A stretch of 41,321 nt of DNA from contig JAFWAX010000035.1 in NCBI GenBank assembly GCA_017507385.1, positions 1 to 41,321 on the forward strand, given 5' to 3'. The first letter of the stretch is position 1, and every line of letters begins with the position of its first letter. The notes beneath the pieces were generated by a model. The model did not search any database. It was given only the letters and a program-made list of their open reading frames with translations, and had not been told where the DNA came from. This DNA comes from Bacteroidaceae bacterium. Its GTDB lineage: Bacteria > Bacteroidota > Bacteroidia > Bacteroidales > Bacteroidaceae. The translations under genes were made by a program, and so were the position numbers. Of this stretch, positions 1 to 41,321 are shown in pieces.

Positions 1-22
1 CGCTATCCTCCCTGCATGTTCA

Positions 23-94
23 CCGTGCGCATAATATTTAAAAAACCGTCTGCGAAATATTTCGCAGACGGTGGTTTAAATATTATGCGCACGG
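23..94. repeat. 72-bp near-perfect palindrome upstream of argS
   Basis: Two 36-nt arms (23-58 and 59-94) are reverse complements except for two A/G mismatches, with no spacer; the centre reads GAAATATTTC. Weak pairing, including G-U, continues outward (13-20 with 97-104). There is no T-run on either side, so it is not a clean intrinsic terminator, though it may separate argS from whatever lies to the left. Nothing else is recognisable in 95-260 except AT-rich sequence. Confidence 0.85.
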
Positions 95-262
95 CAAGTA
101 TGTAGAGAAAAGATGTCAACTTGAAGAAAAAAGTTCCAATCACTCTAAAAAAGAAGTGATAACAAGCTCCATCACCCCCGATGTTTCGTTTTTTAATTCG
201 CTATTTTGAGAGATTCGGAGCATATAACGAGTGTTCTTTCTTTTCACTTCACTAAAATTTTG

Positions 263-270
263 TAACTTTG
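263..270 (+). promoter_or_regulatory. argS promoter, -7 box TAACTTTG
   Basis: TAACTTTG matches the Bacteroidetes -7 consensus TAnnTTTG and lies 20 nt before the chosen argS ATG at 291. No good -33 TTG is visible. Because transcription would start just after 270, the upstream in-frame start at 231 cannot be used. Confidence 0.6.
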
Positions 271-290
271 CAGTCAAAATTGTGATTATT

Positions 291-2087
291 ATGACTATAG
301 AAGAAAAAATCATAGCAGGAGTACAGGCGGCAGTGAAGTCGCTCTACGGTATGGACGCTACACCTCAGCAGGTGCAGCTGCAAAAGACGAAGGCAGAGTT
401 TGAAGGACACCTCACGGTGGTCGTTTTCCCTTTTGGCAAGGCTGCTCGCAAGAGCCCCGAACAGGTCGGCAACGAGATAGGGCAGTATCTGTCTGAGAAT
501 GTAAGCGATGTAGTGACCAAGTTCAATGTCGTAAAAGGTTTCTTGAACCTCGTCATCAGCGATGCTCCCTGGATTACACTTCTGAACAAGATAAATGCAG
601 AAGAAAAGTTTGGTTTCCAGCCTGTTACAGAAGACAGTCCGCTGGTCATGATAGAGTATTCTTCACCCAATACAAACAAGCCCCTCCATCTGGGTCATGT
701 GCGCAACAACCTTCTTGGTGCAGCCTTGGCACGCATCGTCGAAGCCAACGGAAACAAGGTGGTGAAGACCAACATCGTCAACGACCGTGGCATCCACATC
801 TGCAAGTCTATGTTGGCATGGCAGAAGTGGGGCAATGGCGAAACTCCCGAGACATCAGGCAAGAAAGGCGACCACCTGATTGGCGACTACTATGTAGCCT
901 TCGACAAGCACTACCGCGAAGAAGTCAAGCAGCTCGTCGCACAGGGCATGGACGAAGAGAAAGCAAAGCAAGAAGCACCCCTCATCAAGGAAGCTCATGA
1001 TATGCTCGTGAAGTGGGAACAGAACGACCCCGAAGTGCGTTCACTCTGGAAAAAGATGAACGACTGGGTATATGCAGGATTCGACCAGACTTACAAGATG
1101 ATGGGAGTCAGCTTCGACAAGATATACTACGAATCAGACACCTATCTCGAAGGCAAGGAGAAAGTCATGGAAGGACTTGAAAAAGGCTTCTTCTATCGCC
1201 GCGAAGATGGCTCCGTGTGGGCAAATCTCAATGCCGAAGGACTCGATGAGAAGCTCCTCCTCCGCAGCGACGGCACATCCGTCTATATGACACAAGACAT
1301 AGGCACAGCCAAGCTGCGATTCCAGGACTACCCCATCGACAAGATGATCTATGTGGTCGGAAACGAACAGAACTACCACTTCCAGGTGCTCTCCATCCTC
1401 CTCGACAAATTAGGCTTCTCATGGGGCAAAGACCTCGTCCACTTCTCCTACGGAATGGTCGAACTCCCCAACGGCAAGATGAAGAGCCGCGAAGGCACCG
1501 TAGTCGATGCCGACGACCTCATGGACGCCATGATAGCCGATGCCTACGAAGCAAGCAAAGACCGCGTGAAGCAGACCGCCATGCCAGATGCCGAAGCACG
1601 GGAAGTGGCAAGAAAAGTCGGACTCGGAGCCCTCAAATACTTCATCCTCAAGGTCGATGCACGCAAGAACATGCTCTTCAACCCCGAAGAGAGCATCGAC
1701 TTCAACGGAAACACAGGACCCTTCATCCAGTACACCTATGCCCGCATTGCCAGCATCCTGCGCAAGGCAAAAGATCAAGGCATAGAGATACCGGCACAGC
1801 TTCCCGCCAGCATCTCCATCTCCATCAAGGAGACCGAGCTCATCCAGAAGCTCAACCAGTTTGGCGCAGCCATTCGTCAGGCAGGCACCGACTACAGCCC
1901 ATCAGGCATCTGCAACTACTGCTACGAGCTTACCAAGGAATTCAACCAGTTCTACCACGACTACACCATCCTTGGCGAGACCGACACACAGCTGCGGCAG
2001 TTCCGTCTCACCCTCGCCCAAGCCGTAGCCAAAGTGGTAAGTCTCGGCATGGGTCTCCTCGGCATCGAAATGCCAGAGCGAATGTAA
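291..2087 (+). CDS. argS: Arginyl-tRNA synthetase (class I)
   Basis: It charges tRNA-Arg with arginine in the cytoplasm. The 598-residue protein has the N-terminal additional domain of ArgRS, the class I signature HLGH at residues 133-136 preceded by SSPNTNKP, and the degenerate second signature in GKMKSREGTVVDADDL in place of KMSKS. The C-terminal anticodon-binding DALR-type domain ends in GIEMPERM, as is usual. Length is normal for the family. The start at 291 follows a TAACTTTG promoter box and gives the typical N-terminus MTIEEKIIAGV; the longer reading frame from 231 overlaps the promoter. The gene stands alone, between a large palindrome and a GTTAAG-rich spacer. Confidence 0.97.
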   Translation: MTIEEKIIAGVQAAVKSLYGMDATPQQVQLQKTKAEFEGHLTVVVFPFGKAARKSPEQVGNEIGQYLSENVSDVVTKFNVVKGFLNLVISDAPWITLLNKINAEEKFGFQPVTEDSPLVMIEYSSPNTNKPLHLGHVRNNLLGAALARIVEANGNKVVKTNIVNDRGIHICKSMLAWQKWGNGETPETSGKKGDHLIGDYYVAFDKHYREEVKQLVAQGMDEEKAKQEAPLIKEAHDMLVKWEQNDPEVRSLWKKMNDWVYAGFDQTYKMMGVSFDKIYYESDTYLEGKEKVMEGLEKGFFYRREDGSVWANLNAEGLDEKLLLRSDGTSVYMTQDIGTAKLRFQDYPIDKMIYVVGNEQNYHFQVLSILLDKLGFSWGKDLVHFSYGMVELPNGKMKSREGTVVDADDLMDAMIADAYEASKDRVKQTAMPDAEAREVARKVGLGALKYFILKVDARKNMLFNPEESIDFNGNTGPFIQYTYARIASILRKAKDQGIEIPAQLPASISISIKETELIQKLNQFGAAIRQAGTDYSPSGICNYCYELTKEFNQFYHDYTILGETDTQLRQFRLTLAQAVAKVVSLGMGLLGIEMPERM

Positions 2088-2118
2088 AAAATTAAAGTTT
2101 TGCAAGTAGTTCAATTGC

Positions 2119-2275
2119 AGTTAAGGAGTTAATAAGAAGTTAAGAGTAGTTAAAAAGTTAAGTAGTTAAGCCGATACTTGATGCGCCTATCTGGCATACA
2201 AATGGCTTAACTTCTGTCCGCAGGACGAGCGTAGCGATAACTACTTAACTACTCTTAACTTCTCCTTAACTTCCC
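2119..2275. repeat. Degenerate GTTAAG repeat array forming a long imperfect hairpin
   Basis: The left part (2119-2170) is a run of AGTTAAG-like units. The right part (2237-2275) carries the reverse complement (ACTTAACTACTCTTAACTTC), so the two halves pair, with two unpaired 8-nt insertions in the left arm. An inner stem pairs GTTAAGCC (2165-2172) with GGCTTAAC (2204-2211). It fills the argS-GH3 spacer. A short related tract, AAGTTAAGTAGTTAG, occurs near 17567. Confidence 0.7.
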
Positions 2276-2324
2276 CAGACCTCCTCCAGACCTTTCCAGC
2301 AAAATCAAACTCAAAACCTGTTTT

Positions 2325-4904
2325 ATGAAGAAGAAACTCTGCACCCTCGCCTTGGCCCTTACCGCCAGCGCCGCCATGATGGCACAAATCCTGCCCTATC
2401 AGAACCCCCAGCTCAGCCCCAAAGAACGGGCAGCCGACCTCTGCACGCGTCTGACACTCGAAGAGAAAGCCCAGCTCATGCTCGACGAGAGCCCCGCAAT
2501 TCCCCGTCTCGGCATCAAGAAATTCTTCTGGTGGAGCGAAGCCCTGCATGGCGCAGCCAATATGGGCAACGTAACCGTATTCCCCGAACCCATCGGCATG
2601 GCCGCATCCTTCAACCCCGATTTGCTCTACAAGGTCTTCGATGCTACAAGCACAGAGTTCCGCGCACAGTACAATCAGAGAGTGAAAAATGGGGAAGAAG
2701 ATAAAAAGTTCCACAGCCTTTCAGTATGGACACCCAATGTCAACATCTTCCGCGACCCTCGCTGGGGACGTGGACAGGAGACTTATGGCGAAGACCCCTA
2801 TCTGACCAGTGTGATGGGTACTCAGGTTGTGCGTGGCCTGCAAGGACCAGAGGATGCAAAGTATCGTAAGTTATGGGCATGCGCCAAGCACTATGCTGTA
2901 CATAGCGGTCCTGAATACACACGCCACACCGTGAATCTGACAGACATCACGCCCCGCGATATGTGGGAAACCTATATGCCAGCCTTCAAGACATTAGTGC
3001 AAGATGCCAAAGTCAGAGAAGTCATGTGTGCCTATCAGCGTCTGGACGACGACCCCTGCTGCGGCAGCACACGCCTCTTGCAGCAGATCCTGCGAGATGA
3101 GTGGGGATTTCAGTATCTGGTGGTGAGCGACTGCGGAGCCATCAGCGACTTCTACGAGACCCACAAGACATCTTCGTCTCCAGCTCATGCCTCTGCCAAG
3201 GCAACACTGGCTGGAACCGATGTGGAATGCGGCTATGGCTATGCTTACAAGAGCATTCCAGAAGCCGTACAACGAGGCTTCATCACAGAAGAAGAAGTGG
3301 ACAAGCATGTAATACGCCTGCTGGAAGGACGTTTCGACTTAGGCGAAATGGACGACCCCGCGCTTGTAGAGTGGTCCAAGATTCCTTATTCAAAGATGGA
3401 CTGCAAGGAACATCGGCAGATTTCCCTTGACATGGCACGTCAGACCATGGTGCTGCTCCAGAACAAGAACAACGTTCTGCCATTGCAAAAGAACAAGGAA
3501 AAAATTGCTGTGATAGGTCCGAATGCAGACGACGAGCCGCTGATGTGGGGTAACTATAACGGCACTCCCAACCGCACCATCACCATCCTCGATGGCATCA
3601 AGACAAAGCAAAAGTCACTCGTATATCTACCTGGATGCGACCGCACCTACGACAAGGTCATGGATTGCCTGATGAATACATACTGCGCCATCGACGGTAA
3701 GAAAGGACTCAAGGGCACCTTCTGGAACAACACAGAGATGGAAGGCAAGCCCGTGACAACCCAGTTCTACACAACCCCCCTTGCTGTCACCACAGCAGGC
3801 ATGCACAACTTCGCTCCAGGAGTGAACCTCGAAGACTTCTCTGCAAAGTACGAAACCGTGTTCACGCCCAAAGAAGCAGGAGAATATGTAGTCAACATGG
3901 AAAGCTGCGGTGACTTTGCCCTCTATATAGATGGTGTGGAGAAAGTGAAGTACCATACATGGAGAACAACACCAACCCGCACCGTCATCAATGCCGAGGC
4001 AGGCAAGTCATATAAGATAGAAGTACGCTTCAAGTTCGTGAAGACTTGGGGAGCCAACATGAAAATCAATGTGGCAAAAGAACTCCCCATCGACTATGCA
4101 GCAGTCATCGATCAGCTGAAGGGCATTGACAAGGTCATCTTTGTAGGTGGTATTGCAGCAGCTCTGGAAGGCGAAGAGATGCCAGTCGATATCGATGGAT
4201 TCAAAGGAGGCGACCGCACCCACATCGAACTGCCAAAAGTGCAGCGCGACTTCCTCAAGGCACTCAAAGCAGCAGGCAAAACCGTCATCTTCGTCAACTG
4301 CTCCGGTTCAGCCATCGCCCTGCTCCCCGAGACAGAAAGCTGCGACGCCATCCTTCAGGCATGGTATGCCGGACAAGAAGGCGGACAAGCCATTGCCGAC
4401 GTGCTCTTTGGCGACGTCAACCCATCAGGAAAGCTCCCTGTCACCTTCTACAAGTCCTCCGACCAGCTGCCAGACTTCGAAGACTACTCCATGAAAGGAC
4501 GCACCTATCGCTACTTTGACGACCCGCTCTTTGCTTTTGGCTACGGTTTGAGCTACACACAGTTCAGCATCGGCGATGGAAAGATAGCCAAGCATGGCGA
4601 CAGCTACACGCTGACAGTTCCTGTATCGAACACCGGAAAACGCGATGGTACAGAGATTGTACAAGTCTATATCCGCGACCTTTCTGATACAGAAGGTCCA
4701 CTCAAGTCGCTTCGTGCCTTCCAGCGCGTAGAAGTAAAAGCCGGTCAGACCGTCAATGTCAAGTTGGAACTCACTCCAAAATCTTTTGAATTCTTTGATC
4801 CAGAAACTAATACGGTGCATCAGAAAGATGGTGATTTTGAAATCTTCTATGGCACCAGTTCGCAGAACAAAGACCTGAAGAAACTCTTGCTGACAGTAAA
4901 ATGA
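2325..4904 (+). CDS. GH3 beta-xylosidase/beta-glucosidase with PA14 insert (Xyl3A-like)
   Basis: This is a secreted or periplasmic exo-glycosidase that probably removes terminal xylose (or glucose) from oligosaccharides. The 859 residues begin with a signal peptide cleaved before Gln21 (AAMMA|QILPYQ). The GH3 N-terminal TIM barrel has WWSEALHG, WGRGQETYGEDPYL and AKHYAVHSG, with the nucleophile Asp269 in VVSDCGAI. A PA14 domain is inserted in the second GH3 domain (about residues 455-585, from KGLKGTFWNN to the KYHTWRTTP region). The sandwich domain resumes with GEEMPVDIDGF, and a fibronectin-III-like tail ends the protein. This layout and length match Prevotella Xyl3A-type xylosidases. No TAnnTTTG box is visible before it. 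A mobile repeat follows 16 bp after the stop. Exact substrate is inferred, not shown. Confidence 0.88.
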   Translation: MKKKLCTLALALTASAAMMAQILPYQNPQLSPKERAADLCTRLTLEEKAQLMLDESPAIPRLGIKKFFWWSEALHGAANMGNVTVFPEPIGMAASFNPDLLYKVFDATSTEFRAQYNQRVKNGEEDKKFHSLSVWTPNVNIFRDPRWGRGQETYGEDPYLTSVMGTQVVRGLQGPEDAKYRKLWACAKHYAVHSGPEYTRHTVNLTDITPRDMWETYMPAFKTLVQDAKVREVMCAYQRLDDDPCCGSTRLLQQILRDEWGFQYLVVSDCGAISDFYETHKTSSSPAHASAKATLAGTDVECGYGYAYKSIPEAVQRGFITEEEVDKHVIRLLEGRFDLGEMDDPALVEWSKIPYSKMDCKEHRQISLDMARQTMVLLQNKNNVLPLQKNKEKIAVIGPNADDEPLMWGNYNGTPNRTITILDGIKTKQKSLVYLPGCDRTYDKVMDCLMNTYCAIDGKKGLKGTFWNNTEMEGKPVTTQFYTTPLAVTTAGMHNFAPGVNLEDFSAKYETVFTPKEAGEYVVNMESCGDFALYIDGVEKVKYHTWRTTPTRTVINAEAGKSYKIEVRFKFVKTWGANMKINVAKELPIDYAAVIDQLKGIDKVIFVGGIAAALEGEEMPVDIDGFKGGDRTHIELPKVQRDFLKALKAAGKTVIFVNCSGSAIALLPETESCDAILQAWYAGQEGGQAIADVLFGDVNPSGKLPVTFYKSSDQLPDFEDYSMKGRTYRYFDDPLFAFGYGLSYTQFSIGDGKIAKHGDSYTLTVPVSNTGKRDGTEIVQVYIRDLSDTEGPLKSLRAFQRVEVKAGQTVNVKLELTPKSFEFFDPETNTVHQKDGDFEIFYGTSSQNKDLKKLLLTVK

Positions 4905-4920
4905 CAAGCTTGATATTTAA

Positions 4921-5131
4921 CGTGAATAGGACGAATTAGCATCATTCAAATTCATCGTTATTTATATTGAAAAAAGAAAGAATATGCCTTTCTATAAAAT
5001 CGCACCCCTCGGGTACGCCATGGCGTACCCGAGGGGTGCGATGCGTTGAACCCGAGGGGTACGGTCAATATTCGCTTATTATCCAACAATCGCAGCTGTA
5101 AAAATGATGATATGAATTCGTCGAACTCACA
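4921..5131 (+). mobile_element. MITE-like element, copy 1 (211 bp)
   Basis: The ends are inverted repeats: the left starts CGTGAATAGGACGAATT, and the right reads GAATTCGTCGAACTCAC, reverse complement GTGAGTTCGACGAATTC. Internally it has a perfect palindrome at 4999-5042, then a further ACCCGAGGGGT motif. It is clearly homologous over its full length to the element at 16051-16262. It encodes no transposase, so movement would need one supplied in trans. The flanks (GATATTTAA left, TTAAATATA right) do not form a direct target duplication but are near reverse complements. Confidence 0.8.
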
Positions 5132-5280
5132 TTAAATATACATTGTTATCAGTAGGAGATGCGTTAAAGGACTCACCGCATGATCATTTAAGGCCCAATC
5201 ACTTTTCTGAAACAGGACTTTTCTCAAAAGCCGAATCATCAACTTTCGTAACTGATGCCGGCAAGCTGACATGCTAAAAC

Positions 5281-5340
5281 AACGGGAATCTTATTTTGTT
5301 CAAGTTGATTTATGCAGCTTTAATATATCGAATTCCCGTT
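5281..5340. repeat. Inverted repeat at the 3' end of the Gfo/Idh gene
   Basis: AACGGGAAT (5281-5289) and ATTCCCGTT (5332-5340) are perfect 9-bp inverted repeats 42 bp apart; the right arm overlaps the stop codon of the oxidoreductase gene. There is no T-run, so a terminator role is only possible. Between the MITE (to 5131) and this repeat I see no gene. Confidence 0.45.
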
Positions 5341-6322
5341 AATCGTAAGGATAGACAACTCCCCACTTCGCACGCAATTCATCCATGAGCTGCATGATGT
5401 AGAGTGTCTCTTCAAGTGGCATCTGGATAGGTTCCAGCAACCCTTGGGCAAGGGCTTCCTTGCAGGAAATGAACTGATATTCGTATCCTGTAATCTGCTG
5501 AGGTACAGGTATATCTTCTACAAAAACACGGTCGTGTGTACTGACACGGATATTCTGAGGATTGTTGATATTATCGATTATCAGATTTCCATCTGTTCCT
5601 GCAATAACTCCGATGTTGTCGCCTACACAGCAGGCAGATGACTGTACATTGGCGAGCGCTCCATTAGCCAAACGCAACGAGATGGCATTGCTGAGGTCCA
5701 TTCCTGTGTCGGACTTGACACACTGCGATTCAATGTTTTCAATAGCGCTGTCGCAAAACATACGTACAAAGTTGATTGCATAGACACCTAAGTCGAGCAA
5801 TGCGCCGCCGCAGAGGTCTGGACGCATGATGCGTGGCTTGTCACCCATGCTGTAACCCAGTGTTGCTGTGATAAGCCGAGGAGTTCCGATTCTGTTGTCG
5901 GCTATCAGTTGGCGAATGATTTGAACGGCAGGCTGATAGCGTGTCCAGATGGCTTCGGCTATGAAGACGTGGCGTTCTCTCGCTAACTGCACGATGTCCT
6001 GGCTTTGGCGGTGGTTGGCCATGAAGGCTTTTTCCACCAGACAGGGCTTGCCTTCAAGGATTGCTTGTCGTGTAACTTCGTAATGGTGCGAATGGGGTGT
6101 GGCAACATAAACAAGGTTAACTTGCTTGTCGTGTATGAGTTCGGAATAGGAACCGTATGCTTTCTGTACTCCCCATTTCTGAGCAAAAGCATCGGCTTTC
6201 TTTTGTGAACGTGAGGCAATAGCATAACAGTCAATCCCTTCTAACCCATTCAGCGTGATGGCGCACTTCTCGGCTATCCATCCTGCGCCTATGATGCCTA
6301 CTCGCATTGGTGATTCTGCCAT
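5339..6322 (-). CDS. Gfo/Idh/MocA family NAD(P)-dependent oxidoreductase
   Basis: A cytoplasmic dehydrogenase of the glucose-fructose oxidoreductase/inositol dehydrogenase type; the substrate is unknown but is probably a sugar or sugar derivative. In 327 residues it shows an N-terminal Rossmann fold (MRVGIIGAGWIAEK, VYVATPHSHHYEV) and the conserved LVEKAFMAN segment, with the catalytic lysine in an EKA variant of EKP. The C-terminal alpha/beta domain includes GGALLDLGVYAINFV. The start at 6322 (MAESPMRVG) is preferred; MRVG at 6307 is also possible, and the in-frame start at 6367 overlaps a strong hairpin (6348-6378). It is the third gene after two GH43 genes on the same strand, so a role in processing the released sugar is inferred from position. 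Confidence 0.88.
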   Translation of the reverse strand: MAESPMRVGIIGAGWIAEKCAITLNGLEGIDCYAIASRSQKKADAFAQKWGVQKAYGSYSELIHDKQVNLVYVATPHSHHYEVTRQAILEGKPCLVEKAFMANHRQSQDIVQLARERHVFIAEAIWTRYQPAVQIIRQLIADNRIGTPRLITATLGYSMGDKPRIMRPDLCGGALLDLGVYAINFVRMFCDSAIENIESQCVKSDTGMDLSNAISLRLANGALANVQSSACCVGDNIGVIAGTDGNLIIDNINNPQNIRVSTHDRVFVEDIPVPQQITGYEYQFISCKEALAQGLLEPIQMPLEETLYIMQLMDELRAKWGVVYPYD

Positions 6323-6347
6323 GTTTTTTTCATGTTTTAGATGATGA

Positions 6348-6378
6348 AGGGGGATTATGATATGCACATAATCCCCCT
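6348..6378 (-). promoter_or_regulatory. Intergenic hairpin before the Gfo/Idh gene
   Basis: A perfect 12-bp stem (AGGGGGATTATG / CATAATCCCCCT) with a 7-nt loop lies between the GH43 stop (6429) and the oxidoreductase start (6322). On the coding strand it is not followed by a U-run, so mRNA processing, stability or translation control is more likely than termination. Confidence 0.5.
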
Positions 6379-6428
6379 ATACTGATTTTCAAAGACTTTT
6401 CAATGTATGGTTTTCTGCATCTTTCTGA

Positions 6429-7883
6429 TTAGTGATTGCGGAAGTTCCATTTTGAATTGTCTGAATTGAAGTCATATTCTGCCAGTGTTGGTGTGCTGTC
6501 TCCTGCGGAGTAGAGGACAAACTTGGTGTTGATGCCCTTGCGTCCTGGGATTGCCTTTGGCATGATGCGGAATGTGCCGTCTGTGAGTTGCTCGATGCGC
6601 CAGAGCTGTTCGTCTGCTCCTGTGAACTCGGGAACGGTTGTCACTTCGGTTTTGTCGGTTGCAGCGAGTGCGCGGTTGGTTCCTTCGATGACAATCTTGA
6701 AGTAAGGATTGCTCAAGTAACCGCCAGCTTCAGGAACAGCGGTAATGGTCCACTTCTGGTGAGGGCGGAACATGTAGTCGCCGATGCGTGCAGGGATGTC
6801 GCCTTTTGGCCATGTGTCAATGACTTCTTCGAGTGTCTGGTTTGGCACAGGCTTGATAGGTGTGTTCTGCTCTTGTCTGAACCATGCTTGACGCTCTTGC
6901 TTCATACGAACGAAATCTACAGCCAGCTCCAATGCGTAGCCGCGGCGCTCTGACTCGATTTCGTAGGTTCCTTCCTTGAAGCGGTCGCCTGCAACAGGCC
7001 AGTCGTTCTTCCAAAGCAGCGGACGGATGCCGAGCACGCTACGTCCGCCCTGCTCAAAGTCAGCTTCGTAGTGACATGACATGATTTCTACGCCTTCGTC
7101 AATCACGGTGCGTCCAAAGTGTCCGGGACCGCACACGCGGTCGCCAGCAGCTATGACCATCTTGCCGCCGCCGTGGAACATGTCGCGACCTACGTTGTCG
7201 ATGTAAGGGCCTGTGACTTGGCGTGAACGACCTACGACGATATTGTATGTGGAGTTCACTCCGTCGCAGCAGGTGCCATGAGTTCCCAGCAAGTAGTACC
7301 ATCCATCGCGATAGATGAGGTCTGTAGCTTCACAGTCGATGGCGATGTCGAGCGGTTCGTTGCCTGCCACGCGCTTGCCGGTCTTGGGGTCGAGCTCAAT
7401 CAGACGGATGTTTCCGAAGTAGGTTCCGTAGCTTGCCCACAGGCGTCCTGTTGTGGGGTCGAGCAGCAATCCCGGGTCGATGGCGTCGTTGTCTTCAAGT
7501 CCGTCGGATGCAGCTACTTCGATAGCATCTGTATATTTGAACTTGGGAGAGTTAGGGTCAAGAGTCTCATTCCACATGGTCAGGATGCGGCCATTGTGTC
7601 CACCGCCCAGACCACCGCCTGTTGCGCCATAGATGACAAGGTATCTGTCGCCTATTTTCAGTACGTCGGGGGCTGCACCGCCACCGGGGCGCACGGCTCC
7701 GCCTTTCCATGACCAGCCGTCCTCTGAAATCAGACCGCCGCTGCCTGTTCCGAAGGTGTAGTACTTGCCATCGCACTCGGCGAGGGTTGAGGGGTCATGG
7801 ATATATGGTTGTCCTACTTGTGCTTGAGATGAAAGTGCCATCAGCATGGTTGCGGCACTCAATATATTGCGAAGATTTTTCAT
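6429..7883 (-). CDS. GH43 family glycoside hydrolase, arabinanase-like, with C-terminal lectin-like domain
   Basis: Probably an exported arabinan- or arabinoxylan-degrading enzyme. A signal peptide is cleaved before Gln22 (LSSQA|QVGQPY). The five-bladed propeller starts with HDPSTLAECDGKYYTFGTG, whose Asp is the expected general base. It continues with AAPDVLKIGDRYLVIYGA and DNDAIDPGLLLD, and includes CEATDLIYRDGWYYLLGTH, whose Glu is the likely general acid. After about residue 310 a second region (QKWTITAVPEAGGY, DEQLWRIEQLTDGTFRIMP) resembles a ricin-type carbohydrate-binding fold. It lies 18 bp downstream of the other GH43 gene and surely shares its mRNA. GH43 membership is firm; the arabinanase assignment is an inference from the motif style. 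Confidence 0.85.
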   Translation of the reverse strand: MKNLRNILSAATMLMALSSQAQVGQPYIHDPSTLAECDGKYYTFGTGSGGLISEDGWSWKGGAVRPGGGAAPDVLKIGDRYLVIYGATGGGLGGGHNGRILTMWNETLDPNSPKFKYTDAIEVAASDGLEDNDAIDPGLLLDPTTGRLWASYGTYFGNIRLIELDPKTGKRVAGNEPLDIAIDCEATDLIYRDGWYYLLGTHGTCCDGVNSTYNIVVGRSRQVTGPYIDNVGRDMFHGGGKMVIAAGDRVCGPGHFGRTVIDEGVEIMSCHYEADFEQGGRSVLGIRPLLWKNDWPVAGDRFKEGTYEIESERRGYALELAVDFVRMKQERQAWFRQEQNTPIKPVPNQTLEEVIDTWPKGDIPARIGDYMFRPHQKWTITAVPEAGGYLSNPYFKIVIEGTNRALAATDKTEVTTVPEFTGADEQLWRIEQLTDGTFRIMPKAIPGRKGINTKFVLYSAGDSTPTLAEYDFNSDNSKWNFRNH

Positions 7884-7901
7884 TTCTTTCCTTATTTTAA
7901 A

Positions 7902-9893
7902 TTATTTGTGGTTAATGCTAATATTCTTTACTGGCTGTCCTTTTTCGTCGATGAAACGAACACAGAAGTCGCTCATGCCAGGACCGTTGATAACGGCACC
8001 GCGAAGGATGTTGCGACCCTTCTTCAGTGTCAAGCGTGGTGACATTCCGTCGTCTTTCACCATGCGGCGGTCGCCTGAAAGCAACAATGCTTCTTCGCCA
8101 TTCAGCCACCACATAGATGCAGAGTTTGAACCTACAGCCAAACGTACATCTTTAATTTCTTCCTCGCAGTCAATGATAGTTACAGCCCAGAAGAGCACAC
8201 CATACACCTGTTCGCTCTTTTCTTCAGCGAAGCGGAACAGCTTGAGGTTGTACTTTTCGCTGTCCAGCGCATGCCATTTCAGTGTCTGCTTTTCCACTTT
8301 CACCTTCTGTCCGTCAACAGGCAGTGTTGTGAACTGTCCCTTGAAGTACTCCTTGCCAAAGGCGTCGCGCAGATAGCTGTCAGTGAACACGGTGTTTGTT
8401 GGGTTGGGCTTATTGATAGGCTCCAGCACTAACCAGCGGCGGATAAAGCCGTCGGCATCGGGCTTTGCAGCTGTTGCAGTAGCAGGAGAGTAGTACTTTT
8501 CACGATTCTTGAACTGCACCCAGTCCACATGCACAGCAGCACCGTCGCAGCAGAAGTACAAGTCAACTACGCCCTTTGGCATATACTGTACAGGGGCTGT
8601 CACATTCATCCAGCGACCGCTATAATCGCGAGGACGTGCACCTTCTGTCTTGCAGACAATCTTGCCCTGAGCGATTACCTTGCCCTTGGGGCTGCCTTCT
8701 CTGATGGTGAACGCTGTGTTCTCGTGAGCCATCACGTTGGCAATCATATAGCTGTTGTCCAATCCTGTGAAATCCACATCGTTATAAGAAATCCAGCTGC
8801 CCTTAGATGGAAGCGCTGCTTCCCATCCTTCGAAAGTGTTCAGCGTGTCAAGATATGCGATTTCCACACCCTTGCTTGCCTTGCTGTAGCGGTCGAACTC
8901 AATTCGCTTGGTAGCCTTGCTGATGCCTACGCCACGCAAGGTAGGCTTCACTTCCTGAATCGTTCCGTCAGCATTGAAGTACAGCTTCTCAATCTGGGCA
9001 GAACGACGCTTGTCATCCTTAGGTGAGTAAGCATTGTGGTGATAGAACAGATACCACTGACCCTTGTAGTTGATGATGCTGTGGTGGTTTGTCCAGCAGC
9101 CGTTGGCGTGTTCAGCCATGATGAGCCCCTTGTATTCGTATGGACCCATTGGATTCTTGCTCATAGCGTATGCAAGAACTTCTGTGTTCTCTCTCACGTA
9201 TGGATAGGTCAGGTAATAATTGCCATTATACTCGAAAGCAAATGGACCTTCTGCCTGACGGTTAGGTAGGTCTTTAAGACAGTTTACACCCACCATCTCC
9301 ATTTCGCGGTTACCCCACTTGACGATTTCCTTTGGATTATCATCAGCAAGTTCCTTCATGTTATCCTTGAGTTTAGCACAGCGTCCTGCACCCCAGAAGA
9401 TGTAAGCATTGCCGTCAGATGCCAGAAGCACGCATGGGTCGATGCCATTGATGCCCTTAATGGGTTCTGGTTCAGGAATGAAGGGCCCCTCTGGATTGTC
9501 TGCTATGGCTACACCAACAGCAAAGCCTCCGCCTTGTGCTGGAGCAGATGGGAAATAGAAATAGTACTTTCCGTTTCTGTAAACGCAGTCAGGCGCCCAC
9601 ATGGAATAAGAGTCTGGTCTTACCCAAGGCACCTTGTTCTGAGTAACAATCATGCCATGGTCAGTCCATTCGGTCAAATCTTCTGATGAAAAAACGTGGT
9701 AATCTTCCATGCAGAACCAGTCCTGCCGCTGTCCAACAGGAGGATTGATGTCGTGCGATGGATAGAGATACACCTTGTTGTTGAATACGCGAGCCGTGGG
9801 GTCAGCCGTAAACTGGTCACGGATGATGGGATTCTGTGCCGTTGCGCCTATGGCAGACAACAGCAACATTGCAGTAAAAACATTTCTTCTCAT
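7902..9893 (-). CDS. GH43 family glycoside hydrolase with CBM6-like and C-terminal accessory domains
   Basis: Probably an exported arabinofuranosidase or xylosidase. The 663 residues begin with a signal peptide cleaved before Gln20 (GATA|QNPII). The GH43 propeller (about residues 25-320) shows FTADPTARVFNNKVYLYPS with the base Asp, GINGIDPCVLLASDG, and RQAEGPFAFEYNGNYYLTY with the acid Glu. A beta-sandwich of CBM6 type follows (ending VHVDWVQFKNRE). About 200 further residues (from RRWLVLEP through WWLNGEEALLLSGDRR) form an extra jelly-roll-like domain that I cannot name. It is the first gene of the leftward GH43-GH43-Gfo/Idh operon; a TAATTTTG box lies at 9961-9968. The accessory domains may bind substrate at the surface, which is inference. 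Confidence 0.87.
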   Translation of the reverse strand: MRRNVFTAMLLLSAIGATAQNPIIRDQFTADPTARVFNNKVYLYPSHDINPPVGQRQDWFCMEDYHVFSSEDLTEWTDHGMIVTQNKVPWVRPDSYSMWAPDCVYRNGKYYFYFPSAPAQGGGFAVGVAIADNPEGPFIPEPEPIKGINGIDPCVLLASDGNAYIFWGAGRCAKLKDNMKELADDNPKEIVKWGNREMEMVGVNCLKDLPNRQAEGPFAFEYNGNYYLTYPYVRENTEVLAYAMSKNPMGPYEYKGLIMAEHANGCWTNHHSIINYKGQWYLFYHHNAYSPKDDKRRSAQIEKLYFNADGTIQEVKPTLRGVGISKATKRIEFDRYSKASKGVEIAYLDTLNTFEGWEAALPSKGSWISYNDVDFTGLDNSYMIANVMAHENTAFTIREGSPKGKVIAQGKIVCKTEGARPRDYSGRWMNVTAPVQYMPKGVVDLYFCCDGAAVHVDWVQFKNREKYYSPATATAAKPDADGFIRRWLVLEPINKPNPTNTVFTDSYLRDAFGKEYFKGQFTTLPVDGQKVKVEKQTLKWHALDSEKYNLKLFRFAEEKSEQVYGVLFWAVTIIDCEEEIKDVRLAVGSNSASMWWLNGEEALLLSGDRRMVKDDGMSPRLTLKKGRNILRGAVINGPGMSDFCVRFIDEKGQPVKNISINHK

Positions 9894-9921
9894 TGGTTGG
9901 TTTTGTGTTGCAATATGAGTT

Positions 9922-9968
9922 TAGATAGTTTATAATAGATAGTTTGTTTAGATGTAACTGCAAAATTA
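9922..9968 (-). promoter_or_regulatory. GH43 operon promoter box and direct repeats
   Basis: On the minus strand TAATTTTG (plus-strand CAAAATTA, 9961-9968) fits the -7 consensus; no -33 TTG is evident. In the leader, two plus-strand copies of TAGATAGTTT (9922-9931, 9936-9945) are repeated with a 14-bp period, followed by a partial copy (TTTAGATG near 9947). They could be a regulator site or a leader feature. Confidence 0.45.
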
Positions 9969-10122
9969 CACATTATTTTTAAAAAAAGAAAAAAATATGT
10001 GTTTCATTCACCATATCAGATGCAACATGACTGAATAACGCCCTTTTTTCTCGAAAATTCTCTTTGTTCATTTGCTTTTGCTGATGAAACGTACACAAAA
10101 ACTTTTGTAACATATACAAAAA

Positions 10123-10190
10123 CGCTGTGCCCCACACCGCTTCATCGATATGGGGCACAGCGACGTGCCGATGTGGGGCACTCCGATTTT
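10123..10190. repeat. TGGGGCAC palindromic repeat, copy A
   Basis: CGCTGTGCCCCA (10123-10134) pairs perfectly with TGGGGCACAGCG (10151-10162), and a third unit, TGTGGGGCAC, lies at 10172-10181. The right 47 nt align with the repeat at 26457-26503. It sits just after the trmH-like stop on the minus strand, so it may act as a transcript 3' end. Apart from this and the promoter, 9894-10208 holds no gene. Confidence 0.7.
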
Positions 10191-10208
10191 GAGGTAAATG
10201 AAGAAGAA

Positions 10209-10754
10209 TCAGATGAGGAGATATTTGGCAAATTCCCAAATGACGATGCCTGCAGTGGTGCTGACATTGAGGGAGTGCTTGGTGCCAAATTGAGGAATTT
10301 CAATACATCCGTCAGAAGCATCGACAACCTCCTGATGCACACCTTTCACTTCATTGCCAAGCACAATGGCAAACTTCTTCTCTGCTTCAGAAAGGATGGG
10401 GGAGAAAGATTGCAGCAGCGTAGAGCCTTCGCATTGCTCGATGCTCAACACCATATAGCCCTGCTCCTTGAGGTGCTGCACAGCTTCAAGCGCTGTGGGG
10501 AAATGCTGCCATGCCACGGTATCCTCTGCACCAAGAGCAGTCTTGTGTATTTCAGGATGAGGAGGACAAGCCGTAATGCCGCAAAGGCAGATGCCCTCAA
10601 CACGGAAAGCATCGGCCGTGCGGAAAACGCTGCCCACATTGTACATGCTCCTCACATCGTCCAGCACGACAACGAGCGGCATTTTCTCCGACGCCTTGAA
10701 TTCCTCCACATTCATGCGTCCCATTTCTGTTATGTTCAGTTTCCTGTTTTTCAT
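10209..10754 (-). CDS. SpoU/TrmH-family RNA 2'-O-methyltransferase
   Basis: A SAM-dependent ribose methyltransferase of the SPOUT class, acting on tRNA or rRNA in the cytoplasm. In 181 residues it carries the three SpoU motifs: DVRSMYNVGSVFRTADAF (motif 1), FAIVLGNEVKGV (motif 2) and SLNVSTTAGIVIWEF (motif 3), which builds the knot and SAM pocket. It lacks the N-terminal substrate-binding domain of RlmB, so it is a minimal TrmH/TrmL-like protein; the target nucleotide cannot be told from sequence. It begins 15 bp after the DUF4294 gene ends, so the two are probably co-transcribed. Confidence 0.9.
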   Translation of the reverse strand: MKNRKLNITEMGRMNVEEFKASEKMPLVVVLDDVRSMYNVGSVFRTADAFRVEGICLCGITACPPHPEIHKTALGAEDTVAWQHFPTALEAVQHLKEQGYMVLSIEQCEGSTLLQSFSPILSEAEKKFAIVLGNEVKGVHQEVVDASDGCIEIPQFGTKHSLNVSTTAGIVIWEFAKYLLI

Positions 10755-10769
10755 TCCGATAGTAAAATT

Positions 10770-11432
10770 TCACATCTGTCCGCTCTCTATCAGCAGAATA
10801 GCCCTTTCCGTCAGTCGGTCATCCACTTCAGGGTCATACTCTTTCTTGAGACTGGCACCGAAAAGGGATGCAAAGGCGTTGTAAAATCCAGCCTTGAATC
10901 CGCCCATATACTTCTTGATAAGCTCATAGCCCGTCATATCACACTGCCTGTCAATGAGCTTGATGAGTAGCTTCCCCTGCGCAAAGGTAAGTTTCTTGAG
11001 TTTAGGGTAGTAGATTGCCTTCAAGTCCTTCTCCTGCTGCTTCAGATAAGCGTCTTTCTCCTTCTTGGTAGGCAAAGAATCCATGTGGGCAATGGTGCTG
11101 TTGACCGTTTGCTGAATCTCGCAAGCCAGCGGATACACTTTCTTGATGTTGTTGGCTATCTTGTAGTATTTCCGAGCTTGTGAAGGATTCTTGAAAACGA
11201 GCGGCTTAAAGACATAGAAATCGCTATAGAGGAAACTGGGAATCATCTCGCCATCATACGCCACCATGCCTGTATAGAACTTGGAATAAGAGACAACAGG
11301 GTCTCCTGTCATGTCACGGTCCAACTGGGCGTCAGTCTTTATCTGCTGCGCCCGACAAAACGGTGCCATTAGCAGCATGGCGGCAACCATCAGCACAAGG
11401 CACTTCGTTGTATGACCGTTCTTCATCTTCAT
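10770..11432 (-). CDS. DUF4294 family exported protein
   Basis: A Bacteroidetes-restricted family of unknown function. The 220 residues start with a signal peptide whose cleavage falls before Gln29 (PFCRA|QQIKTD). The mature part has YDGEMIPSFLYSDFYVF, RKYYKIANNIKKVYPLA and KKLTFAQGKLLIKLIDRQ, the features I associate with DUF4294, and a basic, helical C-terminal half. A TAATTTTG box on the minus strand at 11440-11447 leaves a leader of only a few nucleotides before this ATG; a second in-frame ATG at 11426 is equally plausible. It is probably periplasmic and co-transcribed with the downstream RNA methyltransferase gene. No function is proposed. Confidence 0.8.
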   Translation of the reverse strand: MKMKNGHTTKCLVLMVAAMLLMAPFCRAQQIKTDAQLDRDMTGDPVVSYSKFYTGMVAYDGEMIPSFLYSDFYVFKPLVFKNPSQARKYYKIANNIKKVYPLACEIQQTVNSTIAHMDSLPTKKEKDAYLKQQEKDLKAIYYPKLKKLTFAQGKLLIKLIDRQCDMTGYELIKKYMGGFKAGFYNAFASLFGASLKKEYDPEVDDRLTERAILLIESGQM

Positions 11433-11574
11433 TTGGGCACAAAATTAGCAAGAATTTTACATAAAATGTTCATTTTCAGTTTTTATAACTATGTTTTTTT
11501 ACGTTTTTTAGTTTTTTGTTTTGTTTATCAAAGGTTTTTGGCAATATGACCTCAACATTTCCAGAAAGAATGTA

Positions 11575-11582
11575 TATATTTG
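11575..11582 (+). promoter_or_regulatory. Promoter -7 box TATATTTG for the GNAT-GH3-lipoprotein operon
   Basis: TATATTTG matches TAnnTTTG and lies 64 nt before the chosen start of the acetyltransferase gene (11647). No clear TTG is found at the right distance upstream. No other box is seen before the GH3 gene at 12302, which supports read-through from here. Confidence 0.45.
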
Positions 11583-11646
11583 TAGCAAAATATTTTGTAC
11601 ATCAAGCACAAACGACCCCAATCAACTTTTGCATCAAACAAAAACC

Positions 11647-12288
11647 ATGATTCAGATTCAAGCAGCAGCACAAGAACAGGCAGCCGAGATTGCACGGCTG
11701 ATAATGATGGCAATGACAGAAGAATGCTGCTTGCATTTCTGCGGAGAAGGCACTGGATTAAAGGAGTTTGAACAGATGATGACAACATTGGTGGAACGTG
11801 AAGATTCGCAGTACAGCTACAAGAACACCTTGGTGGCTATGCACCGAAAAAAAGTGGTCGGCATCGCCACAGCTTACGATGGTGGACAGCTACACACCCT
11901 GCGCCGAGCCTTTATCGAAAGCGCAAGAGATTATCTGCAAAAAGACCATTCCTGCATGGACGACGAGACACAGGCCGGTGAGCTATACCTTGACTCGATT
12001 GCTGTTCTGCCCGCATACCGCCAGCAAGGCATCGCATCTCGGCTGCTCAAAGCCACAGCCGAAAAGGCGCGTTCCATAGGCATTCAGCAAGTAGGACTGC
12101 TGGTTGACTACGGCAATCCCACAGCCGAAAGGCTCTATCTCTCTGCTGGATTCCGCTACCTCAACAACAGCACATGGGGCGGACATCCGATGAAGCATCT
12201 CGTGCTGGATGTTAAACCAGACAATCATACACATCTTTATGAGGTTCAGGATATAACGAAAAGAAATTCATTCACAGACATCATTTAA
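11647..12288 (+). CDS. GNAT family N-acetyltransferase
   Basis: A cytoplasmic acetyl-CoA-dependent acetyltransferase; the acceptor is unknown. The 213 residues show the GNAT core: beta-4 LYLDSIAVLPAYRQQGIASRLL with the acetyl-CoA pyrophosphate loop (RQQGIASRLL, fitting Q/RxxGxG/A), then AEKARSIGIQQVGLLVDYGNPTAERLYLSAGF, the usual A-motif and C-terminal part. The start at 11647 (MIQIQAAAQEQ) is chosen because the longer frame from 11521 overlaps the promoter box at 11575-11582. The GH3 lipoprotein gene begins 13 bp after its stop, so they form one operon. Whether it modifies a sugar, protein or small molecule cannot be told. Confidence 0.85.
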   Translation: MIQIQAAAQEQAAEIARLIMMAMTEECCLHFCGEGTGLKEFEQMMTTLVEREDSQYSYKNTLVAMHRKKVVGIATAYDGGQLHTLRRAFIESARDYLQKDHSCMDDETQAGELYLDSIAVLPAYRQQGIASRLLKATAEKARSIGIQQVGLLVDYGNPTAERLYLSAGFRYLNNSTWGGHPMKHLVLDVKPDNHTHLYEVQDITKRNSFTDII

Positions 12289-12301
12289 AAATTTTAACCA
12301 C

Positions 12302-14635
12302 ATGAAATACAAATTATTCTTAATAGGTGCAATTGCGATGATGGCAAGCTGCAGCCAGCAAGTAGCAGACATCGACAGCAAAGTAGATGAACTTTACGAA
12401 AAGATGCCGATGGAGGAACGTATCGCTCAGTTGAGAAGCAGCTACATGGATGACCTCTTCGATAGCGAGGGCAACTTGGACACGGCTCAATGCCGCAAGC
12501 TCATCCCTTACGGATTAGGCCACTTCTCACAGTATGCCAGCCAGAAGCCTACAGACCCGAATGTGCTTCGTGACCGTGTGGCAGCCGTGCAGAACTGGCT
12601 GATGAACAACACGCCCAACGGCATCCCTGCCCTCTTCCACGAGGAGGTGCTCTCAGGCATCAACACACGTGGCGCAACCATCTATCCGCAGCAGATTGGA
12701 CAAGCCTGCTCGTTCAATCCCGAACTGGCGGAACTGAAGACTTATCAGACAGCAACAGGCATGCGCAAGATGGGTGGCGTGCTTTCACTCTCGCCCATGG
12801 TCGATGTGTGCCGCAATCCCAGCTTCAATCGTCTTGAAGAGTCGTATGGCGAAGACGGTTACCTGTCTGCTGTGATGGGAACAGCTTTCGTGCGCGGTCT
12901 TCAGCAAGGCGACCTCAAGAAAGGCGTAGGCGCTTGTTCTAAGCATTATCTCGGCTATGGAGGCGGTGGCGATGCCGACGAGAAGGAGATGATAGAAGAG
13001 ATTCTTCTGCCTCACGAAGCCATGATTCGTCTGACAGGCAGTAAAGTGGTGATGCCGGGCTATCATGCTGTACATGGAACCAACTGCGTGGAAAACAGCG
13101 AGATACTGCAAGACATCCTGCGTGACTATGTGGGATTTGACGGCATGGTGGTCAGCGACTACACAGCCATCGACCAGCTGCCTGGCTACAGCGATGTGGT
13201 GCAGAAGGCAGCAGCAGCCATCAACAACGGAAACGACGTCGATTTCCCTCATGGTGCCAACTATCGCCACCTGCAGAAAGCTATCGATCAGGGACTCGTG
13301 AAGCCTGAAGTGCTGGAACGTGCAGTCAAGAACGTGCTGCGACACAAGTTCCGTGCAGGCCTCTTCGACGAAAACCCCTACCTGTACAGCAACGAAACAA
13401 TCGTGTTGGACACACCAGAAGAGCGGCAGACAGCCTACGACATTGCCACACAGTCGGTGGTGCTGCTCGAGAACAACGGAATCCTGCCGCTGAAAGATGC
13501 CAAGAACATCCTCGTGACAGGACCAAACGCCAACTCCATGTGGGCCATGTGCGGCGACTACTCTTTCCCTGCCATGACCTATTTCTGGAAGCGAATCACC
13601 GAAGACCTGGAGCATCCAGACATCGTGAGTCTGCTCGAGGGAATGACAGCACGCAAGCCTGAGGGAGCCAGCATCATGTACTCTCGAGGATGCGACTGGA
13701 CCGAAGAGATTGAGACCAAATACACAGTAGGAGGCGACGAACGCGCATGGGAGTATGCCGTTCTGCATCGCAAGGTCGATTCTGGCGAAAAAGCTGACAA
13801 GGCTGAAGCCCTCGCCATGGCACAGCAGGCAGACGTCATCATCGCGGCTGTAGGCGAAAACGTCATGCTCTGCGGCGAGAATCGCGATCGTCAGGGACTC
13901 CGTCTGCCGGGAAAGCAGGAAGAGTATGTTGAAGAACTGCTCAAGACAGGCAAGCCCGTTGTGCTCGTCATGTTCGGCGGACGCGCACAGGTCGTGTCAG
14001 GCCTTGCCGAACGCTGTGCAGCAGTCATCCAGGCATGGTATCCGGGCGAAGAGGGCGGAAATGCCGTTGCCGACATCCTCTATGGCAACGTGTCGCCATC
14101 GGCCAAGCTCAGCGTCAGCTATCCTAACACAGAAGTGTACGAATCCATCTGCTACAACTACAGCACAGAAAAAGATCCACGCGTGGCATGGCCATTCGGC
14201 TACGGATTGAGCTATACCACATTCGAGTATGCTAATCTGGATGTGGCAAAGGATGTCTATACCGATGACGAAGCCATCACCCTCTCTTTCGACGTAAAGA
14301 ACACAGGCACCGTCAAGGCAGACGAGATTGCCCAGATCTATCTGTCGCCAGCCGATGGCAACACCAATATACGCCCTATCCAGCTACAAGGTTTTGCGCG
14401 AATCAGCCTTGAGCCGGGACAGACACGCAGAGTGAAAACGAAAATGTATGTTGAACAATTCGGCTACTACAGCAACAACGGCCAGCGTCAATGGAACATC
14501 GCATCCGGACAATTTATCGTGAAGGTTGGTGCATCATCTCAAGACATCAGGCTCAGTGAAGAAATCAGCATAGAAGGCGAAACCGTCATCAAGCCTCTAA
14601 GAGAATACTACTTCTCAGAAAGCGTAGTAGAATAA
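12302..14635 (+). CDS. GH3 beta-glucosidase/xylosidase, lipoprotein
   Basis: A membrane-anchored exo-glycosidase. The signal peptide ends in a lipobox (IAMMASC, Cys17 the likely lipidated residue). The GH3 barrel shows PALFHEEVLSG, FNRLEESYGEDGYL and SKHYLGYGGG, with the nucleophile Asp286 in GMVVSDYTAID. The second domain has LLENNGILPL, VTGPNANSMWAM, CGENRDRQGLRLPG and AWYPGEEGGNAVADILYG, and a fibronectin-III-like end with WPFGYGLSYTTF. At 777 residues it lacks a PA14 insert, unlike the GH3 at 2325. It sits between a GNAT gene (13 bp) and a fimbrillin-like lipoprotein gene (19 bp). Beta-glucosidase versus beta-xylosidase is not decided by the visible residues. Confidence 0.9.
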   Translation: MKYKLFLIGAIAMMASCSQQVADIDSKVDELYEKMPMEERIAQLRSSYMDDLFDSEGNLDTAQCRKLIPYGLGHFSQYASQKPTDPNVLRDRVAAVQNWLMNNTPNGIPALFHEEVLSGINTRGATIYPQQIGQACSFNPELAELKTYQTATGMRKMGGVLSLSPMVDVCRNPSFNRLEESYGEDGYLSAVMGTAFVRGLQQGDLKKGVGACSKHYLGYGGGGDADEKEMIEEILLPHEAMIRLTGSKVVMPGYHAVHGTNCVENSEILQDILRDYVGFDGMVVSDYTAIDQLPGYSDVVQKAAAAINNGNDVDFPHGANYRHLQKAIDQGLVKPEVLERAVKNVLRHKFRAGLFDENPYLYSNETIVLDTPEERQTAYDIATQSVVLLENNGILPLKDAKNILVTGPNANSMWAMCGDYSFPAMTYFWKRITEDLEHPDIVSLLEGMTARKPEGASIMYSRGCDWTEEIETKYTVGGDERAWEYAVLHRKVDSGEKADKAEALAMAQQADVIIAAVGENVMLCGENRDRQGLRLPGKQEEYVEELLKTGKPVVLVMFGGRAQVVSGLAERCAAVIQAWYPGEEGGNAVADILYGNVSPSAKLSVSYPNTEVYESICYNYSTEKDPRVAWPFGYGLSYTTFEYANLDVAKDVYTDDEAITLSFDVKNTGTVKADEIAQIYLSPADGNTNIRPIQLQGFARISLEPGQTRRVKTKMYVEQFGYYSNNGQRQWNIASGQFIVKVGASSQDIRLSEEISIEGETVIKPLREYYFSESVVE

Positions 14636-14654
14636 CCTTAATAATAATAGAAAG

Positions 14655-15986
14655 ATGGAAAAAATGATTAGAATTGCTTTAGGATTAGCAATATTGTGCT
14701 TTTATGCTTGCGAAAAAGCTGTTTCTTTGGAAGATTATACGGATTCGGCAAATGCCATGCTTTGTGTACGTGCGATGACCGTTTCCACAAGCGAGGAAGA
14801 AGGAGTAAGCTACCCTATACATGTATATGTCTTTAGTGGGCAGAAATGTGTCGCAGTTCAGACTATTGTGAATGAGAATCAGAATCTTAGCATACCGCTG
14901 GTTGAGGGAAATTATTCGGTTCTCGCCATTGGCGGAGCTTCTTCTGACAATTATAGCTTGCCGTCTCAGGCCAATGCCACTCCTTCTATGGAAATAAAGC
15001 TGCAAGAAGGTAAAAGCCATGCAGATCTGATGGTTGCAAAGAGCAATGTGACACTTGTCGATGGCGGCATCAATACGTTAACACTTGCCATGGAAAGAAA
15101 GGTCATGCTGTTGCAAAATGTTGTTCTGGAAGGAATCCCTTCTGCTGCCACAGCCGTATCAGTGACAATCTCTCCGTTGTGGAATAAGTTGATTGGTACA
15201 GACTTTGCAGGAGAGACAGGAGCGGTAACTGTACCGCTGGCAAAAGAAACAGACACCAGAACATGGAAACTTGCCAGCTCGCAATATCTGCTTCCGCCTT
15301 CTGATAGCCCCGCTACAATAACTGTAAATGTCGTTAAGGCAGGAGGTACATCCAGCTATACTTATAACACAGCGGAACAGTTGGAGGAAGGATATAAAAT
15401 CAATATCGAAGGTACTTATACAGAAGCTGTTGGTGTCACATTGGATGGAACAATCACCGGTTCTGCATGGAAGGGTGAGAAAAACATCTCGTTTGAATTC
15501 AATGAGAGTGGAAGCACTGAAGTGGAAGGTGGTGATGCAGGAAATGAAGGCGGAGAAGGAGAAAACATTGAAAATGAGACGCCTGCCGTTGGTGAGATTC
15601 CAACTGTTGGCAGCAGTTATCAAGGTTGCTATGTTCTTTCTGTTGATGGAAATGAAGTTTTGCTTCTTTCACCCAAACCGAAGACCATGAACTATGCTGA
15701 TAAAACAGCAGCTGATGCAGCATTGGAAGCCATCGAGGCAGCATTGCCTGAGTGTGCTGTGGATGGCATCACTGGCTGGCGGCTGATGACGGTAGAAGAG
15801 GCGAACATCGTACTTCAGCACCGAACTCTAATCCCCAATTTCAACAAGTCAGGAAAATATTTATATACGGATGCAGACGGGAAATTGAGGGTAGGTAAGA
15901 TTGAAACATCTGTTTCGAGCGGATGGACTTTCAATAACGGCGACATACTTCTTCCTGTAGCGACCATTACAATGACAGAAAAATAA
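14655..15986 (+). CDS. Fimbrillin-like lipoprotein (FimB/Mfa2 style) with C-terminal extra domain
   Basis: A probable surface lipoprotein of 443 residues. The N-terminus has a hydrophobic stretch ending in CFYACEKA, with a non-canonical lipobox (Cys19). The first half (PIHVYVFSGQKCVAVQTIV, NLSIPLVEGNYSVLAIGG, GINTLTLAMERKVMLLQNV) resembles the two beta-sandwich domains of fimbrial anchor and fimbrillin-like proteins of Bacteroidales. A Gly/Glu-rich linker (about 285-315) leads to a C-terminal domain with GCYVLSVDGNEVLLLSP and GITGWRLMTVEEANIVL. The WRLMTVEEA pattern recalls DUF1566-like domains. It follows the GH3 gene by 19 bp and is followed by a strong terminator. The role is unknown: adhesion or carbohydrate capture are both possible. 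Confidence 0.6.
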   Translation: MEKMIRIALGLAILCFYACEKAVSLEDYTDSANAMLCVRAMTVSTSEEEGVSYPIHVYVFSGQKCVAVQTIVNENQNLSIPLVEGNYSVLAIGGASSDNYSLPSQANATPSMEIKLQEGKSHADLMVAKSNVTLVDGGINTLTLAMERKVMLLQNVVLEGIPSAATAVSVTISPLWNKLIGTDFAGETGAVTVPLAKETDTRTWKLASSQYLLPPSDSPATITVNVVKAGGTSSYTYNTAEQLEEGYKINIEGTYTEAVGVTLDGTITGSAWKGEKNISFEFNESGSTEVEGGDAGNEGGEGENIENETPAVGEIPTVGSSYQGCYVLSVDGNEVLLLSPKPKTMNYADKTAADAALEAIEAALPECAVDGITGWRLMTVEEANIVLQHRTLIPNFNKSGKYLYTDADGKLRVGKIETSVSSGWTFNNGDILLPVATITMTEK

Positions 15987-15998
15987 AGTTTTTTACAG

Positions 15999-16044
15999 CG
16001 CACCCCTCGAGTCTATGATGTCAGACTCGAGGGGTGCGTTTTTT
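15999..16044 (+). terminator. Intrinsic terminator of the GNAT-GH3-lipoprotein operon
   Basis: A perfect 16-bp stem (15999-16014 with 16023-16038, 8-nt loop) is followed by six T residues, 12 bp after the lipoprotein stop. The outer stem CGCACCCCTCG is identical to the base of the MITE hairpin at 5001-5011, and the MITE copy 2 starts 6 bp after the T-run. Confidence 0.9.
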
Positions 16045-16050
16045 GTTGGA

Positions 16051-16262
16051 CGTGAGTTCGACGAATTAGCATTTATTCAAATTCAAGGTTTTTCTATTGA
16101 AAAAAGAAAGAGTATGCCTTCCTATAAAATCGTACCCCTCGGGTACGCCATGACGCACCCGAGGGGTACGATGTGCCATACCCGAGGGGTTCGGTCAATT
16201 AATCGTTTATTATCCCACAACCGCAGCTGTGAAAATGATGGCATAAATTCGTCGAACTCACG
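16051..16262 (+). mobile_element. MITE-like element, copy 2 (212 bp, most intact)
   Basis: The ends match: CGTGAGTTCGACGAATT on the left and AATTCGTCGAACTCACG on the right, exact inverted repeats of 17 nt. The element is flanked by a near-perfect 9-bp direct repeat, TTTGTTGGA (16042-16050) and TTTGTTGAA (16263-16271), as expected of a target-site duplication. The inner palindrome (16129-16172) has two mismatched pairs. No transposase is encoded. Confidence 0.85.
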
Positions 16263-16291
16263 TTTGTTGAAGGAGTAAGAGTGTGTAGATT

Positions 16292-17551
16292 TCACTTTTT
16301 CTTTCCTCTTCCTTTTTCCAGATACCGTTGCAGTGCATCGAGGTCGGAATGCTGTGTGATGTCATATTCTGTCTGGTCGTAGCTGCCTTGCACGAGTGTG
16401 ACAGTACCGTCCTTGGCAAGATAGAAGGCGTCGAATCCGAAGAATTTCTTGATGAAGGAGACTCGCTTTCGTGGTTCTTGCCCGAGGATGATGGAATAGA
16501 ACTCTTTGCGGGTGTCGCAGCCTACTTGGAGCAGGGAGCGGATGTCGTAGTAGTCGCCGAGTTTCTGCTGTGCGGTGTCAATCTTGGTAGTGTTGTTGGT
16601 GACACAGACGAGCACGGCGTTCTTCTTGTTTTTGTCTGCTTTCTTTTTCTTTTCGGTCACTTTGATTTGGTCGAAGCCTTCGCCCCACACGCCGCTGGCA
16701 TCGGTCATGCTGACGAAAGCGTATGGGTCGATGCTTTTAATCATGCGCTGTATCATGAACTGTTCGCGCCGGCGTACTACGCTGACGATGACTTTGCGGT
16801 CGGTGCGTGTGAACCATCCCTGTCCGTCGAGTATGGTGACGCCGTGGTGTGTCTTGACGATGGCGTCGGCTATGGCTTCAGGGTTGCGCGAGAATATCAT
16901 GAACTGTACGGATTGGTGGCGTCGGCGCATCCAGTAGTCGATGGTGGTGGAGCAGATGAAGAGCATGACGAAGCCGTAGATGACGCGGTACCAGTCGTGG
17001 AAGATGAAGTAGCATGAGGAGATGATGACAATGTCGCATGTCATGATGACTGAGCCCAGCGACATGGTCTTGTACTTGTTGACGATGGCAGCGATGATGT
17101 CAGTCCCTCCTGTAGAGCCGTTGCTTTCGAAGCATACGCCTACGCCCACTCCGCAGAGGATGGCGCCGAGGACACAGGCCATGAAGGACTCTTCGCCTAT
17201 GAATTTGGGCAGTATCATTTCAGAAGGGTTGGCCGGATTGGGCACTTCGATGATACGCTGCAACAGCCACAGAATGAAGGTCATGAAGAAGACGGCGTAG
17301 ATGGTCTTGAAGCAAAACCGAAAGCCGAGCACCTTGATGGCTGCAACGAGGAGGGTGGCATTGATGATGATGTAGGTGACTTGCACCTCGATGCCTGTGG
17401 CGTAGTAAATAATGGAAGCGATACCTGCCACACCGCCCGTGGTGAGGTTGTATGGGAGCATGAAGATAGTGACTCCCATTGCATAGAGAATTACGCCCAA
17501 TGATATGAGGGCATAGTCTTTCAGTTCATGAAGGAGGAGACGCTTTGTCAT
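16292..17551 (-). CDS. YitT family membrane protein with C-terminal extension
   Basis: A polytopic inner-membrane protein of unknown transport role. Residues about 10-200 hold the YitT membrane domain with hydrophobic helices (YALISLGVILYAMGVTIFML, VAAIKVLGFRF, FMACVLGAILCGVGVGVCF) and the conserved SNGSTGGTDIIAAIVNKY. The soluble DUF2179 domain follows (GVTILDGQGWFTRTDRKVI, PYAFVSMTDASGVWGEGF). After a lysine-rich linker (about 305-317) there are about 100 more residues (AVLVCVTNNTTKI to QRYLEKGRGKKK) that the usual YitT proteins of about 290 residues lack. It lies downstream of leuS on the same strand, separated by 192 bp with a hairpin at 17658-17712. Confidence 0.85.
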   Translation of the reverse strand: MTKRLLLHELKDYALISLGVILYAMGVTIFMLPYNLTTGGVAGIASIIYYATGIEVQVTYIIINATLLVAAIKVLGFRFCFKTIYAVFFMTFILWLLQRIIEVPNPANPSEMILPKFIGEESFMACVLGAILCGVGVGVCFESNGSTGGTDIIAAIVNKYKTMSLGSVIMTCDIVIISSCYFIFHDWYRVIYGFVMLFICSTTIDYWMRRRHQSVQFMIFSRNPEAIADAIVKTHHGVTILDGQGWFTRTDRKVIVSVVRRREQFMIQRMIKSIDPYAFVSMTDASGVWGEGFDQIKVTEKKKKADKNKKNAVLVCVTNNTTKIDTAQQKLGDYYDIRSLLQVGCDTRKEFYSIILGQEPRKRVSFIKKFFGFDAFYLAKDGTVTLVQGSYDQTEYDITQHSDLDALQRYLEKGRGKKK

Positions 17552-17657
17552 AGGGGATAATTAGAAAGTTAAGTAGTTAGATGATAGTCTAATAGCTAAT
17601 CCTGCTGGGCAAGTTTTGTGAGTTAAGGAGGCGGGGGAGGCATCTGCTGTTCAGAAG

Positions 17658-17712
17658 AGGGAGGTAGAGGACGATGCTCTGCGACTTTTCGTCAAATGTC
17701 CTCTATCTCCCT
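17658..17712. other. Long hairpin between leuS and yitT
   Basis: AGGGAGGTAGAGGAC (17658-17672) pairs with GTCCTCTATCTCCCT (17698-17712) with one mismatch, loop 25 nt. It lies just after the leuS stop on the minus strand. There is no U-run, so termination is uncertain; it may mark an mRNA 3' end or processing site. Confidence 0.5.
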
Positions 17713-17743
17713 TTGTTTCTTCTGGCTCCTCCGAGAAATATAT

Positions 17744-20587
17744 TTATTTTTTCAGAACGATATTGATCATTTTGCCTGGAACGACAATGACCTTTGCAAC
17801 GGTGAACCCTTCCATCCATTTGGCAGACTGAGGATTCTCCAGTGCAGCTTTCTCAGCTTCTTCCTTGCTGATGTCGGCAGGGAACTCCATAGGGAAGCGT
17901 GCCTTTCCGTTGAAGGCTACCATCATCTTGACAGCATCTTCCTTCAGGTATTCCTCGTTGAAAGCAGGCCACTGAGCGTCGCAAACGGTTGTGTCGTGTC
18001 CGAGCAGCTGCCAGAGCTCTTCGGCAAGGTGTGGGCAGAATGGAGCGAGCAGGACGGTCAGATCCTCTTTCACTTGACGGCTGGCGCTCTTCTGCTTGGT
18101 CAATTCATTAAGACACACCATGAAAGCGGCGATAGATGTGTTGTAGGAGAACTGTTCGATGTCGCCTGTCACCTTCTTGATGAGGGTGTGAAGCGCCTTC
18201 AGCTCTTCCTTGCTTGGAGCATCATCGGTGGCAGCAATCTTGCCGTCCTCTGTAGTCATGAACTTCCATAGTTTCTTCAGAAAACGATGACAACCGTCAA
18301 TGCCGTTAGTGTCCCAAGGCTTGCTCTGCTCGACAGGTCCGAGGAACATTTCGTAGAGGCGAAGGGTGTCGGCACCAAATCGCTCTACAATCATGTCGGG
18401 GTTCACCACGTTGAACATTGACTTAGACATCTTCTCTACGGCCCATCCGCAGATGTACTTGCCTTCGTCGTTAAGGATGAACTCAGCTGTTTCGTACTCA
18501 GGACGCCATGCCTTGAAAGATTCGATGTCGAGCACGTCAGCGCTCACGATGTTCACGTCCACATGGAGCGGAGTGACATCATAGCCATCCTTCTTGTCGA
18601 AAGAAACGAAAGTGTTGGTATCTTTAATGCGATAGACAAAATTGCTTCGTCCCTGAATCATGCCTTGGTTGATGAGTTTCTGGAAAGGCTCTTCCTTGCA
18701 AGAAATGCCAAGGTCGAAAAGGAACTTGTTCCAGAAACGGCTATAAATGAGGTGACCAGTAGCGTGTTCGCTGCCACCTACATAGAGGTCCACATTCTGC
18801 CAGTACTCGTCTGCTTCCTTGCTGAGCAGTGCTTCAGCGTTGTGTGGGTCCATGTAGCGGAGATAGTAAGCCGAGCTGCCTGCAAAGCCTGGCATCGTGT
18901 AAAGCTCGATAGGGAATACTGTCGCATTGTCTATTTTGCTGTTTTCCACAATCTTCCTGTTCACTTCGTCCCAAGCCCAGACAGTAGCATTGCCCAGTGG
19001 CGGTTCACCAGTCTCAGTAGGCAGGAACTTGTCCACTTCAGGCAGTTCGATAGGCAGGCACTCCTCTGGAATCATTGTATGGATGCCGTTCTTGTAATAT
19101 ACAGGGAAAGGCTCACCCCAATAGCGCTGACGAGAGAAGATGGCGTCACGCAGGCGATAGTTCACCTTCACGCGACCCAGTCCTGCTTCCTTCACATACT
19201 TCTTCGTGGCTGCAATCGCTTCCTTCACGGTGAGTCCGTTGAGGCTGAAGTCAATGTATGGCTTCACGTCCTTGCGAGGCGAGTTGGTCACGATACCCTC
19301 CTTGGCATCGTAGCTCTCCTCTGATACATCTGCTCCCTCGATGAGCGGAATGATAGGCAGGTTAAAGTGCTTGGCAAACGCATAGTCGCGGCTGTCATGA
19401 GCAGGTACTGCCATGATGGCACCCGTACCATAACCTGCCAACACATATTCTGAAATCCAGATAGGATTCTTCTCGCCAGTGAAAGGGTTGATGGCATACG
19501 AACCAGAGAACACACCTGTCACCTTGTGGTCAATCATGCGTTCACGCTCCGTACGCCCCTTTACATACTTGATATATTCTTCTACAGCCGCCTTCTGTTC
19601 AGCTGTAGTCACCTTCTCCACCAGTTCGCTTTCAGGTGCCAGCACCATGAAAGTCACACCAAACATTGTGTCGGCACGAGTCGTAAAGATAGTGAACGAT
19701 TCATCAGAGTCGGCAATCTTGAACTCAACCTCAGTACCCTCGCTTCGTCCTATCCAGTTCTTCTGAGTCTCCTTGATAGAGTCGCTCCATTCGATAGTCT
19801 CCAGACCATCCAGCAGACGCTGAGCATAAGCGCTCACACGCAGACACCACTGACGCATCTTCTTCTGCTCCACAGGGAAACCGCCACGTTCGCTCACACC
19901 ATCAACCACCTCGTCATTCGCCAGCACCGTGCCAAGTCCAGCACACCAGTTCACCATTGTTTCGCCCATGAAAGCAATGCGGTAGTTCATCAGCACATCA
20001 CTCTTCTGCTTCTCATCCATCGCCTTCCATTCCTCAGCAGTGAACGTCAGATTCTCTGTCTGAGCCACATCCAGCCCCTCTGTGCCTTTCTCTTCAAAAT
20101 GCTCAATCAGTTTCTCGATAGGCTGCGCCGACTGGCACTTATTGCAGAAGAAAGAGTTGAACATCTTCTGGAAAGCCCACTGAGTCCAGTGGTAGTAGTC
20201 AGGCGTACAAGTTCTTACCTCTCTGTCCCAATCGAAGCAGAAACCAATCTTGTCCAGCTGCTCACGGTAGCGGTCAATATTAGCAAAAGTAGTCTTCTCA
20301 GGGTGCTGTCCTGTTTGAATGGCATACTGCTCAGCAGGCAGTCCGTAAGCATCATATCCCATAGGATTCAGCACATTGAAGCCCTGCAGACGCTTGCAGC
20401 GCGCATAGATGTCGCTGGCGATATAGCCCAGAGGGTGTCCCACGTGCAGACCAGCCCCACTTGGATAAGGGAACATATTCAGCACATAAAACTTCTTCTT
20501 ATTCTTATCCTCGACAACCTTGTAGGTCTTCTCCTCGACCCACTTCTGCTGCCATTTCTTCTCAATCTCTCTAAAATTGTATTCCAT
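17744..20587 (-). CDS. leuS: Leucyl-tRNA synthetase
   Basis: It attaches leucine to tRNA-Leu. The 947-residue class I enzyme has the HIGH-type motif HVGH at 48-51 within [16 protein letters not shown], and the KMSKS motif at 719-723 ([15 protein letters not shown]). The inserted editing domain (CP1) lies between, with the conserved [14 protein letters not shown] and the T-rich [13 protein letters not shown]. It carries the insertion after FFCNKCQ that is common in Bacteroidetes LeuRS. The start at 20587 follows a TACCTTTG promoter box, and [16 protein letters not shown] is the standard N-terminus. Length is in the expected range. It is upstream of the yitT-like gene and possibly co-transcribed. 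Confidence 0.98.
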
Positions 20588-20614
20588 TTTGTTTCAGTAG
20601 TTTAATTTTGGGTA

Positions 20615-20644
20615 CAAAGGTAGTGAAAACCGAACACAATACAA
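20615..20644 (-). promoter_or_regulatory. leuS promoter (-33 TTG, -7 TACCTTTG)
   Basis: On the minus strand TACCTTTG (plus-strand 20615-20622) is preceded, after 19 nt, by TTG (20642-20644), which fits the Bacteroidetes sigma-ABfr pattern. It lies 27 nt upstream of the leuS ATG. Confidence 0.7.
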
Positions 20645-20827
20645 AACAAAGATATTTGTTTTTATTGTAGAGGTGCATCCTACCTTATGTAAAGGTACGG
20701 TTAAGTGAGAGAAAAACCAAATTTATTTGAGTTTTTCCGAACGCAAGCACCTTCGACGAAGTCAATGGTACGCATTTTAATTCAGAATGAAGCATCAATT
20801 CAAAAGAATTGAATATGGGCACAAAAG

Positions 20828-20864
20828 AAAAAGCCTCAAGTTCTTTTTTGACTTGAGGCTTTTT
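20828..20864. terminator. Bidirectional terminator after the restriction-modification operon
   Basis: AAAAAGCCTCAAGT (20828-20841) and ACTTGAGGCTTTTT (20851-20864) form a perfect 14-bp stem with a 9-nt loop. Read on the minus strand, it ends in T-rich sequence, as expected for the end of the endonuclease transcript. Apart from this and the leuS promoter, 20645-21049 shows only AT-rich sequence with no gene. Confidence 0.8.
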
Positions 20865-21049
20865 AATTCATGGAGTGGAATTATACACTCAATAGCATCA
20901 TGTTGAAAGGTTGTTCGGAATCTAAACAACCATTTATGTCTCTTAGTTGCTCTCTTCGTATGCTTTTTCCATTATAGTCCTTTTATCGAACTAACAAGTT
21001 TTTTTTGTGAATTCGTTCATTTTCGTCTAAAAGGATTTCACTTATAATA

Positions 21050-22042
21050 TCATCCTTTAAAAACAGTTTGTCTATGATACTCCAAATATTTTGCTCTTTC
21101 TGAATTTATAGGTAGAAATTGAAAGAATTGGTTTTCTTTAATTCCAATTCTTTCTTTCACTTGTCTTGATAGCCAATTGGAAATGGAAACACGTTTCTCA
21201 TCACTGAAAGTTATAAAACCCCTATCAAAGAGTTTGTCATATAAAGGAGATAAGATGAACCCGTTATTGGGGTCTTTTTTTTCATGCAATGTGGAGACTG
21301 CCCACGGTTTTATGTGGCTGGCTATAAGTAAAGATTCTTCATTAATCATTGTAATGGGACAAAATGGGCACTCTTCTAATAGTTTTTTCCTGTACTCGTC
21401 TTGCCCTTCTCGAGTATATCTCATAGAAGCGGAACGAGTTGGTTTTTCCTCGCAAACAATCCATTCGTCATCATCATCTTGCAAAGATGACATACCATAA
21501 TTTTCAATATACGCTTTACGCTTTTCTATCTCTTGAAAATCCGCAAACAATTTCCAATAATAAATAGGGTGGCCATTGTATATTAAATGCATGGCAGAAA
21601 TGTAACTCACTAATGGGAGAGAAATTTCTCGAATCAGTTGATAAACATCATCGGAAGAATTTACATAACCACGAACACCTCCTATTTGTGTCTGTTCTTT
21701 GATATGAAATGTAATAATATCGGGTAAGGCGTTTATCTTTGCCATGCGTTCAAACCACAATGCACGCATTTCTCCTTTTCCACGATAGTTTTGTGAAGGA
21801 TGGAAATACTCTTCCTTTATAGCGTTCATATATGCCAACAAGTCCTTTTTTACGACAAAACAAGGGACAGTAAAGCCCTGTCCTCCAAAGAAATATTCAA
21901 TCTTATCTTTAGAGCCCACATAGAGTTTTGCCTCTCCATTGCCACCTCCCAGTTTATTTGGGGATTTGACCCAACTATCAGCAACAGATATAGGATTTTC
22001 TATTGTGTCGACAAACTCAAACTTGTTTCCTTCAATAATCAT
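21050..22042 (-). CDS. HNH-family type II restriction endonuclease (putative)
   Basis: Likely the nuclease partner of the upstream C5 methyltransferase. In 330 residues only the C-terminal third is recognisable: CPFC (225-228) as a zinc knuckle, SHIKPW (242-247) with the HNH His, NNGFILSPLYD (259-269) and LFDRGFITFSDEKR, which together match the HNH_2 type found in many restriction enzymes. The N-terminal 200 residues have no motif I know and probably hold target recognition (GGGNGEAKLYVGSKDKIEYFFGGQGF is striking but unassigned). Its ATG overlaps the methyltransferase stop (ATGA), implying translational coupling and methylase-first expression. Codon use is AT-rich compared with neighbours, suggesting transfer. 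Recognition sequence unknown. Confidence 0.75.
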   Translation of the reverse strand: MIIEGNKFEFVDTIENPISVADSWVKSPNKLGGGNGEAKLYVGSKDKIEYFFGGQGFTVPCFVVKKDLLAYMNAIKEEYFHPSQNYRGKGEMRALWFERMAKINALPDIITFHIKEQTQIGGVRGYVNSSDDVYQLIREISLPLVSYISAMHLIYNGHPIYYWKLFADFQEIEKRKAYIENYGMSSLQDDDDEWIVCEEKPTRSASMRYTREGQDEYRKKLLEECPFCPITMINEESLLIASHIKPWAVSTLHEKKDPNNGFILSPLYDKLFDRGFITFSDEKRVSISNWLSRQVKERIGIKENQFFQFLPINSERAKYLEYHRQTVFKG

Positions 22043-23343
22043 ATCTTCCCATATTTAGTTATATCCATTTGTTTCAGAATAGCAATCAATACATCTACCA
22101 CAATACTATTTCCGGCTTGTTGATACATTGCTGTATCTGACACCACTATTTTGAAAGAATCTTTAAATCCCATCAAACGAAGACATTCTCTTGGTGTTAG
22201 TTTTCTAATTCTTCCTTTGTGTGTTACATAGTTATCGACTCCAGCACGATGCATTTTGTGCATTGATTGAAGCAAAGGACGTGCAACATCAAGGTCTGTT
22301 TTTGTTGAAGTTTTAAAGTTCTTTGTTCCACCAGCGAGGACGTATTTTGCAACTTTATCAGAGAGGTAATATTTCTCCTCAACATCTTTAACATCAAAAA
22401 CGAATTCATCAAACGCTTCATCTGTTGGTGTTAATTCTGAATCAGGATGATATACAAAATCGCCATGCCAATTAAATTGCTGATTGCGCTTTTGGCAAAG
22501 TTGAATCTCACCATTGATTTGAGTGTAGGATTTGTCGTGATTCTTGTGGCTGGTCACGAATTTAATGCCTTTTTCTTTGAGGAAATACTTCGTATCGATA
22601 TAGTCCTCCAAGAAGTCATACATTTTGTATTCCAATTCTATTGGAGCAGGGAACTCAAAACTATTCTTTTTCTTAAATCCAAGACAATAGACACGTTCAC
22701 GATGCTGAGGTATACCATAGTCACAACTGTTCAGCACACGAAACTTCACATCGTATCCCAGTTCATTGAAAATGTCGTACATCACATGCCAAGTACGTCC
22801 TTTGTCGTGATTGAGCAATCCACGCACATTCTCAAATAGGAAGACTTTCGGCCGTGTCTCTTTCACGACACGAGCAAACTCATAGAACAATGTTCCACGA
22901 GCATCTTCAAATCCTAAACGATGACCTACCATCGAAAAGGCCTGACACGGTGCTCCGCCAATGACAAAATCTACTTTGCCTTTATATCGTCGGGCATCAA
23001 AGTCTCGAATATCAGTAAACCAATCTTTCTCATTTATCTCATAGTTTGCAAAATAACTTGCTTTACATTTAGGTTCAATATCGCCTGCAAACATAATCTG
23101 ATGTTTCAACCCAAGACGTTGAAAAGCGTGTTCTATAGCACCGATACCGCTGAACACCGTTCCTATCCTGACTGTGTTTTGGGGTTGCGAGAATTGTAAA
23201 TCCTTCCACAATATACCATCAGACAATGGTGTTTGTGGTATTGGGGTCTTATATTCCAACGCCAATGCACGGTCTTTTACAATGCGTTTGACTTTGTCTA
23301 TCTTCTCTGAACTTTCGTTGATATCCTTCTTTACTGTAGCCAT
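22039..23343 (-). CDS. DNA (cytosine-5-)-methyltransferase
   Basis: It methylates C5 of cytosine in a type II restriction-modification system. The 434 residues contain the ordered C5-MTase motifs: VRIGTVFSGIGAIEHAF (motif I, SAM binding, about 58-74), GGAPCQAFSMVGHR (motif IV, catalytic Cys133), FLFENVRGLL (motif VI), IPQHRERVYCLGF (motif VIII) and QQAGNSIVVDVL (motif X). The target-recognition region lies between VIII and X. The start MATVKKDI at 23343 is preferred over the upstream start at 23400 because the latter lies inside a hairpin module and gives an atypical extension. It overlaps the endonuclease gene by 4 nt. A long structured leader precedes it (23344-23910). Confidence 0.93.
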   Translation of the reverse strand: MATVKKDINESSEKIDKVKRIVKDRALALEYKTPIPQTPLSDGILWKDLQFSQPQNTVRIGTVFSGIGAIEHAFQRLGLKHQIMFAGDIEPKCKASYFANYEINEKDWFTDIRDFDARRYKGKVDFVIGGAPCQAFSMVGHRLGFEDARGTLFYEFARVVKETRPKVFLFENVRGLLNHDKGRTWHVMYDIFNELGYDVKFRVLNSCDYGIPQHRERVYCLGFKKKNSFEFPAPIELEYKMYDFLEDYIDTKYFLKEKGIKFVTSHKNHDKSYTQINGEIQLCQKRNQQFNWHGDFVYHPDSELTPTDEAFDEFVFDVKDVEEKYYLSDKVAKYVLAGGTKNFKTSTKTDLDVARPLLQSMHKMHRAGVDNYVTHKGRIRKLTPRECLRLMGFKDSFKIVVSDTAMYQQAGNSIVVDVLIAILKQMDITKYGKI

Positions 23344-23366
23344 GAAAAAGCCCTCTCTTCGTTTTG

Positions 23367-23446
23367 AAAAAAGGGCGTGGCAGAAGATGTGTTTAACCAA
23401 GGCTTACGACGGCCCACATCAGACAACAATCCAACTGTCCACGCCC
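23367..23446 (-). ncRNA. Leader hairpin module A with U-run, attenuator-like
   Basis: Read on the minus strand: GGGCGTGG (23446-23439) pairs with CCACGCCC (23380-23373), then six T (23372-23367). Inside, GATGTG (23420-23415) pairs with CACATC (23391-23386). The module ends 24 nt before the methyltransferase ATG, so terminating here would block the operon. A competing partner for the inner strand lies upstream (see findings). Confidence 0.5.
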
Positions 23447-23597
23447 GTATGAGCGTAAACATCCAATTGCTTGCCTAACTGATGTGTTCCTGAGGTCGTA
23501 ATTCTGGTTAATCAGTCAAATCAAGGATGTCAAAGACTCAATATTTCTTTAACTTTTTTCTTTGTTATTTGTTTTAGGTTATTAACTCTCTACACAG

Positions 23598-23677
23598 AAA
23601 AAAGGGTGCTTAACTTCTGCCTGTCGCATCTGAGGTCACCACAACCATTGCAATAACAGGACAGAGTTAAGACACCC
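23598..23677 (-). ncRNA. Leader hairpin module B with U-run
   Basis: Minus strand: GGGTGTCTTAACTCTG (23677-23662) pairs with CAGAAGTTAAGCACCC (23619-23604) with single-nt bulges, followed by six T (23603-23598). An inner CTGTC/GACAG stem extends it. Layout and downstream T-run parallel module A, 231 bp away. Confidence 0.5.
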
Positions 23678-23694
23678 ACGTTGGAGTATATAGA

Positions 23695-23746
23695 ACACCC
23701 GAGAAGTGTGCATGAGGGCATATACCCTCTGCACACTTGGGATGTG
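23695..23746 (-). ncRNA. Leader hairpin module C
   Basis: AAGTGTGCA+GAGGG (23704-23718, one bulged T) pairs with CCCTC+TGCACACTT (23725-23738) around a CATATA loop, and an outer ACACCC / GGGATGTGT pairing extends it. There is no U-run. It is the first strong structure downstream of the candidate promoter at 23914. Confidence 0.5.
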
Positions 23747-23913
23747 TTTATATGACACTCCCATGAGCATCACCTATGCTTTTGTTTTCGATTGCAAGTT
23801 TGAAAGTGGTGTTTCAGATGCCAAAAACAAAGCGTCAGTAACGCCTTCTAATATGTAGTTTGTTCACCTATTGTACGACTTCAAAAAGTTTCGTCTATTA
23901 AGGTGAGACCTTG

Positions 23914-23945
23914 CAAAATTACATCTTTTTCTGTAAAACACAAAG
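23914..23945 (-). promoter_or_regulatory. Candidate promoter of the restriction-modification operon
   Basis: On the minus strand TAATTTTG (plus-strand 23914-23921) follows TTG (23943-23945) after 21 nt. It is the only TAnnTTTG match on this strand between the methyltransferase gene and 23960, and would give a leader of about 565 nt. Another box (TATCTTTG, plus-strand 24023-24030) lies farther up. Confidence 0.5.
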
Positions 23946-23959
23946 TAATCTTCTGAGAA

Positions 23960-24032
23960 AGATAAATATTCTCTTTATCTTTGTTTTGTGGAGCATTCGG
24001 AAAACCACTCAGCTGTTTTAAACAAAGATAAA
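23960..24032. repeat. Alternating AAAGATAAA / TTTATCTTT inverted repeats
   Basis: AAAGATAAA at 23960-23968 pairs with TTTATCTTT at 23976-23984 (7-nt loop). TTTATCTTTGTTT (23976-23988) is also a perfect 13-bp inverted repeat of AAACAAAGATAAA (24020-24032). The middle copy can pair with only one at a time. Both outer copies hold -7 box sequences (TATCTTTG) that face each other. Confidence 0.55.
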
Positions 24033-24045
24033 ATTCGCGTTATTT

Positions 24046-24216
24046 TATCAAACTGACAAAGAATAATTGACCGGACCCCTCGGGTACGACGCATCGCACC
24101 CCTCGGGTCCGCCATGGCGGACCCGAGGGGTGCGGTTTTTATAGAAAGGCATATTCTTTCTTTTTTCAATATAAATAATGCTGAATATGAATAGATGCTC
24201 ATTCGTCGAACTCACG
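24046..24216 (-). mobile_element. MITE-like element, copy 3 (one end degraded)
   Basis: In reverse orientation this copy begins CGTGAGTTCGACGAAT (24216-24201) and follows copies 1 and 2 through the A-rich tract and the core palindrome (24095-24134, perfect) to GGTCAATTATTC. The far end then diverges and lacks the inverted repeat. CGTTATTT occurs at both sides (24038-24045, 24215-24222), which may be a target duplication or chance. It interrupts an ORF6N coding remnant. Confidence 0.75.
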
Positions 24217-24357
24217 TTATTTACATAGATAGCGGTCTCTGATTTCAGCACACTGTTGAGCATTGCTACGCCAAGTTCGATGAAGTCACAAGGAGGAGGT
24301 TTCGAATGTTGTCCACGCTCTTTGTTAAGGTCGCAAGTTGCGACCTTAATTTGTTTT
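24217..24357 (-). pseudogene. ORF6N-domain protein remnant, interrupted by MITE copy 3
   Basis: On the minus strand the sequence reads KLRSQLATL in one frame and, after a shift, NKERGQHSKPPPCDFIEL followed by GVAMLNSVLKSETAIYVN in the next. This matches the ORF6N consensus I know (RSQIATL...GRGQHxKYxPYAFTEQGVAMLSSVLNSETAIxVNI). Stops occur in both frames just upstream, and the frame breaks at the element end at 24216. Past the element, ITRIL may be the continuation of the VNIxIxR stretch. ORF6N proteins are DNA-binding or accessory proteins common in Bacteroidetes mobile islands. Only about 45 codons survive; there is no intact start. Confidence 0.65.
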
Positions 24358-24472
24358 TCCCTTTTTATGGACTATGAAGAAATTTGTATGGTTTTCATTC
24401 TCTATCAGATATGTGGCAAGGCAGAAAATGTGTTGAATAGGATTCCACCTCCTCAATTTTGCATCATGTCTT

Positions 24473-24503
24473 TTGCACAATAGTATAAAAAGCTGTATCT
24501 TTG
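24473..24503 (+). promoter_or_regulatory. Promoter of the GH16-GH43 gene
   Basis: TTG (24473-24475), 20 nt, then TATCTTTG (24496-24503) is a close match to the Bacteroidetes promoter. Transcription would start near 24508, giving a leader of about 40 nt to the ATG at 24549 and ruling out the in-frame start at 24501. Between the ORF6N remnant and this promoter I see nothing else. Confidence 0.75.
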
Positions 24504-24548
24504 CCAACAATGTACAACACAAACTTACTAAACAACAATCTTTTGACT

Positions 24549-26393
24549 ATGAAAAAGAAAATATTCTGGCTAACGCTTCTGTGCTCATGCATGCAGATGC
24601 TGCCTATGGCGGCACAGGATGAATGGAAACTGGTATGGAGCGAAGAATTCAATTCTGATGGTCCCTACAACCGCGAGGTGTGGGAGGCTGAACAGGGATT
24701 TGTGCGCAACCATGAAGCGCAGTGGTATCAGGAAGACAATGCACGGCAGGAGAACGGATGTCTGGTTATCGAAGCAAAGAAGGAGCGTCGCAACAACCCG
24801 ACATACAAGATTGAGGGGAGGCGAGACTGGCGCAGCGAACGGGAGTTTATCGAATATACCTCTTCTTCGCTCACTACACGCCGCTCGTTCAGCTTTCTGT
24901 ATGGACGGCTGGAGGTGCGCGCCAAGATTCCGACGGGCGGCGGCGCATGGCCTGCCATCTGGCTGCTGGGCAAGGATATGCCATGGCCTTCGTGCGGAGA
25001 GATTGATGTGATGGAGTATTACCGCATCAAGGGCGTTCCCCACATTTTGGCGAATGCTGCGTGGGGCAACAACCAGCAATACAGCGCTGTGTGGGACTCT
25101 AAGGCCATTCCGTTCAGCCATTTCACAGAGAAGGACCTGCAATGGGCTGAGAAGTTCCACATCTGGCGCATGGACTGGAACGCTGAGTCTATCCGCATCT
25201 ATCTCGATGATGAACTGCTTAATGAAATTCCGCTCAGCCAGACTGTCAACGGTTCTATAGGGCAGCATCTTAACCCCTTCATGCGGCCGCAGTATCTGCT
25301 GCTCAATCTTGCCCTCGGGGGTGACAACGGAGGACAGATTGACGATGGGGCGATGCCTATGAGGTATGAAATTGACTATGTGAGGGTGTATCAGCAAGAT
25401 GGGATGCGGACTTTCAGCGGAACAGGCGAAGAAAGGGCTAACCGCAGCCGGACGAGGGTAAGGACTGTTGCTCGCGACAGCATTATCCTTTCCGACCCAT
25501 GTATTTTGGCGGATTCTGCCACACAGGCTTACTACATGACTGGAACGGGTGGAATGCTCTATACCAGCAAGGACCTTAACAATTGGACGGGTCCTTACCA
25601 GGTAGCGCAGACAGACCCTAACTCTTGGATGGGCAGACGTCCGCAAATCTGGGCAGCGGAACTGCATCAGTATAAGGGGAAATACTACTACTTTGCCACG
25701 TTCACTAATGAAGCCATCAAGATTGACACCGTCAGGGGCAATGTCATTCCGCGGCGTGCCTCTCATGTGCTTGTCAGCGACAAGCCTGAAGGACCTTATC
25801 GTCCTATGGCTGACGCTACCTATCTGCCAGAGAAGCAGCCTACGCTGGATGGAACATTCTGGGTGGACAAGGACGGGAAGCCCTACATGATTTACTGTGG
25901 CGAATGGCTGCAGAACTGGGATGGCACGATGGAAAAGATAGAACTCAAGCCCGATCTCAGCGGTTCACTTGGAGAAGGGAAGCTGCTGTTCCGCGCTTCT
26001 GATTCGCCATGGAGCAGAGAGGTGGAGGATGGACGGGTGCGTCCCAACAAGGTGACAGACGGACCTTACCTTTTCCGTACTGCCACAGGCAGGCTGGGCA
26101 TGATATGGACTTCGTGGATAGACGATGTCTATACGCAGGGAGTGGCCTATTCCGAGAGTGGAACGCTGGATGGTCCGTGGGTGCATGAACCTAAGCCCAT
26201 CACGCCTCCGAACTTTGGTCACGGTATGCTTTTCCGAGCCCTCGACGGCAGCTGGCTCATGTCTGTGCACAGCCACAAGAATGTCAATGGCCGCTACATC
26301 CGAGTGCCTCATCTCTTTGAGATAGACCTCTCGGGCGATAAACTCAAAGTGGGGAAGAAGATAGAAGGGGAGTGGGTGCCTCAAAATCAATAG
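24549..26393 (+). CDS. Two-domain glycoside hydrolase: GH16 fused to GH43
   Basis: An exported enzyme with two catalytic modules in 614 residues. The signal peptide is probably cleaved before Gln23 (LPMAA|QDEWK); LLCSC could alternatively be read as a weak lipobox. The GH16 module (about 25-285) has LVWSEEFNSDG, FLYGRLEVRAKIPTGGGAWPAIW and the catalytic GEIDVMEYY (nucleophile Glu151, Asp153, acid/base Glu156), the laminarinase/beta-glucanase type. The GH43 propeller (about 305-610) has LSDPCILADSATQAYYMTGT (base Asp), QPTLDGTFWVDKDGKPYMIYC and KVTDGPYLFRTATGRLGMIW. Together they suggest cutting a beta-glucan or galactan backbone and trimming a side chain. In GH43 the general-acid Glu is not evident at the usual (T/A)EGP position, where DGP is seen. 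Confidence 0.88.
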   Translation: MKKKIFWLTLLCSCMQMLPMAAQDEWKLVWSEEFNSDGPYNREVWEAEQGFVRNHEAQWYQEDNARQENGCLVIEAKKERRNNPTYKIEGRRDWRSEREFIEYTSSSLTTRRSFSFLYGRLEVRAKIPTGGGAWPAIWLLGKDMPWPSCGEIDVMEYYRIKGVPHILANAAWGNNQQYSAVWDSKAIPFSHFTEKDLQWAEKFHIWRMDWNAESIRIYLDDELLNEIPLSQTVNGSIGQHLNPFMRPQYLLLNLALGGDNGGQIDDGAMPMRYEIDYVRVYQQDGMRTFSGTGEERANRSRTRVRTVARDSIILSDPCILADSATQAYYMTGTGGMLYTSKDLNNWTGPYQVAQTDPNSWMGRRPQIWAAELHQYKGKYYYFATFTNEAIKIDTVRGNVIPRRASHVLVSDKPEGPYRPMADATYLPEKQPTLDGTFWVDKDGKPYMIYCGEWLQNWDGTMEKIELKPDLSGSLGEGKLLFRASDSPWSREVEDGRVRPNKVTDGPYLFRTATGRLGMIWTSWIDDVYTQGVAYSESGTLDGPWVHEPKPITPPNFGHGMLFRALDGSWLMSVHSHKNVNGRYIRVPHLFEIDLSGDKLKVGKKIEGEWVPQNQ

Positions 26394-26456
26394 CTGAGGT
26401 CTTAATCATTGTTGTTTGAAGAAAACAGCAATATGGTGCTGTAAAAGGATAAAAAT

Positions 26457-26503
26457 AGATGTGGGGCACACCGACGAACCGATGTGCCCCACAGCGATTT
26501 TAA
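26457..26503. repeat. TGGGGCAC palindromic repeat, copy B
   Basis: TGTGGGGCACA (26460-26470) pairs perfectly with TGTGCCCCACA (26483-26493), 12-nt loop. It aligns with 10147-10193, but the second core 9-mer is reverse-complemented there. It lies between the convergent GH16-GH43 and FKBP genes and may serve as a shared transcript end. Confidence 0.7.
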
Positions 26504-26518
26504 GAAGAAAAAGGGTGC

Positions 26519-27127
26519 TTAGAGTACTTTGATCAGTTCAACATCAAAGATGAGTGTTGCAAATGGTGGAATCATGTCGCCTGCACCTCCTTCTCCATAG
26601 GCGAGAAGGTAAGGGATGTAGAAACGGTATTTAGCTCCTTCGCTCATCAGCTGAACACCTTCTGTCCAACCTGCGATGACCTGCTGCAGTCCAAAGTCGG
26701 CTGGCTCGTTGCGCTTGTAGCTGCTGTCGAACACGGTGCCATCGAGCAGACGTCCTTCGTAGTGGCAGCGAACGGTATCAGTAGCCTTTGGCTTCTTGCC
26801 AGTGCCTTCTGTCAGCACCTCGTACTGCAAGCCGCTCTTTGTCACAGTCACACCTTCTTTCTTCGCGTTTTCAGCCAAGAACTTTTCGCCTTCAGCCTTT
26901 GCTGCCTTGCCAGCTTCAGCTTTTGCCGCATTCTGTTCTGCCTCCAGCTTCTGGAAGAAAGCATTCACAATTTGCTGAGCTTCTTGGTTGTTCACCTTCA
27001 GTTCGTTATCTTCCAGCACGTCAGTGATTGATGCTGCAAAATCCTCCATCACAAGACTTCCCTTGAGTCCCATCTGCTTGAGCTGCTGGCCAATGCCCAG
27101 GCCAAGCGCATAGCTTAACTTGTCCAT
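26519..27127 (-). CDS. FKBP-type peptidyl-prolyl cis-trans isomerase
   Basis: It catalyses proline isomerisation during folding. The 202 residues start MDKLSYALGLGIGQQLKQMG, the N-terminal dimerisation domain of Mip/FkpA-like proteins. A charged, Ala/Glu/Lys-rich helix follows (about 75-105), and then the FKBP domain: VRCHYEGRLLDGTVFDSSY, PADFGLQQVIAGWTEGVQLM, GAKYRFYIPYLLAYGEGG and FATLIFDVELIKV, with the usual Tyr, Phe, Asp, Trp and Tyr pocket residues. The start at 27127 is chosen because the longer frame from 27208 runs across the TATCTTTG box at 27179-27186. There is no signal peptide, so a cytoplasmic location is likely. Divergent from the thioesterase gene. Confidence 0.93.
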   Translation of the reverse strand: MDKLSYALGLGIGQQLKQMGLKGSLVMEDFAASITDVLEDNELKVNNQEAQQIVNAFFQKLEAEQNAAKAEAGKAAKAEGEKFLAENAKKEGVTVTKSGLQYEVLTEGTGKKPKATDTVRCHYEGRLLDGTVFDSSYKRNEPADFGLQQVIAGWTEGVQLMSEGAKYRFYIPYLLAYGEGGAGDMIPPFATLIFDVELIKVL

Positions 27128-27178
27128 CTTTTTTTCTGTTTTTAAGTTGATAAGATTCTGTTTTTTTGAATGATGGTG

Positions 27179-27186
27179 CAAAGATA
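27179..27186 (-). promoter_or_regulatory. FKBP gene promoter, -7 box TATCTTTG
   Basis: Minus-strand TATCTTTG (plus-strand CAAAGATA) lies 51 nt before the ATG at 27127; no clear -33 TTG is seen at the usual spacing. The facing thioesterase promoter is only 46 bp away. Confidence 0.6.
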
Positions 27187-27232
27187 CGGCAAATTCTCCT
27201 GTCTTCATCCTACATTCCTCACTTTTTTGTTT

Positions 27233-27240
27233 TAACTTTG
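27233..27240 (+). promoter_or_regulatory. Thioesterase-dprA promoter, -7 box TAACTTTG
   Basis: TAACTTTG is 27 nt before the thioesterase ATG (27268). No well-spaced TTG is visible. It probably drives dprA as well, because the genes are 16 bp apart. Confidence 0.6.
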
Positions 27241-27267
27241 CATTTCAAACAATAACTCCGTTGAATC

Positions 27268-27669
27268 ATGGCTAATTATATTTTTGAACACAAAGACAAA
27301 GTGCGTGACTATGAGTGTGACTTGCAGGGCATTGTCAACAATGCCAACTATCAGCATTACCTCGAACATTGTCGCCACGAATTCTTGCATGCACATAACA
27401 TTAGTTTCGCTCAGCTGCACGAACAAGGAACCGATGCTGTTGTAGCGCGTCTGACGATGCAGTTTAAGGTGCCGCTCACCAGCGGAGACGAGTATGTGAC
27501 TAAGCTGAACCTGAAGAAAGATGGTGTGCGCTATGTGTTCATGCAGGACATTTTCCGATTGAGCGACATGAAGATCTGTGTACGCGCTCAAGTGGATACG
27601 GTATGTCTCATTAATGGAAAGCTGCAGGAAAGTGAACAACTGGACGAAATCATGAAGGATTATCTATAA
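27268..27669 (+). CDS. Acyl-CoA thioesterase, hotdog fold (4HBT/YbgC-like)
   Basis: A cytoplasmic thioester hydrolase of 133 residues. The segment VRDYECDLQGIVNNANYQHYLEH holds the characteristic Asp and the GIVNNANY loop of the 4-hydroxybenzoyl-CoA thioesterase/YbgC group. It is followed by the hotdog strands FKVPLTSGDEYVTKLNL and YVFMQDIFRLSD. The length is typical of the family. The true acyl substrate cannot be read from the sequence. It is 16 bp upstream of dprA and shares its promoter; the association with dprA looks positional rather than functional. Confidence 0.88.
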   Translation: MANYIFEHKDKVRDYECDLQGIVNNANYQHYLEHCRHEFLHAHNISFAQLHEQGTDAVVARLTMQFKVPLTSGDEYVTKLNLKKDGVRYVFMQDIFRLSDMKICVRAQVDTVCLINGKLQESEQLDEIMKDYL

Positions 27670-27685
27670 AGAAACTCTGCAAAAG

Positions 27686-28825
27686 ATGGTGAATCAGGAG
27701 ATTATCTTTTCTATTGCGCTGTCGAAACTGAAAGGACTGAGCGTTTTAAATGCACGGATTTTGCTTGATGCGATGGGTTCGGCAAGCGAAATCTTTGCTC
27801 ACCGAAAAGATATTCTTCAGATGATACCTCATGCCAGCCAACGCCTTCAGGACGCATTGACTCGTATGGATGAGGTCATTGATGAGGCTAAAGCGGAGGC
27901 TGAGTTTATAGAGAAAAACCGCATCAAGGCCCTTACGTTAGCCAGCAGCGAGTATCCGCAAAGATTGAAAGAGTGCGAGGATGCCCCTCTTGTGCTGTAC
28001 TTGTGTGGTGATACAGACCTTAACCGACAGCGTGTCATCAGCATTGTAGGTACAAGAAAATGTTCTGAATATGGGCGTGAAGTATGTCGCCAGTTCATTT
28101 CGGAGCTTAAGCGGTATTATCCTGACACGCTCATTGTCAGCGGTTTGGCATACGGAATCGACATTTGTGCACACCGTTCTGCCCTTGACAATGGAATGGA
28201 TACGGTGGGAGTGCTTGCTCACGGATTGGACACCATCTATCCTTCCATGCATAGGACAACAGCGGCAGATATGGTGCGTCATGGAGGTGGCCTGTTGACG
28301 GAATACACGACAAGGACAAAGCCTGACAAGATGAACTTTGTGCATCGGAATCGCATCGTTGCAGGAATATGTGACGCTTGCATTGTTGTGGAGAGTTCTG
28401 CCAAGGGAGGCTCGCTGATTACAGCAGAATTGGCTTCTAATTACAACCGTGATGTGTTTGCCTTCCCCGGCCGTATTTATGACGAATGCAGCGCGGGGTG
28501 CAACAGCCTTGTCAAGCGGCATCAGGCAACGCTGCTAACAAATGTGGAAGACTTGATTGAGACGATGGGATGGCATAATCCTTTGGCAGAGGATTCTCAT
28601 AAAAAGGTTGTTCAGCAAGAGCTTTTTCCGGAACTGAATGAGGAAGAAGCAGCATTGGTGAACGCATTAAAAAATGTCGATGACAAACATATTAATCAGA
28701 TTGTCATCGACTCAAACATTCCTTATTCGCGTGCAAGCATGATTCTCTTCGACCTTGAGATGAAAGGGCTTGTCAAGGCGTTGGGCGGTGCAAGATACAG
28801 GATGGTAAGAAACTTGGCAGAGTAA
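27686..28825 (+). CDS. dprA: DNA-processing protein DprA
   Basis: A recombination mediator that protects incoming single-stranded DNA and loads RecA during transformation. In 379 residues there is an N-terminal helix-hairpin-helix/SAM-like region (about 1-75), then the Rossmann-like DprA core with ISIVGTRKCSEYGREV, IVSGLAYGIDICAHRSAL, GLDTIYPSMHR, HRNRIVAGICDACIVVESS, KGGSLITAELA and VFAFPGRIYDECSAGCNSLV. A C-terminal winged helix (NQIVIDSNIPYSRASMILFDLEMKGLV) completes the normal three-part architecture. It ends 5 bp before the convergent ABC exporter gene. Confidence 0.96.
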   Translation: MVNQEIIFSIALSKLKGLSVLNARILLDAMGSASEIFAHRKDILQMIPHASQRLQDALTRMDEVIDEAKAEAEFIEKNRIKALTLASSEYPQRLKECEDAPLVLYLCGDTDLNRQRVISIVGTRKCSEYGREVCRQFISELKRYYPDTLIVSGLAYGIDICAHRSALDNGMDTVGVLAHGLDTIYPSMHRTTAADMVRHGGGLLTEYTTRTKPDKMNFVHRNRIVAGICDACIVVESSAKGGSLITAELASNYNRDVFAFPGRIYDECSAGCNSLVKRHQATLLTNVEDLIETMGWHNPLAEDSHKKVVQQELFPELNEEEAALVNALKNVDDKHINQIVIDSNIPYSRASMILFDLEMKGLVKALGGARYRMVRNLAE

Positions 28826-28830
28826 AGGGT

Positions 28831-30669
28831 TTACAATGCCTGCATGTCGTTCAGCTTCTTGTAGTATCCATTAAGGGCGATGAGGCTCTCGTGTGTGCCT
28901 CGCTCAACGATTTTCCCTTCGTGCAGCACGTATATTTCATTGGCATTTTTGATGGTGGAGAGGCGATGGGCAATGGCGATGGTTGTGCGTGATTTCATCA
29001 GTTTCTCCAATGCATCCTGAACCAGTCGTTCGCTTTCGGTGTCGAGGGCGGAGGTGGCTTCGTCCAGAATGAGTATAGGCGGGTTTTTCAGGATGGCGCG
29101 TGCGATGGATATGCGCTGCCGCTGTCCACCAGAAAGTCGTCCGCCACGGTCTCCAACGCAAGTTTGATATCCGTGTTCCATCTCCATGATGAAATCGTGA
29201 GCGTTGGCTATCTTTGCTGCTGCTTCGACCTGTTCTTGTGTGGCATTGTCTACTCCGAAAGCAATGTTGTTGAAAACGGTGTCGTTGAACAGAATTGCTT
29301 CTTGGTTTACGTTGCCGATGATGCCGCGAAGTGACTGGATGGAGAGATTGCGCACGTCAATTCCGTCTATTTTGATGGAGCCGGCTGTGACATCGTGATA
29401 GCGTGGAATGAGGTCTACGAGGGTGCTCTTTCCTGAGCCTGATTGGCCTACAAGGGCAATGGTTTGCCCTTTGGGAATGGTGATGTTGATGCCATCAAGC
29501 ACGGTGCGGCCTTCGGTGTAGGCAAAACTTACGTTTTCCATTACGATGGAATCCTTGAGTGTTTCCACCACTTGGGGAGATGCGGGTTCTTTGATGGTGT
29601 TTTCTGCAGCCAGAATCTTGTTGATGCGCTCCAGCGAAGCAAGTCCTTTCTGAATGCTGTAGCCTGCTTTTGAGAGGTCCTTAATGGGTTGCAGGGTGGT
29701 GTAGAGAATCACCAGGTAGTAGATGAATCCGCTGGCATCAATGGGGCTGTTGCCTGAGAAAATGAGATAGCCGCCAAACCAGAGGACGACGACAATCATG
29801 CAGGTGCCGAGGAACTCGCTTACAGGATGTGCTGCCGACTGACGGATGGCGACGCGCATGGATGCGTCACGATATTCGTTGTTTACCTTCATGAAGCGGT
29901 TTTCCATCTTTCGTTCTGCGATGAATGCCTTGATGATGCGAAGTCCGCCCAGTGTCTCTTCTATCTGGCTGATGCCGTCGCTCCATTTTGAATGGGCAAA
30001 GAGTGACTTCTGCTTCAGTTTCTTGCCTATTCGGCCAATGCCGCCTGCCAAGAGGGGCACGACGAGCAAGGTGAAGAGGGTGAGTTCCCAGCTCATGAAG
30101 AACATGGTTCCTACGTAGGTGAGGATGAAGATGGGGTTCTTGATAATCATGTCGAGCGACGAAGTGATGCTGGCATCTATTTCGTTAACGTCGGTGCTGA
30201 CACGTGCCAGAATGTCTCCCTTGCGCTCTTCGGAGAAAAAGGATAGAGGCAAAGAAAGTATCTTCTTGTAGATATCCACACGGATGTCGCGTACAATACC
30301 TGTGCGGAGTGGCATCAGGCATGCGGAACCTGCGAAGTAAGTGCCTGTTTTCAGCAAAGTGAGACAGGCCAGGATGATGCCCAGCATGAGCAGGGTGGTG
30401 GCAGGACCATAGTTGTCCACCAGCATCTGGGAATAATAGTAGCCATTGTTTTGTGCCACGGCTGGCAAGTCCTTGAAGCCGCCAGTTCCCCATTCTATAA
30501 ATTCATATCTCTGTGTATCTACCTTGAAGAGAATCTGCAAGATAGGTAGCAGAATGGAGAAGGAGAATACATTGAACAATGCTGCCAATATATTCATGAT
30601 GAACGTGGCAATGATGTAGCCTTTGTATCGGGCAAAATACTTGCCCATTTGATTGTAGAAGTCTTTCAT
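28831..30669 (-). CDS. ABC transporter, fused membrane and ATP-binding domains (MsbA-like)
   Basis: An inner-membrane exporter working as a homodimer, probably for lipid or lipid-linked substrates. The 612 residues have a six-helix exporter domain (about 15-320), including FLGTCMIVVVLWFGGYLIF, and an ATPase domain: Walker A GQSGSGKSTLVD, Q-loop NVNQEAILF, signature LSGGQRQRISIARAI, Walker B ILILDEATSALD and switch His in AIAHRLSTI. The start at 30669 (MKDFYNQMGKYF) is an ATG; the longer frame would need a TTG. Downstream of sufE on the same strand with a gap of 75 bp. MsbA-like by architecture; the substrate is not determined. Confidence 0.92.
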   Translation of the reverse strand: MKDFYNQMGKYFARYKGYIIATFIMNILAALFNVFSFSILLPILQILFKVDTQRYEFIEWGTGGFKDLPAVAQNNGYYYSQMLVDNYGPATTLLMLGIILACLTLLKTGTYFAGSACLMPLRTGIVRDIRVDIYKKILSLPLSFFSEERKGDILARVSTDVNEIDASITSSLDMIIKNPIFILTYVGTMFFMSWELTLFTLLVVPLLAGGIGRIGKKLKQKSLFAHSKWSDGISQIEETLGGLRIIKAFIAERKMENRFMKVNNEYRDASMRVAIRQSAAHPVSEFLGTCMIVVVLWFGGYLIFSGNSPIDASGFIYYLVILYTTLQPIKDLSKAGYSIQKGLASLERINKILAAENTIKEPASPQVVETLKDSIVMENVSFAYTEGRTVLDGINITIPKGQTIALVGQSGSGKSTLVDLIPRYHDVTAGSIKIDGIDVRNLSIQSLRGIIGNVNQEAILFNDTVFNNIAFGVDNATQEQVEAAAKIANAHDFIMEMEHGYQTCVGDRGGRLSGGQRQRISIARAILKNPPILILDEATSALDTESERLVQDALEKLMKSRTTIAIAHRLSTIKNANEIYVLHEGKIVERGTHESLIALNGYYKKLNDMQAL

Positions 30670-30744
30670 TTTTGGGGTTGGCAATTCATCATGTGTAATG
30701 GTCGTCCGCCTCGCACTGGTTGATTACACATTATTTAATAAATA

Positions 30745-31173
30745 TTACATACTATTTTTAGCCTTGAAGGCCATAGCATATAGTTTCATTTGTTTGAGCA
30801 TGGCTACAAGACCGTTGCTGCGTGTGGGCGAAAGGTGGTCTTTCAGTCCGATGTCTTCGATGAAATGAAGGTCGGCCGACAGGATGTCGTCGGGCGTATG
30901 ATTGTCCAGCACGCGGATGAGCAGTGTCACTATGCCTTTCACAATCAGTGCGTCGCTTTCTGCCTGAAAATGCACTGTTCCCTCTGGCGTGAGGTCTGCT
31001 TGGAGCCATACACGGCTTTGGCATCCGTCGATGAGATTGCTTTCTGTCTTATATTGAACAGGGAGCGGTTCTTGTTCGCTGCCAAGGTCGATGAGCATCT
31101 GGTAGCGATCCATCCAGTCATCAAAACCTTCAAATTCTTCAATGATTTCCTGTTGTATTTCTTCTATCGTCAT
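30745..31173 (-). CDS. sufE: SufE family sulfur-acceptor protein
   Basis: It accepts persulfide sulfur from a cysteine desulfurase (SufS) for Fe-S cluster assembly. The 142 residues start MTIEEIQQEIIEEFEG and include the acceptor Cys in SNLIDGCQSRVWLQ (about residue 51), then SDALIVKGIVTLLIRVL and GLKDHLSPTRSNGLVAML, all typical of SufE. The start at 31173 sits 5 bp after the glutaminyl cyclase stop; an alternative ATG at 31197 would overlap that gene. No suf operon is nearby, as is common for stand-alone sufE in Bacteroidetes. Confidence 0.94.
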   Translation of the reverse strand: MTIEEIQQEIIEEFEGFDDWMDRYQMLIDLGSEQEPLPVQYKTESNLIDGCQSRVWLQADLTPEGTVHFQAESDALIVKGIVTLLIRVLDNHTPDDILSADLHFIEDIGLKDHLSPTRSNGLVAMLKQMKLYAMAFKAKNSM

Positions 31174-31178
31174 ATCCT

Positions 31179-32183
31179 TTAAAACTTCTCTGTCCATATT
31201 ACCTCAAGCATTGTCTGGCCAACAGCTTTGAGTGTTTCTTTGTTGATATTCTTGATGTTGTCATCCATTGTGTGCCAAGTGGCAGGGAACCCGCCCGTAT
31301 TTGTGTCGGTAGCGATGACGTCTATGCAGGGAATGCCTCCGCGGTTCACCTGCAAATGGTCGTCTGTCACTGCTCCTCCATTTTCGTAGTTGAAATACTT
31401 TCCGTATCCTATGCGGTGTGCTGCTGCCCAAACTTTGTTCACGACAGAAGGGGCATAAGCCATCGAAATCTGCTCGCAGTAGAAGACGGAATTGCCGTTC
31501 CCGACCATGTCGAGATTGATGCCATATCGGGCAGTGTAGCCATCTATGTGTCGTTTCCCTGCCCAATATTGGCTGCCCAAGCACCATGTGCTTTCATGGT
31601 TTCCATTGGCATCGAATTGTGGTGTGCCGCAATCCTCTGCATCCCAGCAGATAAAGTCTATTCCAAGTGATGGGTTTAGTACAAAAAGGGCTGAGTCGCC
31701 TTTTTCCGTCGCGTCTTTTTGCAGCTGCCGAGCCAGTTCCAGCATGACACCAATGGAACTGGCACCATCGTTGGCACCGTCAATAGGAGTATGGTGATAG
31801 GTGGGGTCTGGGTCGTAGTCTGCCCATGGACGACTGTCCCAGTGGCCAGAGATGATGATGCGGGCTGTTGCATCAGGGTTGAAAGCGGCAATGATGTTGC
31901 GCATCTTGATAGGCGTGCCGTCATAGAGATTCGCATCGGCATGCTGATTGTAGATGGTTGCGCCAAAGCTGCTGAATTTCTGTGCGATATAGTTTCCACA
32001 TGAGTCGTGAGCCGCAGTGTTCATTACGCGTGGTCCAAAAGCACACTGCTCCGCTATGTAAGCATAGGCAGAGTCTTCGCAGAACTGAGGTGCTGGCGAA
32101 ATGTATGCCGCTGGTGCATACTTTTTCTCCTTGCAGCCTGTCAGCAACAGGGGAAGCAGAAGAAGATATAGCAATTTTCTCAT
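31179..32183 (-). CDS. M28-family zinc lipoprotein, glutaminyl-peptide cyclotransferase-like
   Basis: It probably converts N-terminal Gln of exported proteins to pyroglutamate. The lipobox is LLLTGC (Cys17). The M28 fold shows SGHWDSRPWAD, GANDGASSIGVMLELA (zinc Asp), CWDAEDCG (zinc Glu), NLDMVGNG and ATWHTMDDN (zinc His). A single zinc site with these residues is the pattern of animal-type glutaminyl cyclases described from Porphyromonas, Tannerella and Prevotella. An aminopeptidase function is the alternative. Minus-strand TACCTTTG (32204-32211) is its -7 box, 21 nt before the ATG. sufE follows 5 bp after the stop. Confidence 0.83.
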   Translation of the reverse strand: MRKLLYLLLLPLLLTGCKEKKYAPAAYISPAPQFCEDSAYAYIAEQCAFGPRVMNTAAHDSCGNYIAQKFSSFGATIYNQHADANLYDGTPIKMRNIIAAFNPDATARIIISGHWDSRPWADYDPDPTYHHTPIDGANDGASSIGVMLELARQLQKDATEKGDSALFVLNPSLGIDFICWDAEDCGTPQFDANGNHESTWCLGSQYWAGKRHIDGYTARYGINLDMVGNGNSVFYCEQISMAYAPSVVNKVWAAAHRIGYGKYFNYENGGAVTDDHLQVNRGGIPCIDVIATDTNTGGFPATWHTMDDNIKNINKETLKAVGQTMLEVIWTEKF

Positions 32184-32270
32184 TTACTTTTATTTAAGAT
32201 GTGCAAAGGTAAGAAGAATAATTGACAATTGATGGCTGGCGATTGACAATTAAGCCAGTTGGGGCACTTT

Positions 32271-32915
32271 TTACTTTTCTTTCTTTAAGAACTCCGCCAG
32301 TTTTGCCACAGCGCGTGCACGGTGACTGATTCCGTTTTTCACTTCTGTGCCTAATTCGGCAAAAGTTTCTCCATATCCTTCTGGAACAAAAATTGGGTCG
32401 TAGCCGAATCCGCCGTCGCCACGTTTCTCGCGGATGATATGGCCGTTTACTATTCCATCGAAATAGTATTTTTCCTCTTCCTGCACCAGGACAATGCAGG
32501 TTCGGAAACAGGCTTTCCATCCTTCTGAGCCAGCCAAAGGCCCCTCGGCGATAGCAACAGGTGGAATGGCGTTGAGCTTCTCAAGCAGCGCATCCATGTT
32601 GGCATCGTCCTTGTTGTCTCCGACGCTTTTCCCGTTCTTGGCTGCATAGCGAGCAGAATACACGCCTGGTTCACCATTCAGCGCTTCGACCTGCAAGCCT
32701 GAATCATCTGCGAAACAGTCCATTCCGAAATGCTCTTTCACATACAGCGCCTTTTGCAAGGCATTGGCCTCAAACGTATTTCCCGTTTCGGGTATGTCGT
32801 CATGACAACCTATGTCTTTCAACCCCTTTATCTCATACATGCTGCCCAAAACAGCGCGTATCTCTTCCAGCTTGTGAGCGTTGTTGCTGGCAAGCACCAA
32901 TGTCTTCTTTTCCAT
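32271..32915 (-). CDS. rdgB: Non-canonical purine NTP pyrophosphatase (RdgB/HAM1)
   Basis: It hydrolyses dITP/XTP to monophosphates, keeping deaminated purines out of nucleic acids. The 214 residues have the N-terminal [38 protein letters not shown] with the metal Asp residues, GVYSARYA and [15 protein letters not shown], all in the expected order. The length is slightly above the usual 195-200 because of the segment [18 protein letters not shown], which family members in Bacteroidetes also carry. It lies upstream of the glutaminyl cyclase gene with an 87-bp spacer containing two ATTGACAATT copies. Confidence 0.95.
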
Positions 32916-33014
32916 AAAAATGTGTTATATGTTGTAAAATTAGTGCATTTATTCCATTTTTGTTATCACTTTTCTAATATTTTTTACTTTTTTGTACATT
33001 TTTACACTTTTTGT

Positions 33015-33045
33015 TTGACAAACAGAAAAAAAAGACATACTTTTG
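33015..33045 (+). promoter_or_regulatory. lrp promoter (-33 TTG, -7 TACTTTTG)
   Basis: TTTGACA (TTG at 33015-33017), 20 nt, then TACTTTTG (33038-33045). It gives a leader of about 80 nt and excludes the in-frame start at 33043. Confidence 0.7.
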
Positions 33046-33129
33046 TTTACAATTTGTATGCTATGGCTGTATGGATTGAAGCAAACGGCTTTCAACAGCA
33101 GCTCATCACATTATTCAACTGAAAATAAT

Positions 33130-33654
33130 ATGGAAAAGATTGATAAACTTGACAAGCAAATCATGGAGATTATCTCCTCCAATGCACGTATTCCCTTCAA
33201 AGACGTTGCTGCTGTGTGCGGGGTTTCGCGAGCAGCCATACATCAGCGCGTCCAGCGTCTCATAGATACTAATGTAATTGTTGGTTCTGGCTACATGATT
33301 AATCCCAAAAGTCTGGGGTACAATACTTGTACATACGTTGGTATTTGCCTTGAAAAAGGTTCCATGTATGCGCGTGTTGTGGATGAACTCAGCAAGATTC
33401 CTGAAATTGTGGAGTGCCATTACACAACTGGGCCTTATACGATGCTTGTCAAGCTCTATGCTCGTGACAACGAACAGCTCATGGACCTCCTGAACCGCAA
33501 GATTCAGGGCATCATCGGCGTTGATTCTACCGAAACCCTCATATCGCTCGACCAGAGCATCAAGAAAGAAGCACCCATCTGTGTGACGGACAGCATTGAG
33601 GAGAAGGTTCAGAAAGGCGGGAAAGCAAAGATTATCATTGAGGAAGACGAATAG
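33130..33654 (+). CDS. Lrp/AsnC family transcriptional regulator
   Basis: A DNA-binding regulator, probably responding to an amino acid. The 174 residues hold the N-terminal winged helix (DKLDKQIMEIISSNARIPFK and DVAAVCGVSRAAIHQRVQRL as recognition helices) and the RAM ligand-binding domain (about 70-150) with ALSKIPEIVECHYTTGPYTM-like spacing (here ELSKIPEIVECHYTTGPYTM). The start at 33130 is fixed by the promoter at 33015-33045. The C-terminal tail (EEKVQKGGKAKIIIEEDE) is charged and slightly longer than usual. Which operon it controls is unknown; the genes beside it transcribe away or convergently. Confidence 0.93.
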   Translation: MEKIDKLDKQIMEIISSNARIPFKDVAAVCGVSRAAIHQRVQRLIDTNVIVGSGYMINPKSLGYNTCTYVGICLEKGSMYARVVDELSKIPEIVECHYTTGPYTMLVKLYARDNEQLMDLLNRKIQGIIGVDSTETLISLDQSIKKEAPICVTDSIEEKVQKGGKAKIIIEEDE

Positions 33655-33764
33655 GAAATGTAGCATTGTTCCATGCTGCTGATGCGGATTTTTTCTGTTT
33701 CATTCCTTATTAGCCATCGTTGATGGCTTGTCTTGCAGAATAGTCGTGTTTCTTACGCATAAAA

Positions 33765-33800
33765 TGAACCCCAAAAGTTAGACAAAACTTTTGGGGTTCA
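33765..33800. repeat. 36-bp palindrome, IS3-end-like
   Basis: TGAACCCCAAAAGTT (33765-33779) and AACTTTTGGGGTTCA (33786-33800) are perfect 15-bp inverted repeats with a 6-nt spacer. The sequence resembles an IS3/IS150-group terminal repeat facing its mirror. It lies between the convergent lrp and phosphoesterase genes, where it may also end both transcripts; no U-run follows. The rest of 33655-33919 has no gene. Confidence 0.55.
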
Positions 33801-33919
33801 CTTCAAATTTTCAAGCACGATGCTTTTATGTGATGCTGGCTAAAGTGGATGGACTATGTTGAACATTGTTTGGTCTAACAGATATTAAATAGGCGCTTCT
33901 CTCTTTTTTTATTCTGAAT

Positions 33920-34435
33920 TTATGCCCAATCAACGAGTTTGGGCTGGTCGTTCAGTTCTATCACTTCCAAATCCTTGATGTCTTTGCCGTCAATCGTGAA
34001 TCGTACCAGTGTCCGGACTGCATGAAATCCTGTTCTGCCTGCTGAACCGGGATTGATGTGCAGGCAATGGATGGTGGGGTCGTTCATGACCTTGAGCAGA
34101 TGTGAATGTCCTGAGATGAACAGCTGTGGCGGATTGGCGTAGATAGCTTTCCGGATGCTGGCATCGTATTTGCCGGGGTAGCCGCCAATGTGTTTCATTA
34201 GTACTTCGACATCTTCACATTTCCAGCGATACACTTCTGAGAATCGATGTCTGAAATCTCCGCCGTCAATATTCCCGTAGACGGCTCGCAGGGGTGCTAT
34301 TTCAGATAGTTTGTCAACTACTTCCCATGTGCCAATGTCGCCGGCATGCCATATTTCGTCACATCCCAGAAAATACTTCTCGAAACGGGGATCCCAATAC
34401 CCGTGTGTGTCAGAAAGCAAACCTATTCGTTTCAT
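33920..34435 (-). CDS. Metallophosphoesterase, YfcE/MJ0936 family
   Basis: A cytoplasmic phosphodiesterase with a two-metal centre. The 171 residues show the ordered calcineurin-type motifs GLLSDTHG, HAGDIG, VYGNID, FISGHSH and INPGSAG, matching the YfcE/MJ0936 group, whose natural substrate is not settled. Length is normal. The gene is transcribed toward lrp and away from the exported protein gene at 34655. No TAnnTTTG box is visible in the short region upstream. Confidence 0.93.
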   Translation of the reverse strand: MKRIGLLSDTHGYWDPRFEKYFLGCDEIWHAGDIGTWEVVDKLSEIAPLRAVYGNIDGGDFRHRFSEVYRWKCEDVEVLMKHIGGYPGKYDASIRKAIYANPPQLFISGHSHLLKVMNDPTIHCLHINPGSAGRTGFHAVRTLVRFTIDGKDIKDLEVIELNDQPKLVDWA

Positions 34436-34542
34436 TTTTTTTATTTTATGTACGCTTAATAGCAGTGTCTTTTGTTTTCTTTTTTATTTGTAAATCAGCA
34501 GGTTGATTGTAGGTTTAAGAGCATTTCCCTATACGCATTATA

Positions 34543-34570
34543 GAAAATCCCCTCTCGATTGGGGATTTTC
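34543..34570. terminator. GAAAATCCCC hairpin
   Basis: GAAAATCCCC (34543-34552) and GGGGATTTTC (34561-34570) form a 10-bp stem with an 8-nt loop. It lies just upstream of the promoter of the 34655 gene and may insulate it; weak T-tracts on both sides. Confidence 0.5.
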
Positions 34571-34596
34571 ATCTTTCATCTCATGTGGAGAGTCCG

Positions 34597-34604
34597 TAAC
34601 TTTG
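34597..34604 (+). promoter_or_regulatory. Promoter -7 box TAACTTTG for the 34655 gene
   Basis: TAACTTTG lies 50 nt before the ATG; no clear TTG is found 20 nt upstream. Confidence 0.55.
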
Positions 34605-34654
34605 CCACCGTAATCAAAAAAACATTTTATAAACAATAATTAAATACTGAAAAT

Positions 34655-35014
34655 ATGAAAAAGTTTTTTGCTCTCGCTCTCGCAGCAGTCATCGCTCTCG
34701 GCGCAAACGCACAGAAGTCTACAACACCTGAGTTCACATCTGTTAAAGTAAACGTTCCTGTACATCTTGTCATCATGCCAGGAAGAGAGTACAGCGTCAA
34801 CATGGTGTCAAAGAATCAAGAATTGGCATCTGCCGTATCCTGGACTGTTAAGGATGGAACTCTGAGCCTTTCTACACGTGACATAGACTCATTTGATGAT
34901 TCAAGTGCTCCTGTATATGCCATCGTAACTTCTCCAAACGCAGTGGAACACTCCGTGGGAAAGGACATGAAGCAGGTGTCAGTTCGGAAGCATAAGCTTG
35001 GCAGAAGGCGCTAA
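34655..35014 (+). CDS. Small exported protein, DUF2807-like N-terminal part
   Basis: A predicted periplasmic or surface protein of 119 residues. The signal peptide is clear and cleaved before Gln20 (LGANA|QKSTTP). The mature part FTSVKVNVPVHLVIMPGREY then SVNMVSKNQELASAVSWTV and KDGTLSLSTRD has the strand pattern of the start of DUF2807 (putative auto-transporter adhesin head GIN domain), but such domains are usually about twice this length. The C-terminus (KQVSVRKHKLGRRR) is basic and ends abruptly, so the gene may be a truncated or reduced member. It has its own promoter and a terminator at 35038, making it monocistronic. Function unknown. Confidence 0.65.
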   Translation: MKKFFALALAAVIALGANAQKSTTPEFTSVKVNVPVHLVIMPGREYSVNMVSKNQELASAVSWTVKDGTLSLSTRDIDSFDDSSAPVYAIVTSPNAVEHSVGKDMKQVSVRKHKLGRRR

Positions 35015-35036
35015 CGTTTTGTCTTTCATCAATTAA

Positions 35037-35082
35037 GATAGAGAGAACTGTATCAAATAGAGATGCAGTCTCTCTATTTTTT
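35037..35082 (+). terminator. Terminator of the 34655 gene
   Basis: GATAGAGAGAACTG (35037-35050) pairs with CAGTCTCTCTAT (35066-35077, one bulge) and is followed by TTTTT. It is 22 bp after the stop codon. Confidence 0.8.
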
Positions 35083-35241
35083 ATGTGCTTAGGCATCTTT
35101 CCGAAAGCGGCTGGTGTCGCTATTCAAATTGCAAAGTTATATAAAAGTTTCATCTCACGCAACTAACTCTGCCAAAATATGGAAAGACGAAAGTTTGGCA
35201 GCAAGGACTGACAATATGGGCATGACAGAACTGAAGGGGAA

Positions 35242-35323
35242 AGTTTAATGGAATTTAAATGAAATGCAGCCAAGTTTAATAGAGCTTAAATGGTGTGCTT
35301 GATGTTTTAATAGAGTTTAAAAA
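35242..35323. repeat. Three degenerate 20-bp repeats with 31-bp period upstream of hsp20
   Basis: Copies begin at 35242 (AGTTTAATGGAATTTAAATG), 35273 (AGTTTAATAGAGCTTAAATG) and 35304 (GTTTTAATAGAGTTTAAAAA). Each is partly palindromic (TTTAA...TTTAAA). The period of 31 bp equals about three helical turns, placing them on one DNA face; the last copy ends 3 bp before the -33 TTG. Confidence 0.65.
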
Positions 35324-35326
35324 CGA

Positions 35327-35357
35327 TTGACAAATTGACAGTTAGGTATTTAATTTG
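35327..35357 (+). promoter_or_regulatory. Candidate hsp20 promoter (TTG, 20 nt, TTAATTTG)
   Basis: TTG at 35327-35329 and TTAATTTG at 35350-35357, one base off TAnnTTTG, with the standard 20-nt spacing. It gives a leader of about 100 nt. The weak -7 box would fit a promoter that needs an activator. Confidence 0.45.
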
Positions 35358-35461
35358 TGCTTTTGACATGATGAACAGCAATTGGAAATCAGGGCCTGTA
35401 AAAGAGGTCGATTGACACAGCTGAACAATAATTCACCTAATTGTATCACTTAAAAAAATGA

Positions 35462-35905
35462 ATGATGCCTAACACTTATTCGCCACGCCATCAAGGATGG
35501 CTTCCTGCATTGCTCAACGACTACATTAACGAAGGATGGATGCCATCTTGCAAATGTAACATTACGACTCCTGCCGTGAATGTTTCGGAAGAGGAGAAGG
35601 GCTACAAAGTTGAAGTGGCTGCTCCTGGAATGAACAAAAAAGATTTCAAGGTTGTCCTTACCAGTGATGGAAACCTCGTCATCAGCATGGAGAAGAAAAC
35701 AGAGAAAAAGAATGAAAATGAGCAGACGAAATATCTGCGTCACGAATTCAATTACAGCAAGTTCGAGCAGAGACTCTCTTTGCCTGAGAATGTGGAAACT
35801 CTGAAAATATCCGCCTGCATGAATGACGGAGTTCTGACTATTCACCTTCCCAAGAAGTTGGAACAAGGGAAGGTGAAAGAAAACCAGAACATCGAAATAG
35901 GATAG
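35462..35905 (+). CDS. Hsp20/alpha-crystallin small heat shock protein
   Basis: An ATP-independent holdase chaperone that binds unfolding proteins. The 147 residues have the alpha-crystallin domain (about 38-140) with PAVNVSEEEKGYKVEVAAPG, MNKKDFKVVLTSDGNLVISM, FNYSKFEQRLSLPENVE and the closing ACMNDGVLTIHLPK (the GVL motif). The N-terminal arm (YSPRHQGWLPALLNDYINEG) is typical of Bacteroidetes members. ATG at 35465 is an equal start option. An ATG at 35458 opens a 4-codon frame (M-N-D-A-stop) overlapping the start. Three phased repeats and a promoter lie upstream, and a strong terminator lies after the stop, so it is monocistronic. Confidence 0.93.
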   Translation: MMPNTYSPRHQGWLPALLNDYINEGWMPSCKCNITTPAVNVSEEEKGYKVEVAAPGMNKKDFKVVLTSDGNLVISMEKKTEKKNENEQTKYLRHEFNYSKFEQRLSLPENVETLKISACMNDGVLTIHLPKKLEQGKVKENQNIEIG

Positions 35906-35921
35906 CGCTAAGAATGAAGAG

Positions 35922-35966
35922 ATTGAAGGACTGGAAAATACGTTTTCAGTCCTTCAATTCTTTTTT
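35922..35966 (+). terminator. hsp20 terminator
   Basis: ATTGAAGGACTG (35922-35933) pairs with CAGTCCTTCAAT (35947-35958), with an inner AAAA/TTTT extension, followed by TCTTTTTT. It is 16 bp after the hsp20 stop. Confidence 0.88.
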
Positions 35967-36032
35967 CGGGCTTCTTTTTTGCAGTATTTGGGGTGCTTAA
36001 AGTTGCTCATGATAGGAAAACGTTAAATATAT

Positions 36033-36063
36033 TTGTTTTTTCTCTCACTTAATCGTAACTTTG
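36033..36063 (+). promoter_or_regulatory. Promoter of the dTDP-glucose dehydratase operon
   Basis: TTTG (TTG at 36033-36035), 20 nt, TAACTTTG (36056-36063): a full consensus match. The leader to ATG 36100 is about 32 nt; the in-frame start at 36061 is excluded. Confidence 0.8.
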
Positions 36064-36099
36064 TACCCACATTTTGAAAAAAGGAATAGTTCAAATATT

Positions 36100-37242
36100 A
36101 TGGAATTCAAGAAAAACATCGTCATCACAGGTGGCGCTGGTTTCATCGGCAGCCACGTTGTTCGCCTTTTCGTGAACAAGTATCCAGAGTACAAAATCAT
36201 CAATCTCGACAAGCTTACTTATGCTGGTAACCTTGCTAATCTCAAGGACATAGAAGACAAACCTAACTATAAGTTTGTTAAAATGGACATCTGTGATTTT
36301 GATGCTTTCTATCAGCTTATGCAAGATGAAAAAATTGATGGAATCATTCACTTGGCTGCTGAAAGCCATGTCGATCGTTCCATCAAAGACCCTTTCACTT
36401 TTGCGCGCACCAACGTGATGGGTACACTTGCTTTGCTTCAGGCTGCTAAGCTTTACTGGGAGAGCCTGCCAGAGAAGTACGAAGGAAAACGCTTCTATCA
36501 CATCTCTACAGACGAGGTGTATGGAGCACTCGAACTGACGCATCCAGAGGGCGTAGAGTCTCCATTCACGACAACTGCTTCAAGTTCAGAGCATCATGCT
36601 GCTTATGGCACAGACTTCTTCTTGGAAACAACAAAGTATAATCCACATTCTCCATACAGCGCCTCAAAGGCAAGCAGCGACCACTTCGTTCGTGCATTCC
36701 ATGATACTTATGGCATGCCAACCATTGTGACCAACTGCTCTAACAACTATGGTCCTTATCAATTCCCTGAGAAACTGATTCCATTGTTCATCAATAATAT
36801 ACGTCATCGCAAACCTCTCCCTGTATATGGTAAGGGTGAGAATGTGCGCGACTGGCTCTATGTGGTTGACCATGCACGTGCTATCGATACCATTTACCAT
36901 CATGGAAAAATTGCTGAAACTTATAATATTGGCGGATTCAACGAGTGGAAGAACATCGACATCATCAAAGTGGTCATCAACACTGTTGACCGTCTGCTTG
37001 GTCGTCCAGAAGGTGCTGACTTAGACCTTATTACCTACGTTACAGACCGTCTTGGTCACGATGCTCGATACGCTATTGACTCACGCAAGCTTCAGGCAGA
37101 ACTTGGTTGGGAGCCTTCACTCCAGTTTGAAGAAGGCATTGAAAAGACCGTCAAGTGGTATCTTGAAAATGAAGCATGGATGGACAACATCACTAGCGGC
37201 GAGTACGAGAAGTACTATGACGACATGTATAAGAACAGATGA
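36100..37242 (+). CDS. rfbB: dTDP-glucose 4,6-dehydratase
   Basis: It converts dTDP-D-glucose to dTDP-4-keto-6-deoxy-D-glucose, the second step of dTDP-rhamnose synthesis. The 380 residues form a short-chain dehydrogenase fold: GGAGFIG (11-17) binds NAD, LAAESHVDRSI is specific for this family, STDEVYGAL holds the catalytic Thr-Asp-Glu, and YSASKASSDHFVRAFHDTYG gives the Tyr-x-x-x-Lys pair. NCSNNYGPYQFPEKLIPL and VRDWLYVVDHARAI follow. The segment EHHAAYGTDFFLETTKYNP is an insertion before the YSASK motif that is seen in Bacteroidetes homologues. No other rfb gene is nearby. Its stop overlaps the next ATG (ATGA). Confidence 0.95.
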   Translation: MEFKKNIVITGGAGFIGSHVVRLFVNKYPEYKIINLDKLTYAGNLANLKDIEDKPNYKFVKMDICDFDAFYQLMQDEKIDGIIHLAAESHVDRSIKDPFTFARTNVMGTLALLQAAKLYWESLPEKYEGKRFYHISTDEVYGALELTHPEGVESPFTTTASSSEHHAAYGTDFFLETTKYNPHSPYSASKASSDHFVRAFHDTYGMPTIVTNCSNNYGPYQFPEKLIPLFINNIRHRKPLPVYGKGENVRDWLYVVDHARAIDTIYHHGKIAETYNIGGFNEWKNIDIIKVVINTVDRLLGRPEGADLDLITYVTDRLGHDARYAIDSRKLQAELGWEPSLQFEEGIEKTVKWYLENEAWMDNITSGEYEKYYDDMYKNR

Positions 37243-37733
37243 CTCCACAGGAAACAGAAAAGAGAGTAGAAAAAGCCGTTGGCTACTTTAAGCAAGGCTA
37301 TAACTGTGCACAATCTGTAGTTCTCGCATTTGCAGATAGATACGGAATGGACGAATCCTTTGCGGCCCATATATCGGGTTCGTTCGGAGGGGGAATTGGC
37401 CGTATGAGAGAGACCTGCGGAAGTGCTTGCGGCATATTCATGCTGGCAGGCATGGAGGTGAAAGGCGACTATCCAGACCCGGATCTTAAAAAGAGAAACT
37501 ACGAAGTGGTACAGCGTTTAGCGGCAGATTTCCGAGCACAAACGGGTTCTGTCATTTGCAAAGAACTTTTGGGGCTTAACCAAAAGCGTGCTGATGGTAC
37601 AATGCCTGAAATACAGATAGTTGCAACTCCAGAGGCTCGAACAGACGAATATTATAAGAAGCGTCCCTGTATCCGTATGGTGGAAACGGCTATACGAGTT
37701 TATTGCAACTACCTTGAAGAAGAAGGGGTATAA
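37239..37733 (+). CDS. C_GCAxxG_C_C family protein
   Basis: A small cysteine-motif protein of 164 residues with possible redox or metal-binding function. The defining cysteines are in YNCAQSVVLAFAD, RETCGSACGIFMLAGM, GSVICKELLG and RPCIRMVETA, matching the C-GCAxxG-C-C pattern; the glycine-rich FGGGIGRMRET lies between. The ATG overlaps the dehydratase stop by 4 nt, so translation is coupled, but no metabolic link between the two is known to me. A perfect hairpin (37758-37788) ends the transcript. Confidence 0.9.
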   Translation: MTPQETEKRVEKAVGYFKQGYNCAQSVVLAFADRYGMDESFAAHISGSFGGGIGRMRETCGSACGIFMLAGMEVKGDYPDPDLKKRNYEVVQRLAADFRAQTGSVICKELLGLNQKRADGTMPEIQIVATPEARTDEYYKKRPCIRMVETAIRVYCNYLEEEGV

Positions 37734-37757
37734 AAACTTCAGAAATAGTTTCAAAAG

Positions 37758-37788
37758 ATAATGGGCTAACGTTGCGTTAGCCCATTAT
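37758..37788. terminator. Bidirectional hairpin overlapping the yjbQ stop
   Basis: ATAATGGGCTAACG (37758-37771) and CGTTAGCCCATTAT (37775-37788) form a perfect 14-bp stem with a 3-nt loop, serving the convergent C_GCAxxG_C_C and yjbQ genes. The last codons and stop of yjbQ (minus-strand ATAATGGGCTAA) lie inside it. Flanking T-tracts are short. Confidence 0.75.
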
Positions 37789-38190
37789 TGTTGCTACCAC
37801 TTTTCGAGCGCCACCGTAGTCACGGAACTCGCACAGGTAAATGCCTTGCCATGTGCCGAGATTCAAGCGTCCGCGAGTGATTGGAATCGTCAAGTCTGGA
37901 CCTATGAGGCTGCACTTGGCATGTGCAGGCATGTCGTCGCTGCCTTCCAGCGTGTGCAGATAGTAGGGTTCATTCTCTTTTACCAGCCTGTTCATGATTT
38001 GTTCCATGTCTCGGCGCACATCAGAATCTGCATTTTCGTTGATGGAAAGAGCACATGATGTATGTTTGATGAAAAGATGGAGAATCCCTGTTTCTGGCAG
38101 TGGTTGAGGAAGATGGCGAAGTATTTCTCCCGTAATGAGATGAAAGCCACGGCTTCTTGCTTCAAGTGTGAATTCAGTTTGCTGTATCAT
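37777..38190 (-). CDS. YjbQ/UPF0047 family protein
   Basis: A widespread small cytoplasmic protein of 137 residues; some members show weak thiamine-phosphate synthase activity, but the true role is open. It carries the family signatures HLFIKHTSCALSINENADSD, DDMPAHAKCSLIG and LGTWQGIYLCEFRDYGG, with the conserved His and Glu residues thought to bind a metal or phosphate. Length is standard. Minus-strand promoter at 38210-38240; the gene converges on the C_GCAxxG_C_C gene and shares a hairpin with it. Confidence 0.93.
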   Translation of the reverse strand: MIQQTEFTLEARSRGFHLITGEILRHLPQPLPETGILHLFIKHTSCALSINENADSDVRRDMEQIMNRLVKENEPYYLHTLEGSDDMPAHAKCSLIGPDLTIPITRGRLNLGTWQGIYLCEFRDYGGARKVVATIMG

Positions 38191-38209
38191 TGTCGTCGTT
38201 TTTACGCTA

Positions 38210-38240
38210 CAAAGATAACGATAAAAAGCGAGACTTTCAA
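38210..38240 (-). promoter_or_regulatory. yjbQ promoter, overlapping the korAB terminator
   Basis: On the minus strand TTG (plus-strand 38238-38240), 20 nt, TATCTTTG (38210-38217). The -33 TTG lies in the loop of the korAB terminator hairpin (38223-38257). Confidence 0.7.
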
Positions 38241-38257
38241 ATGGGTCCCGCTTTTTT
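38223..38257 (-). terminator. korAB terminator
   Basis: Minus strand AAAAAGCGGGAC pairs with GTCTCGCTTTTT using one G-U pair; the second arm ends in five T. It lies 30 bp after the korB stop. Confidence 0.8.
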
Positions 38258-38286
38258 AGTATATATGTAGAGGATTGCTTCTTTGC

Positions 38287-39291
38287 TTACTTTACTTCCC
38301 AGATGTCATTTGTTTCGAGAAGTTCTGCAAAATTATGGTATTTCTTTGTTGCCTTAACTTCCTCAATCTGAGCAGTTACACTGTCGTCATAAGTAGGTGC
38401 GTCAACATCGCGGATGACGCCGAGAGCTACAGGGAAGCCGTCGCCATTGCCCATGAGCGCAAGTTTGAGCTGAAGCGTATTGTCTTCGCAATGAGCATCA
38501 TGAACAAGAATGTCAGCTTCTGTAACGCCATTCTCTCCTATCTTGACAACCTTCAGGCCAAATCCTTCCTGCATGAGTCCAAATTCGTTGTTTTCGCCAA
38601 AGATAAGCGGTTTTCCATGCTCTACATAGATAGCGTTCTTTGCACGCCCTTCCTTGGAATAGACATTATCGTGTGTGCCATTGTTGAAGATGACGCAGTT
38701 TTGCAAAATCTCGCACACAGCAGCGCCTTTGTGGTTGTAAGCAGCCTTCAGGATATCCACAGTTCCAGGGGCGTCTGTCGCTACGGCACGAGCAAAGAAA
38801 TGCCCACGTGCGCCAAAGCAAAGCTCTGCTGGACGGAATGGGTCTTCTACTGTTCCGTAAGGAGATGATTTAGAAACAAATCCGCGGGGAGACGTTGGAG
38901 AATATTGTCCTTTTGTCAATCCGTAGATGCGGTTGTTCAGCAGAATCATGTTGAGGTTGATGTTGCGGCGGTTTGCATGGATGAAGTGATTGCCTCCGAT
39001 GGCAAGTCCGTCACCGTCACCACTTACCTGCCAGACAGCGAGGTTTGGATTGGTCACCTTGCAGCCCGTTGCAATGGCAGCAGCGCGTCCATGAATGGTG
39101 TTCATGCCATAAGTTGCCATATAGTGAGGCAGGCGACTGGAACATCCAATACCTGAGATAACGGCTGTATTCCAAGGGTCTATGCCGATTTCGGCCATCG
39201 CCTTGTGGAGCGAAGCAAGGAAGAAGTGGTCGCCACATCCAGGACACCATCTTGGCTGTCCCTTCTTAAAGTCTTGAGCTGTATATGCCAT
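38287..39291 (-). CDS. korB: 2-oxoacid:ferredoxin oxidoreductase, beta subunit
   Basis: With KorA it interconverts 2-oxoglutarate (or a related 2-oxoacid) and its acyl-CoA, reducing ferredoxin. The 334 residues contain PRWCPGCGDHFFLASLHKA, GIGCSSRLPHY, TIHGRAAAIATGCKV and the thiamine-diphosphate motif VSGDGDGLAIGGNHFIHANRR (GDGD...N), with LLNNRIYGLTKGQYSPTS. No extra ferredoxin-type cluster domain is present. KorA ends 18 bp upstream on the same strand, so the pair is an operon. 2-Oxoglutarate is favoured over pyruvate or branched-chain acids on general resemblance only. Confidence 0.92.
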   Translation of the reverse strand: MAYTAQDFKKGQPRWCPGCGDHFFLASLHKAMAEIGIDPWNTAVISGIGCSSRLPHYMATYGMNTIHGRAAAIATGCKVTNPNLAVWQVSGDGDGLAIGGNHFIHANRRNINLNMILLNNRIYGLTKGQYSPTSPRGFVSKSSPYGTVEDPFRPAELCFGARGHFFARAVATDAPGTVDILKAAYNHKGAAVCEILQNCVIFNNGTHDNVYSKEGRAKNAIYVEHGKPLIFGENNEFGLMQEGFGLKVVKIGENGVTEADILVHDAHCEDNTLQLKLALMGNGDGFPVALGVIRDVDAPTYDDSVTAQIEEVKATKKYHNFAELLETNDIWEVK

Positions 39292-39309
39292 AGTGTATGT
39301 CCTTTCTAT

Positions 39310-41157
39310 TTATTTGTTGATGATTTCGTTAAATGCCTCGACGAGTTCAGACACGACGAAAGGCTGTCCTTTCACTTGGTTGAATTGGTAAGGTACGAAG
39401 TTGTCAATCTTCATGCGAAGCCAACCAGCCAACTGACCCATATTCTGCTCTGCCACAACCACTTTCTTGTACTTGCCGAGAACAGAAGCAGTGTTCTTAG
39501 GCAGCGGGTTGATGTACTTGAAGTGAGCGAGTGCAACCTTCTTGCCAGCTGCGCGCATCTCGTCCATTGCTGCATGGAGGTGTCCGTAAGTGCCGCCGAA
39601 TCCTACGATGAGAAGGTCTGCATCGTCCTTATCGCCAAGCACTTCGAGGTCTGGCACAGGAATCTTGTTTATCTTGTCCTGGCGTAAACGGGTCATGAGG
39701 TCGTGGTTCTCTGGGTCAGTAGAGATCGCACCAGTCTTGTTGTCCTTTTCCAATCCGCCGAGGATGTGCTGGAAGCCTTCGCGGCCAGGAACAGCCCAGT
39801 AGCGCACGCCCGTTTCAGCATCGCGGAGATACGGAGTCCATGAGCCCTTCAGCTCTTCTGGAACGTATGGCGGGTTGATAGCAGGGTAGTCTGCAAGATT
39901 TGGAAGTTTGAATGCCGCAGAACCGTTTGCCACGTAAGCATCAGTCATGAGGATGACCGGAGTCATGTGCTCAAGCGCCATCTTTGATGCTTCATAAGCG
40001 GCATCAAAACAGTCTGTCGGTGAAGTGGCTGCCAATACAGGCATCGGACTTTCACCGTTACGACCGAACAAAACTTGCAACAAGTCGGTTTGTTCACTCT
40101 TGGTAGGAAGACCTGTAGCCGGACCACCACGCTGAACGTCGAGCACTACCAACGGAAGTTCCATAATCACTGCCAGATTCATAGCTTCCGACTTCAAGCA
40201 GATACCAGGACCGGAAGTAGAAGTTACTGCCAAAGCACCTGCATAAGAAGCACCTACAGCCGATGCACAACCGGCGATTTCGTCTTCGCACTGAACAGTT
40301 ACCACACCGAGTGACTTGTGCTTGGACAGTTCGTGAAGCACGTCGGTAGCCGGAGTGATAGGATAAGAACCCAAGTAAAGCTTCAGGCCCGCCTTTTCGG
40401 CAGCAGCAATGAAACCGTAGGCCGTCGCCTTGTTACCGGTGATGTCCATATACTTGCCCGGATTCACGGTCTTGCTTTCAATTCTATAAGTATGAGCCAC
40501 GCTGGAGTGTGTATTGTGACCATAGTCATAACCGGCATGAATCACCTTGATATTGGCTTCAGCGATAGCCGGCTTCTTAGCGAACTTTTCGCGGAGGAAG
40601 TTTTCGGCAATGGTCAGGTCGCGGTTGAACAACCAGCACACCAAACCGAGTGCAAACATGTTGCGGCACTTCAGCATCGACTTGTTGTCCATGCCCGAGT
40701 CTGCCAGGCAATCCTTCACCATCTGCGAGATGGGCGCTGCAATCACATCGTTCTTGATGCCCATTTCCTCAATCGGGTTGTCTGTCGTGAACGCTGCCTT
40801 TTCCAAGTCCGACTTCTGGAAGCAATCCGTATCGATAATGATACAAGCCGTAGATTTCGCAAACTTGTACTGAGTCTTGAGTGCAGCCGCGTTCATCGCC
40901 ACGAGCACATCACATTCATCACCCGGGGTAAATACCTTTTCTGCGCCGATGTGCACCTGGAATCCCGATACACCGGTCAGTGAGCCTTGCGGGGCGCGGA
41001 TATCCGCCGGATAATCCGGGAATGTACTGATGTCATTCCCTACTGTAGCCGAGATTGTTGAGAACAGATTTCCGGCCAACTGCATACCATCACCTGAGTC
41101 GCCTGAGAAACGAACCACCACTTGGTCCAGTTCCTTGACTATCATTTCTTCTGCCAT
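39310..41157 (-). CDS. korA: 2-oxoacid:ferredoxin oxidoreductase, fused gamma-alpha subunit
   Basis: The partner of KorB. The 615 residues join a gamma domain (about 1-190: VVRFSGDSGDGMQLAGNLF, PAEIRAPQG-like PADIRAPQGSLTGVSGFQV, GDECDVLVAMNAAALK) to the alpha part with ATAYGFIAAAEKAGLKLYLG, SYPITPATDVLHELSK, VQCEDEIAGCASAVGASYAG, ALAVTSTSGPGICLKSEAMN and DVQRGGPATGLPTKSEQTDL. The C-terminal domain III has DLLIVGFGGTYGHLHAAMDE. This fused layout is the one of Bacteroidetes and many aerobes. First gene of the korAB operon; no clear -7 box was found before its ATG. Confidence 0.93.
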   Translation of the reverse strand: MAEEMIVKELDQVVVRFSGDSGDGMQLAGNLFSTISATVGNDISTFPDYPADIRAPQGSLTGVSGFQVHIGAEKVFTPGDECDVLVAMNAAALKTQYKFAKSTACIIIDTDCFQKSDLEKAAFTTDNPIEEMGIKNDVIAAPISQMVKDCLADSGMDNKSMLKCRNMFALGLVCWLFNRDLTIAENFLREKFAKKPAIAEANIKVIHAGYDYGHNTHSSVAHTYRIESKTVNPGKYMDITGNKATAYGFIAAAEKAGLKLYLGSYPITPATDVLHELSKHKSLGVVTVQCEDEIAGCASAVGASYAGALAVTSTSGPGICLKSEAMNLAVIMELPLVVLDVQRGGPATGLPTKSEQTDLLQVLFGRNGESPMPVLAATSPTDCFDAAYEASKMALEHMTPVILMTDAYVANGSAAFKLPNLADYPAINPPYVPEELKGSWTPYLRDAETGVRYWAVPGREGFQHILGGLEKDNKTGAISTDPENHDLMTRLRQDKINKIPVPDLEVLGDKDDADLLIVGFGGTYGHLHAAMDEMRAAGKKVALAHFKYINPLPKNTASVLGKYKKVVVAEQNMGQLAGWLRMKIDNFVPYQFNQVKGQPFVVSELVEAFNEIINK

Positions 41158-41231
41158 ATAATTTTAAGGTTTAAAATAGTAGTAATTAATGCCACAAATT
41201 TCGGAAAGTAAAATGAAATGGCAAAATATTA

Positions 41232-41262
41232 TTGGCAGAAATGATAAAAAAGGCTACCTTTG
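41232..41262 (+). promoter_or_regulatory. tRNA-Arg promoter (TTG, 20 nt, TACCTTTG)
   Basis: TTG (41232-41234), 20 nt, TACCTTTG (41255-41262), ending 20 nt before the tRNA. Confidence 0.75.
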
Positions 41263-41282
41263 TGGCACTTTTCAAAACAGGC

Positions 41283-41321
41283 GGCCTTGTAGTTCAACGG
41301 ATAGAACAAGCGTTTCCTAAA
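41283..41321 (+). tRNA. tRNA-Arg(CCU), 5' part, cut by the window end
   Basis: Acceptor strand GGCCTTG (41283-41289), TA, D-arm GTTC-AACGGATA-GAAC (41292-41307), then anticodon stem AGCGT and loop TTCCTAA (41314-41320) with anticodon CCT. The 3' half lies outside the window, so the acceptor and T arms cannot be checked. Confidence 0.88.

Follow-up and report, generated by a model that had tools for sequence, protein, structure and literature searches.

A candidate tandem RNA switch in the leader of a DNA methyltransferase–endonuclease operon from a Bacteroidaceae bacterium

A long structured leader precedes the operon

The window, by which we mean the whole 41,321-nucleotide stretch of contig JAFWAX010000035.1 from a Bacteroidaceae bacterium that was analysed, carries on its minus strand a gene for a 434-residue C5-cytosine DNA methyltransferase (22042–23343; PF00145, 1.3e-81; TIGR00675), followed with a one-base overlap by a gene for an HNH endonuclease (21050–22042; PF13391, 2.9e-10; PADLOC HNH/REase_II) that is probably the restriction enzyme of the pair. 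Upstream of this operon is a minus-strand leader (23907–23344) with a single Bacteroidetes-type promoter and about 564 nucleotides without a known gene between that promoter and the methyltransferase ATG (23343–23341). The promoter consists of TTTG (23944–23941) and, after a 19-nucleotide spacing, TAATTTTG (23921–23914); it was recognized in the sequence and its relatives by the TTTG/TAnnTTTG pattern, which we take to be the promoter consensus, and transcription would start near 23907. An earlier note on this DNA had called TAATTTTG the only good minus-strand promoter in 23344–23960, and it is indeed the sole TAnnTTTG on that strand; the upstream element proposed in the note, TTG at 23943–23945, gives way to the TTTG as the actual −33 element.

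The 602-nucleotide minus strand folds at −208.3 kcal/mol, compared with −151.9 ± 8.6 kcal/mol for 20 shuffled sequences (z = −6.5), none of which folded as well. ARAGORN detected no tRNA or tmRNA in the leader, and Rfam 15 gave no match at curated thresholds in the window or in 20 related loci, in agreement with the claim that the leader holds no known gene; a scan of 22900–24600 at E ≤ 10 returned sub-threshold matches only. BLASTN searches of 45 genomes of the genus divided the leader into two units, B (about 23859–23590) and A (about 23557–23344). Just upstream of the leader promoter lies a perfect 40-bp palindrome (24095–24134; CGCACCCCTCGGGTCCGCCA plus its complement, with no spacer), adjoined by a 75% inverted match at 24070–24101, and the window also contains a DprA-family gene (27686–28825) that PADLOC scores in addition as the phage-defence protein ShosA.

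Module B pairs its 5′ strand with a terminator loop

Module B spans about 23907–23598 on the minus strand. Directly after the predicted start, the aligned flanks reveal hairpin P0 (TCACCT ... AGGTGA; 23864–23906), whose letters differ among leaders while pairing is kept, with own partners beating swapped ones in 61 of 76 parsable leaders in a comparison that had no mismatched control. P0 is followed by a core that is near-invariant in the alignments (CTACATATT..GGCGTTACTGACGC-TTTGTTTTTGG; 23821–23858), comprising hairpin P1 and then a U-rich stretch, and by a 5′ pairing strand (23791–23821) with segments 5a (GCATCTGA, 23821–23814), b (CACCAC, 23811–23806), and 5c (TTGCAAT, 23797–23791). A hairpin domain comes next, including P4 (GTGTGC ... 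GCACAC; 23706–23736), which is paired in 99.6% of cells across 95 RNAs. Sequence and fold then identify an intrinsic terminator (23598–23677) with a 5′ arm at 23677–23655, a 3′ arm at 23625–23604, and six T at 23603–23598. Inside the terminator loop sits the 3′ pairing strand (23626–23654), made up of 3a (ATTGCAA, 23654–23648), b (GTGGTG, 23642–23637), and 3c (TCAGATGC, 23633–23626). The order of elements is thus 5a-b-5c, hairpin domain, terminator 5′ arm, 3a-b-3c, terminator 3′ arm, and U run.

Multiple comparisons support pairing between the 5′ strand and the terminator loop. First, partners were swapped among 95 aligned module-B RNAs (96 strong matches minus L154, whose sequence is cut), with the loop segments taken from alignment columns; pattern matching had located loops in just 72 of 96. 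Duplexes between own partners averaged −10.7 (a), −10.4 (b), and −8.1 (c) kcal/mol, as against −3.5, −3.0, and −2.8 kcal/mol for swapped partners, and own pairing beat the mean of swapped partners in 93, 94, and 93 of the 95 RNAs, respectively. Two controls with mismatched segments were null (own better in 39/95 and 49/95). Second, the 63 pairs of the named structure had a covariation score of 0.359, compared to 0.185 for shuffled and 0.083–0.156 for slid versions, and contained 705 double-change cells as against 261 (shuffled) and 133–295 (slid). Helix b is 92% paired, with double changes at six of its eight pairs, and helices 8 and 9 of the terminator stem also covary and are 92–94% paired. 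RNAalifold applied to the 5′ half alone found no double changes; the signal emerged only once the 5′ half was set against the 3′ half. Helices a, b, and c together average 23 bp and amount to 21 bp in the window. The tail of 5a can also pair locally around b in a hairpin, P2a (own better in 83/95, control 33/95), and 5a therefore has two partners.

Module A repeats the arrangement

Module A (23511–23367, minus strand) has the same order of segments. Partner swapping with 51 RNAs defined a 5′ pairing strand (23479–23511) with 5a (TTAACCAG, 23511–23504), b (TTACGAC, 23501–23495), and 5c (CACATCAG, 23486–23479), and a 3′ pairing strand (23393–23422) with 3a (CTGATGTG, 23422–23415), b (GTCGTAA, 23410–23404), and 3c (CTTGGTTAA, 23401–23393); own partners were better in 51/51 (a), 51/51 (b), and 38/51 (c) comparisons, with controls at 13/51 and 16/51. 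The b strands, which are 90 nucleotides apart here and about 170 apart in module B, occur as TTACGAC/GTCGTAA, TTAGGAC/GTCCTAA, TTACCAC/GTGGTAG, TTAGCAC/GTGCTAA, and CTTGCAC/GTGCAAG. In each module, then, three 5′ segments are complementary to three loop segments of the downstream terminator, and this complementarity is kept through sequence change.

The module A terminator, read from the sequence, has a 5′ arm GGGCGTGG (23446–23439) and, at 23367–23380, a 3′ arm CCACGCCC and six T (23372–23367), its arms being near-constant (47 of 51 identical, four slightly changed). The 5′ arm is contained in a local hairpin (TTTACGCTC/GGGCGTGGA; 23438–23459) present in the RNAalifold consensus of the 51 sequences. 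By sequence and fold, a second hairpin (GCCC.../GAAGAGAGGGC; 23345–23376) shares its GCCC with this terminator, carries five T, and ends at the start codon. The earlier note had described a long structured leader with tandem terminator modules, both ending in six-T runs and module A ending 24 nucleotides before the ATG; the letters agree with this description, as do the folding energy and the conserved structure in relatives.

A weak module-A match (L346 in G121:C1, 39.5 bits) precedes a 76-residue frame resembling a helix-turn-helix protein; it has the a-AA-b-c arrangement of module A in unrelated letters.

Distribution of the RNA family

BLASTN matches to the leader occur in 26 of the 45 genus genomes, a few of them to the promoter stretch only, and module B matches two more loci of the genome that contains the window. 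At four loci (L063, L064, L067, and L072), module B is matched over its first ~40 nucleotides, the core, only; at L064 the core leads, as judged by eye, into a methyltransferase-like gene with no B structure evident, and L067 and L072 hold weak matches of a second type besides the core.

Searches with R1, a covariance model built from 34 sequences for the module B 3′ half, gave matches at E ≤ 0.01 in 40 of the 45 genus genomes and at E ≤ 0.001 in 167 of 301 family genomes, from 24 of 30 genera, both counts including weak and antisense self-matches; by a hand count from the table, the best E value was 1e-12 or lower in 69 of the 301. Weak matches on the opposite strand (25–37 bits) reflect self-complementarity of strong matches and were not counted as copies. 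Across the order, R1 matched 12 of 295 genomes at E ≤ 1e-5, and copies of at least 55 bits occurred in five genomes outside the family (G342, G434, G474, G551, and G577). The earlier note had set the lack of conserved structure in homologous loci as grounds for giving up the idea; the covariance search recovered conserved structure with strong covariation. One contig (G129:C17) carries two module-B leaders (L166 and L171), 18 kb apart and in opposite orientations.

A public genome collection contained an exact 23-nucleotide piece of the core in 115 stretches. Among the 80 titles listed, all were assigned to Prevotella, Prevotellaceae, Alloprevotella, Bacteroidaceae, Bacteroidales, or Bacteroidia; many records are ruminant metagenome assemblies, and cultured strains include Prevotella communis E15-14. 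In the largely open-access literature covered, no title, abstract opening, or passage pointed to this element.

Genes behind the leaders

Our census comprised the 96 strong R1 matches, all scoring at least 68.9 bits. According to a simple frame rule, the next gene lies on the same strand at 87 of the 95 leaders for which a gene was found; in the eight exceptions (L042, L057, L074, L104, L133, L134, L136, and L137), a same-strand frame is masked by a longer antisense frame. Upstream genes are divided between the same (47) and the opposite (36) strand. The median distance from model end to gene is 71 nucleotides, with 65 of 96 within 130 nucleotides and longer distances where module A or other inserts intervene. 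In 86 of 95 module-B leaders, TAnnTTTG occurs ~155–205 nucleotides ahead of the model start, compared with 43 of 1570 control windows; this bears out the promoter assignment in the window. By contrast, the motif lies within ~47 nucleotides past the model end in one of 95 leaders and between model end and gene in three of 96 relatives, and the window leader has no further TAnnTTTG after 23914; judged by motif, no start is predicted downstream of 23373, a position that the earlier note had named as decisive.

Pfam families of the first genes at the 96 loci, whose tallies overlap and of which 25 of 51 were listed, are headed by DNA modification: C5-methyltransferase (30), N6_Mtase (8), Eco57I (7), and MmeI (5). 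Others are Acyl_transf_3 (5), hexapeptide transferases (5), NusG (5), MBOAT (4), SNF2 (3), ResIII helicase (3), and D12 methyltransferase, HsdM_N, PLD, and LRR_5 (2 each). All five NusG genes (PF02357; L136 in G000:C60, L125, L133, L137, and L074) score above the NCBIfam UpxY cut-off, and one, L136, is in the window's own genome; UpxY is not encoded in the window's operon. The position of UpxY genes behind module-B leaders hints, from sequence, at autoregulation. The check proposed in the earlier note, whether the leader always sits before methyltransferase genes, comes out negative for module B, which also precedes acyltransferase and UpxY genes and, in weaker relatives viewed by eye, genes for secreted proteins. 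The RNA-based control that the note envisaged for restriction-modification operons, perhaps delaying or limiting expression, is too narrow a reading for module B, given the acyltransferase, UpxY, and other genes.

Among 40 listed weaker matches in the genus (L369–L408), a same-strand frame follows closely in 39. As judged by eye, these frames frequently encode secreted, lipoprotein-like, or fimbrillin-like proteins, and they include one UpxY-like gene (L388) and one sugar-nucleotide gene (L369). Most of the 40 matches belong to a second type within the same RNA architecture, with the loop GGCAATGCGAAGGCC or similar.

For module A, a link to methyltransferases holds more often. Of 51 distinct BLASTN sequences, 49 are followed by a frame of at least 60 residues, and all 49 encode C5-methyltransferases, in a set biased by its selection through B or the core; the other two are followed by a 44-residue methyltransferase-like fragment (L265) and a 29-residue frame (L212). 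Behind B and A at L044/L265 (G018:C140), a short frame that begins like a methyltransferase (DLFAG) ends early, and after it comes a separate 484-residue frame with a C5-methyltransferase match. The methyltransferases behind module A are 21–93% identical to the window's enzyme. An unbiased module A model (R2) gave 21 strong matches (114 bits or more) in 301 genomes, of which, by eye, 15 lead into C5-methyltransferases and six (L339 and L341–L345) into other genes, so the claim for module A stands for most loci and fails for these six. No module B was found within 420 nucleotides upstream of L338, L339, or L341–L345, L339 being at a contig edge; B lies further away in L325, and L149 carries B and A before a C5-methyltransferase gene.

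A candidate pseudoknotted attenuator

On the sequence evidence, we consider it likely that the leader consists of two consecutive copies, B and then A, of one cis-acting RNA switch that controls transcription of the methyltransferase and nuclease genes. Leaders of this type are best read as pseudoknotted, bistable attenuators of transcription that make up a new family, arranged in tandem here. By motif, the elements expected of an attenuator are in place: an upstream promoter, a terminator before the gene, a gene on the same strand, and no other promoter. We propose that a long-range duplex of ~20 bp forms as polymerase passes, that the terminator stem then cannot close, and that polymerase reads on into the gene; with the 5′ strand held instead in local hairpin P2, the terminator would form and transcription would stop before the gene. 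The ends of a ~20-bp duplex would be ~55–60 Å apart and the terminator arms abut those ends, so long-range pairing may block the terminator and the two states would then be mutually exclusive. They may instead coexist as a pseudoknot, a choice that nested folding cannot decide. The near-invariance of the 5′ core (P1 and the U-rich stretch) suggests that the balance is tipped there, either by a pause or by a factor acting in trans, which could be a protein of the NusG type. The module appears to serve repeatedly as the leader of accessory operons, chiefly those for DNA modification and for surface or polysaccharide genes.

Both alternative structures covary, and their mean energies differ little although individual values scatter widely: in nested folds of 95 RNAs, the long-range minus terminator energy averaged −2.4 kcal/mol (sd 8.5; range −25.7 to 23.5). 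The minimum-energy fold holds the terminator in 27 of 95 RNAs and the long-range b helix in 67. For the window, folding without constraint (−103.3) retains the terminator, and forcing the long-range state gives −102.7, a rough comparison in that the forced-terminator energy (−100.9) is worse than the unconstrained one.

Several observations count against the attenuator reading. The energy difference is at least 5 kcal/mol in 55 of 95 RNAs and below 5 kcal/mol in 40, so bistability may not extend to every leader. Helix c is poorly aligned and 58% paired on the alignment, and the b partners are mismatched in at least two module-B leaders (L053 and L057). The T run is weak in many relatives (CGCTTTTC, for example), and nine of 95 module-B leaders have no promoter motif at the expected place. 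The second module A hairpin also ends in five T, so either state may be the one that reads through.

Of the alternatives, the one that fares best, though we give it well under even chances, is that the leader is an ops/JUMPstart- or LoaP-like element whose 5′ core is bound by an UpxY-family NusG paralogue, leading to read-through of the terminators. Besides the five UpxY first genes, it is favoured by the presence of module B at the own-genome UpxY gene and at all four of the homologues most similar to it in the genus (71–80% identity), by the two loci (L063 and L064) at which BLASTN shows just the 40-nucleotide core, and by LoaP leaders, which according to PMC12691694 contain both a hairpin and a terminator. 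However, the leader has no ops-like site, and UpxY recruitment leaves the pairing of the terminator loop with the 5′ strand unexplained. Moreover, the module-B-rich drafts G012, G015, G018, and G020 (83–86% complete) lack a close homologue of the own-genome UpxY; on these grounds a single trans-acting UpxY for all leaders was rejected, and UpxY dependence is unlikely to be universal across them.

It is improbable that module B is a free-standing small RNA located before these genes by chance. Promoter, compact structure, and terminator would make a complete small-RNA gene, but its orientation is constant, a gene follows soon after, 93 of 96 relatives lack TAnnTTTG in between, and module A runs into the start codon.

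At one locus of another species (L037 in G011), the window's flanks are kept (a GH16/GH43-type gene at 75%, leucyl-tRNA synthetase at 84 and 76%, and a YitT gene at 76%), and the promoter and module B are 83% identical to those of the window; module A is absent, and the payload, a C5-methyltransferase gene (29% protein identity) and a second gene with no family assigned, has no DNA match to the window. Here the leader stays while the payload changes. This locus, together with an MSKK start in 29 of 51 otherwise diverse C5-methyltransferases behind module A, would suit a DNA-level exchange point, in which a folded site is one behind which payload genes insert. Against this quite unlikely reading, compensatory changes that include G-U pairs and the kept promoter point to RNA, the 41-kb window holds no second leader copy, and the exact 23-nucleotide core is absent from the viral contigs searched; BLASTN with the leader had no hits in phage and plasmid collections, and those collections thus give no indication of a recent mobile element. 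A metabolite riboswitch, for S-adenosylmethionine or a sugar nucleotide for instance, is very unlikely: the architecture is riboswitch-like and methyltransferases use S-adenosylmethionine, but the downstream genes have no evident common pathway, no Rfam riboswitch matches, and the paired segments vary freely.

Implications

Returning to the attenuator reading, we can tentatively envisage, as a possibility rather than an expectation, a post-initiation regulon in Bacteroidales, mainly rumen relatives of Prevotella, in which one pseudoknotted switch and a shared signal or factor gate restriction-modification, other defence, capsule antiterminators, and surface decoration. If so, a cell could shift its surface identity and its defence against phages in concert, and any payload gene newly inserted downstream of an existing leader would be under regulation from the outset. 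Known controls of restriction-modification genes include C proteins and methyltransferase autoregulation. Control by DNA inversion in Bacteroides is described in the part of PMC12632263 covered. Placed ahead of dozens of unrelated systems, an RNA switch would constitute a separate regulatory layer, and this could account for how newly acquired modification systems are held silent or dosed after entering a host.

Comparison with known systems

The UpxY-dependent leaders of Bacteroides capsule operons, reportedly described by Chatzidaki-Livanis in 2009 and Saba in 2024, resemble this leader in being long, containing hairpins, and preceding polysaccharide operons in the same order, and UpxY follows module B at some loci. 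Those leaders are tied to their own upxY, however, whereas module-B operons mostly start without UpxY and many are for DNA modification. RfaH with ops/JUMPstart (RF01707) is similar in that one element precedes many unrelated accessory operons; the present leader differs in having no ops or Rfam match, a far larger structured RNA, and a built-in terminator. With GGCGGTAG..TG, which we take to be the ops consensus, and up to two mismatches, there was no site in 23344–23960 and 21 elsewhere in the window, the chance level.

The tetQ leader of Bacteroides, in which attenuation is linked to translation in one operon, shares leader-based control within the phylum, whereas the leader described here belongs to a multi-copy family. 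As in riboswitches and attenuators of the terminator/antiterminator type, two alternative folds surround an intrinsic terminator; in contrast to those, the partner of the 5′ strand is the terminator loop, contacted through three segments, and not a stem arm, which would be an unusual antiterminator design, and the genes serve defence and surface functions, not one pathway. These comparisons drew on the parts covered of PMC12691694, PMC7593976, PMC12632263, PMC2864571, PMC8040213, and PMC7366714. LoaP-responsive leaders, as presented in the portion of PMC12691694 used, likewise place an RNA hairpin and then an intrinsic terminator before long accessory operons; what sets the present family apart from them is its conserved long-range pseudoknot with the terminator loop.
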